Assembly: GCA_018433945.1 (NCBI GenBank)
Contig: JAHDQF010000019.1
Span: forward strand, 1 to 63,699
Reading direction: 5' to 3'
Length of the DNA stretch: 63,699 nt
From: Proteiniphilum sp.
GTDB taxonomy: Bacteria; Bacteroidota; Bacteroidia; Bacteroidales; Dysgonomonadaceae
Shown here: positions 1 to 63,699 of the stretch, in pieces
Layout of the letters: every line of letters begins with the position of its first letter
Position numbering within the stretch: position 1 is the first letter of the stretch
Made by a program: the position numbers and the translations under genes
Notes under the pieces: generated by a model
What the model was told of the DNA's origin: nothing
What the model saw: only the letters and a program-made list of their open reading frames with translations
Database searches by the model: none

Positions 1-1281
1 AATAGGGTTAACAAGCAATTCACTGGTGAGATGGGTGATGTAGCTGTTCCGGGTATAGGATGTTGATAGCTCCGGATCCAGCCCCAGCTCATTCGCTATC
101 TGTTTGAGTGAAGTGTTGATGAGATCTAAACTGAGCCTCATCGCGTTAATAATTTTTCGCTCATTGTTATCAGTGGGTTCTATGCCATTCAGAAAGGGGA
201 AGATATATCCATCCTGATTCTTGTTCCCTTGCCGGTTGATAATTTCAATCATAGGAGGAAGGATAGGTACATAGATAAATGTTGGTTTCGCTGTTTTTCT
301 CAGTGTCTTTTTTCGTTGAAAGACGATTTCATTGTTTGATACATCGATGTTCTCATAACGCAACCGGCAGAGGTCTCCGAAATTCAATCCGTTGCAGTAG
401 AACATGAATGCGAATATGTCACGCGCGGTGGCCAGCGTAACATTTTCTGTCTGGTAATCTTCAATCTTCCATATCTGCTCGATCGATAACGCGATCTCTC
501 TTCTGCCTCCTTCCGGAATGGCATATTTTCCCCTCGACACTCCAAAGGGGTACTTCTCAGCTTCGATATATGGTCTATCGCCTCTGTTATTGTTAATGAT
601 TGCTCTCAATGTCCTCATGTAGATTCCCATCGTGGCAGGAGAGATCTCAGTCTCGAACCAGAACTTCTCGCACTCTTCCAGGAATAAGGGGGTGATCTCC
701 TCAAAACGGATTGTATGCTCAATATCCAGGACATCTTTCCCGATGGTAACATGTCGCTTCTCTCTACAGAGTGCGATGAATGCATTTTTATCAGCACGAT
801 TTTTGAGTTTCTTGAAATGCTTGAACCGCATCAAAGCTTTGATGGTTGCTTTATATACTCCTGCACTACCAATTCTATACTCACTTTCTAAAAGCTCGAT
901 TTTTTGATTAAATGCTTCATTCAATCCTATTGAATCCGGAGAATTGTTGATGAGCCTATCCAATGAGTCAAATGAAAAATTATTCTTCTCGGCAAGACTA
1001 TCGATTGCTGGTATTAGGGTTAATCTTAAATAACGATCGAGTGTTTGTTTGCAATCACTGTGCTTTCTTAAATCCCTGTTTACAAAATCATCCCAGTCAT
1101 CGCTTGAGAACTCGAAACCGGTGAAAATATGTTTCAACTTCCGGTTAAATGTGATTCTCCAGAATACCGGTGCTACTTCATCACTCACTTTCCGATATTT
1201 TCTTGTCAATATTACTGATACATTTCTGTTTTTGTACTTAAAAACAGATTTTGTTTTGCTTGTAAGTCCATTCTGTCTCAT
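1..1281 (-). CDS. Tyrosine recombinase/integrase, 3' end outside window
   Basis: My reading of the minus strand from the ATG at 1281 gives 427 open codons running off the left edge. The product resembles Bacteroidetes element integrases: an N-terminal arm-binding region, a SAM-like core-binding region and a C-terminal catalytic domain. Around the first catalytic box I read FYCNGLNFGDLCRL, where the usual box-I arginine position holds Asn. Some Bacteroidetes integrases such as IntDOT are known to lack this arginine. Near the end SYTRNSYITHL matches the second arginine box, but with Asn where His usually follows Arg. The catalytic tyrosine would lie just outside the window. The gene sits 173 bases from a tRNA-Lys 3'-end repeat, as expected for an integrase beside its attachment site. 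Confidence 0.88.
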   Translation of the reverse strand, partial: MRQNGLTSKTKSVFKYKNRNVSVILTRKYRKVSDEVAPVFWRITFNRKLKHIFTGFEFSSDDWDDFVNRDLRKHSDCKQTLDRYLRLTLIPAIDSLAEKNNFSFDSLDRLINNSPDSIGLNEAFNQKIELLESEYRIGSAGVYKATIKALMRFKHFKKLKNRADKNAFIALCREKRHVTIGKDVLDIEHTIRFEEITPLFLEECEKFWFETEISPATMGIYMRTLRAIINNNRGDRPYIEAEKYPFGVSRGKYAIPEGGRREIALSIEQIWKIEDYQTENVTLATARDIFAFMFYCNGLNFGDLCRLRYENIDVSNNEIVFQRKKTLRKTAKPTFIYVPILPPMIEIINRQGNKNQDGYIFPFLNGIEPTDNNERKIINAMRLSLDLINTSLKQIANELGLDPELSTSYTRNSYITHLTSELLVNPI

Positions 1282-1779
1282 ACAATTATCGATCAAAAGT
1301 TGGGTAAACAATGGGTAAACAAATGTAGGAAAATATCTAAATATAACCCAAAATATCGAGTGTAATTAACATTGTTAATGCACATAAAATACAGAATAAC
1401 AGTAATATAGCAATATATACAGTTTTAACTAAAACACACTTCAATTGACTCTTAATCAATGGGTCGAGGGTTCGAGCCCCTCCGGGGTCACTTCATTATC
1501 AAGCACTTATCGATTCAGTTCGGTGAGTGCTTGATCTATTAGTCGAGCTCTAGTCGAGCAAAGTTAGAAAAACATCTCAAAAAAACCCAATACAAAACAA
1601 ACAATTGGGACTGTACATTTTTATCACGATGCATGTTTTTACTTGGCAACAGGAATTATAGTGTGCTGTAGTTATTTGATTCCTTATGTTCCTTATTTTG
1701 AATGTAGCGTTCCTTATCTTATTAAAATAGCTGATAAATAGGATAATAGATATATCATTCAGTGTTCCTTAAAGAGCAA
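1282..1779. other. Gene-free stretch around att copy 1
   Basis: Apart from the tRNA-Lys fragment, this 498-base stretch is A+T-rich and has no convincing ORF. At 1680-1772 the octamer-like word TTCCTTA occurs four times (starts 1680, 1689, 1710, 1765), downstream of the AlbA_2 gene. Its role is unknown. Confidence 0.5.
1455..1524 (+). repeat. Direct repeat copy 1: 3' half of tRNA-Lys(CTT), att site
   Basis: This stretch contains a T-arm (GAGGG TTCGAGC CCCTC) and an acceptor 3' strand CGGGGTC with discriminator A. Together with bases just upstream (1442-1460) it completes an anticodon arm ATTGA-CTCTTAA-TCAAT with anticodon CTT, matching bacterial tRNA-Lys. No D-arm or 5' acceptor strand precedes it, so it is a 3' fragment and not a working tRNA. 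A hairpin AAGCACT (1501-1507) / AGTGCTT (1526-1532) follows. It is identical to 8538-8607. Confidence 0.85.
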
Positions 1780-3234
1780 TTAGTGTTTCTTAAAAGCGTA
1801 TTTGGCATTTTTATCCCTTTGTTTCTCGCTTATGCGATTTATAATTTTCTCATTTTCCATGAACTGATTCAGATAGAGTCTCACATTTTTCTCATGAATT
1901 CCTGTCACATCTACTAATTCTTTGATTGTAGCCTCATTGTGATAAAAAAGATATTGTAAAATTCGTTTTTGTGTGAGATTATAATTAGCCCAGTTATCTT
2001 GGATAGTTTTCAAAATTGTATCTGAAATGGTTTTTGTATGATTACTTATCTTGTTACGAAGAGTCAGATACACATTTCCATTTTTCTCAACATACTCTGG
2101 TGTTGAAAGCATTGATTTTTCCATTGATTGGTAAATCCTGGAAACACCTTCGTTTAACTGCCTTACAAATCCCATATCTTCCAATGCCCTTGCCGTTCTT
2201 GGATTTCTTGAAAATCTTTCGGTTCTGATATTTTCAACATTCACTTGTGCCGGTAATGGTCCGCTATTTGAAATTTCAAGACGATCATCATAATGTTTGA
2301 TGTAGATTGCATTCCCTTGTACATTGTAAGATCGGTGACACAAAGCATTAACAACACCTTCCAGCCATGCTTCCTCAGGATATTCTGGCACCTTATTAAA
2401 GCGACCGGTATCAAGATCCAAGAAGTAATAATCTTTCAAGGTTGCTTTTAGAAACTTTTTCACCTCTTCAATAATCCATGGGATATTCTTTTCAAAGCGT
2501 ACGTCTTTAACTACATTATGTTCAGTGCCAACTTTGGCATCTGTTCCCTCATACCTTATGTACCTTAGTGATGCTGAAGTAATATACTTTTCTGGTTCTT
2601 TGGCAAAAAGTAAAATTCCTGCTTTTTTTATTTTGAACTGACCTTCTTTTTTGATTGCTAAATGTCTTTTTACCAAAAGGTCTAGCGAGTCTCCTTCATA
2701 ATTTAGCTTTTGTTTATACCTATTCAATAGTTTTATGTCAAGGTCATTGAAATCAAACTCAGGTTCAACCTCATCTTCAAACTTTCGAATCTGCTTGTCA
2801 TATTCCAAGTTTCTAACCGCATCTCTATCCAGCTGCTTGTTTTTATCATCTACTCTTAAGAAGATTTGCTCGTTATCCTTCCTCTTAAAAATCCTCTCTA
2901 TATCTTGGTCCACATGATACAAAAAAATGAGTTTTCCCTCAATATTAACCTCTTCCAGTTTTATGTTTCCATGAGGTTCAATGAAGTCAATGAAGAGATT
3001 TCTATAATCACTAATCCTTTCACCTAAACAATTTAGATCTTGAATTTCTCCATCATTTGAAACGCCAAAAGCTAAAACACCGCCATCTGCATTTAGCATC
3101 CCAATGAGTTCATTGGCTATTTTGGTGGGGCTTATCTCTTTTTCACCCAAGCCTTTTCGCTCAAAGTATTGATTTTCTCTCTTATTTTTTAGAAAATCCA
3201 AAGTGATTTGAGTATTAATCTTTGATATGACCAT
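1780..3234 (-). CDS. AlbA_2/Schlafen-type and HATPase_c_4 domain protein
   Basis: This 484-residue protein has an N-terminal AlbA_2 (Schlafen-like DNA-binding) domain at about 18-130, with the family signature EFKR-like FERKG and NADGGVLAFGVSNDG. A HATPase_c_4 region lies at about 280-375 (ALCHRSY, DDRLEISNSGPLP, RNPRTARALEDMG, EGVSRI). A C-terminal winged-helix region follows (ELVDVTGIHEKNVRLYLNQF). Such proteins are usually annotated as RecG-like ATP-binding proteins or transcriptional regulators. They recur in defence islands, sometimes as regulators or effectors. It is the last gene of the island operon, 12 bases after the helicase-methylase stop, so it is probably co-transcribed. Its function here is inferred from company only. 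Confidence 0.8.
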   Translation of the reverse strand: MVISKINTQITLDFLKNKRENQYFERKGLGEKEISPTKIANELIGMLNADGGVLAFGVSNDGEIQDLNCLGERISDYRNLFIDFIEPHGNIKLEEVNIEGKLIFLYHVDQDIERIFKRKDNEQIFLRVDDKNKQLDRDAVRNLEYDKQIRKFEDEVEPEFDFNDLDIKLLNRYKQKLNYEGDSLDLLVKRHLAIKKEGQFKIKKAGILLFAKEPEKYITSASLRYIRYEGTDAKVGTEHNVVKDVRFEKNIPWIIEEVKKFLKATLKDYYFLDLDTGRFNKVPEYPEEAWLEGVVNALCHRSYNVQGNAIYIKHYDDRLEISNSGPLPAQVNVENIRTERFSRNPRTARALEDMGFVRQLNEGVSRIYQSMEKSMLSTPEYVEKNGNVYLTLRNKISNHTKTISDTILKTIQDNWANYNLTQKRILQYLFYHNEATIKELVDVTGIHEKNVRLYLNQFMENEKIINRISEKQRDKNAKYAFKKH

Positions 3235-3246
3235 GACCTTATCGTA

Positions 3247-6200
3247 TTAATCTGCCATCGGCTTAATCATTCTTTCAATAAACGCGATTTCCTCATCTGT
3301 CAATTTGTACTTTTTGTAAAGCTGTTGATCAATTTCGGGTATTGTCTTGCTCCAATCAATGTCCGAATCAGAAGTGTAATCTTGTAGTGGTACAAACTTA
3401 TAAGTTTTTGAGGTTCCATGTTGACTTGACTTTGCTAGACTATGTAGAAACCTTGAAAACCTTGTTGAAAAGTATTTTGAAAGATTATTAGCTGAGCTTT
3501 CGTTTAACTTTAGGTCAAATCCTAACATAATATATGTTTCAGTACAAATTGTTCCTGGTAACCCTACGAAAGTATTTAAATTATCATCATTCAACTCGGT
3601 TCCAATATTGTTTGCGTATGGTGTGAACACTTTAAAACAATTTACTAAATCATCTTTAAGGTTAAATTTTTCTTTTTCGATATATCCTATTTTTCTGCCT
3701 TTTCCATAGCATATAACAGGATCTTTCAAACCTTGTTTTGTTTCTTTGAATTCTTTACTGTTTATAAATGATCCACTTAGACCAAATGGTTTTCTTGAAG
3801 AAACGTGCTTCTCAAATGATTTGAAACCAGTATCACTTTTTATTTTTTCAAAAATTTGAAGTGCGATCTCATGTCTGATAAAAATGTCGCTATCACCACT
3901 TTTCAATGAGCGCATCACTGATATCGGTTCTTCATTTTCTTTATGCGTAACAACCTTGGTTAGTCTTACGTTATTGTCATATGATTCATCCCATAAAAAA
4001 TAGCAAATTCCACCTCTGATATTTGTTTTGGGGAATATCTGTTCTGGATTTAAATAATCGTGAAGCAATGCAATTCGTTCATCTCCAAGCATCGATTCTC
4101 TAAAATCATCCAATCCTTTTCCTCCAGAATACCATCTTGTTGGCATAATCATTGAAATATATTTTGGGCCAACCATTTTGGCAATATTTACAAATTGGTT
4201 GTATATGGGCTTTGCACTAGCCTGTGCACCACCATCCATTTCCATATATGGTGGATTTCCTACTATAGCATTAAATTTCATGTTGTTATCATTATTTGCT
4301 TTCCAATATGAGTTCCCTTTTTTAATTTTTGCGACAAATTTCTGAGGGCGTAGAGTAATTTGACGAATCAAATCTTCAAAATAGTGTGTATTAATATTTG
4401 ATGAGTGAAATCCTAGTAAAGTTCGTTTAGTGATACTTTTTGCCATAGGAGTTTTACACAAAACAAATATGTTTTCTTTCACGGTTTTATTCCAGAGTGC
4501 CTTTTGTTGCACTATAGTCAATGTCTCAAGTTCATTGTTTGGATACTTTTCTTTTACACGATTTCGAAAAATACTGTATGACACATACAATGGATAAAGA
4601 CCCGATTTAGAGTTGATTTCCAGTACATGACTTTGTGGCGAAAACACATCTTCTGTCACCTCCCCATGAGATACAAATACAGGTTGTGCAATTGTTTTTT
4701 CCCGCTTTTCATCTAAAAACACATAGCCACCCAAACAATCACCTAGGTGCATATTCACCACTCTCCAAGGAGTTAACACAGTTTCTTTGTCAGGATTGCG
4801 GAAACTGGCAAATATTGAAGTGATGCGCTCAATGCGCTCTTCTATGGTCAGATGGTCTGCAGCCCTTGCTAATGCTCTGATGCGTTTACCTGCTGCTCTG
4901 AATACATCAGGTTCATAGTATTTCTTGAATTTTAAAAATGTCTCCTTTGTTACACCTTTAGGCATAAACTCTTCCCATGATTGGTCATCAACCAATTCTG
5001 TAAAGTTGTCAATTGATATCTCTTCTTCCTCGTTGCTTACGTCTGCACCATAAATCAATAAAGGCATGCGGATGGAAATACCACGAAGAATAGACACTGC
5101 ACTGTCACGGTTTTTCTTTTTTTCAAATTTCTTCGCTAGAAGTTGTTTCTCATCTTCTGTTAATTCCTCTTTTTTCTTCTTTTTAGCTGCTTCCAGTTGT
5201 GCATATTCTTCATCAGTAAAGCCCTGTTTGTTTACATCGATATCACCACTTTTCGGCATGGCCTTGGTGCTTCCAATGATCTTTTTAAGTCCTTCAAATT
5301 CTTCCAGGTCTATAGATTCTAGTTTCATCAGTTGGTCATTGTTGTACAAGTAACCATCCTCAAAACCATTTCTTACAACACGTTCTACATAAACCTTTTT
5401 GAGTTGCTCGAGCATACCGTTTACATCATAGCTTTTCATTATTGAGCCATGAATTGCAATTATGGGGCAGAAGTTAAGAAACTCCCCCATTATTTTGCGG
5501 TCTTCACCTGACGTTTTTCCTGCCTTGGCCGATATCTTTGCTGTCTCAGCAATTACTTTTAAAGTGCGGTCGGGGGCAAAGTCGAATACAAAACATTCTT
5601 CCTTCACCTTCCCGTTGATGGTTGCAGGTGTTTGAACTCTGAAAATGGTTTGCATATAACCAGACGCAGAGGTGTTGTGTGAGCCCGATAGCATAAATAC
5701 TGCTGTCCAGGCTTTTACCGATACGCCTGTTGTCAATCTACCACATGACAGGGTAATGGTATATGTTTCATGCGGTTTGTCTGAAATAGCTTTTTCAACT
5801 TTTTGGAGTGCCTCTTCTTTAGATTCCTCTTCGTCACCATCACCTGCCGCATTCACTACATCAAATTGTCCAAACACGGGATGTGACTTCAGTATTTTGC
5901 TTAAAGCTTTAGCTTCTTTTACTCCAGGTACCATCCAAAGTGAGTGTCGAAAATTATCCCGGTATTCTTCTGTAGAGTAGGGATAATTGCTTTCTTCATC
6001 TTCTTTGCAAATGAGATTTAAAAAGGAACGGACATCTTTTTCATGCAAAAAACTACCGGTTTCATTTACTCTGAAAAATTCTCGGAAATTAAAAGCTACT
6101 TCCTCGTCTTTGTAATCGCGAAATATTTTACCAAGATCGTATGTGAAGATATTGAGTTTGGGAAGGGACGCATACGGATTTGGATCTCCAAAGTGGATTT

Positions 6201-7236
6201 TATCCCATTCCGTTTTCGCCTTTTGTTCCATCACATAATCCCAAGTATAGATTTCATCTTCTTCATAATTGTCCAATAGATTGAATGGTGTGCCGGAAAG
6301 ATGAAGTACTTTGGTGTTCCCTTTTTGCAATTCTTGAAGTACATTCTTTCCTAGCTCTGTTTGAGTGCCTTCATGTGCTTCGTCAACAATGATAAAATCC
6401 CATTGTGTGCCAAAGATTTCATCATTCTTATTGAAGTTTCCTCCTACTAATTCTGACCCTCTTAGGTCTTGCATAGAAGCAAAGTAGATGTATTTAGTAC
6501 CCTTCGTTTTGTTTTCTTTTTCTAACGTGTCAAATTGGTTGCCGTTGCTTTTTGAGCCGTAGGCATATTGCGGTTCATTATAAAAGACTTTCCCGAAATC
6601 TTCAAACCAACCTTTGTCAACAACGGGCCTGTGCGTTAAAATCAGTGTTCTCGAAAATTCTTGCTCTTTTACTACTTGAAGAGCTGAGAGTGTTTTTCCA
6701 AAACGCATTTTTGCAAACCAAAGCATTTCATTCCCCTTTTTGAATTGCTTCTTGGTTTTTTCTATGGCTTCTATTTGCTCAGGCCTGAAAATTATTGGGT
6801 TTTGTGTTTCGGTAATTTTGCTTGCATCTATCGAGTCTTTACCTTCTTTGACAGCTGAAATTGCATTTTTTACAGTTTCAAGGTCGGTGATGAACCATTC
6901 GTTTGCTTTATTCTTGGTGTCAAAAATCTTCCTCTTAATTCCTGAACGAATCAATACATTATGTACCTCTTTGTCGGAAAATCCTTTGATAATACCTCTC
7001 TCGGCGTAAATGGCAACTTCCGTGTATAACAGGTCATAGGAAATTCCGGCTGTTTGAGTGTATTGATCAATTCGTTTCTTAGCAGCTTTGTTCAGTGCTT
7101 TGCTATTTGGTTCGAGACCCCAAATATTTTCATTGTCTGATGTTGCTTCTCCAACTTTCAAACAGCCTTTGTGTGCATCATCATTGATACGAAATACATA
7201 GATTAACTTAAGCTTTAAAGATGATGTGAATTTCAT
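3247..7236 (-). CDS. GIY-YIG nuclease - DEAD/DEAH helicase - Eco57I-type methyltransferase fusion
   Basis: This is a 1329-residue multidomain protein. Residues 10-115 fit a GIY-YIG nuclease of the T5orf172 type (LIYVFRI, CLKVGEAT, KKRIDQY, DKEVHNVL, EWF). Residues 150-550 are an SF2 helicase core: MRFGKT at about 177, VDEAHEG at about 284, SGTP at 314, and GRLTTGVSVKAW at about 499. A lysine/glutamate-rich linker lies at about 680-710. Residues 800-1000 are an N6-adenine methyltransferase: TPWRVVNMHL, a motif I-like VLEINSKSGLYPLY at about 871 and the catalytic NPPY at 994-997. The last 330 residues probably recognise the target. Cleavage, translocation and methylation in one chain suggests a type IIG/ISP-like restriction enzyme, but a GIY-YIG nuclease in that role is uncommon. 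The start overlaps the upstream stop (TAATG), implying coupled translation. Confidence 0.9.
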   Translation of the reverse strand: MKFTSSLKLKLIYVFRINDDAHKGCLKVGEATSDNENIWGLEPNSKALNKAAKKRIDQYTQTAGISYDLLYTEVAIYAERGIIKGFSDKEVHNVLIRSGIKRKIFDTKNKANEWFITDLETVKNAISAVKEGKDSIDASKITETQNPIIFRPEQIEAIEKTKKQFKKGNEMLWFAKMRFGKTLSALQVVKEQEFSRTLILTHRPVVDKGWFEDFGKVFYNEPQYAYGSKSNGNQFDTLEKENKTKGTKYIYFASMQDLRGSELVGGNFNKNDEIFGTQWDFIIVDEAHEGTQTELGKNVLQELQKGNTKVLHLSGTPFNLLDNYEEDEIYTWDYVMEQKAKTEWDKIHFGDPNPYASLPKLNIFTYDLGKIFRDYKDEEVAFNFREFFRVNETGSFLHEKDVRSFLNLICKEDEESNYPYSTEEYRDNFRHSLWMVPGVKEAKALSKILKSHPVFGQFDVVNAAGDGDEEESKEEALQKVEKAISDKPHETYTITLSCGRLTTGVSVKAWTAVFMLSGSHNTSASGYMQTIFRVQTPATINGKVKEECFVFDFAPDRTLKVIAETAKISAKAGKTSGEDRKIMGEFLNFCPIIAIHGSIMKSYDVNGMLEQLKKVYVERVVRNGFEDGYLYNNDQLMKLESIDLEEFEGLKKIIGSTKAMPKSGDIDVNKQGFTDEEYAQLEAAKKKKKEELTEDEKQLLAKKFEKKKNRDSAVSILRGISIRMPLLIYGADVSNEEEEISIDNFTELVDDQSWEEFMPKGVTKETFLKFKKYYEPDVFRAAGKRIRALARAADHLTIEERIERITSIFASFRNPDKETVLTPWRVVNMHLGDCLGGYVFLDEKREKTIAQPVFVSHGEVTEDVFSPQSHVLEINSKSGLYPLYVSYSIFRNRVKEKYPNNELETLTIVQQKALWNKTVKENIFVLCKTPMAKSITKRTLLGFHSSNINTHYFEDLIRQITLRPQKFVAKIKKGNSYWKANNDNNMKFNAIVGNPPYMEMDGGAQASAKPIYNQFVNIAKMVGPKYISMIMPTRWYSGGKGLDDFRESMLGDERIALLHDYLNPEQIFPKTNIRGGICYFLWDESYDNNVRLTKVVTHKENEEPISVMRSLKSGDSDIFIRHEIALQIFEKIKSDTGFKSFEKHVSSRKPFGLSGSFINSKEFKETKQGLKDPVICYGKGRKIGYIEKEKFNLKDDLVNCFKVFTPYANNIGTELNDDNLNTFVGLPGTICTETYIMLGFDLKLNESSANNLSKYFSTRFSRFLHSLAKSSQHGTSKTYKFVPLQDYTSDSDIDWSKTIPEIDQQLYKKYKLTDEEIAFIERMIKPMAD

Positions 7237-8249
7237 TATTTCTTACTCTTTAATAGGTCAACAAACTTAATCTTCCTCCCTGACTTACCAGTTGTTAAGT
7301 CCTTTTTTGTCCAGTCTTTTATTAAACAATATTTCCCATTATGCCTGAAAATATTATTATCCATGCATCCTTTGCAAAAGGTGTTTTCTGTTTTAACATT
7401 TCCAAATAGATCAACTTCAGATATTGTGATGCCACCGCAAGAGTCCGGAATCACACCTCTTAATCCATCCATTTGCCAGACGTTCCATGAGATTATATAT
7501 GCGATATAGCAAAGAGATTTTATTAGTGGCTCTTTCCCGAATTTTACAATATAATTCTCAATGAATGTAACAAGCATTGCCTCACGTGCAAGAAGTAAGC
7601 TGTCTCCTTGCCATTCAAATGCATAGGTGTTTTTATATGCGATTTGTGCTGCTTTGAGCCATTCTCCGCTGGTATCCACATTTTCGCTAATTACTCTTAG
7701 CTTTCTGTCCAATATCCCTATTCTGTTTTCAACTGCGATAAACTCACCTGTGGTGCTATCATACCTGCTCGTTATATAGGGTGCTTCGCCACATGCCATC
7801 TCTAAACGGGTGTCCCGCACATAATCTTCCCAGGTTTTTCCCTTTGGAAAAAGGATTTTTTCTCTTTTTACTTCCCACTTGTAGGTTCCATTGTCTTGTG
7901 GAATTTCAGTATTAAAAACATCATTCCTTCCAAACCAAGCATGATCTATTAAATTGTTCTGTGCATTACAAATCCAAGAAGGGGTAAACACTTCTGCCAT
8001 CTCTTTAGACCTCGATTGTTGCAAAAATTTGTCTTTCTGAACTCTTGGCATTATGATATTCCCATTTTCTGCCGTGATTAGTTCAGGCAATATTTGAGAG
8101 TTAAAATTGTATTCTTTGCCTAAATACCTATAGTTGTTTGTTGCCCAGAATATATTTTTTTGTGTTGTATGATCACGAAGTAAGATTTTTAGAACTTCAG
8201 GATACTGCTCTAAAATCTCGTTTTCTAATATGTCTATACCTATTCTCAC
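7236..8249 (-). CDS. N6-methyltransferase-like protein without visible NPPY motif
   Basis: This 337-residue protein has SKEMAEVFTPSW at about 81-92, typical of the motif X region of adenine methyltransferases. LEMACGEAPYI at about 149-159 looks like AdoMet motif I. I see no NPPY/DPPY catalytic motif downstream, so on its own it may not methylate. A C-terminal Cys-rich patch (CKGCM, then C after about 13 residues) could bind metal. The stop and the ATG of the following fusion gene share a base, which argues for an obligate partner, perhaps a specificity or allosteric half of the methyltransferase. Its start overlaps the stop of the small upstream ORF by 4 bases. Confidence 0.75.
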   Translation of the reverse strand: MRIGIDILENEILEQYPEVLKILLRDHTTQKNIFWATNNYRYLGKEYNFNSQILPELITAENGNIIMPRVQKDKFLQQSRSKEMAEVFTPSWICNAQNNLIDHAWFGRNDVFNTEIPQDNGTYKWEVKREKILFPKGKTWEDYVRDTRLEMACGEAPYITSRYDSTTGEFIAVENRIGILDRKLRVISENVDTSGEWLKAAQIAYKNTYAFEWQGDSLLLAREAMLVTFIENYIVKFGKEPLIKSLCYIAYIISWNVWQMDGLRGVIPDSCGGITISEVDLFGNVKTENTFCKGCMDNNIFRHNGKYCLIKDWTKKDLTTGKSGRKIKFVDLLKSKK

Positions 8250-8455
8250 TCAATTTTTTCTTTACTACTAGATCTTAAAGGCTCTTTCTCATAATTTACA
8301 ATTATGGTAGCTATCTCAAAAATACTTCTGTCGTACATTTCATAATAACTAATCCAAGCAACGAATTTACGAAATCTTAGTAATGTCTGCAACTTCTTTA
8401 AGCTGTTGACTAGCTTTAGATAGCTTTGCTTGTACAGAATCCATTCGTTTTTCAT
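8246..8455 (-). CDS. Small hypothetical protein heading the island operon
   Basis: This 69-residue ORF overlaps the next gene by four bases (ATGA), the pattern used throughout this operon. The sequence is basic and aromatic-rich (KQSYLKLVNSLKK, FRKFVAWISYY) with no domain I recognise. No Shine-Dalgarno site precedes the ATG, which is normal in Bacteroidetes. It lies about 80 bases from the att repeat. It could be a small regulator or a spurious ORF; the coupled overlap and uninterrupted frame are the only support. Confidence 0.45.
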   Translation of the reverse strand: MKNEWILYKQSYLKLVNSLKKLQTLLRFRKFVAWISYYEMYDRSIFEIATIIVNYEKEPLRSSSKEKIE

Positions 8456-8537
8456 TTACATCATTATTTCTGTAAGCTACTTTAGCTTCAATATCAAGAG
8501 CAACGTGCTTCATTACTTTTTCTGTATAGACTCTTAT

Positions 8538-8607
8538 ATCAATGGGTCGAGGGTTCGAGCCCCTCCGGGGTCACTTCATTATCAAGCACTTATCGATTCA
8601 GTTCGGT
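8538..8607 (+). repeat. Direct repeat copy 2: 3' half of tRNA-Lys(CTT), att site
   Basis: This is identical over 70 bases to 1455-1524. The upstream bases differ, so the anticodon stem does not pair well here. The following hairpin AAGCAC (8584-8589) / GTGCTT (8610-8615) runs into TTTTCTTTT, a plausible original tRNA terminator. Weaker similarity to the flank of copy 1 continues to about 8652 (shared GTCGAGCTC and AAAGTT). I read this as the chromosomal tRNA 3' end displaced by integration. Confidence 0.85.
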
Positions 8608-8667
8608 AGGTGCTTTTTCTTTTGGTCGAGCTCCGGTCTGGAATAAAGTTGATTACCGGGAATATCT

Positions 8668-11496
8668 TTACCACTCCCATTTCGCTCTTTTTTTCATTTC
8701 CTTTTTCATTTTTTTGCGAAATTCTTCTGCCTCTTTCTCTTCTTTCTTCAAGGCTTGCTCGCGGATCTCGTCCTGAGTAAGATCATGACTCTCAAAAATT
8801 TCGGCTATTGACACCCACTCTTCGTTGCACAGGATCTGTAGCTCCGGATTAAGCTGGTAATATCCCCTACTGATTCGTTTAAAGATTTTTTTGTTGTATG
8901 GACTCTGGCTGTCAATTTCGTGCTTTGCCAGGAGTGATCCTAAATATACCCGTTTTTTACGGTAGGCAGGCATTACCGCCTCGGAGAAGTGCTGAAGATT
9001 CCCGAGCAGGTCACCTACTCTCACACCCATCGCCTCACGATATTGTTTTGTCTGAAGAATCATCGATTGAACAGCAATAAAGAGGTTGATCAGCAGGTAC
9101 TCGATCTTATGCGAATCAATTTTGATTAACTGTTCGTCTACCCGTATTTTCATCGAATCGGAAAGCAGGAGTGGGTATATTTTCCCTAACTTGTTTTTCG
9201 CATAGTCAGGCAGCAAAAAGGCTTGTTGCAGCGCGATCTGGATAGGTGTTTTGCGGAACGTATCCGGCAGGTTAGGATTGGCGCCGTTGCTGAGCAGTGT
9301 TCGGGTGATATTTACAGCGCCTGCATAGGCGGCTGCATGCAAAGGGGTAAAATTGTATTCATCCCGGTAATCGATCCCGTACTTGTTGAGTAAAGGAACG
9401 ATCGTTTTCACATTGTCTTCCTTATAATGCTGATAGTATTTTCTAAACAAGGAAGTCCGTTCGGATTCGTAGCGCTCGGCCCGTTTGTATTTTAATTCGG
9501 CAAGCTGGTCAATCACAAGCAACTGGTTATGCAGGAGGGCAAAATCGAAAAGTTTGTCCTTCGCTTTCTTGTTAAAGTTATCAGGATTGAGGGCTTCTTT
9601 TTTGACCGTCTGGTAACGTTCCAGCGTCATCGGTTCCCAATTCGGCTTTTCCGTAACCAGGATGTTTTTACGGATAGCCTCCGCCTGTTCGGCTTTACCC
9701 TGCATCTCGAGCCGCCGCGCTTCCCGCTTCCAGTCGTCGGCCGACGATATCTCCTCCTTGATATCCCCTGAGACATTATCCTCAGAAATCTCCAGCAACC
9801 GGATCAGCTTGTGACCTCTTGTCTGCTCTACGATATACACATTTTTTACAGCACGTGTAACGGCCACATAGAGCGAGTTGATATAAAATTTGTAAATATC
9901 GAGCGATTTATCCGTCTTGTCCTTTCCCCGGGCATAAGCCAGTTCATCAACCAGCAGATCGTCCGGAGTGACTCCTTCACATACGGCGTTGTACTCGGCC
10001 GTATTGTCTGAAATGAAGTTGTACAGGATGATATTTTCATATTCAAGTCCCTTCGATTCCTGTACCGAAAATAAGAGCGGTGACTGAAACAGGGTTCTTG
10101 CCTTTGCTTTGTCTTCATTTCGCAGCACCAGCACAGCATAGTTGACCGAGAGACGCGTCTTTCGTCCCAGGTCGGCAATGGCATTCCCTTTATTTCCAAC
10201 GAAAACGACTTCCCCTGTTGTTTCCGCAACGGTACTGACCAGGTAATTACTTTCCTTGTCGATGGATCCAAAACGGGCATGCTTGATTTTCAGCAACCGG
10301 TTGGCCAGGTTCGATACGGTCTGGCTGTTGCGGTAATTGGCACGTAATATTTTTATTTCATCCCCTTTCAGGTCACTTTGGTAAAACATGCTTTTAAGAT
10401 GTGACCAGGAAAAGAAATTGGGATGCACGACCTGGTTCGAATCGCCGCAAAGAATAAAATTGGCCGGGTTCTTCAGCGACTTCAGGATGATATGCAGCTG
10501 GATGTTTGTAAAATCCTGTACCTCATCCACCACGATAAAATCATAAACCGGGGAGCAGTAGGGCAGCCACTGGTGCGTCAGGATGTTGATGTCGTAATGG
10601 CCGTTCTCTTTCAGATAATTCAGATATTTTTCAAACAGGTTATAAACTGTTTCCCGTTCGTTAGCCAGAAAGATGGATTGTTTTACACCCAAAGCCAGGT
10701 AATCTTCGCGCGATAAATATTCCTTCGTAATATCATAACCGGTGATCACACCCCTGAATTCCTCGAAAGTTTTATGGGCGTCTTTCAGTTTAGCGGCTTG
10801 CTGGTGTCTGGAGAACCAGGCTTCGAATGTCCTGAAATCGAGTTCTTTTCCCTCGGGTATCCGCAGGGTTTCGATAAATTCCCGGTAAGAGAGAAAATCG
10901 ATCTCCAGCTTGTCGTTATCATAATTGTGGGAATAGAACAGCCGCGCCGCATTCTCGGCAAGGTAAGGGGAAAGAGTGATATACAACACCCTGCCGGTAA
11001 GCGATTTAATCTTTTCGAGCGTCAGGGCCGTTTTGCCGCTTCCTGCCGAGCCAATAATAATTTGGGGCAATGGCAGCGAAAGTATTTCATCCTGGTTATC
11101 GTCGAATGACAATACTTTATCGAGCAGATGAAAATGACGGTACCGATGGTTTACATAGGTGAGCGGCAGGTAATCATTGGCAGGTATTTCCTGGTGATTG
11201 CTGACCGGAACCAGTCTGGATTCGTCTATTTCACTTCCGCGTAGGAAACGGGACTTGTCGTATTCGTGATGAAAAATGATCTCATAGACCAACAAACAGG
11301 TTTGATTGTTATAACGGCCGAATTTGAACAGCAGGCGGTTTTCATAATCCAGCTTGGCACGGTAGTAATCGGTTCCCGTCATTTTTTTTACTTCTGCTGA
11401 AGCAAAATCACCCCGCGAAAGTTGTTCCAGCACTTTATCAAATTGTTTGCGGATCTTCCCGGGTTCCAGATCGTTATAAATGTAAATATCGAACAT
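8668..11496 (-). CDS. UvrD-like helicase with RelE-like N-terminus and ankyrin repeats
   Basis: This is a 942-residue protein. Residues 1-90 have the look of a RelE/ParE-type fold (TDYYRAKLDYENRLLFKF, then a YEIIFHHEYD strand). Residues 140-590 are an SF1 helicase of the UvrD/Rep group: GSAGSGKT at 149-156, VVDEVQDF, LRANYRNSQT, QESKGLEYENIILY and YVAVTRA. After a charged linker, ankyrin repeats begin near residue 710 (TPLHAAAYAGAVN, LLSNGANPN, TPIQIAL). The C-terminus is very basic. Helicases fused to RelE-like domains are known in scattered bacteria without a settled role; DNA repair or phage defence is plausible. The gene is monocistronic and lies just outside the right att repeat. Confidence 0.85.
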   Translation of the reverse strand: MFDIYIYNDLEPGKIRKQFDKVLEQLSRGDFASAEVKKMTGTDYYRAKLDYENRLLFKFGRYNNQTCLLVYEIIFHHEYDKSRFLRGSEIDESRLVPVSNHQEIPANDYLPLTYVNHRYRHFHLLDKVLSFDDNQDEILSLPLPQIIIGSAGSGKTALTLEKIKSLTGRVLYITLSPYLAENAARLFYSHNYDNDKLEIDFLSYREFIETLRIPEGKELDFRTFEAWFSRHQQAAKLKDAHKTFEEFRGVITGYDITKEYLSREDYLALGVKQSIFLANERETVYNLFEKYLNYLKENGHYDINILTHQWLPYCSPVYDFIVVDEVQDFTNIQLHIILKSLKNPANFILCGDSNQVVHPNFFSWSHLKSMFYQSDLKGDEIKILRANYRNSQTVSNLANRLLKIKHARFGSIDKESNYLVSTVAETTGEVVFVGNKGNAIADLGRKTRLSVNYAVLVLRNEDKAKARTLFQSPLLFSVQESKGLEYENIILYNFISDNTAEYNAVCEGVTPDDLLVDELAYARGKDKTDKSLDIYKFYINSLYVAVTRAVKNVYIVEQTRGHKLIRLLEISEDNVSGDIKEEISSADDWKREARRLEMQGKAEQAEAIRKNILVTEKPNWEPMTLERYQTVKKEALNPDNFNKKAKDKLFDFALLHNQLLVIDQLAELKYKRAERYESERTSLFRKYYQHYKEDNVKTIVPLLNKYGIDYRDEYNFTPLHAAAYAGAVNITRTLLSNGANPNLPDTFRKTPIQIALQQAFLLPDYAKNKLGKIYPLLLSDSMKIRVDEQLIKIDSHKIEYLLINLFIAVQSMILQTKQYREAMGVRVGDLLGNLQHFSEAVMPAYRKKRVYLGSLLAKHEIDSQSPYNKKIFKRISRGYYQLNPELQILCNEEWVSIAEIFESHDLTQDEIREQALKKEEKEAEEFRKKMKKEMKKRAKWEW

Positions 11497-11542
11497 GCGA
11501 ACATTATTAGAATCAGTAGATAGGCTTCAGTAGACACGCTTT

Positions 11543-11574
11543 CTGATTCATATAAACCCTGATTCATATAAACC
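11543..11574. repeat. 16-bp tandem duplication upstream of the UvrD-like gene
   Basis: The 16-base unit beginning CTGATTCATATAAACC occurs twice head to tail (11543-11558, 11559-11574), 47 bases upstream of the helicase start codon. It could be a duplicated operator or a replication slip. Confidence 0.7.
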
Positions 11575-11595
11575 CAACATATCCCGAATAAAAGT

Positions 11596-11664
11596 TGCAT
11601 GTGCCAGGTAAAGTGTTTAATTTTAGATTATTAAGTAAAAAATACCATTCATCTGGCACATGCA
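11596..11664. repeat. 12-bp inverted repeat, 45-base spacer
   Basis: TGCATGTGCCAG (11596-11607) is the perfect reverse complement of CTGGCACATGCA (11653-11664). It lies between the divergent UvrD-like and SRAP genes. It could fold in RNA or mark a small insertion; no transposase is nearby. Confidence 0.6.
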
Positions 11665-11723
11665 GGACAAAAATACATAAAAGTTTTTACAAACAAAAAA
11701 CATCATCACCAAAGAGAAAAAGT

Positions 11724-11731
11724 TACATTTG
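11724..11731 (+). promoter_or_regulatory. -7 promoter element of the SRAP gene
   Basis: TACATTTG matches the Bacteroidetes -7 consensus TAnnTTTG, 46 bases upstream of the start codon. No clear -33 TTTG was found. Confidence 0.5.
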
Positions 11732-11777
11732 CTGCAATAATAAAATTAGCTAAATAACATTGGATACGCTATAATAT

Positions 11778-12488
11778 ATGTGTTTCACCATTTCAGTTGA
11801 GAAAAAAGCAAAGGAAGCAATCCGGAAATATTTGAATGCCAATGAAGGCGTACAGAGTGAAATTGACTTTGACGACGATTATTTCCTTGTATCGGGTTTC
11901 GATCACCCAAAATTACCCATCATCAAACAGGGTAAGATTGAACTTTCTGAATGGGGCTTGATACCTTCTTTTGCATACAGCGACGAAATGGCCAGGGATA
12001 TCCGGGATAAAACACTAAATGCCCGATCCGACACGATCCACGAGAAACGTTCCTACAAATCATCCATCAAAAACCAACGCGCCATTTTGGTTGTGGATGG
12101 ATTTTTCGAGTGGAAGCACGAAGGCAGCACCAAAATTCCATATTATATCTTTCCAAAAGACAATACGGCTTTCAACATCGGCTGTATTTACAACCGGTGG
12201 ACCAACAAGCTTACCGGAGAGATCGTGGATACTTTCTCTATTATCACCACCGATGCCAATCCATTGATGGAGGTAATCCACAATACCAAGAAAAGAATGC
12301 CCCTGATCCTTTCAAAATCGAATATCAACGTATGGATCAATCCTGAGACTGATATGAATGTGATAAATAGGTTGATGAAGCCTTTCCCTGAAAAAGAGAT
12401 GGATGCTTACCAGATTTCCAGGAACGCGGGTAATCCGGGCATCAATCGTAATTACCCGGGCATCAAAGATCGGGTAGATAACGGGTAG
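11778..12488 (+). CDS. SOS response-associated peptidase (SRAP/HMCES/YedK family)
   Basis: This 236-residue protein begins Met-Cys; Cys2, exposed after Met removal, is the catalytic nucleophile that cross-links to abasic sites in single-stranded DNA. Other family signatures visible are WGLIPSF, NARSDTI, the GFFEWKHE active-site Glu and VIHNTKKRMPLIL with the active-site His. The role is protection of abasic sites in ssDNA through a DNA-protein crosslink. It is a standalone gene of normal family length, transcribed away from the UvrD-like helicase. A DNA-maintenance pairing with that helicase is possible but not shown. Confidence 0.93.
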   Translation: MCFTISVEKKAKEAIRKYLNANEGVQSEIDFDDDYFLVSGFDHPKLPIIKQGKIELSEWGLIPSFAYSDEMARDIRDKTLNARSDTIHEKRSYKSSIKNQRAILVVDGFFEWKHEGSTKIPYYIFPKDNTAFNIGCIYNRWTNKLTGEIVDTFSIITTDANPLMEVIHNTKKRMPLILSKSNINVWINPETDMNVINRLMKPFPEKEMDAYQISRNAGNPGINRNYPGIKDRVDNG

Positions 12489-12498
12489 ATAATCCGAA

Positions 12499-12957
12499 TT
12501 ATTCTTTCACTTCTCTCCGGTCACAGATGCCGTTGTTGTTGGCATCGATAAAATTGGCTTGCCGTCCCAGTCCGTTGCGAAGGCCGGTACCTCTTCCGGG
12601 ACCGCGTCCCTGTCCCATTGTTCCGTTTTCATAATGGTCGCAAATGCCGTTCTTATCGGCATCCACAAAGTTCCTGCCTCCACCGCGACCGTTTCGCATG
12701 CCGTAGCTCTGTCCTCTGCTTCGTCCGCTGCCATCAAGCAATCTTCCTTTGCCGGTGGCATTCGGGTTTCCTGGTGTACCCTTCTCGAAATTGTCACAAA
12801 TGCCGTCGTTGTCGTTGTCCACAAACGCAGGCCCTCTCTGAGAGGTGGTTGTCACCTGTTTGTTGTCCTGATTCTGATCCTGATTCTGGTTCTGTGCTGT
12901 GACCAGACCGGCAGAGAGTATCACTGCCAATGCTGAAATAAAGATTTTTGTTTTCAT
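12499..12957 (-). CDS. Secreted protein with Asp-rich calcium-binding-like repeats
   Basis: This 152-residue protein has a signal peptide (MKTKIFISALAVILSAG) and a Gln/Asn-rich stretch. Three repeats of the form F-x-D-x-(D/N)-x-(D/N)-G-I-C-D follow (FVDNDNDGICD, FVDADKNGICD, FIDANNNGICD), separated by Gly/Arg-rich spacers. The acidic loops resemble EF-hand or thrombospondin type-3 calcium loops, each with one Cys. No named family is certain. It lies downstream of the Spy-like gene of the sigma-factor operon, after a 255-base purine-rich gap, and may belong to the same regulon. Confidence 0.7.
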   Translation of the reverse strand: MKTKIFISALAVILSAGLVTAQNQNQDQNQDNKQVTTTSQRGPAFVDNDNDGICDNFEKGTPGNPNATGKGRLLDGSGRSRGQSYGMRNGRGGGRNFVDADKNGICDHYENGTMGQGRGPGRGTGLRNGLGRQANFIDANNNGICDRREVKE

Positions 12958-13212
12958 TTTTTTTTGAATTTAACCGGTTTGTTATTTTAATTCATTCTCG
13001 TCGTTTTGTCCATTTTATTCATTTATCTCATTTCCCGTACAATTCTCACACTTTTCACGCTTCGCATTTTCTCACTCCTCATATTCTTACTCCTCCTTTC
13101 TTCACCTCACTTACCTTACCCGTTTTGCGCACTGCATTCTCTTTTTTCCCAATGTTGAAGTATTGGAACAATTGCCCTGCGGAACTGATTTTCGCACCTG
13201 TCATTCCCCTCT
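12958..13212. other. Strand-asymmetric gap (purine-rich on the minus strand)
   Basis: About 200 bases are strongly pyrimidine-rich on the plus strand, so purine-rich in the minus-strand transcript, with loosely repeated GTGAGAA/GTGAAGAA words. A 61-codon minus-strand ORF crosses it but has no protein-like features. It may be the leader of the secreted repeat protein. Confidence 0.4.
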
Positions 13213-13758
13213 TCACCCTTGGCCGTAGCGGTGTCTGCTCCCCTGGCCGGTGCTGTCGTTCCATTGATAGCCTCTGCCCCTGTTCACGGTACCGTCACGG
13301 AAGAGCGGGAGGAAAGCCTGTTGCAGCTGCTCGCACTGTGTGGAGTCGCAGACTGTTTTCAGCTGGAGATAAAAGGCATTGGTGATCTTTTTCAGTTCGG
13401 CATGGTGGCTTCCCACCTGTTCCGAAAGCTCGTTCAGCCGGATTGTGTCGGGTGTGGGACTGTTCAGCTCCGTGAACATCTCGTTCTTCAGCGAGTCCAT
13501 CTCGAAGATCAGATCGTTCGCCCTATATTGAAAGGAGCGATGTGCCTCCCTGAAAAGAGCCATTTGGGCATCATCAAAGCCGAGTGTCTGTCTGAAGAAC
13601 CTCCCGGTGAGCGGATTTTGCCGGTTCTCATCGAGTATGATGGCAATGTTGTCGCTGCTGCTCTCCCGGTTCCGGAAGAGAATGGTGCCGATGGTTGTCA
13701 GATTCAGCACCACCAGCAGAGCGATGGCCCACCAGAGTATTTTATTTCCCCTATTCAT
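13213..13758 (-). CDS. Spy/CpxP-like periplasmic (heavy-metal sensor) protein
   Basis: Starting at the ATG at 13758 (MNRGNKILWW) the product is 181 residues. It has one N-terminal membrane anchor at about 5-25, then an all-helical periplasmic domain (GFDDAQMALFREAHRSF, LNELSEQVGSHHAELKKITNAFYLQLKTVC) like the Spy/CpxP/LTXXQ group. The C-terminus is Gly/Arg-rich. An upstream in-frame ATG at 13797 is less likely because this start overlaps the previous stop by eight bases, suggesting coupling. Spy-like proteins are envelope-stress chaperones or metal sensors. Position behind an ECF sigma factor and a small membrane protein fits an envelope-stress module. Confidence 0.75.
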   Translation of the reverse strand: MNRGNKILWWAIALLVVLNLTTIGTILFRNRESSSDNIAIILDENRQNPLTGRFFRQTLGFDDAQMALFREAHRSFQYRANDLIFEMDSLKNEMFTELNSPTPDTIRLNELSEQVGSHHAELKKITNAFYLQLKTVCDSTQCEQLQQAFLPLFRDGTVNRGRGYQWNDSTGQGSRHRYGQG

Positions 13759-14038
13759 TACTGTAAAGGTAATATTGCAGGTTCTCCATCTGAGCATCGT
13801 TGATATTCAGTACGATATCCGGTGTCCCGTTCTCCACATAACTGTTTCCCAGGGATACCCCCAGAAAAATGGCAGCGGCAAAGCCGGCTGCAAGAGCTAT
13901 GGTTTGCCAGAGCGGTGTTTTGCTTCTTGCCTGCTTCAAACCTTCTATTTTCGCCATGACCCTGGTGGAGAGGTACGGATTGGGGAACGTCTCCTTTTCA
14001 CGCCGGATAAGCTCCTCTATATGGATTTCTGTTTTCAT
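13751..14038 (-). CDS. Small single-pass membrane protein, possible anti-sigma factor
   Basis: This 95-residue protein has a cytoplasmic N-terminus (KTEIHIEELIRREKETFPNPYLSTRVMAKI), one membrane segment at about 44-62 (LAAGFAAAIFLGVSL) and a short periplasmic tail. It sits between the ECF sigma factor and the Spy-like gene, the usual place for an anti-sigma factor. It lacks a zinc-binding HxxxCxxC motif, so the anti-sigma role is inferred from size, topology and position. Confidence 0.65.
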   Translation of the reverse strand: MKTEIHIEELIRREKETFPNPYLSTRVMAKIEGLKQARSKTPLWQTIALAAGFAAAIFLGVSLGNSYVENGTPDIVLNINDAQMENLQYYLYSNE

Positions 14039-14165
14039 TGCGATCGATTGGATTTATTGTTTTGGAACTGCTTAATATATCATGATTTACCTTTGTGATT
14101 TTATAAGCTTGCCTGTTTCTTTTTATTTGCTCTTTTAATGATTAGACAATCATTCCGCCGTTTTC

Positions 14166-14702
14166 CTACGGGGTAGTCAATTTTTTTTTCAGATTCTCTT
14201 TGGCTCTTTGCAGAAGCTGCTCCACGGCCCCCTCTGATCGGTTCATCACCGCTGCGATCTTTTTCTGGGGCAGCTCCTCGTAACGGCTCAGGATAAAGGC
14301 CATGCGCTGTTTGTCCGGGAGGGAGTCAATCGCCATTCTGATCCGTCTGTCACGTTCCGCGCTCTCCAGCTTTTCCAGCGGGGTCTTTTCTTCGCTGTGG
14401 AGGGAGAAGATGGTTTGCAGGGATTGTTGGAACCGGATTTTTCTGTTCCTGTGGAGAAAGTTGAGACTCATATTGATGGTGATCCGGTAGAGCCAGGTGG
14501 AAAATTCCGATTCGTGCTGAAAGGAGGAGAGCGACTGGTAAACCCTGACAAAGATATCCTGGGTAACCTCTTCCGCATCTTCTTTTGTGTGGACAAAGCC
14601 CAGTACGGTGCGGAATACCTGCAGCTGGTACTTTTCCATCAGGTTTTTAAAGGCAGCATGGTTGCCTGATACAATTTCCCTTATCAGTTGTTCGTCCGAC
14701 AT
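14166..14702 (-). CDS. ECF-family RNA polymerase sigma factor
   Basis: This 178-residue protein has sigma region 2 (AFKNLMEKYQLQVFRTV, AEEVTQDIFVRVYQSL, STWLYRITINMSLNFL) and region 4 (LPDKQRMAFILSRYEELPQKKIAAVMNRSEGAVEQLLQRAK). This is typical of RpoE-like extracytoplasmic-function sigma factors. It is the first gene of a minus-strand set with a small membrane protein and a Spy-like protein, so it probably directs an envelope-stress response. The upstream 250 bases hold two copies of TGTTACAATATA that could be regulatory. Confidence 0.93.
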   Translation of the reverse strand: MSDEQLIREIVSGNHAAFKNLMEKYQLQVFRTVLGFVHTKEDAEEVTQDIFVRVYQSLSSFQHESEFSTWLYRITINMSLNFLHRNRKIRFQQSLQTIFSLHSEEKTPLEKLESAERDRRIRMAIDSLPDKQRMAFILSRYEELPQKKIAAVMNRSEGAVEQLLQRAKENLKKKLTTP

Positions 14703-14818
14703 TCAGCGCTGTTTACAATTCACTGTGATTTTAGACAGCAAAAAAACTTCTTTCCTACGGTATTGACAAGATAATTTTTACAGACTTTTTCTTTATCGTA
14801 TATCTTAAGGAAGCCTGT

Positions 14819-14896
14819 TGTTACAATATAGCATTTATGGAGACAGACGATTCCGTCGCCTTCTCAATTTCAACGGCGAGCCTGTGTTACAATATA
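14819..14896. repeat. Two direct copies of TGTTACAATATA upstream of the sigma gene
   Basis: The 12-mer occurs at 14819-14830 and 14885-14896, separated by 54 bases, in the gap between the sigma factor start and the esterase stop. A promoter or operator role is possible; no factor can be named. Confidence 0.5.
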
Positions 14897-14953
14897 ACAA
14901 AGGCATATTTTATGGTGGATTATTCCTCCTTCCCGGAATGAAATTGTGAGCTG

Positions 14954-15814
14954 TCAAAAACTCTCCAACCACTTGTCCAGTTCTGCCATAAACTGATGAT
15001 GATAGGGGAATGATGTGCGGTTCCCGAATCCGTGTCCACCTTCAGGATAGAGCAGCAGTGTGACCGGGATATTATTCCGTATCAATGCCTCTGCATAACG
15101 GAACCCGTTTGCGGGCGGCACTGTCTTATCGTCTGCAGCGAAGATAATAAAAGCCCCGGGAGTATCTTTGTTTATCTGCAATTCATTTGAATAGCGCGTA
15201 ATTTGCTCCGGCGAAGGTTGCTCACCAAGCAGGTTCTTACGGGAGCCTCCGTGTGTGTACGATGCATCCATGGTGATCACGGGATACAGCAATATCTGAA
15301 AGGAAGGCCCTTCATCCCCGGTTGCATGGGTTGCATAGGTGGAAGCCAGATGTCCCCCGGCTGAAGATCCCATAATACCGATATCCTCCGGATCAATATG
15401 CCACGATGATGCATGTTGTCTGACAAGCCCGAAGGCTGCTTTCACATCAGCAAAAGGAATATCCGGATCACCTGCGGGCATCCGGTATTTCAGTACGCCA
15501 TATGCGATCCCTTTTCCCAAAAAGTAAGGTGCCCAGTCGAACCCCTCATGGAAAACCGCAAGATTTTGATACCCACCGCCGGGCAAGGCAATCACCATGC
15601 GTCCTGTCGCCTTCTCTTTTTCGGGGAGATACACCCGCAACGAAGGAGCTCTCATCCCTCTGGCAGTGTCGCTTTCCAGGGAGGGCACCGTATCTCCGGT
15701 GCTTAGGTAATAGTCCGTGTAGCAATACGGAATCTCAACGTTGTCAGCCTGTTGTGCACCAGCTGTTACAGCGACACAGCATACGAAAAATAATGCAATC
15801 GAAAGGTGTTTCAT
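14954..15814 (-). CDS. Secreted alpha/beta-hydrolase (esterase/acetyl-xylan-esterase-like)
   Basis: From the ATG at 15814 the product is 286 residues with a signal peptide (MKHLSIALFFVCCVAVTAGA). The fold markers of the BD-FAE/esterase-lipase group are visible: ALPGGGYQNL (oxyanion loop), GIMGSSAGGHLAS (nucleophile Ser in GxSxG), FAADDKTVPP (acid) and YPEGGHGFG (His). It likely de-acylates carbohydrate or small esters in the periplasm. The longer frame from 15919 lacks a signal peptide and is not preferred. It lies downstream of the QmoC-like gene on the same strand with a 105-base gap, and is probably an independent unit. Confidence 0.85.
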   Translation of the reverse strand: MKHLSIALFFVCCVAVTAGAQQADNVEIPYCYTDYYLSTGDTVPSLESDTARGMRAPSLRVYLPEKEKATGRMVIALPGGGYQNLAVFHEGFDWAPYFLGKGIAYGVLKYRMPAGDPDIPFADVKAAFGLVRQHASSWHIDPEDIGIMGSSAGGHLASTYATHATGDEGPSFQILLYPVITMDASYTHGGSRKNLLGEQPSPEQITRYSNELQINKDTPGAFIIFAADDKTVPPANGFRYAEALIRNNIPVTLLLYPEGGHGFGNRTSFPYHHQFMAELDKWLESF

Positions 15815-15919
15815 TTTTTTAGTTATTAAATTTATCTCCCGTATCATGGAAAATTGCACAAAAATAACACCATTTGGGGACATGGACAGGGTTGCCTGGG
15901 ACAAAAAAGGATTGGCCAT

Positions 15920-16981
15920 TTATGCCGGTTTCTGCATCGATTTGATCTTCGCGAAATAGAGACCAAACGAACGATAGAGGAAGTGGGTCCACTTGCCAAA
16001 GGGCACGATGATCAGCGCCCATTGTGCCAGTACTGTCAGGTGAATGATGTACATCCAGAGATTGTTTTCGAGGAGCTGAAGGTCGATGAAGAGGCGCACC
16101 GCAAAGGCGGTCAGCCCCATCAGCAGCAGCCAGATCACGAAGAGCCAGTCGGAGGGCTGCGAGAACGTGTTCAGCGCTTTGTTCTTCTTTATTCTGTCCG
16201 AGACAAAATGGGTGGTGACGACGAAAATCAGGAAGCTTTCCACATACCCGAGTACAATGATAAAAAGGCTCCCGGTACCGAACCAGTTGAGGAAGACGGT
16301 GGTGAAGAGAAGTGACAGGTAGGAGAGAACCAGCACAAAGTGCTCCAGCCAGCGGAAGTTGTCCTTATTGTCGCAATCTTTGGCCCTTTTCTGGGTGAAC
16401 ATATGCACAAACAGTTCGGACAGCGCGGTAAAGTAATGCTTCAGCGGTGCCTTCACTCCGTTCTTCACGATGGTGAAATACCACATCCGCAGCAGGTTGG
16501 GGATGAAGATCGCCACAAAGACGGCGCCGATGGCCAGCATCTCGAAGCGGTGTCCCGTATGAAGCATTGTTTCGGCATCAAAACCAGTGGAGCGGGCAAA
16601 GAGGAAGACACCGGCGGCTACCAACAGCAGCGCTGCGATGGTGAACATCAGCGACCGGTAGAGCAGTCCCGAGAGTCCGGTCCAGTCGTATTGTGCGGTG
16701 AGCCAGCGTCGCAGTGTCATCATCAGCTCGCCGGGATTTGCCTGGCGCGGACACTCCTGGGAGCACTCACCACAGTAGTAGCACTCCCATGGTTTCAGTG
16801 ATGACCTGAGTTCATCTTCCAGTCCCAGTGTGGTGTAGCGTATCATCTCCCGCGGAAATGAACTGTCGTTGGTAGACAGAGCGCAGGTAGCCGTACAATT
16901 TCCGCAGTTAAAACATGCGTTGAAGTCACCTACGCCGTATTTGGTCAGCTCTGTAGCAAATTCAGGATTTACTTTTGCCAT
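15920..16981 (-). CDS. QmoC/HdrE-like membrane subunit with two Fe-S motifs
   Basis: Starting at MAKVNPEF (ATG at 16981) the product is 353 residues. An HdrC-like domain carries two cluster motifs, CFNCGNCTATC at about 23-33 and CYYCGECSQECP at about 67-78, each with a further conserved Cys region. About six hydrophobic helices follow (from 110 to 345), like the NarI/HdrE cytochrome b part of QmoC. In Qmo and Hdr complexes this subunit exchanges electrons between soluble HdrA-type flavoproteins and menaquinone. It is the last gene of the six-gene redox operon, one base after the HdrA stop. Whether heme b binds depends on histidines I cannot assign with confidence. Confidence 0.85.
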   Translation of the reverse strand: MAKVNPEFATELTKYGVGDFNACFNCGNCTATCALSTNDSSFPREMIRYTTLGLEDELRSSLKPWECYYCGECSQECPRQANPGELMMTLRRWLTAQYDWTGLSGLLYRSLMFTIAALLLVAAGVFLFARSTGFDAETMLHTGHRFEMLAIGAVFVAIFIPNLLRMWYFTIVKNGVKAPLKHYFTALSELFVHMFTQKRAKDCDNKDNFRWLEHFVLVLSYLSLLFTTVFLNWFGTGSLFIIVLGYVESFLIFVVTTHFVSDRIKKNKALNTFSQPSDWLFVIWLLLMGLTAFAVRLFIDLQLLENNLWMYIIHLTVLAQWALIIVPFGKWTHFLYRSFGLYFAKIKSMQKPA

Positions 16982-16982
16982 C

Positions 16983-19187
16983 TTATTTAAATTTGTAATA
17001 ATAATACGCTTCTTTTTCGTTTGTGCCGGCTGGCGATACCACACCATATTTATTCATCGTCATCAGATGCCAGGTAACCATTTCGGGATCCATGTTCAGT
17101 GCATCCACCACTTCGGGAATCGTTTTCTGCTCTGTACCGATGGTGGCAAGGATATCTTTCCATATCTGCGGATATTCTTTCATGTGTGCTGCCACGAACT
17201 CTTCTTTTTCTTCGGTAACGGCGGAACCTTCCTCTGTCCTGATATCCACTTTCACAGCAAAACCATCGATCATCGCCTCTATCTCGTGATCGGTATATTT
17301 TGCCACTTCAATCGCGTTCACCGGACAGACCGGCGCACAGATGCCACAACCCGTGCAAACACCCTTATTCACGCCGGCAATCTGTTTCCCGGCTTCGGTG
17401 ACGGTCTCCCTGATTGCCGTGTAATCGCACACTTCGGCACATTTGCCGCACCAGGTACAGGCATCGGCGTCCACGCGTGCCACCACGGGGTCGCCCATCA
17501 CCGTACCGCTTTTCAGCAGCGCCGTGATCTTGGAGGCTCCTGCCAGCGATGACTGCACCGATTCGCTCACATTCTTCGGACCCTGACAGGTCCCCCCGAT
17601 ATAGACCCCCTTGATCACCGTTTCCACCGGCTTCAGTTTCGGGTGTATTTCGTTGAAGAACTTATCATTGCCAATCGGAATTTTAAACAGCCCGGAGATG
17701 TGCGGCGCATCGGCCCGTGCCACCATGCCGGTGACGAGTACGACCAGATCGGGCGTGATTTCCATCTCCTTCTTGCCCGTGAGATAGTCTTTCACTTTCA
17801 ATGAGATGGCATTCCCGCTCATTTCCACGGTGGGCATCTCCTTTTCTTCGTATTTGAAAAACAAGTCACCCTGTTTCGATGCCCGTTCATACAGGATCTC
17901 CTGTTTGCCATAGGTGCGGATATCGCGGTAGAGATGGTAATTCTGGATTTTTCCGTATTTCTCCTTCAGCTGCAAGGCCGTGTAAATGGTCGATGTGCAG
18001 CAATGGCGGGAGCAGTATTTGTTTTCGCCTTTTTTCTGGCGACTGCCCACGCAGTAGATAAACGCCACGCTTTTGATTTCTTTTCCGTTGTAAATCAGCT
18101 TCTCCGGCGACAATTCCATCAACCGGTTCAACTGGGGAAGGGTGATCACGTTCGGGATATGCTTGTAGCCGAATTCCCCCTCTTTGGGTTCGTAGTTGTC
18201 AAACCCGGTGGTTACAAGCACCGACCCGGCCAGCAGGGCAATGGTTTCCTCCTGCTCATTTGGATTGATGACCGCTTTGTATTTTTCCAGAAAATCGGGG
18301 TGATCCCTGAGGGCCTCCAGGTCCACGACCGGCACATCGGGCAAGGCTTCGGGATAATTTTTATAGATCGCTTTTCTCGTTGTGAGGCCTTCATTAAACG
18401 CATCCTTTACCGTTACCTGACAATCATCCATCGCCCTTTTCACGGTCTGCTTGTCGATTTTCCCGTTGATATGGCGTGGTTTCACTTTTATCTCAATATT
18501 GAAACTGCCCAGACTGCCCGTTACTTTTTCGACGGTGGCTCCGGTGAAGACAGTGATGTTTTTGTACGTTTTCATCTCTTCGTACAGTTTTTTCACAATC
18601 TCCTTGCCGCTTTGTCCCGTCATGAAGAGTTTTTCCTGCTGCGTAATGTGGCCCCCCACAAAGTAATCTTTCTCCACCAGATACACTTCATTGCCGGAGC
18701 GTGCCAGATCGATGGCTGCTTTCATGCCCGAAACGCCTGCACCGATCACCATGACTGCTTTTTTTACCTCAATCTCGATGCTGTCCAGCGCCTCGGAATA
18801 GGCGACACGGTTGATGCCGGCGCGGATTAATCCGGCGGCTTTCACCGTCGCCTCACGCGGGCGGTCGCTGTGGGGCCAGGAACATTGCTCGCGAATATTT
18901 ACCTGCACATAGTTGTTCGGGTTCAGTCCGGCCCGTGCGGCCACCGCCCTGAACGTGTGCAGGTGCAGCTTCGGCGAGCAGGATGCCACCACGATCGCAT
19001 CCAGGTTGTACTGCTGGATGTCTTTCACCATCGCTTTCTGGTTGGAGTCGGCACAGGCGAACATGACATCCTTCGAGACGACTACCCCGTCTTCCTTGTG
19101 GAACATGTTACTCAGTTCTTCCACATCCACATAATCGGAAATATTTCCGCCGCAATGGCAAATATATACCCCTATTCTTTGTCTCAT
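16983..19187 (-). CDS. HdrA-like FAD/Fe-S oxidoreductase with C-terminal winged helix
   Basis: This 734-residue protein starts with the HdrA signature (GVYICHCGGNISDYVDVEEL) and a CSPKLH segment. An FAD-binding GAGVSG at about 148-153 and a conserved CSRHCC near 415 follow. Two 4Fe-4S motifs lie at about 574 (CTWCGKCAEVC) and 607 (CTGCGICAPVC). The final 55 residues (TIPEVVDALNMDPEMVTWHLMTMNKYG) look like a winged helix, unusual for HdrA. HdrA proteins split or pass electrons between flavin and iron-sulfur clusters. The gene lies between the HdrA-GltD fusion (11-base gap) and the membrane subunit (1-base gap), so it is likely an obligate complex member. Confidence 0.9.
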   Translation of the reverse strand: MRQRIGVYICHCGGNISDYVDVEELSNMFHKEDGVVVSKDVMFACADSNQKAMVKDIQQYNLDAIVVASCSPKLHLHTFRAVAARAGLNPNNYVQVNIREQCSWPHSDRPREATVKAAGLIRAGINRVAYSEALDSIEIEVKKAVMVIGAGVSGMKAAIDLARSGNEVYLVEKDYFVGGHITQQEKLFMTGQSGKEIVKKLYEEMKTYKNITVFTGATVEKVTGSLGSFNIEIKVKPRHINGKIDKQTVKRAMDDCQVTVKDAFNEGLTTRKAIYKNYPEALPDVPVVDLEALRDHPDFLEKYKAVINPNEQEETIALLAGSVLVTTGFDNYEPKEGEFGYKHIPNVITLPQLNRLMELSPEKLIYNGKEIKSVAFIYCVGSRQKKGENKYCSRHCCTSTIYTALQLKEKYGKIQNYHLYRDIRTYGKQEILYERASKQGDLFFKYEEKEMPTVEMSGNAISLKVKDYLTGKKEMEITPDLVVLVTGMVARADAPHISGLFKIPIGNDKFFNEIHPKLKPVETVIKGVYIGGTCQGPKNVSESVQSSLAGASKITALLKSGTVMGDPVVARVDADACTWCGKCAEVCDYTAIRETVTEAGKQIAGVNKGVCTGCGICAPVCPVNAIEVAKYTDHEIEAMIDGFAVKVDIRTEEGSAVTEEKEEFVAAHMKEYPQIWKDILATIGTEQKTIPEVVDALNMDPEMVTWHLMTMNKYGVVSPAGTNEKEAYYYYKFK

Positions 19188-19198
19188 TGTCGTTTTGC

Positions 19199-22027
19199 TT
19201 AATGTTGTAAGATGGATTGACTCTTCGCGGAGTGATGCATCACTTTGAATTGATCCTTTTTATCATCCAACAGTGTCTCTTTTCGGTTCAGGTATCCGGC
19301 AACTTCCGATGCGGCGCAACCTGCCGACAAGATTGAATCCGGAATGTCTTTCGGTCCCGCTGCGGCGCCTGCCACAAACACGCCCTCGATGCTCGTCAAC
19401 GCGGGACTCACCAGTTCGTCCGTTTGCTTGACGAAACTGAAATCATCCAGCTCCAGAATTTCTCCCCGGAACATCTCCGGTACCTCTTTATTTGGCACCA
19501 CCCCCACGGACAGTACAACCAGATCGTGCCGGGCTTCTTTCACGACACCTTTGGTCACATCTTCGTACCGCACGATTAAATCGCCTTTGCCATCTTCCGT
19601 TTCACGGATTTTCGCTACTTTCCCTTTCACGAAGTTCGTGCCCATCCCTTTTGTTTGCTGGAAGAACTCCTCATAACCCTTGCCGAATGCACGAATATCC
19701 ATATAATAAATGGTGATATCCGCCATCGGCAGCGCACCCATCAGGAGCTGCGCCTGCTTGATGGAATACATGCAGCAGATCTGGGAACAGATGGGGTTGT
19801 TGCTGCAATCAGTACCACAGCCGCCGCTTTCGATGGCCGAATCGCGCGAGCCCGTGCAGAGGATGTAAGCGATGTTGTCGGGTACCTTTCCGTCGCCCGG
19901 ACGAAGCACATTGTTAAAGGGACGGGTAGGGGCGATCAGCCGGTCCATCTGCATGGCATCAATCACGTTGGCGTATTGTGCATACCCGTAATTGGGTTTG
20001 GCCGATGGCGGGAACAGCTTGTAACCCGTGGTGATGACCACCGATTTAGCTGTAACCTCCTGCGTTTTCGTTTTTTGGGAAAAATCGATTGCGTTGGCGG
20101 GACAAATGTTCACGCACTGGTGACACTCACGGCAGTTGCTACAATCCAGGCAGCGCTGCGTGCTCGCCTTCAGTTCCTCTTCGGTGAATGTCTTTTCTAC
20201 TTCTTCCCAGCTGCGGGCACGTTCTGCCAGGGGCATCACCGCATTCTTCACCTGCGGACGTTTCTCGCCTTTGAATCGGTTCAAAACGATATTTTTGTCG
20301 ATGGCAGGAAGCTTATCGCCCTCTTCAAAGTCGTCCATATTCAATCCGCGCAACCACTTGTCCATGTAGAACGCCGCTTTCTTTCCCTGTCCGGCAGCTT
20401 CTATCAACGTAGTGGCTCCGGTGACGGCATCCCCTCCGGCAAAAATAGATTCTACTGATGTCTGCAGCGTCCTGGCATCGGTGCGGATGGTTCCGTTCCT
20501 GTTCAGATCTACCTGTCCGGCAAATGCGGTGGTATCTGCACGCAGCCCGATGGCTTCGATCACATAGTCCACCTCCTCGGTGTATTCAGACCCTTCGATG
20601 GGCTCTGCACTGCGGCGTCCGCTGTCGTCTTTCTCCCCCAGCTGCATTTTCGTCAGCCGGATTTGGGTGAGCTGCCCGTTTTCTCCGATGTATCTGACCG
20701 GATTGCGAAGCACCCTGATCTCTACACCCTCTTCTTCTGCCTCTTCGATTTCCGGTGCAAAGCAAGGCATCTCTTCACGGCTGCGGCGGTACACTACGAT
20801 CACTTTTTCGGCACCGAGACGCAGCGAGGTACGTGCAGCGTCGATCGCTGTATTTCCGCCACCGATCACCATCACTTTTTTACCGGTTAAGTTTTCACGC
20901 CTGCCAATGTTGGCTTCCCGAAGGAAGGTCAGACAATCCACCACACCCTTCAGGTCAGACCCTTCCGTTCCCGAGGCCATTGCCTTGTGTGTACCGATAC
21001 CCACGAACACAGCATCAAATCCCTGGTCGTGAAGCGATTTCAGGTCGGTAATTTTTTTATTGACTTCTATGTCAACACCCAGTACGGTGATATTTTGCAA
21101 GTCCCTGTCCACCACGTCTTTTGGTGCACGGTATTCGGGCAAGGCCAGGCGCAACATGCCCCCGGCCGCAGGAGCAGCTTCAAAAATTGTCACGGTGTGA
21201 CCCTTTAGTGCCAGGTGATAGGCGGCAGTCATTCCGGCAGGACCGGAGCCGATCACGGCGACCCTCTTCCCGGTTTTTTCCTTGATCTCCACTGCGGGGG
21301 CCTGCGGGTATTTTTCATAATACCAATCGGAGAAATAGCGTTTTATCTTGCGGATGTCTACCGGCTCTTCCACCATGCCGCGGGTACAGGCACTCTGACA
21401 AGGGTGGTAGCAGGCACGGCCCAGACTACCGGGAAATGGTATGTCCTCCAGATGAAGCTTCATCGCTTCCTCATACTGTCCGTTGCGGGCCAGCGTGATG
21501 TATCCGTACGCTTTGACCCCGCCCGGACATGCATGGATACAGGGTGCCGAGTGTTCCTGACGGTCGATGGTGGCAATGCGCGGGTTTGCCAGGCTGAAGG
21601 GGATGTAAGCCACTTTGCGTCCCGCCAGGTTCATGTTGTATTCATCGTTGCGCACCTCGGGGCACACCACTTCACATTCCTGGCATCCCGTGCAGTTTTC
21701 CTGAATCACATACCGCGGTTTGGTGGTGACGCTGATATCGAAATTGCCGGCTGCATTTTTGCTGATGCCGTCGATCCCGCTGTTGAGCATCAACGTGATA
21801 TTGGGGTGACGTGCCGTCTCCGACATCTTGGGCGTGGTGATACACGCGGCACAGTCGAGCGTCGGGAACACCTTGCTCAGCTGAATCATCTTGCCTCCGA
21901 TGGAAAGTCCTTTCTCCACCAGCAGTACCTTGTGATTCATATCGGCCAGGCTCAATGCGGCTTCCTGTCCTGCAATGCCGCCACCTATCACCAGCGTATC
22001 GTAATGATTGTCTTGTTGTTTATTCAT
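19199..22027 (-). CDS. HdrA interrupted by a GltD-like NAD(P)H oxidoreductase module
   Basis: This 942-residue fusion begins as HdrA: VIGGGIAG at about 13-20, CAACITTPKM, then NCTGCQECEVVCP near 112. An insert at about 150-570 is a glutamate-synthase small-subunit-like module: CIHACPGGVKAYGYI, CYHPCQSAC, FAD motif VIGSGPAG near 257, NAD(P) motif VIGGGNTAIDAA near 386, and AGGDAVTGATTLIEA. A Cys-rich cluster region follows near 632 (CLDCSNCRECHQCVNICP), and then the HdrA C-terminal half (CSQICCMYSIKQA near 749, GVFVAGAAAGPKDIPDSI). Two flavins and several clusters in one chain suggest NAD(P)H-linked electron entry, possibly bifurcation. This is an inference from family knowledge. Confidence 0.88.
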   Translation of the reverse strand: MNKQQDNHYDTLVIGGGIAGQEAALSLADMNHKVLLVEKGLSIGGKMIQLSKVFPTLDCAACITTPKMSETARHPNITLMLNSGIDGISKNAAGNFDISVTTKPRYVIQENCTGCQECEVVCPEVRNDEYNMNLAGRKVAYIPFSLANPRIATIDRQEHSAPCIHACPGGVKAYGYITLARNGQYEEAMKLHLEDIPFPGSLGRACYHPCQSACTRGMVEEPVDIRKIKRYFSDWYYEKYPQAPAVEIKEKTGKRVAVIGSGPAGMTAAYHLALKGHTVTIFEAAPAAGGMLRLALPEYRAPKDVVDRDLQNITVLGVDIEVNKKITDLKSLHDQGFDAVFVGIGTHKAMASGTEGSDLKGVVDCLTFLREANIGRRENLTGKKVMVIGGGNTAIDAARTSLRLGAEKVIVVYRRSREEMPCFAPEIEEAEEEGVEIRVLRNPVRYIGENGQLTQIRLTKMQLGEKDDSGRRSAEPIEGSEYTEEVDYVIEAIGLRADTTAFAGQVDLNRNGTIRTDARTLQTSVESIFAGGDAVTGATTLIEAAGQGKKAAFYMDKWLRGLNMDDFEEGDKLPAIDKNIVLNRFKGEKRPQVKNAVMPLAERARSWEEVEKTFTEEELKASTQRCLDCSNCRECHQCVNICPANAIDFSQKTKTQEVTAKSVVITTGYKLFPPSAKPNYGYAQYANVIDAMQMDRLIAPTRPFNNVLRPGDGKVPDNIAYILCTGSRDSAIESGGCGTDCSNNPICSQICCMYSIKQAQLLMGALPMADITIYYMDIRAFGKGYEEFFQQTKGMGTNFVKGKVAKIRETEDGKGDLIVRYEDVTKGVVKEARHDLVVLSVGVVPNKEVPEMFRGEILELDDFSFVKQTDELVSPALTSIEGVFVAGAAAGPKDIPDSILSAGCAASEVAGYLNRKETLLDDKKDQFKVMHHSAKSQSILQH

Positions 22028-22067
22028 AATGTACTATCTGAAATATCGATTTCAACCGCCATTTGGT

Positions 22068-22469
22068 TTACGCTTCCAGTCCGGCTAAAATTTTACTGAA
22101 ATTTTCCATGTGGCTGACAAACGGCTCTGCACAAACAGAGCAGAGTGCTGCCATACGGATCCGTTTCGGATTGATGCCTTTTTCTGCCATCAGTTTCTGA
22201 GACGCGATGATGATGTCGTTGGTACGCTCCGGACAGCTCGCACTATAGGAGCATTCGTGTCCGTCGGCTGCGATAAACACGCCATCAAATCCTTTTTCAA
22301 AGGCACGAAGGATCCAGCGCGGTTTGACGCCCGATGAGCATGGCATGTTGATCACATACACGGAGGGAGAATAATGTATTTTTCTCAATCCGGCCTGGTC
22401 AATTCCCGGATCGGAAATCTTATCGGTGGAGAATACCAGGATTCTGGGAGATTTATGGTCGTTCGGCAT
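22068..22469 (-). CDS. MvhD/FrhD-like hydrogenase iron-sulfur subunit
   Basis: This 133-residue protein resembles the MvhD family (hydrogenase delta subunit), which carries a 2Fe-2S cluster and links HdrA to its electron partner. Visible landmarks are VINMPCSSGVKPRWILRAFE, GFDGVFIAADGHEC and RMAALCSVCAEP. No hydrogenase large subunit is in the window, so here it probably acts as an electron-transfer adaptor in the Hdr-like complex. It lies 40 bases before the HdrA-GltD gene. A strong hairpin separates it from tusA upstream. Confidence 0.85.
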   Translation of the reverse strand: MPNDHKSPRILVFSTDKISDPGIDQAGLRKIHYSPSVYVINMPCSSGVKPRWILRAFEKGFDGVFIAADGHECSYSASCPERTNDIIIASQKLMAEKGINPKRIRMAALCSVCAEPFVSHMENFSKILAGLEA

Positions 22470-22500
22470 AGCAAAGAAATGTTTAAAACCTTACTTCGAA

Positions 22501-22540
22501 CCCTGCTGCCGTGCCCGCTTTACAGGGAGCGGCAGCAGGG
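22501..22540 (-). promoter_or_regulatory. Hairpin between tusA-like and mvhD-like genes
   Basis: CCCTGCTGCCG (22501-22511) and CGGCAGCAGGG (22530-22540) form a perfect 11-base-pair G+C-rich stem with an 18-base loop. No T-run follows on the minus strand. It may be an mRNA processing or stability element that sets different levels for the sulfur-carrier genes and the large redox genes. Confidence 0.6.
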
Positions 22541-22564
22541 AGTGAAAGCCGGGTCAGTATAAAA

Positions 22565-22819
22565 TTAATCTTTGACCAGGAACAAACGGCTGAAGCTGTC
22601 TTCATCGTAAAAACCAAGATACTCATGCCCCACTTTCTCACACCAGCGCGGGATGTCGTTTTTCGTTCCTTCGTCGGCTGACAAGATTTCCATGATCTCG
22701 CCCGATTCAATTTCGCCGATGGCCTTTTTGGCCGCCAATAGCGGACCGGGGCAGGCTGTACCGCGTGCATCTACCGTTAAATTCGATTTCAATGCTTTTA
22801 ATTCTTCTGTTGTCATCAT
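22565..22819 (-). CDS. TusA-family sulfur carrier protein
   Basis: This 84-residue protein is of the TusA/SirA type with the catalytic CPxP motif in DARGTACPGPLLAAKK (Cys near 19). TusA proteins carry sulfane sulfur as a persulfide between enzymes. In sulfur oxidisers and reducers they sit with DsrE-type proteins and Hdr-like complexes, as here. The gene follows dsrE2 across a 126-base gap holding heptanucleotide repeats. Together with DsrE2 it argues that the operon handles sulfur and is not a general hydrogenase module. Confidence 0.92.
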   Translation of the reverse strand: MMTTEELKALKSNLTVDARGTACPGPLLAAKKAIGEIESGEIMEILSADEGTKNDIPRWCEKVGHEYLGFYDEDSFSRLFLVKD

Positions 22820-22847
22820 TGTAAATGTTTGATAATTATTATTTGTA

Positions 22848-22945
22848 TAAGCTATAAGCGGTAAGCTGTAAGTCGTAAGCTATAAGCTGTAAGCTATAAG
22901 TCGTAAGCGGTAAGCTGTAAGTTGTAAGCTATAAGTTGTAAGCTT
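22848..22945. repeat. Fourteen tandem heptanucleotide repeats TAAGNNN
   Basis: Fourteen consecutive 7-base units, each beginning TAAG (TAAGCTG, TAAGCTA, TAAGTCG, TAAGCGG, TAAGTTG, TAAGCTT), fill 98 bases exactly between the dsrE2 stop and the tusA upstream region. The array abuts the dsrE2 stop codon. Copy number could vary by slippage and change the spacing between the two genes. Confidence 0.9.
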
Positions 22946-23512
22946 TTAAATAAACCATTGCATGCTGCTCTCGCCGGCATCGGCAACGAAGGTGGTAGCC
23001 CCTGCAAAACGAAGATTCGGATAATCAATCATCTCCTCCTTCTTGAATCCCATCAGGTTCATCGACATCTCGCAGACCGTGATTTCTATACCCAGTTCAG
23101 CCGCTTGATGAAACATTTCGTCCAGCGACAATACGTTCTGCTGTTTCATCAGCCGTTTGATCATCACCGGTCCCATGCCGCACATATTCATGTTGGAGAG
23201 CTTCAGCTTGTTGCGTCCCTTGGGGAGCATCATGCCGAACATCTTCGCGATGAAATTCTTGCCCTTTGCTTTCTTCTTTGGGTCGCGCAGTGCGGAGAGT
23301 GACCAGAAAGAGAAGAAGAGCTTCACCTTTGAATCCATCGCTGCGGCTGCCAGTGAGATGATCATTGCCGCCAGAATCCTGTCCATGTCGCCCGAAACGA
23401 TGGCGATGGAGAGCTGATCCTTCCGTGATCTTTCCAGACGGGTGGTTTTTGCCCTGAGCTTTTCCAACTCTTGCTGGAGTGCTTCCAGGGTGGGGGTGCT
23501 TGAATTTTCCAT
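22946..23512 (-). CDS. DsrE2-like (DsrE/DsrF family) sulfurtransferase
   Basis: This 188-residue protein has an N-terminal coiled coil (LEALQQELEKLRAKTTRLE) and a DsrE-like fold (IAIVSGDMDRILAAMIISLAAAAM). Conserved segments are MNMCGMGP and CEMSMNLMGF, the latter holding the expected sulfur-accepting Cys. DsrE2 proteins are often membrane-associated persulfide carriers that trade sulfur with TusA and rhodaneses. It is the first gene of the redox/sulfur operon, opposite a divergent Crp/Fnr-type regulator. Confidence 0.88.
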   Translation of the reverse strand: MENSSTPTLEALQQELEKLRAKTTRLERSRKDQLSIAIVSGDMDRILAAMIISLAAAAMDSKVKLFFSFWSLSALRDPKKKAKGKNFIAKMFGMMLPKGRNKLKLSNMNMCGMGPVMIKRLMKQQNVLSLDEMFHQAAELGIEITVCEMSMNLMGFKKEEMIDYPNLRFAGATTFVADAGESSMQWFI

Positions 23513-23607
23513 ATTTGTCCTGTATAATTTTGTGAATGAATCATGTGCAAATTAAAGAAATAATTCCTCAATATTTTTTTTTCGCCAAGTGCAGATTTTT
23601 ACTTTAT

Positions 23608-23641
23608 TTTGTGAGATATGTCACATCTTTCTCTATCTTTG
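23608..23641 (+). promoter_or_regulatory. Promoter of the Crp/Fnr gene with an overlapping CRP-type palindrome
   Basis: TGTGA-GATATG-TCACA at 23610-23625 is a perfect CRP-consensus palindrome. TATCTTTG at 23634-23641 is a -7 element, and TTTG at 23608 could be the -33 (spacer 22, slightly long). A regulator bound here would cover the -33, suggesting autoregulation. The site also lies 98 bases upstream of the dsrE2 start on the other strand. Confidence 0.65.
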
Positions 23642-23722
23642 CAGGGTTGGCAGGTTAACCGGGTGAATTTCATCGCCTTCATTGGAGATCCGTTTTGAAT
23701 CTGTTTTTAAAAAGCAGCAGTA

Positions 23723-24400
23723 ATGAAAAATGAGTGTAACGATTGTGTCTGTGTCCTGAGATCATTTGTTCAGATGAAGGATTGCCAGCTGGAGCTGCTG
23801 GATGGGAGCCATACGGTGGTTCAATTCAAAAGAGGAGATACCATCATCCGGCAGGGTGTCTTTTCGACCAATGTGATCTTCTTGCGCAAAGGGATGGCCA
23901 AGATTCATATTACCGGACCTGCCCGTGAGCAGATTGTGAAGTTGGTGAAAGCGCCCACCTACCTGGGACTCCCCACCACCTTTGGTGACAAGATCAACCA
24001 GTATAGCGTCACAGCCGTAACCGAGTCGGATGTCTGCTTCGTCGATATCGGGGCTTTCAAGAAATTGCTGGCAGAGAACAACGACTTTTCTGCCTACATC
24101 CTGATGGAGCTCTCCAAGAGTGAACTGGAGGCATACCGGCGGTGTGCCAACCGTACGCAGAAGCAGCTGAGAGGCAACCTGGCCGATGTGCTGCTCGAGT
24201 TCTCAGAGCATCTCTTCGAATCAGATCAGTTTACGCTTCCGCTCTCTCAGTCGGATATCGGCAACTGGGTGGATGCGGGCCGGGAGAGCATCAACCGTGC
24301 CCTCGCCGAGTTTATCCAGGATGGCATCATTCAGATGCAGGGGAGAGAGGTGAAGATTACCGATAAAAAGATGTTGAAAATGATCAGCCAGAACGGTTAA
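23723..24400 (+). CDS. Crp/Fnr-family transcriptional regulator
   Basis: This 225-residue protein has an N-terminal cyclic-nucleotide-binding-like barrel (GDTIIRQGVFSTNVIFLRKGMAKIH) and a long dimer helix. The C-terminal winged helix reads LPLSQSDIGNWVDAGRESINRALAEF. The extreme N-terminus has Cys residues (NECNDCVCVL plus CQL), so an Fnr-like iron-sulfur or redox sensor is possible but not certain. It is transcribed away from the sulfur/redox operon and is the obvious candidate to regulate it. Confidence 0.9.
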   Translation: MKNECNDCVCVLRSFVQMKDCQLELLDGSHTVVQFKRGDTIIRQGVFSTNVIFLRKGMAKIHITGPAREQIVKLVKAPTYLGLPTTFGDKINQYSVTAVTESDVCFVDIGAFKKLLAENNDFSAYILMELSKSELEAYRRCANRTQKQLRGNLADVLLEFSEHLFESDQFTLPLSQSDIGNWVDAGRESINRALAEFIQDGIIQMQGREVKITDKKMLKMISQNG

Positions 24401-24531
24401 CCGGTCTGGTGTATGTTTGTTTGCCGATGTGGGAGAAATTACCCTTCTGCAAGATGATGTATCTGAGCGTTCATGCGTGTATCCTGCTATAAGAAATAAA
24501 ATCCCGGGTACTCTGTTTGGGATCACAATAA

Positions 24532-24565
24532 AAAAGAGGCCACCTCGAACGAGAAGGCCCCTTTT
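24532..24565 (+). terminator. Terminator after the Crp/Fnr gene (bidirectional look)
   Basis: AAAAG-A-GGCC (24532-24541) pairs with GGCC-C-CTTTT (24556-24565), with one mismatch and a 14-base loop. The T-run on one side and A-run on the other would serve both strands. Confidence 0.6.
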
Positions 24566-24660
24566 GCGATGGTTAACGTGATATCAGCATTAAGGTAAAA
24601 AAGATTGTTTTAGGTTATCGATGCAAATATATGGGACTATTTTGAATAAGCAAAAAAAAA

Positions 24661-24695
24661 AAACATATTATAAAACATAGTTTTACAATATGTTT
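24661..24695. repeat. 16-bp near-perfect inverted repeat beside a poly-A run
   Basis: AAACATATTATAAAAC (24661-24676) is the inverted complement of GTTTTACAATATGTTT (24680-24695) with one mismatch and a 3-base centre. A run of A precedes it at 24652, so on the minus strand it is a hairpin followed by a T-run, possibly a second terminator. It could instead be an operator-like palindrome. Confidence 0.6.
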
Positions 24696-24755
24696 TCAGG
24701 AATGAGTCTCTCTCTTACTTCCATCATGCTGATCTTAAGAAGTTTTTCAAAAAAT

Positions 24756-24795
24756 AAAAAGAGGATAGAACCTTGATGCTACCCTCTTTTTCTTT
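24756..24795 (-). terminator. rpsO terminator
   Basis: On the minus strand AAAGAGGGTAG and CTATCCTCTTT form a stem with a 10-base loop, starting 17 bases past the rpsO stop and flanked by A and T runs. Confidence 0.75.
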
Positions 24796-24811
24796 TTTTT
24801 CTCTGAGAAAA

Positions 24812-25081
24812 TTATTTTCTGATACCCAATTCTTTGATGATTGAGCGATATCTTTCGATATCTTTCTCAATCAGGTAATCAAGTAAACGACGACGTTTAC
24901 CCACCAAAATTCTCAATGAACGTTCCGTGTTATAATCTTTTTTGTTTGACTTCAGATGCTGAGTCAAATGCGAAATACGGTATGAAAACAATGCTATCTG
25001 CGCTTCTGGTGAGCCAGTATCAGTGTTAGACTTCCCGTGTTTGGCAAAGATTTCCTTCTTTTTTGCAGAATCTAAATACAT
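24812..25081 (-). CDS. rpsO: 30S ribosomal protein S15
   Basis: The 89-residue product is full length and typical: GKSNTDTGSPEAQIALFSYRI, LTQHLKSNKKDY, RSLRILVGKRRRLLDYL, RYRSIIKELGIRK. It binds 16S rRNA in the small-subunit platform. It is monocistronic with a strong promoter and terminator. Confidence 0.98.
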   Translation of the reverse strand: MYLDSAKKKEIFAKHGKSNTDTGSPEAQIALFSYRISHLTQHLKSNKKDYNTERSLRILVGKRRRLLDYLIEKDIERYRSIIKELGIRK

Positions 25082-25124
25082 ACTTGTTTTGTAATATATT
25101 GCTTGTATAAAAATATATGGGATG

Positions 25125-25155
25125 CAAAGATACGCCTAATATTTTTAAATACAAA
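25125..25155 (-). promoter_or_regulatory. rpsO promoter
   Basis: On the minus strand a TTTG (25155-25152), 19 bases and TATCTTTG (25132-25125) match the Bacteroidetes consensus exactly, 43 bases upstream of the rpsO ATG. Confidence 0.75.
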
Positions 25156-25168
25156 CCCTTTTCTTTTT

Positions 25169-26437
25169 TTATTCACTCCTGCGTTTCAATTTGCCACTCA
25201 GACGTTTGATTGCATGGCTGATCTCCTGATCCGGTTCGATCACGTTGTAAGCACCCCAGAAGTTGGGATCGAGAAAATGTTCCACTTTCTCTGCAATCAC
25301 GTCGGTGGAGCGAATCCGTTCATTGCGTGGAAACTTCACCACGTTGTCGTTATATCTGTCAGTGATGGCCATCTCCGAGCCGATGGTGTAACTGGTGGAG
25401 AAGAGACCAAAAAAGCGGTTGGTCCACCTGACACGGAACGATACCTCTGTACTGCTATAGTTGAAGTACCATTTCCCATCCTGCTCGGTATAGTCCACCA
25501 CATAGCTGGCGTTGGTAACTTCCACCCTCATCTTGGAGGGCTTGCGCCTGATAAAGATGCCTGCAGCATCTTTCCGGTTCTCCACATTCATGTTGAACCT
25601 CATACGGGCGAAAGCCAGTGTTGCGGCATCCAGGTAGATGGTGCCGCGGAAGAGGATCTCCTCGATCCCCTCGTTGGGTTTGAAAGTGATGATGTAGTGA
25701 GGTTTGTTGTTGATGTTAATCAGGCCTTCAATATGAAAGCTATACTCAGCACCCTCTGTACCAAAGACGATCTCCGGATTTTTGGCGATGTCGAGCAACA
25801 GGGCATCACTGATCCCTCCCTGGAACTTGAGCAGTACCGTATCGCGTGGGGAGATATCGGTTGCTTTCCGCCCGATGTAGATACGCGCCTGGTCGTTGCT
25901 ATAGGAGCGGTAAGATGCCTTATACACATCCAGTACCGCCTCTACCAGGGAGATGTAGTTGTTCCCTTTTTTTACCGACTCCCTGTAAAAGGCGATCATC
26001 ATGTTGGGATCGGTGGGGTAATTTTGCGGGATGCGCTGCAACGCCTCACGAACCAGGTTTCTGCCGTCGCCAGATACCACCAGCACTTCACTCAATTGGA
26101 TGGGAGAAGGGCTCATCACAAGGTGGTTGTTGGGGTTGTCGATCAGTGTGATGATCGGAATCTTCTTGTTTTGATAACCCAGGTGGCGGATCACAAGTTG
26201 TGCGTTACGGGAAGATGCAGGTACACGGATGGAGAAGTATCCATCCTGGTTGGTGATGCTCGATACGCTGACCTCTTCCACCATGATGCTGGCGTTGACC
26301 AGTGGCTGATTTGTGTCACTTCCTATAACTCTTCCTTTCAGCAGATAGGTGCTGTCAGCCTGCTGTATGGTCTCGGCCTCCGAGCGCGTAGGGAGTGTGA
26401 TAAAAAAAGCGAGAAAGAGAAATACCGGTAGTTTCAT
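25169..26437 (-). CDS. Secreted carboxypeptidase-regulatory-like domain protein
   Basis: This 422-residue protein has a signal peptide (MKLPVFLFLAFFITLP). A CarboxypepD_reg-like beta-sandwich at about 32-115 follows (LKGRVIGSDTNQPLVNASIMVEEVSVSSI split by normal loops, ending LSEVLVV), as in TonB-linked outer-membrane proteins. About 300 residues of a DUF-type domain found in many Bacteroidetes follow (AFYRESVKKGNNYISLVEAV, ITFKPNEGIEEILFRGTIYLD in part). It lacks a TonB-dependent barrel. It is probably periplasmic or outer-membrane associated. The function is unknown. It is divergent from nadB. Confidence 0.75.
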   Translation of the reverse strand: MKLPVFLFLAFFITLPTRSEAETIQQADSTYLLKGRVIGSDTNQPLVNASIMVEEVSVSSITNQDGYFSIRVPASSRNAQLVIRHLGYQNKKIPIITLIDNPNNHLVMSPSPIQLSEVLVVSGDGRNLVREALQRIPQNYPTDPNMMIAFYRESVKKGNNYISLVEAVLDVYKASYRSYSNDQARIYIGRKATDISPRDTVLLKFQGGISDALLLDIAKNPEIVFGTEGAEYSFHIEGLININNKPHYIITFKPNEGIEEILFRGTIYLDAATLAFARMRFNMNVENRKDAAGIFIRRKPSKMRVEVTNASYVVDYTEQDGKWYFNYSSTEVSFRVRWTNRFFGLFSTSYTIGSEMAITDRYNDNVVKFPRNERIRSTDVIAEKVEHFLDPNFWGAYNVIEPDQEISHAIKRLSGKLKRRSE

Positions 26438-26674
26438 CCTATTGTTGTTTTTATGTCAGATCATCCAATGCCGCTTTCATATTGCCTTTCGTGGCGAGTA
26501 GAGACCCTTAACCGAGAGCAACTGAAACATCCTTACAAAGTAAGCAAAAGGTTGCAATATCACAAATAAACCACTCATTTTTAACTTTGTTACTCTCTTG
26601 TTCAACCATTGGTTCGCAGCGACTCCATGCCCGGAAAAATGATGGAAACAGGAACAAATGCCGCAATAATTGTG

Positions 26675-26682
26675 TAATTTTG
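26675..26682 (+). promoter_or_regulatory. -7 promoter element of nadB
   Basis: TAATTTTG matches TAnnTTTG, 29 bases upstream of the nadB start. Confidence 0.5.
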
Positions 26683-26710
26683 TGGAATTCTAAATAAATA
26701 ATGAGAGACG

Positions 26711-28291
26711 GTGGTACACAAGTATGATTTTCTGGTAATCGGTTCCGGTATAGCCGGAATGAGTTTTGCCCTGAAGGTAGCCAAAGAGGGCAAAGTGGCA
26801 ATTGTGGCAAAAAATCCGCTGGAGGATGCCAACACCTATTATGCACAGGGCGGTATTGCCTCCGTGACCAACCCCTGGGATCATTTTGAAAAGCATATAG
26901 CTGATACGCTGGATGCCGGTGGAGGGCTCTGCGATCGCAAAGTGGTGGAGAAAGTGGTTCGGGAAGCGCCTGCACAGATCAGGGAGCTGATTAGCTGGGG
27001 GGTGGACTTCGACCGTGACGAAACGGGCAACTTCGACCTGCACCGTGAGGGAGGGCATTCCGAAAATCGTATCCTGCATCACAAAGACAGTACCGGAGCC
27101 GAGATACAAATAAGCCTGATCGATGCCATCCGGCGTCATCCTCAGATCGATGTCTATGATCACCATTTTGCCATTGAAATTCTTACGCAGCATCATCTGG
27201 GGCAGGTGGTCACACACCATACACCGGGGATTGAATGCTATGGGGCTTATATCCTCGATCAACAGACCAATGTGATCGACACCTTCCTCTCACGCGTCAC
27301 CATGATGGCTACCGGTGGCATCGGCTCTGTATATCAGACCACCACCAATCCACTGGTGGCCACCGGCGACGGGATCGCCATGGTGGCTCGTGCCAAGGGT
27401 GAGATCAAAGGGATGGAATTCGTACAGTTTCACCCCACCGCCCTCTATCATCCCGGAGTACGTCCCTCTTTTCTGATTACAGAGGCAATGCGTGGTTATG
27501 GCGGCATACTAAAGACCGTCGATGGGAAAGAGTTCATGCAGAAGTATGATGCGCGGAAGGAGCTTGCACCGCGCGACATTGTGGCGCGTGCCATCGACAC
27601 CGAGATGAAAAAACGGGGGGAAGACCATGTCTATCTGGATGTGACCCACAAGCCGGCGGAGGAGACCAGGGCCCATTTCCCGTCGATCTATCAGAAATGT
27701 CTTTCTTATGGCATTGACATCACCCGCGATATGATTCCGGTAGCACCTGCTGCCCATTATCTCTGCGGTGGAATAAAAGTGGACCTGAACGGATGCTCCA
27801 GTATCGGTCGGCTCTATGCCAACGGTGAGTGTGCTTGCACCGGTCTTCATGGCGCAAACCGGCTGGCATCCAATTCACTCATCGAAGCGGTGGTCTTTGC
27901 CGATGCGGCTGCAAAGCACTCTTTACCGCTCTTCAGGCGATATGAATTCAGGGAGGATGTACCGGCCTGGAATGCTGAAGGTACTACCTTTCCCGAAGAG
28001 ATGGTGCTCATTACCCAGAGCTACAAGGAGGTGGGGCAACTGATGTCTTCCTATGTGGGGATTGTCCGTTCCGACCTGCGTTTGCACCGTGCCATGGATC
28101 GTCTCAATATTCTGTTCCGCGAAACAGAGGATCTTTTCCACCGCTCGGTGGTGTCGCGTGAGATCTGTGAGTTGCGCAACATCATCAAGGTGGGATATTT
28201 GGTGATCAAGCAGGCGATGGCGCGAAAGGAGAGCCGGGGGCTCCACTACACGATTGACTATCCTGACCCTGATCCCAATTCGGTGTTATAA
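26711..28291 (+). CDS. nadB: L-aspartate oxidase
   Basis: This 526-residue flavoprotein oxidises L-aspartate to iminoaspartate, the first step of de novo NAD synthesis; under anaerobic conditions fumarate can be the acceptor. Visible markers are the FAD motif LVIGSGIAGMSFAL, YYAQGGIASV, HREGGHSENRI, GMEFVQFHPTALY, APAAHYLCGGI and HGANRLASNSLIEA. The frame opens with GTG at 26711; no in-frame ATG lies close upstream. nadA and nadC are not in the window. It is followed after 121 bases by folP. Confidence 0.96.
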   Translation: MVHKYDFLVIGSGIAGMSFALKVAKEGKVAIVAKNPLEDANTYYAQGGIASVTNPWDHFEKHIADTLDAGGGLCDRKVVEKVVREAPAQIRELISWGVDFDRDETGNFDLHREGGHSENRILHHKDSTGAEIQISLIDAIRRHPQIDVYDHHFAIEILTQHHLGQVVTHHTPGIECYGAYILDQQTNVIDTFLSRVTMMATGGIGSVYQTTTNPLVATGDGIAMVARAKGEIKGMEFVQFHPTALYHPGVRPSFLITEAMRGYGGILKTVDGKEFMQKYDARKELAPRDIVARAIDTEMKKRGEDHVYLDVTHKPAEETRAHFPSIYQKCLSYGIDITRDMIPVAPAAHYLCGGIKVDLNGCSSIGRLYANGECACTGLHGANRLASNSLIEAVVFADAAAKHSLPLFRRYEFREDVPAWNAEGTTFPEEMVLITQSYKEVGQLMSSYVGIVRSDLRLHRAMDRLNILFRETEDLFHRSVVSREICELRNIIKVGYLVIKQAMARKESRGLHYTIDYPDPDPNSVL

Positions 28292-28412
28292 ATGTTGAAA
28301 AGTTGGCAGGTTAGCAAGTCACAGGTGCAGGAACGTGAACCAGGAACCAGGGACCAAGCACGATGAGCGATGAACCAAAAAGAGCTTATCACATACAGCA
28401 AAAAAAATCATT

Positions 28413-29267
28413 TTGAGGAAGACAATCAACATAGACGGAGCACTGATGGACCTCACCATCCCGAAAGTGATGGGGATCCTGAACGTGACGCCGGACTCGT
28501 TCTTCTCAGGCAGCAGGAAGCAGACCGAAGAGGAGATCATGCAGCGCTGCCGCCAGATCCTGGAGGAGGGTGGAGCCATGATCGATGTGGGAGCACAGTC
28601 CACAGCACCTTCCTCCACCATGCTTACAGCGAAAGAGGAGGCTGACCGACTGATGCCGGCACTGAGGCTGATACGCCGGGAACTGCCCGAAGCCATCCTC
28701 TCGGTGGACACCTTTTATGCCGACGTGGCAAAGCAGGCTGTTCAGGAGCATGGCGTGCAGGTCATCAATGATATCTCGGGCGGACAGATCGATGCGCGCA
28801 TGTTTCAGGTGATGGCGGAGCTGAATGTCCCCTATGTCCTGATGCATATGCGGGGTACTCCGCAGACCATGCAACAGCTGACCTCCTACGATCACTTCAT
28901 CCAGGATCTGCTCTACTACTTTTCTGAACGAAAGGCTCTCCTCAACAACCTCGGAGTGAATGATGTGATCATTGACCCCGGTTTCGGCTTCAGTAAAACG
29001 GTGATGCAAAACTATGAACTGATGGCTTATCTGAAATATTTTCATATCTTTGATGAACCCATACTGGTAGGCATCTCCAGAAAGTCGATGATCTACCGCT
29101 TGCTGGGTTGTTCACCGGAGGAGAGCCTCAATGGGACCACAGTGCTCAATACCGTAGCCCTTCTCTCCGGAGCATCCATCCTCCGCGTGCATGATGTGAA
29201 AGCAGCGGTGGAGTGTGTGGAGCTTACCAATCAGATCAGACAATTTGATTCTCAACCTGCTCAATAG
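28413..29267 (+). CDS. folP: Dihydropteroate synthase
   Basis: This 284-residue TIM-barrel enzyme condenses pteridine pyrophosphate with p-aminobenzoate in folate synthesis. Signatures are VMGILNVTPDSFF, GGAMIDVGAQSTAP, SVDTFYADVA, VINDISGG, LMHMRGTPQTM, DPGFGFSKT and GISRKSMIYR. It starts a likely operon with cdaA, which follows after 7 bases, a linkage common in Bacteroidetes. Confidence 0.97.
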   Translation: MRKTINIDGALMDLTIPKVMGILNVTPDSFFSGSRKQTEEEIMQRCRQILEEGGAMIDVGAQSTAPSSTMLTAKEEADRLMPALRLIRRELPEAILSVDTFYADVAKQAVQEHGVQVINDISGGQIDARMFQVMAELNVPYVLMHMRGTPQTMQQLTSYDHFIQDLLYYFSERKALLNNLGVNDVIIDPGFGFSKTVMQNYELMAYLKYFHIFDEPILVGISRKSMIYRLLGCSPEESLNGTTVLNTVALLSGASILRVHDVKAAVECVELTNQIRQFDSQPAQ

Positions 29268-29274
29268 CTACCCT

Positions 29275-30039
29275 ATGTTCGCACATTTCGGAATAAAAGA
29301 CTTCATCGATGTCCTGCTGGTGGCCCTGCTCCTTTACTACCTCTTCCGGTTGGTGAAGATATCCGGACTGAGGCCTCTTTTCATCGGTATTCTGGTCTTC
29401 ATGGTGATCTGGATCCTGGTGTCTCGCGTCTTCAATATGGTGTTGCTGGGCTCCATCCTCGATCAGTTTGTCAGCGTGGGACTCTTCCTGTTGGTGATTC
29501 TCTTTCAGGATGAGATCAGGCGCTTCCTGATGTCACTCGGCTCAAGGCGAGGATGGAATTTTATCTCGAAACTATTCACCCCGAACGAACGGCAAAAGAA
29601 AGACAATTCACACCTCACGGCGATCGTGCTGGCCTGCATGAACATGTCGAAAACCAATACGGGCGCCCTGATTGCCATACAGGGTGATATACACCTGGGA
29701 CTCTATGAGCAGACCGGTGAGATTGTGAATGCCGTGGTCTCCTCCCGTCTCATCGAGAACATTTTTTTCAAGAACAGCCCGCTGCACGATGGCGCCATGA
29801 TTATTGTGGGCAATAAGATCAAGGCCGCAGGTTGTATTCTGCCCATCTCCCAGAACCCCAATATTCCAGCTCACCTGGGACTGAGACATCGTGCTGCACT
29901 CGGCCTCTCACAGGAGACCGATGCCAGGGTGATCATCGTCTCTGAGGAGAGCGGTAAGATTTCGTTTGCCTCAAAAGGGCGGCTGAAGATAAACATCTCC
30001 CCCGAAGATCTGCAGCAGCTCTTGCTGACTGATGAGTAA
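29275..30039 (+). CDS. cdaA: Diadenylate cyclase (c-di-AMP synthase)
   Basis: From the ATG at 29275 the product is 254 residues. Three hydrophobic helices lie in the first 85 residues, followed by a DAC domain with the catalytic DGA (LHDGAMII) and RHR (GLRHRAALG) motifs. It makes cyclic di-AMP from two ATP, a signal for osmotic and cell-wall balance. The upstream in-frame ATG at 29215 would overlap folP by 53 bases and is not preferred. No CdaR partner is adjacent. Confidence 0.95.
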   Translation: MFAHFGIKDFIDVLLVALLLYYLFRLVKISGLRPLFIGILVFMVIWILVSRVFNMVLLGSILDQFVSVGLFLLVILFQDEIRRFLMSLGSRRGWNFISKLFTPNERQKKDNSHLTAIVLACMNMSKTNTGALIAIQGDIHLGLYEQTGEIVNAVVSSRLIENIFFKNSPLHDGAMIIVGNKIKAAGCILPISQNPNIPAHLGLRHRAALGLSQETDARVIIVSEESGKISFASKGRLKINISPEDLQQLLLTDE

Positions 30040-30110
30040 CAGGGGGTGACCTCCCCGGGAAAAGCCACTGCTCTCCCCGGGGCAAGATGAGATCCCAAAA
30101 AATGTATCGA

Positions 30111-31217
30111 ATGATTCTACAAGCACTCTCCATCATCAACTATAAGAATCTCAGACAGGCTGAACTGCAGCTCTCCCCCAAGATCAACTGTTTCATCGGG
30201 AACAATGGAATGGGCAAGACCAACCTGTTGGATGCGGTCTATTACCTCTCGTTCTGTAAAAGCTATACCAACCCCATCGACTCACAGATCATCTCTCATG
30301 ATGCCGATGTATGTATGCTGCAGGGATATTACCTCACGGAGGAGGGAACAGAAGAAGAGATCTACAGTGGCATCCGTCGCAGACAGAGGAAGCAGTTCCG
30401 CCGCAACAAGAAAGAGTATGAGCGCCTTTCCGATCACATCGGACTGATACCGTTGGTGATGATCTCACCCGCCGACAATGAGCTGATTACCGGCGCCAGT
30501 GAGGAGCGGCGCAAGTTCATGGATATGGCCATCTCACAGTTCGACAGGGAGTACCTTCGTGCCCTGGTGCGCTACAACAAGGCGCTTCAACAGCGTAACA
30601 TGCTGCTCAAGAGTGAGGAGAGAGCGATCGACCCCGATCTGTTGGAGTTATGGGAGGAGCAGCTGGTGCTGGAAGGCAACTATATCCACCGTGAGCGGAA
30701 AGCGTTCATCGATGCCTTTTCTCCCATCTTCAACCAGTTCTATGGGCGCATCAGTTCCTCTCATGAAAATGTCTCATTTGCTTACAATTCACAGCTTAAC
30801 GAGGATGATTTTCAGGAAAGGATCAGGCACTACAGGCAGCGTGACATCCTGGTGGGGCATACGACCGTGGGCGTCCACCGTGATGAGCTGGAGATGCTGC
30901 TGGATGGGTATCCCATCAAGAAAGTAGGGTCGCAGGGGCAAAACAAGACCTTTTTCGTCTCCCTTAAACTGGCCCAGTTCCACTTCCTGTTGCAAAAGGG
31001 TCACACCACCCCCATCCTGTTGCTCGATGACATCTTCGACAGGCTCGATGCCGCACGGGTGGAGGAGATTGTGAAGCTGGTCTCAGGACCTGAATTCGGA
31101 CAAATTTTTCTCTCCGACACCAACCGGGAGTCGCTCGACCGGATTCTGCTGCGTACCGGCAATAACTCCCATATCTATCATGTTGTTGATGGGGAGATCA
31201 CCCGCATAAATGAGTAG
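30111..31217 (+). CDS. recF: DNA replication/repair protein RecF
   Basis: This 368-residue SMC-like ATPase loads RecA at gaps. It has Walker A GNNGMGKTNLLDAVYYL, YERLSDHIGLIPLV, signature and Walker B regions (GSQGQNKTFFVSLKLAQF, PILLLDDIFDRLD) and FLSDTNRESLD. ATGs at 30087, 30102 and 30111 are in frame. I chose 30111 (MILQALSIINYKNL), which matches the usual RecF N-terminus. Its stop abuts the ATG of the DciA-like gene. Confidence 0.95.
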   Translation: MILQALSIINYKNLRQAELQLSPKINCFIGNNGMGKTNLLDAVYYLSFCKSYTNPIDSQIISHDADVCMLQGYYLTEEGTEEEIYSGIRRRQRKQFRRNKKEYERLSDHIGLIPLVMISPADNELITGASEERRKFMDMAISQFDREYLRALVRYNKALQQRNMLLKSEERAIDPDLLELWEEQLVLEGNYIHRERKAFIDAFSPIFNQFYGRISSSHENVSFAYNSQLNEDDFQERIRHYRQRDILVGHTTVGVHRDELEMLLDGYPIKKVGSQGQNKTFFVSLKLAQFHFLLQKGHTTPILLLDDIFDRLDAARVEEIVKLVSGPEFGQIFLSDTNRESLDRILLRTGNNSHIYHVVDGEITRINE

Positions 31218-31517
31218 ATGCATATGCAGAAGAAAAATGCACAATCCATGTCGGAAGCACTCTCCGACTTTTTTGACAGCAACAGCCCGCTGAAGAGAAA
31301 GCTGGCGGAACACCGGGCTGTAAGGGCCTGGTATGAGCTGTTGGGCGAGGGTGTCGCAAACTATACCCGCAATGCCTATTTCAGTCGCGGGGTGCTTTAT
31401 GTGCAGCTCTCTTCAGCGGTGTTGCGTGCTGAGCTGCTGATGAACAAACAAGGGTTGATTGAGAAGATCAATGCGTATGCGGGGATGAACATTATCCGTG
31501 ACATCGTATTGAGGTAG
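31218..31517 (+). CDS. DUF721/DciA-like protein
   Basis: This 99-residue DUF721 protein has FDSNSPLKRKLAEHRAVRAWYELLG, YFSRGVLYVQLSSAVLRAEL and LIEKINAYAG. DciA proteins load or operate the replicative helicase in bacteria without DnaC, so a place next to recF makes sense. The ATG directly follows the recF stop. The molecular role in Bacteroidetes is by family analogy. Confidence 0.88.
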   Translation: MHMQKKNAQSMSEALSDFFDSNSPLKRKLAEHRAVRAWYELLGEGVANYTRNAYFSRGVLYVQLSSAVLRAELLMNKQGLIEKINAYAGMNIIRDIVLR

Positions 31518-31672
31518 CGCGATGTACACTTTTCAGAAGACTGCCGAAACACCCAGGTATGAACTGGAGGGGTGGGGTGAGTTTACCTGTTGCACCAGGT
31601 CGTAGTTGAGGGTGATGTGCGATCTCCCGATCCACGACAAGGCTGAAAGTTTCTTTTTTTTACCAAGCCGGA

Positions 31673-32041
31673 TTACTCTGTAGGCGTACCCTCTTCCGGT
31701 ACCGGTTGTACCGGTATATCTGTCGGAATGGGCAACCCCGGTGTTACATCGGGTGCTGTGGAGGGGTTCAGTGGAGCCGGCTGCTGCACTTCTACCTGCG
31801 ATTGAGGGCTGTTGTCCTGCGAGGTGGTGAATTTGGCTGTCAGGATGCTCAGCACAATCATGATACCAGCCAGGGTCCAGGTGAGTTTTTCCAGGAAGTC
31901 GGTTGTTTTACGTACTCCCATAATCTGGTTAGAAGAGGAGAATCCGCTTGCCAGGCCTCCCCCTTTTGACTTCTGTACCAGTACGACAAGGATCATCAGG
32001 ATGGCAGCCAGCAGGATGAGGATGGTGATGAAAATATACAT
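31673..32041 (-). CDS. secG: Preprotein translocase subunit SecG
   Basis: This 122-residue protein has two membrane helices (ILILLAAILMILVVLVQKSK, WTLAGIMIVLSILTA) and the conserved GGGLASGF loop. A Pro/Gln-rich cytoplasmic tail follows. It is an auxiliary subunit of SecYEG. It is the last of a minus-strand set with the TPR gene and lptE (5-base spacing). Confidence 0.95.
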   Translation of the reverse strand: MYIFITILILLAAILMILVVLVQKSKGGGLASGFSSSNQIMGVRKTTDFLEKLTWTLAGIMIVLSILTAKFTTSQDNSPQSQVEVQQPAPLNPSTAPDVTPGLPIPTDIPVQPVPEEGTPTE

Positions 32042-32046
32042 ATCTC

Positions 32047-32811
32047 TTATGAATTGTTTTTATTCTTCTCGTTTGCAATTAAATATTCCAGGAAACGAAT
32101 CTGATCGGCAAAGTAAACACTTTTTTTTGGAAAATTCAAACTTAATCGTCTAATTATTGTGAGCGCCTGTTCATATTTTTGCTGTTTGATGTAGATGCGT
32201 GCCAGTGTCTCTGTTAGAAACTCTCCTCCATCCTCTTTTCTGTCGTCCTCCTGCGTTTTTACCCGGGAAGAGTGCTGCGGGGGTGTGAATAGATCATCGG
32301 TCGCTGCCCGTTCGATGAAAGCGTCGATAATATCCTGGTGTTGCAAGGAGTGGTTCTCCCTTTCCGATCCCTCATCAACATCTTCAAGTGATTTTGCTCC
32401 AAGTGATTCAAGATAGGCAAAATAATCGGTTCCAGCCACATGTTGATGGCTCACCGAAAGCGAACCATCCCTTGAGCCTTTCTCCGGGAGCGTACTGAGA
32501 AAGGAGTCCAGAAGTGCTTCGGTACGGTCACCTGTTTGCTTGCCGTTTTCCGTGGGGGGGGTCAGAAATTTGGCATATTGCTCCCTGCGAATCAGATAGA
32601 ACAGTTGTCTTCTGTCGCTGCAGAGCACGGCTGTCCTTGCCAGCTCTTCCCCGTAACGGTCACTCCCGCTACGGTCCAGCTTCATGGTGTAGAGCAACCG
32701 TGAGGTTTGAAAACAGGGATAGTTCTCCACCACTTTTCCCAACTCCTGCTCAGTTGTCTCATTGAGCCTGTCCGGTTCCTCCATCAATCTGTATAGTTCC
32801 TCCTTTGTCAT
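32047..32811 (-). CDS. TPR-containing hypothetical protein
   Basis: This 254-residue protein is conserved beside secG and lptE in Bacteroidales. The N-terminal half is helical (QELGKVVENYPCFQTSRLLYTM), the middle is low-complexity and acidic. The C-terminus has a TPR-like unit (TLARIYIKQQKYEQALTIIRRLSLNFPKK). There is no signal peptide. A scaffold role is likely; no specific function is known to me. It lies three bases after the lptE stop. Confidence 0.75.
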   Translation of the reverse strand: MTKEELYRLMEEPDRLNETTEQELGKVVENYPCFQTSRLLYTMKLDRSGSDRYGEELARTAVLCSDRRQLFYLIRREQYAKFLTPPTENGKQTGDRTEALLDSFLSTLPEKGSRDGSLSVSHQHVAGTDYFAYLESLGAKSLEDVDEGSERENHSLQHQDIIDAFIERAATDDLFTPPQHSSRVKTQEDDRKEDGGEFLTETLARIYIKQQKYEQALTIIRRLSLNFPKKSVYFADQIRFLEYLIANEKNKNNS

Positions 32812-32814
32812 GCA

Positions 32815-33321
32815 CTACCAGTTTGCCATGGTTGCGTTGAATATCTGGTCCACGATCTCCTCAATCAGCTCTCCTATCAACTGATCCTGCACACTGTCGA
32901 AAACGGTGTTACTGGAGAACGTGCGGTTGGCAGAGATTCGTTCTTCAATCTCGGGGGCATCGGTTTTGTTGTTGCGGAAACGCATCCGTACCGTCATGGT
33001 GAGCCTTGTCTCCGATGCAAAGGCATCTTCCTGCACGGCCAGCGGTGTGAGTTCATATCCCACGATCTCTCCTTCTATTTCCATATCGCCATTCTGGTTA
33101 ACCAGTTGCAAACGGGTGTTGCGGGTGAACATATCCTTCATCTCTTCGTTAAAACGTTGTTCGAGAGGTGGATATACCAGTGGAGCCTGGTTCACGAAGT
33201 GGCCGATATAGAGTGTTTTGGTCAGGTCATAGTTGATTGATGCGCTCCTGAGTGAATAGGAGATCCTGCAGGAGCTGGCCATCACTGACAGTATGAGTAA
33301 AAACAGGATTTTTTTCATCAT
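32815..33321 (-). CDS. lptE: LptE-family outer-membrane lipoprotein
   Basis: This 168-residue protein has a lipoprotein signal (LILSVMASSC, lipid on Cys18). The LptE-like beta-alpha fold shows IYIGHF-like LYIGHFVNQ, LEQRFNEEMKDMFTRNTRLQLV and EGEIVGYELTPLAV. LptE plugs LptD in lipopolysaccharide export. The start overlaps the upstream sigma-54 activator stop by four bases. Confidence 0.88.
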   Translation of the reverse strand: MMKKILFLLILSVMASSCRISYSLRSASINYDLTKTLYIGHFVNQAPLVYPPLEQRFNEEMKDMFTRNTRLQLVNQNGDMEIEGEIVGYELTPLAVQEDAFASETRLTMTVRMRFRNNKTDAPEIEERISANRTFSSNTVFDSVQDQLIGELIEEIVDQIFNATMANW

Positions 33322-34589
33322 CCTTCCAGATTGTATTCTTTGATTTTGCGGTAGAGGGTACGTTCGGAGATCCCCAGGTCGGCAGCTGCCAACTTCCTTT
33401 TCCCCTTGTGACGTTCCAGCGCTTTTGCAATCATCTCTTTTTCCACCTCACTGATGGAGAGTGTACTCTCTTCATATTCGGTCTCTTCCTGGATATCAAC
33501 CCTCTCCTGTTCATCCGGGTCGTTTTTTTTGGACATTTTCTCCAGTTTTACAGGCAAGGAGACATCAGCCTGTTCGTGTCGGATCAATGCGGATGAGTGC
33601 ATACCGGTGGAGGCATCCGAATCAAATGTCGAGGAGCTCTTGGAAGCTCCTTCCATCAGGTTCTTGACCACCTGTTTCAGGTCTGTAATGTCTTTCTTCA
33701 TGTCGAAGAGCACCTGGTAAAGGATCTCACGTTCGTTGGCAAAAGAACGCTGCTCTGAGTCACGCTGTTGTGATACTGGCACTGGGAGCATCCCCACCTC
33801 ATTGTAGGGGAGGTACTTCTGCAGGATGTCGGCGGTGATCACCCGCTCCTGTTCAATGATGGAAATCTGCTCGGTGATGTTCTTCAGCTGACGCACGTTT
33901 CCCGGCCAGCGGTAGTTTTTCAGCAACTCCCGTGCATCGTCGGTGAGGGTGATGGGAGGCATCATATATTTCTCTGCACAGTCGCTGCTGAATTTGCGGA
34001 ACAGGAGGGGGATATCCTCTTTGCGGTCTCGAAGGGGCGGGATGCGAATGGGTACGGAGTTGAGACGGTAGTAGAGATCTTCACGGAACTTGCCTTTCTC
34101 CACCGCATTCACCATGTCCACGTTGGTAGCAGCTACCACCCTTACATCGCTCTTTTCCACCTTTGAGGAGCCTACCTTGATGAACTCTCCGCTTTCCAGT
34201 ACACGCAACAGACGTGCCTGCGTGGAGAGGGGCAATTCTCCCACCTCGTCGAGGAAAAGGGTGCCACCATCGGCCACCTCGAAGTATCCCTTGCGGCTGC
34301 CGGTGGCGCCGGTGAACGATCCTTTCTCATGACCGAACAGCTCCGAGTCGATCGTTCCTTCGGGGATCGATCCGCAGTTAATGGCGAAGTAAGGGCCATG
34401 CTTACGCCTACTGTATTGGTGTATGATCTGTGGGAAATTCTCTTTACCGGTACCACTCTCTCCGGTGATCAGCACCGACAGATCGGTAGGAGCCACCTGT
34501 AAAGCCACGTCAATGGCACGGTCTAACTCGGGTGAGTTGCCGATGATGCCGAAACGTTGCTTGATTTGTTGTAGAGGGTGCTTAGCCAT
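33318..34589 (-). CDS. Sigma-54-dependent transcriptional activator
   Basis: Starting at MAKHPLQQIKQRFG the product is 423 residues without a receiver domain. The AAA+ domain has GESGTGKE, a GSFTGA loop (Ala to Ser in the usual GAFTGA), FLDEVGELPLSTQARLLRVLE, RFREDLYYRLN-like KFREDLYYRLNSVPI and NYRWPGNVRQLKN. An acidic linker precedes a Fis-type helix-turn-helix (KGKRKLAAADLGISERTLYRK). The 60 extra upstream codons show no domain. It heads the lptE-TPR-secG operon and may regulate envelope genes. Confidence 0.93.
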   Translation of the reverse strand: MAKHPLQQIKQRFGIIGNSPELDRAIDVALQVAPTDLSVLITGESGTGKENFPQIIHQYSRRKHGPYFAINCGSIPEGTIDSELFGHEKGSFTGATGSRKGYFEVADGGTLFLDEVGELPLSTQARLLRVLESGEFIKVGSSKVEKSDVRVVAATNVDMVNAVEKGKFREDLYYRLNSVPIRIPPLRDRKEDIPLLFRKFSSDCAEKYMMPPITLTDDARELLKNYRWPGNVRQLKNITEQISIIEQERVITADILQKYLPYNEVGMLPVPVSQQRDSEQRSFANEREILYQVLFDMKKDITDLKQVVKNLMEGASKSSSTFDSDASTGMHSSALIRHEQADVSLPVKLEKMSKKNDPDEQERVDIQEETEYEESTLSISEVEKEMIAKALERHKGKRKLAAADLGISERTLYRKIKEYNLEG

Positions 34590-34647
34590 ATGGATATGGA
34601 AATGTATGGGTTGTAATGTCAATGAACGATCAAAGATACACAATAAT

Positions 34648-35478
34648 TTACTTCCTGCCCAACGCGTAGGTTTTTCCTTTGAGATATCTGCCCAGCTCGA
34701 GCGTGTTGTCACCAAAACGGCTGATCTCATCCGGTAGGATCGGTGTACCGAAAGTGAGCACCATCTCATTCCCCTTTTTGTTGTAAAGCTCGTGACAGAG
34801 TCGCAGGTTGCGTACTCGCCACCCCAGGATGCGGGAGAGATAAAACAACGGGCTGTTATGTCCGGAGATGTGCAATGGGATGACCGGCACTTTCACCTTG
34901 CGGATGATCTTCAATGCGGCCGGCTGCCAGTCCTGGTCTTCGATCACCGGTCTTCCCTTTCTCATGTAGAGGTTAGAGACAGCCCCTGCCGGGAATAAAC
35001 CGAGAGGGTGGCCCTGCCGTACATGCGCAATACTCTCGCGGATACCGGCGTAGCTGACGCTCTTCTTCGCGGAGTCTTTCATCGGGTTCACCTTGATAAA
35101 ATTATCCTCCATGGTGTCGATCAGTCCCAGAAAAAAGTTAACCATCATCCGGAAATCTGGGAAACGACTTCCCAGCGCTTCGATAACGGCGATGCCGTCG
35201 ATATGGCCATAGGGGTGGTTGGAGACGGTGATAAAGGGTTGATGAGCGAAACTGTTGAGCACCTCTGCATTGCGCAGGGTACGCTTGATAGCCAGCTTAT
35301 CCAGCACATCGCGGCAAAAGGCTGGTCCCGTAAGGTGCTTGGAGCGGTCATAGATCTCATTCGGGACATTCAGTGCAGCAATCTTCATGCCCAGATCGAT
35401 GAACAGGTCTCCATATTTCCCACGAAAGATAGGGTGTAGTCTCCGCAAATCGTCTGGGCTTACCAGTATCTTTTTCAT
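34648..35478 (-). CDS. PlsC-like 1-acyl-glycerol-3-phosphate acyltransferase
   Basis: This 276-residue protein has the HxxxxD acyltransferase motif in VSNHPYGHIDG, then VNPMKDSAKKSVSY, LGLFPAGAVSN and VPVIPLHISG. It likely acylates lysophosphatidate or a related lipid at the inner membrane face. It lies 58 bases upstream of the sigma-54 activator. A perfect 19-base-pair inverted repeat separates it from glmM. Confidence 0.85.
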   Translation of the reverse strand: MKKILVSPDDLRRLHPIFRGKYGDLFIDLGMKIAALNVPNEIYDRSKHLTGPAFCRDVLDKLAIKRTLRNAEVLNSFAHQPFITVSNHPYGHIDGIAVIEALGSRFPDFRMMVNFFLGLIDTMEDNFIKVNPMKDSAKKSVSYAGIRESIAHVRQGHPLGLFPAGAVSNLYMRKGRPVIEDQDWQPAALKIIRKVKVPVIPLHISGHNSPLFYLSRILGWRVRNLRLCHELYNKKGNEMVLTFGTPILPDEISRFGDNTLELGRYLKGKTYALGRK

Positions 35479-35506
35479 CTCCTCGGAATACTTTGCTGTT
35501 TATGTA

Positions 35507-35546
35507 GCTCATATGCCACCTCATCGAGATGAGGTGGCATATGAGC
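35507..35546 (-). terminator. Perfect 19-bp inverted repeat between glmM and the acyltransferase
   Basis: GCTCATATGCCACCTCATC (35507-35525) and its exact complement (35528-35546) leave a 2-base centre. There is no long T-run, so it may be a terminator, a pause or cruciform site, or an RNA processing hairpin. It lies 34 bases past the glmM stop. Confidence 0.6.
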
Positions 35547-35579
35547 GGTGATAAAAGAATATGTTGTTCAGGGCTGTGG

Positions 35580-36962
35580 TCATACCAGCTCCCTGATCAG
35601 GTCAATGATTTCTTTTCCGATTTTCTCGGCAGCTTCAAGTGTGGCAGCCTCCGAATAGATGCGGATAATCGGTTCCGTGTTTGATTTACGCAGGTGGACC
35701 CATTTGTCTGGGAAGTCGATCTTCACCCCATCGATATCGGTCACCTGTTGGTCGCTGAAACGCTCTTTCATCTGCTGCAAGATCGCATCGGTGTCAATCT
35801 CGGGTGTCAGCTCCACTTTCTGCTTGGCCATGTAGTAGGCTGGGTATTCTTTCCGCAACGCCGAGGGTCTCTTACCCGTACGGGCCAGGTAGGTGAGGAA
35901 GAGCGCGATCGCCACCAGTGCATCCCTGCCGTAGTGAGAGGCGGGATAGATGACCCCGCCGTTGCCCTCGCCACCAATCACAGCTTTCACCTCTTTCATC
36001 TTCTCCACTACGTTTACCTCCCCCACAGCTGCGGCGTAATAGCTGCCGCCCCTGGCAAGGGTGACATCGCGCAGGGCACGGCTGGAGCTGAGGTTAGAGA
36101 CGGTGTTCCCCGGTGTGTGCTGCAGGATATAGTCGGCCACCGCTACAAGCGTGTACTCCTCCCCGAAAGGTTCACCATCCTCGCAATAGATCGCCAGACG
36201 ATCCACATCGGGGTCAACCGCAAATCCGACGGTAGCCTTGGAGCTGCGCGTCAGCGAGGAGAGCTCGGTGAGGTGCTGCGGCAGCGGTTCGGGGTTGTGG
36301 GAGAAGTGACCATGCGGCGCACAGTGTAACTTGAAGATCTCTTTTACTCCCAGTGCATAGAGCAGCTCCGGGATGGCGATGCCCCCAACCGAGTTGACGC
36401 AGTCAACCGCCACACGGAAGTTGGCAGCCTTGATGGCCTCCACGTCTACCAGTTCCAGTGAAAGTACCGACTGGATATGTTCATGAAGAAACTGTTTCTG
36501 CATGATCTTTCCCAGTTCATCCACCGGTGAGAAAGCGTAGTCGCCACTCTCAGCCAGTGCCAGGATCCGGGCACCCTCAGCTGCGTTCAGAAATTCACCC
36601 TGACTGTTCAGCAACTTGAGGGCGTTCCATTGCTGCGGGTTGTGGCTGGCTGTGATGATGATGCCTCCGTCGGCCTTTTCACGGGTCACCGCTATCTCGG
36701 TGGTGGGGGTGGTGGCCATGCCGATGTCGGTCACGTCACATCCCATCGCCATGAGCGTGCCAGTGATGATGCGGTGTACCATCTCGCCCGAGATGCGTGC
36801 ATCGCGCCCTACCACTATCCGGAGTTTTTTCAGATCCGGTTGTTTTTTGAGAAAGGTAACATAGGCCGCCGTAAATCGTACGACATCGGCAGGAGTTAGA
36901 TTTTCCCCCGGCTCACCGCCAATAGTACCTCTGATACCGGAGATGGATTTGATCAATGTCAT
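35580..36962 (-). CDS. glmM: Phosphoglucosamine mutase
   Basis: This 460-residue alpha-D-phosphohexomutase has the phosphoserine loop TASHNPQQWN, metal-binding DPDVDRLAI, GEGNGGVIYP and the phosphate site RKSNTEPIIRIYSEA. It interconverts glucosamine-6-P and glucosamine-1-P for peptidoglycan and LPS. A phosphomannomutase activity cannot be excluded by sequence reading. It follows the DUF4827 gene after 43 bases. Confidence 0.92.
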   Translation of the reverse strand: MTLIKSISGIRGTIGGEPGENLTPADVVRFTAAYVTFLKKQPDLKKLRIVVGRDARISGEMVHRIITGTLMAMGCDVTDIGMATTPTTEIAVTREKADGGIIITASHNPQQWNALKLLNSQGEFLNAAEGARILALAESGDYAFSPVDELGKIMQKQFLHEHIQSVLSLELVDVEAIKAANFRVAVDCVNSVGGIAIPELLYALGVKEIFKLHCAPHGHFSHNPEPLPQHLTELSSLTRSSKATVGFAVDPDVDRLAIYCEDGEPFGEEYTLVAVADYILQHTPGNTVSNLSSSRALRDVTLARGGSYYAAAVGEVNVVEKMKEVKAVIGGEGNGGVIYPASHYGRDALVAIALFLTYLARTGKRPSALRKEYPAYYMAKQKVELTPEIDTDAILQQMKERFSDQQVTDIDGVKIDFPDKWVHLRKSNTEPIIRIYSEAATLEAAEKIGKEIIDLIRELV

Positions 36963-37005
36963 GGGTTATGCTTTCTGTCGGTTTTGTGCTGAAATGATGA
37001 AGCAC

Positions 37006-37560
37006 TCAATAACGGTTCTCAAATCGATACTCCACCCAATCGTAATAGGAGGGTTGGTATTGAGACCTATCGTAGGAAGATCCCATATTGAATGGAATGA
37101 TCATCTTTACCTCGCCGTTGTGACCCACGTGTTCCAGGGGTACCATCCAGCCGGGGTTGCTGTAGTAGCTCTTGGTGTATGAGTTAACCGGTCCGAAGTA
37201 TTTGATCTCTTCAGGATAAACCAGATTGGCGTAACGGGTGGTGTCATTCGACATGAAATAGTGGAGGCCACTAAAGCGGATATAGACCGTCTCACCCGTA
37301 CTGAGCTGTTCAGTTGTATCTCCGCAAGAAATGACCTGATAGTATACCTCGGTATTGGGGTCCTTATAGAACTCTTTCTCCTCGAACTTCCCGTCGGTGG
37401 GGTATTCATCCAGAATGGTCAGCTGTTGTTGCGCAATGAAACGTTCAATTGCTTTTGCTTCATCATTCAGGTAATCTGCATAGGTCTTCTGATTCTCACA
37501 GGAGGGGAAGATGAGCAGCATGCCCAAAAGTGCGGTAATTATCAGGTCTGTTTTGTTCAT
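37006..37560 (-). CDS. DUF4827-family lipoprotein
   Basis: From the ATG at 37560 the product is 184 residues with a lipobox (GMLLIFPSC). The body includes YADYLNDEAKAIERFI, GETVYIRFSGLHYF and GWMVPLEHVGHNGEVKMIIPF, resembling FKBP-like DUF4827 proteins of Bacteroidetes. It is probably envelope-anchored. It is part of the minus-strand run rpe-comEC-DHH-DUF4827-glmM. Confidence 0.8.
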   Translation of the reverse strand: MNKTDLIITALLGMLLIFPSCENQKTYADYLNDEAKAIERFIAQQQLTILDEYPTDGKFEEKEFYKDPNTEVYYQVISCGDTTEQLSTGETVYIRFSGLHYFMSNDTTRYANLVYPEEIKYFGPVNSYTKSYYSNPGWMVPLEHVGHNGEVKMIIPFNMGSSYDRSQYQPSYYDWVEYRFENRY

Positions 37561-37661
37561 AGATCTCTGCCATATAATTGATAGACTGCAAAAGTACACA
37601 ATTCGTGCCAAAAATAGCGGGATTGCACCGAAATAAACATTATCGATTCTTAAAAAATAGG

Positions 37662-38720
37662 TTAATCCTGATTCATCGATTGTTTCAGAATCTCCTCATA
37701 TTGTTTGAGTCCTTTGGCATAGGTCTGCAATGCCATCTCAAGTGAGCCATAAAACTCTCCCCCTGAGGCATTCAGATGGCCGCCGCCATTGAAGAGGTCG
37801 GCAGCAAATTCGTTGCAGGGAAATGAGCGCTGGGAGCGGAAAGAGAGCTTGATCAATCCCTCATCTTCACGAATGAAGGTGGAGAAGATAATTCCCTTGA
37901 TGCTGAGGGGGTAGTTCACGAACCCCTCTGTATCTCCCTTGCAGACTTGAAACTGTGCCTGATCCTCTTTCGAAAGCCAGATCAGCGCAGCGTGCAGGTC
38001 AGGATAGATCTCCATGCGTTGCGACAGCGTGAAGCCCAGCAGCCGGACCCGATCGGCGGAATAGTTGTGGAACACCTGAGAATAGATGGCATCCTTATCA
38101 ATCTTCTTGCGCAGCAGCAGGCTGATGATCTCATAGATCTCCGGATCACTCGAATTGTAGGTGAACCCACCGGTGTCGGTCATCATGCCGCAATAGATGC
38201 ACTCCGCAGCTGCCTGCGACAGCTCCTGGTACCTGCCCGCGTGGAACAACAGCCGGAATATCAGCTCGCTGGTGGAGGATATTTCCGGGTGAGAGACCAC
38301 GATGTTGAAGCCGTTCCCGGGCAGGAGGTGGTGATCAATCAGGATCTTTCTGGCAGGAGCTGCTTCCAGCATGGGTGCCATCACTCCTATCCGCTTGGGG
38401 ATGTTGTAGTCGAGCGAGAAGATCAGGTCGGCATGCATCAGGATATGTCTGGCTGCCTCAGGATTGTACTCGGCTACGCTGATCTCACTGGCGCCTTTCA
38501 TCCATTTCAGGAAATAGGGGAAAGAGTTGGGCACGATGACCCTGACCTGTTTGCCGCGATCCTTCAGGTAATGGTAGAGCGCGAGTGATGAACCCAGTGC
38601 ATCGCCATCGGGGGAGAGGTGAGTGGTGATCACGATCTGGTGGGCTTCGTCAATGGCTTGCATGATCTGATCGACCGTCGCCGGTTCAATCACGTCGGTG
38701 AGTGATTCGGTAAACTTCAT
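37662..38720 (-). CDS. nrnA: DHH-family phosphoesterase (NrnA-like)
   Basis: This 352-residue protein has the DHH markers HLSPDGDALGSSLALYH, DLIFSLDYN, LIDHHLLPG and MTDTGGFTYNSS, and a DHHA1 tail with FNGGGHLNASGGEF. NrnA degrades short RNA oligomers and converts pAp to AMP. A possible link to c-di-AMP/pApA turnover is notable because cdaA is in the window, but this is inference. It follows comEC by 36 bases. Confidence 0.9.
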   Translation of the reverse strand: MKFTESLTDVIEPATVDQIMQAIDEAHQIVITTHLSPDGDALGSSLALYHYLKDRGKQVRVIVPNSFPYFLKWMKGASEISVAEYNPEAARHILMHADLIFSLDYNIPKRIGVMAPMLEAAPARKILIDHHLLPGNGFNIVVSHPEISSTSELIFRLLFHAGRYQELSQAAAECIYCGMMTDTGGFTYNSSDPEIYEIISLLLRKKIDKDAIYSQVFHNYSADRVRLLGFTLSQRMEIYPDLHAALIWLSKEDQAQFQVCKGDTEGFVNYPLSIKGIIFSTFIREDEGLIKLSFRSQRSFPCNEFAADLFNGGGHLNASGGEFYGSLEMALQTYAKGLKQYEEILKQSMNQD

Positions 38721-38756
38721 AGCCTGCTTTTCAATTGATGAGAAACGACAAAAGTA

Positions 38757-40721
38757 CTAAAAATTCAGCGAAAAGGCCCCTTTTTGTTGCACATCGTGCA
38801 GAGGAATACCTCTGATGCGGCATTCCGCAGCAACGCTGGCTGCCGTGAGGCGTGGCAGTGAGCTGTCAATTACAATCATGGAGGGCTGAAAGAGCCGGCA
38901 GAGCTGTTCCATGTCGAAACAGCAGTGGTGGGAAAGAATTAGAATATCCACAGGGAATCTGCTGTTACCGCTGAAGTGGTTGAACGACCCGTCAGACAGG
39001 CGAAGGATTATTTTTTGGGGATGGGGCACTATTCCGTTTTCGGGAACCATGATGGGTTGGTATTTTCCCTCTACATAGAGTGATATTTCACTGTTGGGTC
39101 TCTTGTTCAGCACCACCATCTGTGGCGGCTCCGTGTGAAGTTGCTCCTGCAGGAGGAGCAGTTGAAAAGAGAGCAACGATGAGAGGGCGAGGATCAGGGT
39201 GCGAGGCTGTTTTTTACGAAGGAAAAGACTGAATGGAAAGATGAAGAGCAACAGCATGATGGTTGCGGGCAGAGAGATATGTAACCCGGTCAGCTGTGCG
39301 AAGGGAAGAGACTCCATGAACTGAACGGTATGCAGCATGGTGGTGGTGAGTAATTGTACCAGATGGCGTGGCAGCAACAGCAGCAGTTCCGGGATGCCAT
39401 TGACGATGGCATGAAGCCATCCGGTTATCAGCAAAGGTATCAGAGAATAGATGATGCCTCCCATGAGCGGTATCAGCATGATGTTGGAGAGGAAAAACCA
39501 GGTGGGGAAAGTGCCAAAATGGTGGAGAACGATGGGGAAGAGGCCCAATTGGGCAGAGAGGGAGAGTGTCATCAGTTTCCAGAGGTATGCCACAATCTTC
39601 TTTTTCGGTTTGATCAGTGAGATGAGCCGGGGTTGGAACCAGAGAATCGAGAAGACAGCGCCGAAGCTCAACTGGAAGCTGATGTCATAGAGGCTGTATG
39701 GCTGAAAAAAAAGGATCAGAAAGGCGGCTGCAGCCAGCGTGTTTGCGGTGAACCCTCTCATGCGCCGCAGCTGCCCCATGCAATAGAGCGATAGCATGAT
39801 CACTGCTCGCACCACAGATGGGGATAGTCCCGCCAGAAAGGCATATCCCCATAGCATGAGGATGATCAACCATTGGCGAATGATAAACCCTCTTCCGCTA
39901 TTGCCAAGTGGAGTGAGCAGCAAGGAGAGCATCATGTAGATGACTCCTGTATGCAGTCCGCTAACTGCCAGCAGATGAGCAGTCCCTGAGGCACGGAAAG
40001 CCTCTTCGATGTCGTCTGAGAGGTAGGCTTTGTATCCCAGGGTTACCGCTGCTATGAAGGAAAAGGTATCCCCCTCCAGTCCCAGTGAACGGTAGAAGCG
40101 GAGAACCTCGATTCGGCAACGTTGCGCCAGCAGATAAGGGGTCACACTCTTTCTTCCGGTTATCTGCCACTCATCTTTCCCGATAAAATCCCTGGCTGCA
40201 AACCCCCTGTTATGCATGTATCCCGCATAGTCCCATTCCCCCGGATTGCCAAAATTTTGAAATGGTTCCGGCTGTGCGGTGAAGAGGATCTCCTCCCCAG
40301 GCAGCAGCTGCGCTGCAGCACTGCTCTTCTCCAGGTATAACATCAACTTCTTTTCAATGGGATGAACAATGTGCACCGGGCATTGCACCGAACGTGCTTT
40401 CTCTTCGGGGATATCCTGCACGATGGCAAGGTAGCTGCAGGGTCCGTCGGGGAAGTTGTACTCCCTCTGTAGGGATTGCTCATGGCACTGGAGCAGGGTC
40501 AGCGCAAATAGAAACAGGCTGCTGCCTGCTCCGAAAAGCCACCGGTCTCTGAAGTGATGGCTCTCATCGCGACAGTAAGAGAGAAGGATGAGTGAGAGCC
40601 CCGCCGGCATAAAGATTACCGGCAGTAGCCTGTTATCGGAGAGAATTGGACTCAAAAGGATGGCACCCGCAACAGGTAGTAACAGCCGGAAAAAGGGCGT
40701 TCTGGCAATCAGTTCGTTCAT
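38757..40721 (-). CDS. comEC: ComEC/Rec2-type competence membrane protein
   Basis: The 654-residue product (from MNELIARTP; ATG at 40757 is also in frame) has an N-terminal DUF4131-like part. The Competence domain follows (LGYKAYLSDDIEEAFRASGTAHLLAVSGLHTGVIYMML in part) with many membrane helices. The C-terminal region keeps only a remnant of the metallo-beta-lactamase fold: LILSHHCCFDMEQL but no HxHxDH motif. ComEC forms the DNA uptake channel. It lies 85 bases downstream of rpe. Confidence 0.92.
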   Translation of the reverse strand: MNELIARTPFFRLLLPVAGAILLSPILSDNRLLPVIFMPAGLSLILLSYCRDESHHFRDRWLFGAGSSLFLFALTLLQCHEQSLQREYNFPDGPCSYLAIVQDIPEEKARSVQCPVHIVHPIEKKLMLYLEKSSAAAQLLPGEEILFTAQPEPFQNFGNPGEWDYAGYMHNRGFAARDFIGKDEWQITGRKSVTPYLLAQRCRIEVLRFYRSLGLEGDTFSFIAAVTLGYKAYLSDDIEEAFRASGTAHLLAVSGLHTGVIYMMLSLLLTPLGNSGRGFIIRQWLIILMLWGYAFLAGLSPSVVRAVIMLSLYCMGQLRRMRGFTANTLAAAAFLILFFQPYSLYDISFQLSFGAVFSILWFQPRLISLIKPKKKIVAYLWKLMTLSLSAQLGLFPIVLHHFGTFPTWFFLSNIMLIPLMGGIIYSLIPLLITGWLHAIVNGIPELLLLLPRHLVQLLTTTMLHTVQFMESLPFAQLTGLHISLPATIMLLLFIFPFSLFLRKKQPRTLILALSSLLSFQLLLLQEQLHTEPPQMVVLNKRPNSEISLYVEGKYQPIMVPENGIVPHPQKIILRLSDGSFNHFSGNSRFPVDILILSHHCCFDMEQLCRLFQPSMIVIDSSLPRLTAASVAAECRIRGIPLHDVQQKGAFSLNF

Positions 40722-40806
40722 TTTTGCGCGGGAGGAACCAGATTGTAACTTCGCCAATAAAGATGAAAAGAGACGGCTCAGCCTCTCAGGGGGGATCGCT
40801 AAAGCA

Positions 40807-41457
40807 TCAGAGTGCCTTCAGCTGTCGTATGGTCTCTTCCGGATCGTCGGAGGAGAAAACGAAGCTCCCGGCCACCAACACGTTGGCACCGGCATCTACC
40901 AGTCTTCTGCCGGTCTCCAGGTTGACGCCACCATCTACCTGGATCAGTGTGGGAAGATTTCTTTTCTCAATCATTTCCCGTAGCTTGGCAACCTTTCTGA
41001 CCGTACCCTCAATGAATTGCTGGCCGCCAAATCCAGGGTTTACAGACATCAGCAACACCATCTCCAACTCCGGCAGGATCTCTTCCAACAAGGCCACCGG
41101 TGTATGAGGATTCAGGGTGACAGCCGGTTTCATTCCGCAGCTGCGGATCTCCTGCACCACACGATGCAGGTGTGGACAAGCCTCATAATGGACATTCATG
41201 TAGGTGGCACCGGCAGCAGCGATCTCACGGGTGAATTTCTCCGGGCTCACGATCATCAGGTGTGCATCCAGCTTTTTGGGTGTGATCGCTTTCAACTGGT
41301 TGATCACCGGGAAGCCGAATGAGATGTTCGGGACAAACAGGCCATCCATGATGTCCAGATGGATCCAGTCTGCCTCGCTTCTGTTGAGCATTTCAATGTC
41401 TCTCCTGAGATGCAGAAAATTGGCTGCCAGCAGGGAGGGTGCTACAATTGTACTCAT
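40807..41457 (-). CDS. rpe: Ribulose-phosphate 3-epimerase
   Basis: This 216-residue TIM barrel has APSLLAANF, WIHLDIMDGLFVPNISFG, DAHLMI, MSVNPGFGGQQF, IQVDGGVN and AGSFVFSSDD. It interconverts ribulose-5-P and xylulose-5-P in the pentose phosphate pathway. It begins the comEC transcription run. Confidence 0.97.
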   Translation of the reverse strand: MSTIVAPSLLAANFLHLRRDIEMLNRSEADWIHLDIMDGLFVPNISFGFPVINQLKAITPKKLDAHLMIVSPEKFTREIAAAGATYMNVHYEACPHLHRVVQEIRSCGMKPAVTLNPHTPVALLEEILPELEMVLLMSVNPGFGGQQFIEGTVRKVAKLREMIEKRNLPTLIQVDGGVNLETGRRLVDAGANVLVAGSFVFSSDDPEETIRQLKAL

Positions 41458-41830
41458 GAAAATGATATTTATACGCTCAAAGGTATTGAAAAATCTTTAT
41501 TTGAAAAAATGATGGCTCCTCTCATTTGTCGTCAGTGGTTTCGTTTGGCAGGATCAGATCATTCCCGAGGGGTCGGTATTTTATTGGGCGGCAACTCCTT
41601 GCATATTGACGGATGATCAACAGAGAGGATTGAGCGGGTTGCTCCCGCTCCCTGGGTGACTCTTTGTTGTCCTTCTTCTCTTTTTTCGAATTCTCCTGGT
41701 TCATCGGCTTCCTGTCTGCTATTCGGCAAACGGCCGGAAGAGCTGAATATTGTCACAAATGAAAAAAATCCCCTCAGTTGCAGCTAAATCCCGCTATTTT
41801 GCATATCTTTGGCAGGTTGAAACCATTATA
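41458..41830. other. Gene-free divergent region between rpe and the thioredoxin-like gene
   Basis: Besides the rpe -7 element and TATCTTTG at 41804-41811 (promoter of the plus-strand gene), I see no conserved ORF. Two 60-65 codon minus-strand frames exist but look random. Confidence 0.5.
41478..41485 (-). promoter_or_regulatory. -7 promoter element of rpe
   Basis: TACCTTTG on the minus strand, 21 bases upstream of the rpe ATG, fits TAnnTTTG. Confidence 0.5.
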
Positions 41831-42955
41831 ATGAAGAGGAATATGAAGAAATTGTTTTATCTTTTGATATCTGCATCGATGCTGATCTCATGTCAGCAAG
41901 CAAATGAGTACACCATCAAAGGCACGGTTGCCAACCCCGATTTTGAAGGTACCAGCGTCTATCTTCAGGAGATGACCGACGACGCCATGGTGACAACCGA
42001 TACGGCGGTGGTGGAGAATGGCCGGTTCAGCTTCAGAGGAGCTGCCGACGCTGCCCGTTTGCGTTTCATTCTCCTGGATGAGTCGGTAGCCCCCCGGCAG
42101 GAGAACCGCATACCGGTTTTGCTTGAACCGGGCACACTGAAAGTTGTTTTTGACAGTGTGGTGACGGTGAGTGGCTCAAAGGTTAACGAAGCCTATACCG
42201 ATTTCAGGTCCAAACAGCGCGCGTTGGGACTTCAGATCCGGGAGCTGGTTGAGCGTTACAATAGTGCGCACGCTTCCGGCACCGTTACCGAGGAGTTGGA
42301 GGTAGAAACGAATGCCCGTTATGACAGCATCAGCAAGCAGATGACTGATCTGAATTTCAACTTTATCAAGGAAAACATTGGGAACGACCTGGGGCAGTAT
42401 TCATTTATGGCCTCCTCATCGATGTTTGAACCGGAGCGGCAGCGTGAGATCCTGGATCTGGCTGATGACGATTTCAAATCGAAAAAGAACATACAACGTG
42501 TGGTAAAACGGCTTGAGAATCTGGAGAAAGTGGCCATCGGGCAGAAATTTGTTGATTTCACCCTGAAAGATCCCGAAGGAAACGATGTCTCCCTCTCCGA
42601 CTACGCCGGACTGGGCAAGTATGTACTGGTGGACTTCTGGGCTGCCTGGTGTGCTCCCTGCCGCCAGGAGATGCCCAACGTGGTCGCTGCCTACGACAAG
42701 TATAAATCGAAAGGATTCGAGGTGGTGGGTGTCTCATTCGACCAGGATCGCTCGCAATGGCTTGAGGGGATCAGTCAGATGAACATGACCTGGCCCCAGA
42801 TGTCGGACCTGATGTACTGGGACAGCCCGGTGGTTGATCTTTATGCCATCCAGGGTATTCCCCACACCATTCTGCTCGACAAGGAGGGTATGATCATTGA
42901 GAAGAACCTGAGAGGTGAAGCACTGGTTGCTAAGCTCGAGGAATTGATGCCATAA
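41831..42955 (+). CDS. TlpA-like thioredoxin with DUF4369 domain, lipoprotein
   Basis: Start chosen at 41831 because a TATCTTTG promoter element lies at 41804-41811, which excludes the ORF start at 41750. The 374-residue product has a lipobox (ISASMLISC) and a DUF4369 domain (TIKGTVANPDFEGTSVYLQ). After a helical linker comes a TlpA/AhpC-type thioredoxin domain with active site WAAWCAPC and VSFDQDRSQW, IPHTILLDKEG. It likely acts as a periplasmic thiol-disulfide reductase. A terminator follows. Confidence 0.88.
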   Translation: MKRNMKKLFYLLISASMLISCQQANEYTIKGTVANPDFEGTSVYLQEMTDDAMVTTDTAVVENGRFSFRGAADAARLRFILLDESVAPRQENRIPVLLEPGTLKVVFDSVVTVSGSKVNEAYTDFRSKQRALGLQIRELVERYNSAHASGTVTEELEVETNARYDSISKQMTDLNFNFIKENIGNDLGQYSFMASSSMFEPERQREILDLADDDFKSKKNIQRVVKRLENLEKVAIGQKFVDFTLKDPEGNDVSLSDYAGLGKYVLVDFWAAWCAPCRQEMPNVVAAYDKYKSKGFEVVGVSFDQDRSQWLEGISQMNMTWPQMSDLMYWDSPVVDLYAIQGIPHTILLDKEGMIIEKNLRGEALVAKLEELMP

Positions 42956-42981
42956 CGGTTTTAAGATTTCATTTCCATATG

Positions 42982-43011
42982 TGGAGTTGCCATGGGTAGC
43001 TCCATTTTTTT
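42982..43011 (+). terminator. Terminator of the thioredoxin-like gene
   Basis: TGGAG (42982-42986) pairs with CTCCA (43000-43004), extended inward by partial pairing and followed by TTTTTTT. Confidence 0.65.
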
Positions 43012-43031
43012 GGCTCAAAAAAAAAATTATG

Positions 43032-43039
43032 TACATTTG
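43032..43039 (+). promoter_or_regulatory. -7 promoter element of the amidase gene
   Basis: TACATTTG fits TAnnTTTG and lies 19 bases upstream of the ATG at 43059, implying a very short leader. Confidence 0.55.
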
Positions 43040-43058
43040 TGAAAAATAAATTTTGAAG

Positions 43059-44150
43059 ATGCCGGGCAGACCCTTTTTGGTTGCGTTTGTTTTGGTTTTG
43101 ATGCTCACCATTTTTCACGATAACCATTCATTCGCACAGAACAAACCTTTCACCGTGGTGATTGATCCTGGTCATGGCGGCAAGGATCCAGGGGCCGTGG
43201 GGGCCACCTCGCGTGAAAAAGATATCGTTTTGTCGGTGGGCCGCAAGCTTGGAGCACTCATCGAAAAGCATCATGACGACGTAAAGGTGATCTATACGCG
43301 TGACAGCGACCACTTTGTGGAACTGAACAAACGGGCCGAGATTGCCAACAAGGCACATGCCGACCTTTTCATTTCGCTCCACTGCAATGCGCTGAACCGT
43401 AGACATTCCTCCCCGCAGGGCGTGGAGACGTTTGTCCTTGGATTGCATCGCAGCAAGGATAACCTGGATGTGGCTAAAGCAGAGAATGCGGTGATTATGT
43501 ATGAAGAGGATTATTCACTCAAATATGAAGGATTTAATCCCAATGAGCCGGAATCATACATCATCTTCGAGTTTATGGCCAACACCTTCCTTTCGCAAAG
43601 TGTTTACTTTGCCACCATCGTACAGAACCAGCTGGTCAACAGTGCCAAACGGATGAACCGCAATGTGAGACAAGCCGGCTTCCTGGTGCTCCGGGAGGTT
43701 GCCATGCCCAGCATCCTGGTGGAATTGGGCTATATCAGCAACCCGTCAGAAGAGAAATACCTGAAGAGCAGCAGCGGCCAGAATGCGCTGGCCACAGCTA
43801 TCTACAACGGCTTCAGGGAGTACAAGCGTGAGCATGACAAGAAGAGTTACGTATTCAATAGCAACGCCTCCTCATCAGCCGCTGCCGGTGTAGCCTCCCA
43901 GGGAGATGTCACCCCTGGAGAGCGGGAATACCGGATCCAGTTCCTCACCTCTTCCCGCAAGTATGAGAGAGGGGCGAAAGTCTTTAAAGGACTTGATCCA
44001 GTGGAATATTATGTGGATGGTGGTTTGTACAAGTACACCTACGGCAGCACATACAGTCAGGCGGAGATCACTCGTACCCTGCGTGAAGTGCGCCGTAAAT
44101 TCAAGGATGCATTTGTGATTGAGCTTGTGGAGGGACAACGTGTGAAATAA
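43059..44150 (+). CDS. N-acetylmuramoyl-L-alanine amidase (Amidase_3) with SPOR-like tail
   Basis: The first ATG is at 43059 (an in-frame TTG lies six bases earlier). The 363-residue product has a signal peptide and then the zinc amidase core: VIDPGHGGKDPGAVG (zinc His), RAEIANKAHADLFISLHCNAL (zinc His), VLREVAMPSILVELGYISN with the catalytic Glu. The C-terminus (EYRIQFLTSSRKYERG to the end) looks like a SPOR-type peptidoglycan-binding domain. It cleaves peptide stems from glycan strands in cell separation. It precedes the MCE gene by 9 bases. Confidence 0.93.
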   Translation: MPGRPFLVAFVLVLMLTIFHDNHSFAQNKPFTVVIDPGHGGKDPGAVGATSREKDIVLSVGRKLGALIEKHHDDVKVIYTRDSDHFVELNKRAEIANKAHADLFISLHCNALNRRHSSPQGVETFVLGLHRSKDNLDVAKAENAVIMYEEDYSLKYEGFNPNEPESYIIFEFMANTFLSQSVYFATIVQNQLVNSAKRMNRNVRQAGFLVLREVAMPSILVELGYISNPSEEKYLKSSSGQNALATAIYNGFREYKREHDKKSYVFNSNASSSAAAGVASQGDVTPGEREYRIQFLTSSRKYERGAKVFKGLDPVEYYVDGGLYKYTYGSTYSQAEITRTLREVRRKFKDAFVIELVEGQRVK

Positions 44151-44159
44151 TTAAAACAG

Positions 44160-45053
44160 ATGAAAAAAATAATCACCAGAAATGCGCTTATTGGCCTGGC
44201 TTTTCTCGCCAGCCTTTTTATGATCTATTTTGGCATCAACTTCCTGAAAGGGCTTAACGTGCTGAAACAACAAAAGCAATATTACGCTCTCTTCGATGAT
44301 GTCACCAGCCTGCTGCTCTCCTCTCCCGTCTATGTGAAAGGTTATCAGGTGGGATTGATCAGCAGCATCGCGATGGCGGGAACCGATCCGATGCGGTTTG
44401 CAGTTGCTATCAACCTGGAAGAGGAGTTTCCCATTCCGGAGGACAGTTATATGGAGTATGGCACCGATCTCTTCGGCGCCTCTCTGGCAACCCTGGTACT
44501 GGGTAACGCCACTACCCTGTTACAGCCGGGTGACACCATAAGTGGCAAAAAAGTGATCGGATTGATGGATGGTGCGGCAAAGCTGATGCCCCAGGCTGAT
44601 TCCATCTTCCTGCGGATCGACTCGCTCTTAATCTCCCTGCAGCAAATCGTTGCTCATCCCTCCTGGGATGAGTCGATCAGGGGTATTGGTCAAACGGTGC
44701 AGCAACTGAATCAAAGCAGTAACAGCCTCAGCAAGATGATGGCAGCCATTGAAAATGATCTGCCTGAAATCAGCCGAAACCTGCAACTGGTCACAGCCGA
44801 TCTAAGCAAAGTGAGCGGTGAGCTCAGTGCAATGGATCTGAACCGTACCTACGCCGGCATCGATGAAACAGTCAACAATCTAAAGCAACTCTCATCAAAA
44901 ATCAACAGCAAAGACAGCTCACTGGGTTTGCTGTTGAATGACACAAAACTGCATGATAGCCTCAATGTAACCATCCATACTGCGACCAAACTGTTGGAGG
45001 ATATCAGGTTAAACCCTGGCCGTTACCTGAACATAAAAGCGAGCCTGTTTTGA
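44160..45053 (+). CDS. MCE/MlaD-family lipid transport protein
   Basis: This 297-residue protein has an N-terminal membrane anchor (ALIGLAFLASLFMIYFGINF) and an MCE domain (YALFDDVTSLLLSSPVYVKGYQVGLI, FGASLATLVLG). A long helical stretch follows (NSLSKMMAAIENDLPEISRNL). MlaD-like hexamers shuttle phospholipids between membranes. The partner permease and ATPase (MlaE, MlaF) are not in the window. Confidence 0.9.
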   Translation: MKKIITRNALIGLAFLASLFMIYFGINFLKGLNVLKQQKQYYALFDDVTSLLLSSPVYVKGYQVGLISSIAMAGTDPMRFAVAINLEEEFPIPEDSYMEYGTDLFGASLATLVLGNATTLLQPGDTISGKKVIGLMDGAAKLMPQADSIFLRIDSLLISLQQIVAHPSWDESIRGIGQTVQQLNQSSNSLSKMMAAIENDLPEISRNLQLVTADLSKVSGELSAMDLNRTYAGIDETVNNLKQLSSKINSKDSSLGLLLNDTKLHDSLNVTIHTATKLLEDIRLNPGRYLNIKASLF

Positions 45054-45454
45054 TTTCGGGAGGTTTCAATTTTAAATATGCCGGATCATTTAAATAGAAT
45101 CAATCTAAATAAGTATTCCTGCCCAATTTGGGGTGAAACATCTTGAGTGGCGGACTTTGCGTAACAAAAAAGAAATAATTTCAGGGAGTGCGGGAGGAAA
45201 GTTCGATTTTGATATCGAGATGAATATCAATTGGATACCATTTCCTGAAATTGGATATTACGCTGAAAAACAAACGGATGGCTCTATTTTGTTGATAAAT
45301 AACCTTTTTTTCTTTAAGCCGGGGAAGCAATAAAAAATGATTTTTTTTTCTCGGTTTTTTTCTCAAAATTTGTATGCTCATACTGGAACAAATTAGCATT
45401 CTCTTAGTGGAGTTGCGGAAACGACAGAAAAACAAAGATCATTTTAGAGATTCA
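45054..45454. other. Gene-free region upstream of dnaA
   Basis: There are 401 bases between the MCE stop and the dnaA start. A 66-codon frame (45133-45333) has no recognisable features. I see no cluster of TTATCCACA-type DnaA boxes, so this is not an obvious replication origin. Confidence 0.5.
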
Positions 45455-46858
45455 ATGAAGAACGACTGCCAGGTTTTGTGGAATAACTGTTTGAATGTGA
45501 TTCGGGATAACATCCCAGAACCGGCATTCAACACATGGTTTCTACCGATTGTTCCCTTAAATTACCAGGACCACGTGTTTACGGTTCAGGTACCCAGCCA
45601 GTTTTTTTATGAATACCTGGAAGATAAATATCTCGACCTGATTCAGCATACGCTCTATCGTGAGATTGGTGAGGGAACCATTCTCAACTACCGGATACTG
45701 GTGGAGACAGAAAATAATACTGCTGTGGAGATGCGGGGTGAGACCAAGTCGTTTGCCTCGTCCGACAAAAGCTTGCGCAAGAAGATATCTGAAAAGGTAC
45801 CCAGCCCTTTCGACCGGGTGGAGACCTCTGCGTTTGACTCCCAGATAAATGGGAAATACCGTTTCGAAAATTTCTTCGAAGGCGAAAGCAACCGGCTGGC
45901 ACGCACAGCTGCAGAAGCGGTGGCCAACAATCCGGGCAAGACAGCTTTCAATCCCCTTTTTGTACACGGGCATTCAGGTGTGGGTAAGACCCACCTCTGC
46001 CACGCCATCGGTTCGAAAGTAGCGGAGCTTTATCCTGACAAGAAGGTGCTCTATCTCTCAGCCCATCTCTTCAAGGTTCAGTTCACCGATGCACGTCGGT
46101 TCAACACGATCAACGATTTCATCAACTTCTACCAGAGCATTGATGTGTTGATCATCGATGATATCCATGAGCTGTCGGGTCTGGAGAAAACGCAGAACAC
46201 CTTTTTCCATATCTTCAATCACCTCCATCAGAACAACAAACAGTTGGTGATGACCTCCGACTGTGCACCCATGGATATGCAGGGGATGGAGGAGCGTCTG
46301 TTGACCCGTTTTCGCTGGGGCCTCTCCACCAACCTGGAGCGCCCGGATAGGGAGTTGCGAAAAAAGATTCTTCAAAATAAGGTCTTGTCTGACGGTCTTT
46401 CCATACCGGAGAATGTGATTGATTTCATCGCAGAAAATGTGACGGAGAACGTGCGTGACCTGGAGGGGATTGTGGTTTCATTGATGGCGCACGCGATCAT
46501 CAACAATCGGGAGATCGACATGAGTCTGGCGCAAAGGGTGATGGAGCAAAGCATCCGTTTTGAACGGAAGCGGATCACGGTGGAGAAGATTCAGGATACC
46601 GTTTCCCAGTTCTTCAACGTAAAGAAAGAGCTGATACAGTCTTCATCGCGCAAACGGGAGATTGTTCAGGCCAGGCAGGTAACCATGTATTTCATCAAGA
46701 AACATACCGAGTTGTCCCTCTCACAGATAGGGTTGCAGGTTGGAAACCGCAACCATGCCACAGTGCTGCATGCCTGTAACACGGTAAAGAACTTTTACGA
46801 CGTGGACAAAAGTTTTCGCTCCGATATCGAAGAGATTGAACGGATTCTCCACTCGTGA
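45455..46858 (+). CDS. dnaA: Chromosomal replication initiator DnaA
   Basis: From MKNDCQVLWNNCL (ATG at 45455) the product is 467 residues. It has domain I (WNNCLNVIRDNIPEPAFNTWF), a linker, and the AAA+ domain (YRFENFFEGESNRLA, HGHSGVGKTHLCHAIG, LIIDDIHEL). Domain IV carries the DnaA signature near the end (QIGLQVGNRNHATVLHACNTV). It opens the replication origin. The extra 27 upstream codons of the open frame do not look like DnaA. Confidence 0.97.
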   Translation: MKNDCQVLWNNCLNVIRDNIPEPAFNTWFLPIVPLNYQDHVFTVQVPSQFFYEYLEDKYLDLIQHTLYREIGEGTILNYRILVETENNTAVEMRGETKSFASSDKSLRKKISEKVPSPFDRVETSAFDSQINGKYRFENFFEGESNRLARTAAEAVANNPGKTAFNPLFVHGHSGVGKTHLCHAIGSKVAELYPDKKVLYLSAHLFKVQFTDARRFNTINDFINFYQSIDVLIIDDIHELSGLEKTQNTFFHIFNHLHQNNKQLVMTSDCAPMDMQGMEERLLTRFRWGLSTNLERPDRELRKKILQNKVLSDGLSIPENVIDFIAENVTENVRDLEGIVVSLMAHAIINNREIDMSLAQRVMEQSIRFERKRITVEKIQDTVSQFFNVKKELIQSSSRKREIVQARQVTMYFIKKHTELSLSQIGLQVGNRNHATVLHACNTVKNFYDVDKSFRSDIEEIERILHS

Positions 46859-47065
46859 GCGGCTGTTTCTTTCTTGCCGGAATGCCCAATGTGCTCAACC
46901 TTTTTGCGTATCCTTGCGATCGTGCGCTTTTTATGCCTGCCTTTTCTTCCTGGTAATCTTTACTCCAGGGGAGGAGGATGGCCGGCTGTGATTCCGGAAT
47001 TGAGCAGAGACCTCTCGAACGTTGGCTTATCAGGCCAATGGACCGGATAAATGAGCAGATAACCA

Positions 47066-48340
47066 ATGAAAGCATTGTATCTTCTTTTGCTGCTACAGCT
47101 GACGCTGTTCCCTGCCGGCTGTAATGCCGTTGCGGCTGATTCACTACGGATCGCCCTGATATCCGATCTGCATTATCTTTCGCCAACGCTCTATGACCGG
47201 GGAGAAGCACTCACCTCCTATGAGGAAAGGAGTGGTCGTCAGTTTGAACAACAGCAGAGGGTGCTGGATCAGCTATGGGCTGATCTGTTGAAAGAGAAAC
47301 CTGATCTGTTGTTGATCTCCGGTGATCTTACCCATCATGGTGAGCGTCAGAGTCATCTTGATCTGGTTGCCCGGTTGCAGTCTCTCGAGAGGGAAGGTAT
47401 CCGTGTAGTGGTGGTGCCCGGCAACCATGACATCCATATACCCAATGCTTTTGCTTACCGGGGTGAGAAACCGACACCGGTAGAGAGTATCACGAAAGAT
47501 GCGTTTGCCCAACTGTATGATCCTTTTGGGTATGGGGAGGCGCTGGTAAGGGATGAGGCATCGCTAAGCTATCTCATCTCGCTGGATGAGCAACACTGGT
47601 TACTCTGTTTCGATAGCAACCGTTACGAAGAACATACCACCGGATCGATCACTGCGGGCCACATTAAACCTCAGACACTGGAGTGGGCATTGTCGCTCCT
47701 GCGGGATGCTGGTGAGAGAGGAATCACCGTGCTTGGAATGATGCACCACGGGTTGGTGGAGCATATGCCCTATCAGTCGGCTTTCTTCCCCGGTTACCTG
47801 GTGGATGAGTGGGAGCGGCATGCGGAGTTGCTTGCCGATGCCGGGATGCCGCTCATCTTTACCGGTCATTTTCATTCGAACGACATCACCCGTTATACTT
47901 CCGCTGCCGGTAACAAGATAGATGATATTGAAACAGCCAGCCTGGCACAATATCCTTATGCGTGGCGGATGATGACCCTTGAAGAGGGCTCCCTTGAAGT
48001 GGAGAGCCACTTTGTCACCTCTTTGCCCGGCAATGCCAATCTGGAACAGGAGGCCATGGATCGGTTGGAGGTGGCGACCCGTCGTGTGGCGGAGAGTCGG
48101 CTGAAAGGGTTGGGTTTTCCAATACCGGATGAGCTGATGCCGCTGCTCACCGACCTGATTGTGAAGCTCAACCTGAAGCATGTGAAAGGAGATGAGAAAG
48201 CTGATCCAGAGATGATGCTCTCACTCCGGATGTTTGCCTCTTACCTGGGCGATGAGGTTGATCTGCAGGATTTCTCTTTCGATTTTCCTCCTGCGGACAA
48301 CAATGTGGAGATAAAATGGGAGACGAAGGGGCGTGAGTAA
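47066..48340 (+). CDS. Secreted calcineurin-like metallophosphoesterase
   Basis: This 424-residue protein has a lipoprotein-type signal ([14 protein letters not shown]). The metal-binding motifs are [34 protein letters not shown] and FTGHFHSND. Substrate is unknown; cyclic nucleotides or phospholipids are known for relatives. It overlaps or abuts rnhB, which begins within five bases. Confidence 0.88.
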
Positions 48341-48344
48341 GCGG

Positions 48345-48959
48345 ATGAAAAAGTCAACGGGCTTATGCTCCTGCATGCATGCAGGGGTAACGGAGGCTGG
48401 ATGTGACGAGGCGGGTCGTGGCTGTCTGGCCGGTCCGGTGTACGCTGCTGCTGTCATTCTCCCGCCCGGTTTCCGCTGTGATCAGCTGAACGATTCCAAG
48501 CAGCTCTCAGAGCGAAAGCGGGATCAATTGCGTGTCGTGATTGAACAGGAGGCGCTCTCATATGCTGTGGCATCCTGCTCGCCCGAGGAGATTGACCGGC
48601 TCAACATCCTCGGGGCTTCTATTGAGGCGATGCATCGTGCCCTCCGCTCGTTGGGCCTCATCCCGCAACATATCCTGGTGGATGGCAACCGTTTTCTGCC
48701 CTATGAGCAGATACCACACAGCTGTGTCATCAAAGGGGACGGCAAATATATGGCGATTGCGGCGGCATCTATCCTGGCCAAGACCTGGCGCGACGAGCAA
48801 ATGCGGGAGTTGGGGCGCCTTTTCCCGCAGTATGGATGGTCCCGTAACAAGGGGTATCCAACACGGGAGCACCGGGAGGCGATTCGCATCCACGGCATTA
48901 CCCCGCATCACCGGAGAAGTTTCGCCCTGTTGGAGCAGCAACTGCCCATAGGGTTCTGA
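48345..48959 (+). CDS. rnhB: Ribonuclease HII
   Basis: The enzyme removes RNA from RNA/DNA hybrids. Signatures are [18 protein letters not shown] (first catalytic Asp-Glu), [21 protein letters not shown] and [14 protein letters not shown] prefer the ATG at 48345 (204 residues). A GTG at 48333 gives four more residues and an 8-base overlap with the preceding gene. It converges on tex. Confidence 0.95.
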
Positions 48960-48981
48960 TACTCAACATGCCGGAATTGCA

Positions 48982-51105
48982 TCAGACATCCTTGATCGAG
49001 AGCTGGATGCGCTTTCTCTCCAGGTCCACCGTGCGTACTTTGACTTTTACATGCTGGTGCAGTGACACCACCTCGGTTGGATCGGAGACAAACCGGTCGG
49101 CCAGCTCTGAGATATGTACCAATCCGTTTTCTTTGATGCCGATATCTACAAAGCAACCGAAGTTGGTGATGTTGGTCACGATACCGGGCAGTATCATCCC
49201 CTCTTTCAGATCGGTGATAAGCCGTATGGAGGGGTCGAATTCCAACGGCTCTACTGTCGATCGCGGGTCTCGTCCCGGCTTCTCCAGTTCCTGCAGGATG
49301 TCGGTGAGCGTCTCCACGCCTACGCTGTCGGTTTTATAGTGCTCTATTTCGATTGCGCCGATCCGCTCCTTGTTGCCAATCAGCTCTGACACGCTGCAAC
49401 CCAGATCCTTCGCCATTCGCTCTACGATGGGGTAGCTCTCAGGGTGAACTGCCGAGTTGTCGAGTGGATTGGCTGCATCCGTGATCCGAAGAAAACCGGC
49501 GCACTGCTCAAACGCTTTCTCCCCCAGGCGCGGTACTTTCATCAGATCCTTGCGTGAACGAAAGGCCCCGTTGGCGGTGCGCCACTCTACGATGTTGCTT
49601 GCCAGCGACTCTCCCAGACCAGAGACATAGGTAAGCAGGTGCCTGCTTGCGGTGTTGAGGTTAACCCCCACCAGGTTGACACAGCTCTCCACTGTCATGT
49701 CGAGTGCCCGTTTCAGCTTTGCCTGGTCCACATCATGCTGATACTGCCCCACGCCGATCGCCTTGGGGTCGATCTTTACCAGCTCCGCCAGCGGATCACT
49801 CAACCGCCGCCCGATGGAGACAGCGCCCCGCACGGTGACGTCATACTCCGGGAACTCTTCGCGGGCGGTCTTCGAGGCGGAGTAAACAGAGGCGCCATTT
49901 TCACTCACCACGAACACCTTCACCTCTTTCTCATAGCGAAGATTGGTGATGAAGCGCTCGGTCTCCCGGCTGGCGGTGCCGTTGCCAATAGCGATGGCAT
50001 CGATCCGGTAGGAAGAGACCAGCTTCACCACCTTGCTACCTGCCTTGGCCTGCTCTTGTTGCGGGGGATGAGGGTAGATGGTTTCGTTGTGCAGCAGGTT
50101 GCCCTGCTCATCGAGGCAGACCAGCTTGCAGCCGCTGCGGTAGCCCGGGTCGATGCCCAGGATGCGCTGTTGCCCCAGCGGTGGCGATAGCAGCAATTGT
50201 CGCAGGTTCTCCGCGAAGACAGCAATGGCAGCCTCTTCAGCCTTTTCGCGCGAGAGGGTGGCAAATTCAGTCTCGATGGAGGGCTTTAACAATCGTTTGT
50301 AGCCATCTCTCACCGCTTCACCTACCTGTTTTGCTGCTTCGCTGTTGTTCTTTACAAACTGTCGTTCCAGTCGCTCAAGGCAGTGCTCATCATCAGGCGA
50401 CAGGGAGACCCGCAGGAATCCCTCTTTCTCGCCACGACGGATGGCCAGCAACCGGTGCGAGGGACAACGGGAGAGGGGAGCGGTGAATTCAAAGTAATCC
50501 CTGTATTTTTCTCCCTCCTTCTCTTTGCCTTTTACCACCCTGGCTGTGATCACCGCCTCCCGGGCGAAGATGTTACGGATCAGCTGCCGTGCCCCGGCAT
50601 CCTCACTGACCCACTCGGCCAGGATGTCGCGTGCTCCCTGTAGTGCACTTTCAGGATCGGGAACCTCACCCTTCACATAGCGGGAGACAACGGCTTCGAC
50701 CCTTTCCTGCTGTTGCGACATCAGCCATCTGGCGAGTCCCTCCAGCCCTTTCCTCCTGGCGATCGCTGCTCTTGTCTGCCGCTTGGGTTTGTAGGGTAGG
50801 TAGAGATCTTCCAGGCGGCTGCTCTCCTTGCAGGCGCGAATCTGTTCCTCCAACTCCGGCGTCAGCTTCTCCTGTTCAGCAATTGACTTCAGGATATAGG
50901 TTTTTCGTTTTTCCAGTTCTTCATGCTTTTCGTTCAACGCTGCGATGTGAGCGATCTGTACCTCGTCGAGCCCGCCGGTCGCCTCTTTGCGGTAGCGGCT
51001 GATGAAAGGGATGGTGGCACCCTCCTCCAACAGCCCGAGCGTGTTCGTTACACTTCTGAGAGACAAACCGAGTGATTGAGCGATGGATGTATAAAAGTGG
51101 GACAT
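48982..51105 (-). CDS. tex: Tex-family RNA-binding transcription accessory protein
   Basis: This 707-residue protein has the Tex N-terminal helices (ATIPFISRYRKEATGGLDE). A YqgF-like domain (LGIDPGYRSGCKLVCLD) and helix-hairpin-helix motifs (NTASRHLLTYVSGLGESLA) follow. A C-terminal S1 domain (PGIVTNITNFGCFVDIGIKE) ends it. It is a full-length, highly conserved housekeeping protein linked to transcription and RNA turnover. Confidence 0.97.
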   Translation of the reverse strand: MSHFYTSIAQSLGLSLRSVTNTLGLLEEGATIPFISRYRKEATGGLDEVQIAHIAALNEKHEELEKRKTYILKSIAEQEKLTPELEEQIRACKESSRLEDLYLPYKPKRQTRAAIARRKGLEGLARWLMSQQQERVEAVVSRYVKGEVPDPESALQGARDILAEWVSEDAGARQLIRNIFAREAVITARVVKGKEKEGEKYRDYFEFTAPLSRCPSHRLLAIRRGEKEGFLRVSLSPDDEHCLERLERQFVKNNSEAAKQVGEAVRDGYKRLLKPSIETEFATLSREKAEEAAIAVFAENLRQLLLSPPLGQQRILGIDPGYRSGCKLVCLDEQGNLLHNETIYPHPPQQEQAKAGSKVVKLVSSYRIDAIAIGNGTASRETERFITNLRYEKEVKVFVVSENGASVYSASKTAREEFPEYDVTVRGAVSIGRRLSDPLAELVKIDPKAIGVGQYQHDVDQAKLKRALDMTVESCVNLVGVNLNTASRHLLTYVSGLGESLASNIVEWRTANGAFRSRKDLMKVPRLGEKAFEQCAGFLRITDAANPLDNSAVHPESYPIVERMAKDLGCSVSELIGNKERIGAIEIEHYKTDSVGVETLTDILQELEKPGRDPRSTVEPLEFDPSIRLITDLKEGMILPGIVTNITNFGCFVDIGIKENGLVHISELADRFVSDPTEVVSLHQHVKVKVRTVDLERKRIQLSIKDV

Positions 51106-51142
51106 AAGCGGATTCTTCGTTGTTGATCGTGATGTTCAGCTG

Positions 51143-51150
51143 CAAATGTA
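51143..51150 (-). promoter_or_regulatory. -7 promoter element of tex
   Basis: TACATTTG on the minus strand, 38 bases upstream of the tex ATG, fits TAnnTTTG. Confidence 0.5.
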
Positions 51151-51190
51151 AAGATTTTTTCTTAACTTTACCTCTCCAAATGCTATTGGT

Positions 51191-52558
51191 ATGGCCAAAC
51201 TGAAATCAGTCTATTTCTGCAGCCAATGTGGCTACGAGTCGCCTAAGTGGATGGGCAAGTGTCCCTCCTGCGGTGAGTGGTCTACTTTCGTGGAGGAGCT
51301 GGTACGGAAAGATTCTGCGGTCAAACAGGAGGATACACGCTCTTTTCAGCGTGTAAAGAGCGAGCCGCAGCTGTTGCGCGAGATCCGCGCCGACGAGGAG
51401 CCGCGCATCGACCTGCACGACGGGGAGCTGAACAGGGTGTTGGGCGGGGGACTGGTGCCTGCATCGGTGGTGCTGCTGGGTGGCGAGCCGGGCATCGGCA
51501 AGTCGACACTGGTGCTGCAAACCATCCTCAAGCTCAACGGGCTACCCACGCTCTATGTCTCCGGCGAGGAGAGTGCGCGACAGCTGAAGTTGCGTGCCGA
51601 ACGTATCGGGTTACAGAACGACGATTGCCTGATTGTCTGCGAGACCAACCTCGACGAGATCTTCAAGCATGTGAAGAGCACCTCGCCACGGTTGCTGGTG
51701 ATCGATTCCATCCAGACCATCTACAGTGAGGCACTCGAGTCGGCTCCCGGCAGTATCTCACAGGTGAGGGAGTGTGCCGCGTCGCTGCTCAAGTTCGCCA
51801 AGCAGTCGGGGACCCCTGTGTTGTTGATTGGGCACATCACCAAAGAGGGGAGCATCGCCGGTCCCAAGATACTGGAACATATCGTTGACACAGTGATTCA
51901 GTTCGAGGGTGACCAACATTATATGTACCGCATCCTGCGCAGCATCAAGAACCGTTTTGGCAGCACTGCCGAGCTGGGTATCTACGAGATGAACCAGTCG
52001 GGTCTCCGGGAGGTGAGCAACCCCTCCGAGCTGCTGCTCACGCAGAACCATGAGGGGTTGAGTGGCGTCTCCATCGCCGCGGCCATCGAAGGGATCCGTC
52101 CCTTCCTGATCGAAACGCAGGCACTGGTCAGCACTGCCGCCTACGGCACCCCGCAACGCTCTGCCACCGGCTTCGATATCCGCCGGATGAACATGCTGTT
52201 GGCCGTGCTGGAGAAGCGTGCCGGCTTCCGCCTGGCACAAAAGGATGTCTTTCTCAACATCGCCGGGGGATTGCGGGTGAACGATCCCGGCATGGATCTC
52301 TCGGTGATCAGCGCCATCCTCTCTTCAAGCCTCGACATGAGCATAGAGGGCGATACGGCACTCTGCGGTGAGGTGGGTCTTTCAGGGGAGATCCGTCCGG
52401 TGAACCGCATCGAGCAGCGTATCCAGGAGGCGGAGAAGCTGGGCTTCTCCCGTATCCTGATACCGGCCAACAACCTGAAGGGGTACAACAAGAGGGCCGT
52501 CATTGAGCTGATCCAGGTGAAGAAGGTGAGTGATGCTTTCCGGATCCTCTTCTCCTGA
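51191..52558 (+). CDS. radA: DNA repair protein RadA
   Basis: This 455-residue protein has a C4 zinc finger (CSQCGYESPKWMGKCPSC), Walker A GEPGIGKSTL and the RadA-specific KNRFG motif. A Lon-like C-terminal domain follows (GGLRVNDPGMDLSVISAILSS). It drives branch migration in recombination with RecA. It is divergent from tex. Confidence 0.97.
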   Translation: MAKLKSVYFCSQCGYESPKWMGKCPSCGEWSTFVEELVRKDSAVKQEDTRSFQRVKSEPQLLREIRADEEPRIDLHDGELNRVLGGGLVPASVVLLGGEPGIGKSTLVLQTILKLNGLPTLYVSGEESARQLKLRAERIGLQNDDCLIVCETNLDEIFKHVKSTSPRLLVIDSIQTIYSEALESAPGSISQVRECAASLLKFAKQSGTPVLLIGHITKEGSIAGPKILEHIVDTVIQFEGDQHYMYRILRSIKNRFGSTAELGIYEMNQSGLREVSNPSELLLTQNHEGLSGVSIAAAIEGIRPFLIETQALVSTAAYGTPQRSATGFDIRRMNMLLAVLEKRAGFRLAQKDVFLNIAGGLRVNDPGMDLSVISAILSSSLDMSIEGDTALCGEVGLSGEIRPVNRIEQRIQEAEKLGFSRILIPANNLKGYNKRAVIELIQVKKVSDAFRILFS

Positions 52559-52606
52559 TCGTAGAAAAGTGTTTCGGCTCATCCCATAGAAAAAGAGCCC
52601 AACCTT

Positions 52607-52637
52607 TTTGTATCCAGGAAAAAAATGGTTATCTTTG
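52607..52637 (+). promoter_or_regulatory. tRNA-Cys promoter
   Basis: TTTG (52607-52610), 19 bases, TATCTTTG (52630-52637): an exact Bacteroidetes-type promoter 21 bases before the tRNA. Confidence 0.75.
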
Positions 52638-52658
52638 CACCCGCTTTGTGCGAATGTC

Positions 52659-52729
52659 GGTACCTTGGCCGAGTGGTTAGGCGTCGGTCTGCAAAACCGT
52701 TTACGGCGGTTCGAATCCGCCAGGTACCT
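52659..52729 (+). tRNA. tRNA-Cys (GCA)
   Basis: The acceptor strands GGTACCT and AGGTACC pair fully. The anticodon loop CTGCAAA gives anticodon GCA, and the T-arm GGCGG TTCGAAT CCGCC is perfect. The length is 71 bases with discriminator T; CCA is not encoded. Confidence 0.95.
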
Positions 52730-52737
52730 CACAAATG

Positions 52738-52776
52738 AGCTTCATTCCCTACGGTGTAGGTTGTGGAGCTTTTTTT
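52738..52776 (+). terminator. tRNA-Cys terminator
   Basis: AGCT and CCTAC on the left pair with GTAGG and AGCT on the right in an interrupted stem, followed by a run of T from 52770 to 52776. Confidence 0.6.
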
Positions 52777-52815
52777 ACGCTATGCAAGGGGCCTATCCCG
52801 TTCGTAACCAGTCTT

Positions 52816-53133
52816 TCAGCGCTCCTGTGGCGGCTCTTTTTTAAAGGCCTCTGACACCTTTCCGAAATTCTCTTTCCAGGCATCGGCTACCGACGCAAAA
52901 AAGTTACCGGCGCTCTCTTTCACCACATCCCATTTGCTGTCAGCTACCTTATCATACTCCTCCAGTTTCGACGAGAGGCTGTCCCTGAGCTCTCTAAGCT
53001 TTTGAAGCTGTTCTTCGTAATCCTTCCTGGCATCTTCAGCTATCTCACCTGCCCTGGCTTCCAGCTTTGAGATGGCTTCTGCCAGCTCATCAATCACTTC
53101 GTTTGTCTTCTGTTTGAATGCTTCTTTTTTCAT
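52816..53133 (-). CDS. Small coiled-coil hypothetical protein
   Basis: This 105-residue protein is highly charged and almost entirely helical (NEVIDELAEAISKLEARAGE, QKLRELRDSLSSKLEEYDK), with a C-terminal AGNFFASVADAWKENFGKV. There is no signal peptide or known motif. It resembles YtxH- or apolipophorin-like stress proteins. It is convergent with tRNA-Cys and monocistronic. Confidence 0.7.
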   Translation of the reverse strand: MKKEAFKQKTNEVIDELAEAISKLEARAGEIAEDARKDYEEQLQKLRELRDSLSSKLEEYDKVADSKWDVVKESAGNFFASVADAWKENFGKVSEAFKKEPPQER

Positions 53134-53296
53134 TTTTCTGTTTATTATTGTTGTTGTTCAACCCACTATCATTAACATCCAATGCAGCTATTGGTTCAAA
53201 AGATGAGAGACCGCTTGAACGGCACTATTGAAGAAATAAAAACAGGTAAAGTGGGAATAGTGGCGTCAGAATGAAAGTGAAACGGAGGAAAAAGTG

Positions 53297-53304
53297 TACC
53301 TTTG
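53297..53304 (+). promoter_or_regulatory. -7 promoter element of adk
   Basis: TACCTTTG fits TAnnTTTG, 23 bases upstream of the adk ATG. Confidence 0.55.
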
Positions 53305-53327
53305 CAACTTAATTAAGGATGAGAAGT

Positions 53328-53906
53328 ATGCTAAATTTAGTAATTTTTGGTGCTCCCGGATCGGGAAAGGGAACACAGAGTGAGATGATTGCCGAACGAT
53401 ACGGACTGCAACACGTTTCTACCGGTGAGATCTTGAGAGCAGAGATCGCATCTTCAACAGAACTGGGTAAACTGGCCGACTCCTATATGTCTAAAGGGGA
53501 GCTGGTACCCGATTGTGTGGTGATTGAGATGCTAGAGGAGCTGATCGCGAAGAAGAGCGATGCAAAAGGGTTCATCTTTGATGGTTTTCCCCGTACGGTT
53601 CCTCAGGGAGAGGCGTTGAACCAGTTGTTGCAACGTCATGGTGAAAGAGTGAATGCCGTGATCAGCCTGGAAGTGTCAGATGAAGAACTGATCGACCGCC
53701 TGCTCAAGAGAGGTGCCATCTTGGGTCGCGCCGACGATAACCGCCGGACGATTGAGTCCAGGCTCAATGTTTATTACCGTCAGACCGCCCCGTTGAAAGA
53801 TTTTTATCGGAGGCAGGGTCTGCTGAAAGAGGTTGTGGGAGTTGGATCGATCGACGAGATTTTTGAATCGATTGTGGAAGAGATCGATAGCTTAACCGAA
53901 GCATAA
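53328..53906 (+). CDS. adk: Adenylate kinase (short LID form)
   Basis: From [17 protein letters not shown] the product is 192 residues. It has a P-loop, [26 protein letters not shown] and [18 protein letters not shown], where the LID is short and has no zinc cysteines. It balances AMP, ADP and ATP. An ATG three codons earlier (53319) is also possible. Its stop shares a base with the obgE ATG (TAATG). Confidence 0.96.
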
Positions 53907-55060
53907 TGGCTGAAGCAAATTTTGTGGACTATGTCAAGATCTTCTGTCGTTCGGGAAAGGGGGGGCGCGGTTCCGCCCATTTCCGCAGAGAGAAGTATAT
54001 CCCCAAGGGAGGGCCCGACGGTGGTGATGGGGGCGACGGCGGCAGCATCATCCTGCGCGGCAACCGTAACTACTGGACGCTGCTTCACCTGCGCTACCAG
54101 CGGCATATTTTCGCCGGTCATGGAGAGAACGGATCCAAGGCGCAGCGCTCCGGTAAGAAAGGTGAAAGCCGCGTGATCGAGGTGCCCTGCGGCACGGTGG
54201 CCTACGACGCCCTCACCGGTGCGTACCTCTGCGACATCACCGATCATGGCCAGGAGGTGGTGCTGCTCAAGGGAGGCCGCGGCGGTCAGGGCAACCAGCA
54301 TTTCAAGACTGCCACCAATCAGGCGCCACGTTATGCACAACCGGGCGAGCCCTACGAGGAACGCTGGGTGATCCTGGAGCTGAAGCTGCTGGCTGATGTA
54401 GGTCTGGTGGGCTTTCCCAATGCCGGCAAATCGACGCTCCTCTCGGTGGTCTCCGCGGCCAAGCCGAAGATTGCCAACTATCCCTTCACCACGCTGGAGC
54501 CGAATCTGGGTATCGTGAGCTACCGCGATGGCAAGTCGTTTGTGATGGCCGATATCCCGGGGATCATTGAGGGAGCAAGTGAGGGAAAAGGGTTGGGGTT
54601 TCGTTTCCTGCGGCACATTGAACGCAACTCACTCCTGCTCTTCATGGTACCTGCCGATGCTGATGACATACGACAATCGTATGAGATTCTGCTGAATGAG
54701 TTGAGGCAATACAATCCGGAGCTCCTGGATAAGAGACAGGTATTGGCTATCTCTAAGTCCGACATGCTCGATGAGGTGTTGATGAGTGAGATCTCTGCAG
54801 ATCTGCCCGATCTGCCCACCGTTTTTATCTCTTCCATTACCGGTTACGGGATTTCCGCGCTGAAAGATCTCCTCTGGCGGGAGCTCAATTCAGATCATAT
54901 CATGCCGGTTGCTGCCTCACGTGAGACATTGGTACATCGCAATCTGGATGTGTCGGCACTCGGCTTGGAGGATGACGATCTCCTCCCGGAAGATGAGTCA
55001 CCGCCCGATGCGGAGGATGAATGGGATGACGAAGAGGAATCTTTCGATCTGGAGGAATGA
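53906..55060 (+). CDS. obgE: GTPase ObgE/CgtA
   Basis: This 384-residue protein has the Gly-rich Obg fold ([42 protein letters not shown]). A GTPase domain follows ([44 protein letters not shown]), and the tail is acidic ([20 protein letters not shown]). It takes part in 50S ribosome assembly. It is translationally coupled to adk. Confidence 0.97.
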
Positions 55061-55070
55061 GAGCGAGCCC

Positions 55071-55889
55071 ATGAGACCCCATCCCCAATATCCAAACCTG
55101 TTGCTATTTGACCAGCTCGCCGCAGAGGAGAAAGTGCTCCATTTCTCCACCACCCGTGCTGGAGGCGTGAGCAATGGCTCTTTCTCCTCATTTAACATGG
55201 GTAATTTCTCCGATGATGATCCGCTGAAGATTCGGGAGAACCGTGAGATTCTTGCGCGGATGTTTTATCTCACCACGGATCAGTTTATCACTCCCCACCA
55301 GACACATGGTACGGGTCTGTTGACAATCGATCAGTCATTCCTTTCACTCAGCAAGGGGGAAGCCATGGAGAGGCTCTATGGGGTGGATGCCACCCTCACC
55401 CGCGAGAAAGGTATTTTTCTTTGTGCGACCACTGCCGACTGTGTGCCGATCCTCCTTTACGATAAACAGAAAGAGGTGATAGCTGCCATCCATGCCGGAT
55501 GGAGGGGCACCGTTGGGCGTATCGTGGAGAAAACGATCCGGGAGATGGCACATCTTTACGGTACCTCGCCGGGCGATCTGCTTGCCGCCATTGGGCCTGC
55601 AATCTCAATGGAACACTATGAAGTGGGAGCGGAGGTGAGAGAGCAGTTCAGTCACAATGGTTTCGATCTAAGCGATCCCTCATTGTCCACAACGAAGGGC
55701 CTCTCCTCCCGTTGGCACATCGACCTGAAAGAGATCAACCGGCAAGAGCTCCTCCGGTTGGGTGTGCGGGTAGATCATATTGAGAAGAGTGAGTTGTGTA
55801 CCTATTCACGTGAGGATCTCTTCTTTTCTGCGCGCCGGCAGACAGAGCACTCCGGCAGGATGCTCACAGGCATCATGATGGTTCCCTGA
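55071..55889 (+). CDS. pgeF: Peptidoglycan editing factor PgeF (laccase-domain, YfiH family)
   Basis: From MRPHPQYPNLLLF the product is 272 residues. It has STTRAGGVSNGSFSSFNMG, ITPHQTHGTG, TADCVPILLYD, IHAGWRGTVGRI, IGPAISMEHYEVG and CTYSREDLFFSARR, which include the metal-binding Cys and His residues. It removes mis-incorporated residues from UDP-MurNAc peptides. The longer frame from 54909 runs antiframe through obgE and is not credible. It starts 10 bases after obgE. Confidence 0.93.
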   Translation: MRPHPQYPNLLLFDQLAAEEKVLHFSTTRAGGVSNGSFSSFNMGNFSDDDPLKIRENREILARMFYLTTDQFITPHQTHGTGLLTIDQSFLSLSKGEAMERLYGVDATLTREKGIFLCATTADCVPILLYDKQKEVIAAIHAGWRGTVGRIVEKTIREMAHLYGTSPGDLLAAIGPAISMEHYEVGAEVREQFSHNGFDLSDPSLSTTKGLSSRWHIDLKEINRQELLRLGVRVDHIEKSELCTYSREDLFFSARRQTEHSGRMLTGIMMVP

Positions 55890-55900
55890 CAAAACAAGAA

Positions 55901-55935
55901 AAGAGAGAAAGAATCGATCCGATCCGCTCTCTCTT
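55901..55935. terminator. Terminator between pgeF and sod
   Basis: AAGAGAGA (55901-55908) pairs perfectly with TCTCTCTT (55928-55935). It lies between two convergent genes. Confidence 0.5.
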
Positions 55936-55994
55936 CCACTTTCTATCTTAAATCAACGCTGTTCGTTGATGATACCGGTGATACCGTTTTTTGC

Positions 55995-56681
55995 TTAGTA
56001 ACGTGCGCTTACCACATCCCAGTCGATGATGCTCCAGAGTTCTTTCAGGTGATCGGCACGGCGGTTCTGATAATCGAGGTAGTAGGAATGCTCCCAGACA
56101 TCGAATCCGAGTACAGGTGTCAGCCCACTGGTGAGGGGGTTGCCGGCATTGCTTTCTTTCAGAATCGAGAGCTTACCGTTCTGATCTTTGGCCAGCCATA
56201 CCCATCCCGAGCCAAACAGCGATACGCCGGCGGCATTGAACTCCTCCTTGAACTGGTCGAACGAGCCGAATTGTTCATTGATGGCTTCTGCCAGCTTCCC
56301 TTTCGGTACGCCGCCTCCATTTTTTTTGAAGGAGGTGAAGTAGAGGTTGTGATTCAGAGACTGACCTGCATTGTTGAAGATGGCGCCGTCGCTCTCCTTT
56401 ACAATGGTCTCCAAGTCTGCGTTTTCAAATTTCGTTCCCACAATCAGCTTGTTGAGGTTGTCAATATAAGCCTGGTGGTGCTTGCCATAATGCAGTTCTA
56501 CGGTCTGTTTACTGATAACCGGCTCCAGGGCATCGGTTGCATAAGGTAATGCTACTTTTTCGAATTTCATATCTACACTGTTTTTAGTTTGTTGATCTTT
56601 GTTATTTGCGTTGGATTGGTTGAAGCTGAGCAGTGTCAGCGAAGCAAGTCCACTTAAAAGATAGAGATGAATTGCTTTCAT
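55995..56681 (-). CDS. sodB: Superoxide dismutase (Fe/Mn) with an N-terminal export signal
   Basis: From the ATG at 56681 the product is 228 residues. It starts with a signal-like segment (MKAIHLYLLSGLASLTLLSF) and an Asn/Gln-rich spacer, and then the enzyme: YGKHHQAYIDNLN, NNAGQSLNHNLYFTSF, LFGSGWVWLA, DVWEHSYYLDYQNRRADHL. The metal ligands (His, His, Asp, His) are all present. Exported SODs protect the periplasm; most Bacteroidetes SodB are cytoplasmic. Which metal it uses cannot be read safely. Confidence 0.93.
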   Translation of the reverse strand: MKAIHLYLLSGLASLTLLSFNQSNANNKDQQTKNSVDMKFEKVALPYATDALEPVISKQTVELHYGKHHQAYIDNLNKLIVGTKFENADLETIVKESDGAIFNNAGQSLNHNLYFTSFKKNGGGVPKGKLAEAINEQFGSFDQFKEEFNAAGVSLFGSGWVWLAKDQNGKLSILKESNAGNPLTSGLTPVLGFDVWEHSYYLDYQNRRADHLKELWSIIDWDVVSARY

Positions 56682-56778
56682 TGTTGTTTGTTTATTTGTT
56701 TGGTTACTTAACGAGATAAACAAACAATTTGTTCGCCCCAGGTTGGGGAAATTCTGGATAAAAGAGCTGCTTGACAAG

Positions 56779-56820
56779 ATGCATAAAAGCCTGAATGTTG
56801 AAATTCAGGCTTTTATGCAT
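56779..56820 (-). terminator. Perfect 18-bp inverted repeat after ftsH
   Basis: ATGCATAAAAGCCTGAAT (56779-56796) and its exact complement (56803-56820) enclose a 6-base loop. It lies 24 bases past the ftsH stop and upstream of sod; a terminator is the best reading. Confidence 0.75.
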
Positions 56821-56844
56821 TTATATCTCTTTGATTGTTTCTCT

Positions 56845-59046
56845 CTATTGCTTGTCAGAATTATTGATAGGATCACGAGGGTCCGTTCCTTCCGGGTCTT
56901 TTTCTTTCTCTTTCTCTTTCTCTTCCCTTTTCGCATGATCCTTACCCTCTTCTTCAGTGGTATCAATGAACACCGAATCATCAGCGCCGGGGGGACGGGA
57001 GGGGATCGGTTCATTAGCCACATCTTCAACGTTGCTGTCGAGGATCTCCTGTGAACGGGATACCCACTGACGTTTGCCGAAGATATGTTCCAGGTCGTCT
57101 GCATAGATGATTTCCCGCTCCAGTAGGATCCCTGCCAGCTTGGTGTGCCCTTCAGCGTGCTCGCTGAGGATCTGTTTGGCCCGCTCGTACTGCTGGGCGA
57201 TCATTGCTTTCACTTCTGAATCAATCAGCTTTGCAGTATCCTCACTGTAGGGCTTGGAAAAGGTGTACTCCTGGCCGGTGGAGTCATAATAGCTCAGGTT
57301 GGGCAGCTTTTCGCTCATCCCCATGTAGGTGATCATTGCATAAGCCTGTTTGGTAACACGCTCCAGGTCGTTCATCGCCCCCGAGGAGATCTGCCCGATG
57401 AAGAGCTCTTCTGCGGCACGTCCCCCCAGCAGGGCGCACATCTCGTCGAGCATCTGTTCCTTGGTGGTGATCTGCCGCTCTTCGGGCAGGTACCAGGCAG
57501 CGCCCAGCGCTTTGCCACGTGGTACGATGGTCACCTTCACCAGTGGGTTGGCATGCTCCAGGAACCAGCTGAGCGTGGCGTGACCTGCTTCGTGAATCGC
57601 TATCGACCGCTTCTCGTGCTGCGTGATGATCTTGTTCTTCTTCTCGAGCCCCCCTACAATGCGGTCTACCGCATCCATGAAGTCGCTCTTCTGCACAAAT
57701 TTCTTTTTGCGGCGGGCGGCGATCAGTGCTGCCTCGTTGCAGACGTTGGCAATGTCGGCACCGGAGAATCCGGGTGTCTGGCGTGCCAGAAAATCAAGAT
57801 CGATTGATTCATCGATCTTGATGGGGCGCAGGTGAACCTTGAAAATCTCCTTCCGGTCGTTCAGGTCGGGTAGCTCCACGTAGATCTGACGGTCAAAGCG
57901 GCCGGCGCGCATCAGCGCCTTGTCCAGCACATCGGCGCGGTTGGTGGCAGCCAGGATGATCACCCCGCTGTTGGAGCCGAAGCCATCCATTTCGGTGAGC
58001 AGCTGGTTGAGCGTGTTTTCCCGCTCATCGTTCGAGCCGAAGTTGGCATTCTTCCCCCGGGCACGTCCCACAGCGTCTATCTCATCGATAAAGACGATGC
58101 AGGGTGCTTTCTCTTTCGCCTGGCGGAACAGATCACGTACCCGTGAAGCACCCACCCCTACGAACATCTCCACGAAATCAGATCCGGAGATGGAGAAGAA
58201 TGGGACATTGGCTTCGCCTGCCACCGCCTTGGCCAGGAGGGTTTTCCCTGTTCCCGGAGGGCCTACCAGCAGGGCTCCCTTGGGGATCTTACCTCCCAGG
58301 GTGGTGTAGTTGCCGGGATTCTTCAGAAACTCCACGATCTCCTGCACCTCCTCTTTCGCTTCGGAAAGACCGGCTACATCCCTGAATGTTACCTTTTGAC
58401 TGGCATCCTTGTCAAAGAGCTGTGCCTTCGATTTGCCGACGCTGAAAACCCCGCCGCCGGCACCGCCGCCGGCGCCACCCTGCATCCGGCGCATCATCCA
58501 TATCCAGAAGACAATCAGCAGCAGGAATGGCAAAAAGGTGAGGAGGATACCCCACATCTCGGATGTTGTGTCGAATCTGACTTCGATGTCGTAGTTCTGC
58601 TCTGTCTTCACTGCCTCAACAAACTCAGCAATGGCATCGGCCGATGCCCCTTCCACCTGGATTACCGGCGTGCGACCTGCCTTGGAGGCATCCTCACCGA
58701 AGATGTGAGGTACTGACTCTTCGCGCACCATCGCATCTGCGGTGCCCTTGTTGTTGTAAATCACAATGCTCTTCACCCGGTTGTCCCGAACATACTCTTG
58801 GAACTGTGACCAGGTCACATCTTTCACCGAGCTGTCCTGTCCAAAGAACCACATCCCCATGAGGATGGCCAGTGCAATGGCATAGATCCAATAAGGGTTG
58901 ATTGGATTTTTGGGATTGGTTCCACCCATATTGGGTCGCAAGGTAGGCTGCTTATCTTTCTTATTGTTTGAATTGTTAGAATTGTTAGAATTGTTCATCT
59001 GTGAATTGTTCTTTAACCTATTGGTTGAATCCGTCAGTTCTGACAT
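56845..59046 (-). CDS. ftsH: ATP-dependent zinc metalloprotease FtsH
   Basis: This 733-residue protein has an Asn/Ser-rich N-terminal tail, two membrane helices ([36 protein letters not shown]) around a periplasmic domain, and a GGAGGG stretch. The AAA+ domain ([26 protein letters not shown]) and the zinc motif [10 protein letters not shown] follow. The C-terminus is a long charged Lys/Glu tail. It degrades membrane and regulatory proteins. It lies 58 bases after the rsfS stop, so it probably shares its transcript. Confidence 0.97.
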
Positions 59047-59104
59047 ATATAAATAGATATCGAATCTTTCGGGTGAATAGTAACAAATATGCGGGGATTA
59101 AGTT

Positions 59105-59464
59105 TTATGCGGGAGAGGGAATGCGTTCTGTCTTCGCATCGTCCCAAAGGTTGTCTATGTTATAAAATATACGCAGCTCTGGCAGGAAGATATGCACGAT
59201 CACGTTGCCGTAATCGATGGCGATCCACTCAGCCTGTTGTTGTCCGTGGATGCGGATCGGCTTCTCGGTTGTCTTCTTGCGGACCATTTCTTCTACTGAG
59301 TCGGCCAACGCTGTAACCTGTGTAGGAGTGTTTCCCTCACAGATCACAAAGTAATCGCAAATGGCACCGGCAATACCTTTCAGCCGGATGGAGCTGATGT
59401 TCTTACCTTTTTTCTCCTGAATTCCTTCAATAATGCTTTCTACCAGTTCGTTTTTTTCTGTCAT
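59105..59464 (-). CDS. rsfS: Ribosome silencing factor RsfS
   Basis: This 119-residue protein has KKGKNISSIRLKGIAGAICDYFVICEG, ALADSVEEM, GQQQAEWIAIDYGNVIVHIFLPE and FYNIDNLW. It binds ribosomal protein uL14 and blocks subunit joining in starved cells. A TATCTTTG element lies upstream. Confidence 0.95.
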   Translation of the reverse strand: MTEKNELVESIIEGIQEKKGKNISSIRLKGIAGAICDYFVICEGNTPTQVTALADSVEEMVRKKTTEKPIRIHGQQQAEWIAIDYGNVIVHIFLPELRIFYNIDNLWDDAKTERIPSPA

Positions 59465-59490
59465 TATGAATGATAAGTCTGTTAATCATA

Positions 59491-59498
59491 CAAAGATA
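59491..59498 (-). promoter_or_regulatory. -7 promoter element of rsfS-ftsH
   Basis: TATCTTTG on the minus strand, 27 bases upstream of the rsfS ATG. Confidence 0.55.
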
Positions 59499-59658
59499 AA
59501 TCGTTTTTTTGTAAGGGTTGCATCCTGAGACAACCTTTCTTCGTTTATCTTCTATTGTCGTGCAAGCAAAAACAGTGCCATATTCTCTGCCCCCATTCGC
59601 AACAAACCCCCATCTCTCACAGGTGAAAGGGCTGTGGCTGTCAATCATCTCGCAGCAT

Positions 59659-60930
59659 TCAGAGGGTTTTCAGCTTCAGGTTACGCCAACGTACCTTGAT
59701 TCCACCGCCATCATGAATCTGCAGGGCTATGCGTCCCTGTGCGGCACCGATCTTCTCGTCGGTCAGGTCTGCCATCTCCTCTCCGTTGAGAAAGGTTTTC
59801 ACGTTGTCACCCTTCACCAGGATGCGCAGGCTGTTCCATTCGCCCTCTTTCAGGAACTGCTCTTTCTCATCGGGTATCTGTGCCAGCCAGCCGCGGCCGT
59901 AGGATTCGTAGATACCACCGGTATCATTTCCTTTGGGTGCTACTTCAACCTGCCAACCGTTGATGGTGGCCACCGGTTCGATGAACGAGCGGATGAAGAC
60001 GCCGGAGTTGCCGTCAGCCTCCTGTTTGAATTCGAGGGTCAGGTCGAAATCATCATAGTAGGCGCGGGTGGCAAGGTAGCCATACTGCTTGTCGGGGCCG
60101 CTTTCACACACCAGCTCTCCATTTTCTACATACCATTTTTCGGTTCCGTAGATCTCCCATCCGGTCAGATCACTGCCATTGAAAAGGCTTACCTCTTGCT
60201 TCTTGCGGGGTAGCTCCCTGATCTTGATGTTGCGGAACCAGGCGGCTGAACCGTGATCCTGTAGAGAGATCACCCCCTTGCGGGCCAGGCCATATTCGGG
60301 TGCGTTCACCCACTTGCCACTTTCTTTTCTGGCAAACCAGTCGTCACTCCAGGCTTCAAACGCTAACACTTTCTCCCCATTGAGCCAGTGCTCCACGTGC
60401 CCATTGTCAAAGATGATTCTGGAGTTGTTCCACTCTCCTGCAGGCTTGATAACTGTTTTGTCAGGGTCGGTGGTGTGCATGGCATAGTCGGCCGCTGTCT
60501 TCTGCCAATCCTCCAGTGGTTCGGGGAAGTTGAGCTCATCGATGAGCTGATATTCTGGACCGGTGACATAGGGTACGGCAAACTTGGGATTTTCCACCAC
60601 ATGGTAAAGCACGCCGCTGTTGCCGCCCTCTGCTATCTTCCAGTCCCAGACCAGTTCGAAGTTCTCGTAGATCTTGTCGGTCACAATGTAGCCCTGCGCA
60701 TCTGATCCCTCTCCTTTCGCCTGGATCATCCCCTCTTCGGCAAACCAGGGGGCTGTGAGCTTCTCTCCGTTGTAGTCGCGCCATCCGTTAAGGGTGCTCC
60801 CGTCGAACAGCAGTTGCCATCCCTCTCTAATCTCTTCCGGTGTGAGCATGTTGTCTCTTTTTTCACCACCGCTACAGGCGGTCAATACGGCAATTGTTCC
60901 AATTGCAATCAGTAGATTGAATTTTGACAT
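59659..60930 (-). CDS. DUF1080 (3-keto-disaccharide hydrolase) lipoprotein, two domains
   Basis: This 423-residue protein has a lipobox (GTIAVLTAC) and two LamG-like DUF1080 domains. Each starts with a Phe-Asp/Asn-Gly-Ser motif (LLFDGSTLNGWRDY and SLFNGSDLTGWEIY) and shares GGNSGVLYHV / DGNSGVFIRS and WNNSRIIFDNG / WNSLRILVKGDN. The family binds or hydrolyses keto-glycosides on the cell surface. It is monocistronic and divergent from ribF. Confidence 0.88.
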   Translation of the reverse strand: MSKFNLLIAIGTIAVLTACSGGEKRDNMLTPEEIREGWQLLFDGSTLNGWRDYNGEKLTAPWFAEEGMIQAKGEGSDAQGYIVTDKIYENFELVWDWKIAEGGNSGVLYHVVENPKFAVPYVTGPEYQLIDELNFPEPLEDWQKTAADYAMHTTDPDKTVIKPAGEWNNSRIIFDNGHVEHWLNGEKVLAFEAWSDDWFARKESGKWVNAPEYGLARKGVISLQDHGSAAWFRNIKIRELPRKKQEVSLFNGSDLTGWEIYGTEKWYVENGELVCESGPDKQYGYLATRAYYDDFDLTLEFKQEADGNSGVFIRSFIEPVATINGWQVEVAPKGNDTGGIYESYGRGWLAQIPDEKEQFLKEGEWNSLRILVKGDNVKTFLNGEEMADLTDEKIGAAQGRIALQIHDGGGIKVRWRNLKLKTL

Positions 60931-60973
60931 TTTTTTATTTGTATGAATTGATCAATATGTTTTTTCGATCTTC

Positions 60974-60989
60974 TATCTTTGCAAAGATA
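60974..60989. promoter_or_regulatory. Palindromic pair of -7 elements between the DUF1080 gene and ribF
   Basis: TATCTTTG (plus, 60974-60981) and its complement CAAAGATA (60982-60989, a minus-strand TATCTTTG) sit back to back as a perfect 16-base palindrome. Only one RNA polymerase could open it at a time. Confidence 0.55.
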
Positions 60990-61163
60990 TTGAATATTTG
61001 TATCTTCACCGGCTCAATCAATCGTTTTTTTTTACAGGAGCATAGATAATGGGGAGCGCTCCCGGGAAACATTCCGGATGGTGGGTTACAACCAAACATT
61101 GGGATAAGATGTTATTACCTGTCACACGAATGTGGGGAGACTCCTGATAATATAGAGTTTATT

Positions 61164-62120
61164 TTGGAACATATCGATCTTACGAAGAACCAGGAGATCG
61201 CTGAAAAGCGATTTGTTGCCACGGTGGGTTTTTTTGATGGGGTGCATGCAGGACACCGTTATCTGATACAACAGGTGAGGGCGGAGGCTGAGCGACAAGG
61301 CGTGCCTTCGGCGGTGATCACTTTCCCGGTCCATCCGCGCAAGGTACTGCAAACCGATTATCAGCCGGCCCTGCTATGTGGGTATGAGGAGAAGCTGGCG
61401 CTGCTGGCCACTACGGGAGTGGATTACTGTATCACCCTTCCTTTTACCAGAGCACTGTCACAACTCTCGGCCCGTGCTTTCATGCAACAGGTATTACAGG
61501 AGCAGTTGCATGTTTCTACGCTGATGGTGGGCTATGACCATCGCTTTGGGCACAACCGGCAGGAGGAGTATGGCGACTATGTCCGCTATGGTGAGGAGAT
61601 TGGCATGCCGGTTCTCCGTGCCGAAGAGTTGCTGACCGATGATGGGAAGGTGAGCTCGACGCGTATCCGCAAGCTGCTGAAAGAGGGTGATGTGATGCGG
61701 GCCAACAGCCTGCTCTCCTATAAATATACCCTCTCGGGTAAGATTGTGGAGGGGTATCGTGTGGGGCGCACCATTGGATTCCCGACCGCCAATATTCGTT
61801 CCTGGGAGCGCTATAAGGTGGTGCCGGCGCTGGGTGTTTATGCCGTGCGGGTTCTGCTGCAGGGAGCACCCTATGAGGGGATGCTTTATATTGGTAAGCG
61901 GCCAACACTCCATGCTGATTCGGAGATCAGCGTAGAGGTGAATCTATTCAACTTCAGCGGAAATCTTTACAACCGCTCCCTGACGGTGGAGTTCATCGAT
62001 TTTATCCGGCCCGATCAGAAATTTGAGACATTGGAGCTCCTGGTTGAACAGATACACAAAGACAAGAGAATTGTGCAGCAGCGGCTGCGGGAAGAGCGCT
62101 TAGGTGATCCATCGAGTTGA
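61164..62120 (+). CDS. ribF: Bifunctional riboflavin kinase/FAD synthetase
   Basis: This 318-residue protein has the FAD synthetase part (VATVGFFDGVHAGHRYLIQQV, GYDHRFGHNRQEEYG, VSSTRIRKLL) and the riboflavin kinase part (GRTIGFPTANI, GVYAVRV). The frame opens with TTG at 61164 (giving MEHIDLTKN); I find no in-frame ATG nearby upstream, and this start gives the usual distance to the FFDG motif. It converges on mltG. Confidence 0.94.
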   Translation: MEHIDLTKNQEIAEKRFVATVGFFDGVHAGHRYLIQQVRAEAERQGVPSAVITFPVHPRKVLQTDYQPALLCGYEEKLALLATTGVDYCITLPFTRALSQLSARAFMQQVLQEQLHVSTLMVGYDHRFGHNRQEEYGDYVRYGEEIGMPVLRAEELLTDDGKVSSTRIRKLLKEGDVMRANSLLSYKYTLSGKIVEGYRVGRTIGFPTANIRSWERYKVVPALGVYAVRVLLQGAPYEGMLYIGKRPTLHADSEISVEVNLFNFSGNLYNRSLTVEFIDFIRPDQKFETLELLVEQIHKDKRIVQQRLREERLGDPSS

Positions 62121-62275
62121 GTAACTTGAATAGCGGGAAACGATGAAGTGATCTGCACGGTGTGCACCGTCCCCGACAACGGATACCGCCACATGGATAG
62201 TGCCACACACCCCATGGCAACATGTGATCGCCCCGGCAGTGAATAAGGAGCAGATGTTACTGATGAGATAGCGTT

Positions 62276-63319
62276 TCAGTAAATACCCCGCTGGTTGAGT
62301 GCTCGCTGGTAACGGGCGGCATTGCGCATGTGCTCGGCATGGGTGACGGCAAAGTTGTGCCGTCCCGAGAGGTCATCTTTCGCACACATGAAAAGATAGT
62401 TGTGTTGCTGCGGTGAAAGGGTGGCATCGATGGCCGCAATTGAAGGTATGCGGATGGGTCCGGGCGGTAATCCCTCTCTTTTGTAGGTGTTATAGGGTGA
62501 TTCCACCTCCAGGTGCTTGTAGAGGATGCGCCGCAATGAAAAATCGCCCACGGCAAACTTCACCGTGGGGTCTGCTTCCAGGCGCATCCCTTTTTTGAGT
62601 CGGTTCAGATAGAGACCAGCCACAATGGGGTACTCATCTGCATAGGTAGCCTCCTCTTCCACGATCGAAGCAAGGATGGCGATCTCTACCGGAGTGAGTC
62701 CTCTCTCTTCGGCTTTCTTTCTCCGGTTATCGTTCCAGAATCGCTCATATTCTTTCTTCATCCGCTGCATCAACTCCTCTGCATTCATGTCCCAGTAGAC
62801 CTCATAGGTGTTGGGGATAAACATGGCCAAGATGGTCTCGTTGTTGAACCCAAGCTTCTCCGCCACAGCATGATCGCGCAATGTCTCCAGTAACGTGAGG
62901 CTATCGATCATGAGCTGTCCTGCAAGGCGTCCCGCCAGATCTTCCGGGGTCCGTATGTTGTTGAAAGTGATGTTCAGCGGTGCCTGGTTACCCGAGCGCA
63001 GCATGCGAATCACGTCAGGCATTGTCATCCCCTCACAGATGGCATATCTGCCGCTTTTCACGCTCCCGGGGTAATTCATCCTTTCTGCCAGAAACCGGAA
63101 GATTCTTTCTGAGGGCAGGCCTGCTTTTTCCTTTAACTGAAGAATCACCTCCTCATAGTTACGCTCCTCATCAATGTAGATGTATGCTGTCTCTGCCGGA
63201 GAAAAGGGTGCGAAAATGATGCGGTAAGCGTATAGAGCTGCCACCAGCATAAAGAGCAGCACGATTCCTGCTGCCCAAACAATTGGTTTGTATTTTTTTC
63301 TTTTGACTCCTTCTTCCAT
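62276..63319 (-). CDS. mltG: Endolytic transglycosylase MltG (YceG-like)
   Basis: From MEEGVKRKKYKP the product is 347 residues. It has one membrane anchor (IVLLFMLVAALYAYRII) and LysM-like and YceG domains with the catalytic Glu in LASIVEEEATYADEYP. ADPTVKFAVG and ESPYNTYKREGLPPGPI follow. It cuts nascent glycan strands and helps set their length. A TAATTTTG element (63353-63360, minus strand) lies 33 bases upstream. Confidence 0.95.
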   Translation of the reverse strand: MEEGVKRKKYKPIVWAAGIVLLFMLVAALYAYRIIFAPFSPAETAYIYIDEERNYEEVILQLKEKAGLPSERIFRFLAERMNYPGSVKSGRYAICEGMTMPDVIRMLRSGNQAPLNITFNNIRTPEDLAGRLAGQLMIDSLTLLETLRDHAVAEKLGFNNETILAMFIPNTYEVYWDMNAEELMQRMKKEYERFWNDNRRKKAEERGLTPVEIAILASIVEEEATYADEYPIVAGLYLNRLKKGMRLEADPTVKFAVGDFSLRRILYKHLEVESPYNTYKREGLPPGPIRIPSIAAIDATLSPQQHNYLFMCAKDDLSGRHNFAVTHAEHMRNAARYQRALNQRGIY

Positions 63320-63390
63320 TTCATTGGAACATACGTGAGGGCGAATGCAGCACAAAATTAGGAATATTCAATTGAATTTATCGGTTTTTC

Positions 63391-63422
63391 TTTGAAAAGT
63401 TAAAAACAAACCCGTATATTTG
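63391..63422 (+). promoter_or_regulatory. tRNA-Ser promoter
   Basis: TTTG (63391-63394), 20 bases, TATATTTG (63415-63422), 23 bases before the tRNA. Confidence 0.7.
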
Positions 63423-63445
63423 CACCCGATTTTGTCAAGGCACAG

Positions 63446-63532
63446 GGAAGTGTGGGTGAGTGGCTGAAACCAGCAGTTTGCTAAACTGCCGTACGGGTAA
63501 CCGTACCACGAGTTCGAATCTCGTCGCTTCCG
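63446..63532 (+). tRNA. tRNA-Ser (GCT)
   Basis: The acceptor GGAAGTG pairs with CGCTTCC (one G-T). The anticodon stem GCAGT/ACTGC encloses TTGCTAA, anticodon GCT. A long variable arm (GTACGGGTAACCGTAC) marks a class II tRNA. The length is 87 bases; CCA is not encoded. Confidence 0.95.
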
Positions 63533-63574
63533 CAACAGAGTCGGATTACCAGAAACGGAGATCCGGCTTTGTTG
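63533..63574 (+). terminator. Hairpin after tRNA-Ser
   Basis: The 14-base arms at 63533-63546 and 63561-63574 match at 12 positions (CAACA..CGGAT against ATCCG..TGTTG). No long T-run follows. Confidence 0.5.
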
Positions 63575-63618
63575 TGTCTCATCACTTCTGTCAATCGCCA
63601 TTCGAAAATATTGATCAA

Positions 63619-63655
63619 AAATATGTTGTAAAACATATTTTTTGTTGTATCTTTG
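63619..63655 (+). promoter_or_regulatory. Promoter and palindrome upstream of the last partial gene
   Basis: AAATATGTT (63619-63627) and AACATATTT (63632-63640) form a perfect 9-base inverted repeat just before the -7 element TATCTTTG (63648-63655). It could be an operator over the -33 region. Confidence 0.5.
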
Positions 63656-63666
63656 TATCGATTTGA

Positions 63667-63699
63667 ATGGCAAGCGAGTTATTTGAAATCATTTTAGGT
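63667..63699 (+). CDS. 5' end of a gene cut by the window edge
   Basis: An ATG 11 bases after a TATCTTTG element opens a frame reading MASELFEIILG to the last base. It is too short to identify. Confidence 0.4.
   Translation, partial: MASELFEIILG

Follow-up and report, generated by a model that had tools for sequence, protein, structure and literature searches.

The window analysed here is the whole 63,699-nucleotide stretch of Proteiniphilum sp. contig JAHDQF010000019.1, and four minus-strand ORFs exist there as described in a preliminary description of this DNA. A 69-aa ORF (8246-8455) overlaps by 4 bases a 337-aa ORF with a GTG start (7236-8249), which in turn shares one base, within a TAATG, with a 1329-aa ORF (3247-7236); a 12-base gap then leads to a 484-aa ORF (1780-3234) with AlbA_2 and HATPase_c_4 matches in Pfam. 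The last of these falls just beyond the interval 3247-8455 covered by that description. Two att-like direct repeats of 101 nt (1455-1555 and 8538-8638, plus strand) are 92% identical and flank a cassette of about 7 kb, which agrees with the att-bounded island claimed earlier. The repeats are 88% similar to the genome's tRNA-Lys(CTT) gene at its 3' end and in the adjoining flank, their 31-base core occurs twice versus 0 times in 100 shuffles, and a tyrosine integrase at 1-1311 runs off the contig end. From the comparisons given below, the cassette is probably a mobile two-protein ATP-dependent restriction-modification system that combines a split methylase with a GIY-YIG restriction protein.

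The 1329-aa ORF encodes a large protein in which Pfam, PADLOC, Foldseek and conservation delimit a GIY-YIG nuclease, an SF2 helicase, a degenerate methylase front half, and motif IV with a target recognition domain (TRD). The nuclease domain (aa 1-140; 6817-7236, minus strand) was not called when the window's protein was scanned against Pfam, and its identification relies on profiles of relatives and on conservation. In a 12-sequence set, the N-terminal profile of the large protein picks out six distant relatives at their own N-termini, with E 8e-17 to 7e-7. Among five distant relatives, L101, L107 and L114 reach the Pfam cut-off for T5orf172, with L111 and L113 just below it; among four further ones, L266 is called as T5orf172, L264 as the related MUG113, and L252 and L265 as neither. 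Residues Y13, K27, G29, R55, D88, E113 and W114 are invariant in 79 sequences and H92 is kept in 74 of the 79; the textbook GIY-YIG motif has Glu where the large protein has D88. This indirect profile match, together with the residues kept in 79/79, suggests a T5orf172-type GIY-YIG domain. The helicase (aa 150-560; 5557-6789, minus strand) is called directly as ResIII (aa 150-318, E 1.3e-15), and its motifs GKT (180-182), DEAH (285-288) and SGT (314-316) are kept in 79/79 sequences, except A287 (78/79). Type IIG enzymes are not known to have an ATP-driven helicase, and the large protein differs from them by its ResIII domain, in which GKT and DExH are conserved. The helicase and the degenerate methylase front half are read in two overlapping frames in L114.

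The C-terminal methylase region consists of two parts that differ in conservation. Pfam calls an Eco57I methylase at aa 921-1068 (E 3.2e-29), and the NPPY of motif IV (994-997) is kept in 79/79 sequences. Motif IV and the TRD (aa 985-1329; 3250-4284, minus strand) form the most variable part of the protein: mean pairwise identity is 0.50 over aa 985-1083 and only 0.32 over aa 1084-1329, whereas the preceding blocks, up to aa 984, have 0.62-0.71. The front half (aa 801-984; 4285-4836, minus strand) is degenerate: its motif I, LEINSKSG, has Lys877 in place of Gly in 79/79, and position 927, normally acidic in motif II, is Cys in 78/79 and Ser in one. The profile and active-site analyses thus uphold the nuclease-helicase-methylase fusion proposed earlier as regards ResIII, the Eco57I methylase, and the conserved GIY-YIG, helicase and NPPY residues (n=79), with two reservations, namely the GIY-YIG domain seen only via relatives and the SAM-site residues of the front half, lost in 79/79. 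That loss was missed in the preliminary description.

The 337-aa partner (minus strand) is, by PADLOC, conservation and an AlphaFold model, likely the SAM-binding front half of a gamma-type N6-adenine methylase. Conservation across 79 sequences outlines motif X (EVFTP, 86-90), motif I (E..CGEAPY, 150-158), motif II (YxxE, 209-212) and motif III (QMDG, 259-262), motif names being assigned by eye; C153, G154, E155 and P157 are each kept in 79/79, and position 212 is Glu or Asp in all 79. An NPP[YFWH]-type motif IV occurs in 0/79 partner sequences, so that the partner looks like half a methylase, a point also absent from the earlier account. The model (pLDDT 88.9) has strands at 148-151, 208-212 and 257-259; it gives no match among PDB structures at E < 0.2, and DrdV and BrxX chains appear among its structure matches with a probability of only 0.09-0.41. 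An assignment of DRKLR to motif II and QGD to motif III was dropped after comparison of the motif order with fused and sibling proteins. The gamma-type order X, I, II, III, IV is found only in the partner and the large protein jointly (motifs by eye). Sequence and profile searches of the PDB with both proteins revealed no solved homologue; matches to topoisomerase V, sialidase and Scarecrow-like proteins had poor E-values and were taken as chance.

The two genes are consistently found together. Genomes yielded 166 relatives of the large protein, of which we took the best 80; in 79 of them the large gene exceeds 900 aa. For 74 of these 79 the upstream sequence, 1100 bases or longer, was sufficient to reveal the partner, and it was found in 74/74. 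L082 and L083 were recovered via the partner and hence are excluded from the 74. In a draw of 395 genomes, the seven that bear the partner (the window, G023, G034, G112, G168, G257 and G289) all encode a protein with NPPY and TRD within about 3 kb. Spacing and orientation vary: the genes are 1.7 kb apart in G112, 2.7 kb in G168 and 0.3-1.0 kb in L010, L027 and L063, and in L052 the partner and the large gene lie on different strands. In G112 the partner has an internal stop and the large ORF, of 971 aa, is without a GIY-YIG match. A lone partner stands at the very end of the record of a Treponema plasmid (L123), where any neighbour would be out of view. The methylase-like partner proposed earlier, and the view that the system is a multi-subunit variant beyond a simple Type IIG enzyme, are both supported.

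The Lys in motif I was compared with a control sample of 90 Eco57I-family genes from one phylum. Seven of the 90 have it, and each of the seven adjoins a half-methylase gene, a neighbour found for 0/83 of the others. Marginal half matches at L203 and L209 among the 83 (E 1e-4 and 6e-4) are interpreted as fragments of the same gene, which is interrupted. The seven positives comprise three types related to one another, and 27 of the 83 have no motif I call, in several because the motif is out of view, and some of these may have Lys.

Viral relatives contain the methylase pieces in other arrangements. Tenacibaculum phage PTm1 has both the partner and the NPPY-TRD; of the large protein, the profile finds the C-terminal part only in the complete record of 224,680 bases, with no such motor or nuclease. 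In Fusobacterium phage FNU4 (44,440 bases) the partner half and the NPPY half are fused in one ORF, and nothing else of the large protein, hence no such motor or nuclease, was found. Viral contig L253 carries the fused halves beside a separate GIY-YIG-helicase protein that includes the degenerate front half, and L252 has three separate genes. The order X-I-II-III-IV is seen in a single chain in the FNU4 and L253 fusions (motifs by eye). A scan of viral contigs with the FNU4 fusion gave 18 pattern matches and no relative, and one with the PTm1 NPPY half gave the PTm1 contig itself and nothing more.

The gene pairing, the motif distribution, the degenerate front half, the natural fusions and the domain order are read directly from sequence, and together they are best explained by a split adenine methylase whose recognition half also serves an ATP-driven GIY-YIG restriction protein. 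The large protein holds both nuclease and methylase in one chain, with the degenerate front half in cis and the intact one supplied in trans. Its C-terminus, NPPY motif IV and TRD, would form the back half of the methylase; we infer that the partner forms a complex with it, and the working methylase so assembled would mark the host's sites, presumably on adenine. The degenerate front half, devoid of the usual SAM-site residues, would tie this same NPPY-TRD to the nuclease and helicase. Where foreign DNA lacks the modification, the TRD would locate the site, the SF2 motor would translocate and the GIY-YIG domain would cut, a scheme like that of Type ISP enzymes with a different nuclease.

It is rather unlikely that the large protein is instead a complete methylase despite its Lys motif I, with the partner a catalytically dead second subunit that stabilises it or aids DNA binding. 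Such a role would suit the AlphaFold model, which orders strands 871-876, 923-927 and 949-952 of the degenerate half ahead of the NPPY strand (990-993), and the good conservation of this half (mean pairwise identity 0.62). However, PTm1 and FNU4 retain the partner and lose the degenerate half, CGE and the acidic motif II are kept in the partner in 79/79 and both lost in the large protein, and the Lys motif occurs solely with an adjoining half gene (7/7). The missing SAM-site residues could also mean that the large protein is modification-dependent (Type IV-like) or regulatory, its methylase parts merely reading DNA in a pair that does not methylate, but the invariant NPPY and the methylase-only phage versions, which fit protection of DNA by methylation, make this very improbable. 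That the partner and the large protein act jointly with the AlbA_2/HATPase protein, perhaps also with the 69-aa ORF, is the least credible arrangement of all, despite the shared strand, the 12-base gap and the same repeat-bounded cassette, as tblastn found the AlbA_2 gene at 0/69 loci whose downstream sequence is 1600 bases or longer.

The sole tblastn match to the AlbA_2 gene is a 28-residue fragment in L003, and a copy 96% identical, cut by the contig start, occurs in G397, an 86% complete genome in which the large protein was not detected. The AlbA_2 protein also matches the PADLOC pAgo profile (E 4.8e-41), which is taken to reflect its AlbA_2-HATPase part. Because the partner is present at every testable locus and the AlbA_2 gene at none, the system is judged from gene content to be the partner and the large protein, with the AlbA_2/HATPase protein a cassette passenger. 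The 69-aa ORF, which has no Pfam family and no relatives in 83 loci (tblastn, E 1e-5), was dropped as a component. Of the four-gene unit proposed earlier, gene-order comparison thus leaves the partner/large pair and removes the two outer ORFs.

Several known systems resemble parts of this one. The best PDB matches of the large protein in Foldseek are LlaBIII (E 1.5e-20) and LlaGI (E 1.2e-15), over 1155-1165 columns; the LlaBIII match tracks the domain order, with low TM-scores of 0.20-0.25 and a high rmsd of about 19, so the spatial arrangement may differ. In both the large protein and Type ISP enzymes (PMC4666363), a nuclease is followed by an SF2 helicase, a methylase and a recognition domain. 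Type ISP enzymes are single chains with a Mrr-family nuclease, whereas here the nuclease is of the T5orf172 type by indirect match, the front half in the large protein is degenerate and the intact motifs lie in a second protein. In DnmA-YeeB-YeeC of B. subtilis and its homologues, an adenine methylase, an SF2 helicase and a T5orf172/GIY-YIG protein share one locus, reportedly with an antiphage effect in Vibrio crassostreae and none in B. subtilis; these functions are separate genes, and a split methylase is not mentioned in the available parts of that source (PMC9973331), whereas here they are fused and the methylase is probably split. PADLOC profiles REase_MTase_IIG PDLC03626 and MTase_II PDLC03375 and PDLC03390 strongly match the C-terminal part and the partner (PDLC03390 on the partner, E 2.7e-113), and these labels are silent on two MTase_II pieces completing each other. 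With the pieces in PADLOC, relatives annotated in public records and methylase-helicase-T5orf172 clusters already described, the term new system used earlier was too strong. A search of open-access literature in PMC, a weak negative covering parts of articles, found no description of a split adenine methylase of such design. Sibling systems combine a half methylase of 220-260 aa without NPPY, shorter than the partner and with a canonical motif I, a Lys-type front half with NPPY-TRD, and a T5orf172-helicase; G450, G453 and phage NatCom_35866 encode the helicase and the methylase as separate proteins, the lactic-acid-bacterial plasmids L115 and L118 as one.

If the split-methylase reading is true, the active site of an adenine methylase is built from two proteins, one of them the restriction enzyme, in which the half that is missing persists as a defunct copy. 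This would provide a physical handle on protection versus cutting in such systems and a role for stand-alone 'subunit M' genes, and it predicts a phage counter-measure needing just half an enzyme. More speculatively, the recognition half might work with either front half, methylating with the partner and restricting with the degenerate half, so that the supply of partner would set the balance between marking and cutting. Phages might exploit this, some with both methylase halves, others with an orphan SAM half that could borrow the host's recognition half and place host-specificity marks on phage DNA. Six phage records in three sequence groups carry the SAM half, and an NPPY half or Eco57I domain was found in 0/6 of them. 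In one relative, L083, there are two further recognition cassettes together with a recombinase, so that specificity may also be shuffled.

Sequence comparison points to a Type ISP-like restriction-modification system of two proteins, in which the nuclease is of the GIY-YIG kind and the methylase is divided between the chains. The genes for the methylase-like partner (337 aa, 8249 to 7236), the large protein (1329 aa, 7236 to 3247) and an AlbA_2/HATPase protein (484 aa, 3234 to 1780) lie head to tail in this order on the minus strand, as the preliminary description of the gene row had it. That description took in four ORFs, the fourth of 69 aa, of which the partner and the large gene stood up to comparison as components and the other two did not. 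The loci compared were the best 80 of 166 genome relatives of the large protein plus three viral loci found via the partner; leaving out L074, with its large gene truncated by the contig, and L081, with no large gene, gave 81 loci. The partner is present in 78 of them, on the same strand in 77, and its end lies at most 150 bases from the large ORF in 75. The partner-less loci L015, L031 and L042 each have fewer than 1100 bases upstream, and L042 carries a fragment of the partner's end; among the best 80 of 166 relatives, all 74 genome loci with at least 1100 bases upstream have the partner. No AlbA_2 gene was found in the 69 loci with at least 1600 bases downstream, the sole tblastn match among the loci being a 28-residue fragment (L003), and the 69-aa ORF had no match in 83 loci. 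The presence of the partner in relatives, where the other two were not found, argues that the system consists of two proteins. Among 395 Bacteroidota genomes drawn separately, the partner occurred in seven (the window's own, G023, G034, G112, G168, G257 and G289), each time within about 3 kb of a protein with the NPPY half, i.e., motif IV and the target recognition domain (TRD; aa 985-1329 of the large protein). Both genes look damaged in G112.

By our own assignment of motif names, the partner stops after methylase motifs X, I, II and III, and the motif IV pattern was found in none of 79 partners, all of which keep the motif I CGE and are acidic at position 212. Its structure model (pLDDT 88.9) had no PDB match at E <0.2 and is matched by two viral half-size 'N-6 DNA methylase' models (E 3.7e-12 and 6.7e-5). 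The large protein has NPPY in 79/79 sequences, preceded by a degenerate methylase front half (aa 801-984, here the ghost) that preserves the motif order, with Lys877 replacing the motif I glycine in 79/79 and position 927 being Cys in 78 and Ser in one; canonical genes inspected by eye have Asp or Glu there. As a control, 61 Bacteroidota genomes were scanned for PF07669, which was present in 43, giving 90 places after listed matches were merged per gene and the window's own was excluded. Motif I Lys occurred in seven of these, all with a half-methylase ORF in the adjoining fetched stretch, versus 0 of the other 83, where two marginal half-gene matches (L203, L209) were read as parts of the same interrupted gene. 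Motif I is Gly or Ala in 56 of the 83; 27 gave no call, several with motif I out of view. The chance of seven neighbours coinciding with exactly the seven Lys genes is 1.3e-10 if genes are independent, an assumption that fails as the seven fall into three types.

Natural rearrangements regroup the same parts. Tenacibaculum phage PTm1 encodes an NPPY half and the partner together with a small HTH gene, with the large-protein profile match in the entire record confined to the C-terminal part, and PTm5 has the same pair according to listings. Fusobacterium phage FNU4 joins partner and NPPY half in a single ORF, with no other match in the record, and in viral contig L253 such a fusion adjoins a separate GIY-YIG-helicase protein ending in the ghost. 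In L252 the partner, the NPPY half and GIY-YIG-helicase-ghost are three genes; L114 has these parts with helicase and ghost in two frames, and a Bifidobacterium plasmid has all three, its partner and NPPY half being separated by an IS element. These arrangements indicate that the partner goes with the NPPY half, and the ghost remains with the motor and nuclease. A small annotated HTH regulator, possibly a controller of partner expression, lies just upstream of the partner in the records of PTm1 and an Enterococcus faecium plasmid (L109, 3804-4004; L112, 6699-6902).

Six phage records, forming three groups by sequence (MT836154, MT836051 and the IMG/VR contigs behind L248-L251), carry an orphan partner-like SAM half (L246 11671-12372; L247 8231-8836; also L248, L249, L250 and L251). 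Neither the NPPY-TRD profile, which matched L252 and L253 in the same search, nor Eco57I at E 1 was found in these six records, some being fragments. The orphans raise the rather unlikely reading that the recognition half is shared by the partner for marking and the ghost for cutting, and that the phage half could borrow the host's.

Pfam called the helicase and Eco57I methylase in the large protein, and relatives identify its predicted N-terminal nuclease as GIY-YIG of the T5orf172 type: the N-terminal profile of the window family matches six distant N-termini, the Pfam T5orf172 cut-off is reached by three of five distant-relative proteins, and of four further relatives one reaches it and another reaches that of MUG113. 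All 79 sequences share Y13, K27, G29, R55, D88, E113 and W114, and H92 is kept in 74; the acidic residue, Glu in the textbook GIY-YIG motif, is Asp in the window family. The AlphaFold model of residues 1-1200 (mean pLDDT 78.9, pTM 0.53) best matched the Type ISP enzymes LlaBIII and LlaGI in the PDB with low TM-scores (0.20-0.25), so the agreement is limited to domain order. Blocks up to aa 984 have a mean pairwise identity of 0.62 to 0.71, and the recognition region (aa 1084-1329) changes fastest (0.32).

The system probably works like Type ISP, although two tested features place it outside that type. The individual pieces are known to databases, and methylase-helicase-T5orf172 loci are already in print in a passage of PMC9973331. 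No account of the split methylase site, the ghost or the orphan phage halves was found in the open-access PMC literature searched.

Beside the large gene in locus L083 (11060-15213), DNA specificity is likely to be shuffled, judging from two extra NPPY-TRD cassettes in both orientations (12153-13199, plus; 13247-14356, minus), a tyrosine recombinase (14359-15213) and inverted repeats, one 160 nt long at 76% and the other 33 nt long at 97%. The window's own genome has a single match to the large protein.

The window's cassette is bounded by 101-nt direct repeats (1455-1555 and 8538-8638, 92% identical) that match, at 88%, a tRNA-Lys(CTT) gene located elsewhere in the genome, over its 3' end and flanking sequence. 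A tyrosine integrase (1-1311), cut by the contig end, lies just outside the left repeat and no integrase gene was seen in the cassette interior, a layout suggestive of either stacked tRNA-Lys islands or mobilisation in trans. In genome G397 of the same genus, where the large protein was not found, an AlbA_2 gene cut by the contig start (L257) and its downstream sequence are 93-94% identical to window 1584-3075. Just beyond the right repeat, at 8668-11496, lies a gene for a 942-aa UvrD-like helicase with ankyrin repeats and weak matches to GajB-type helicase profiles.
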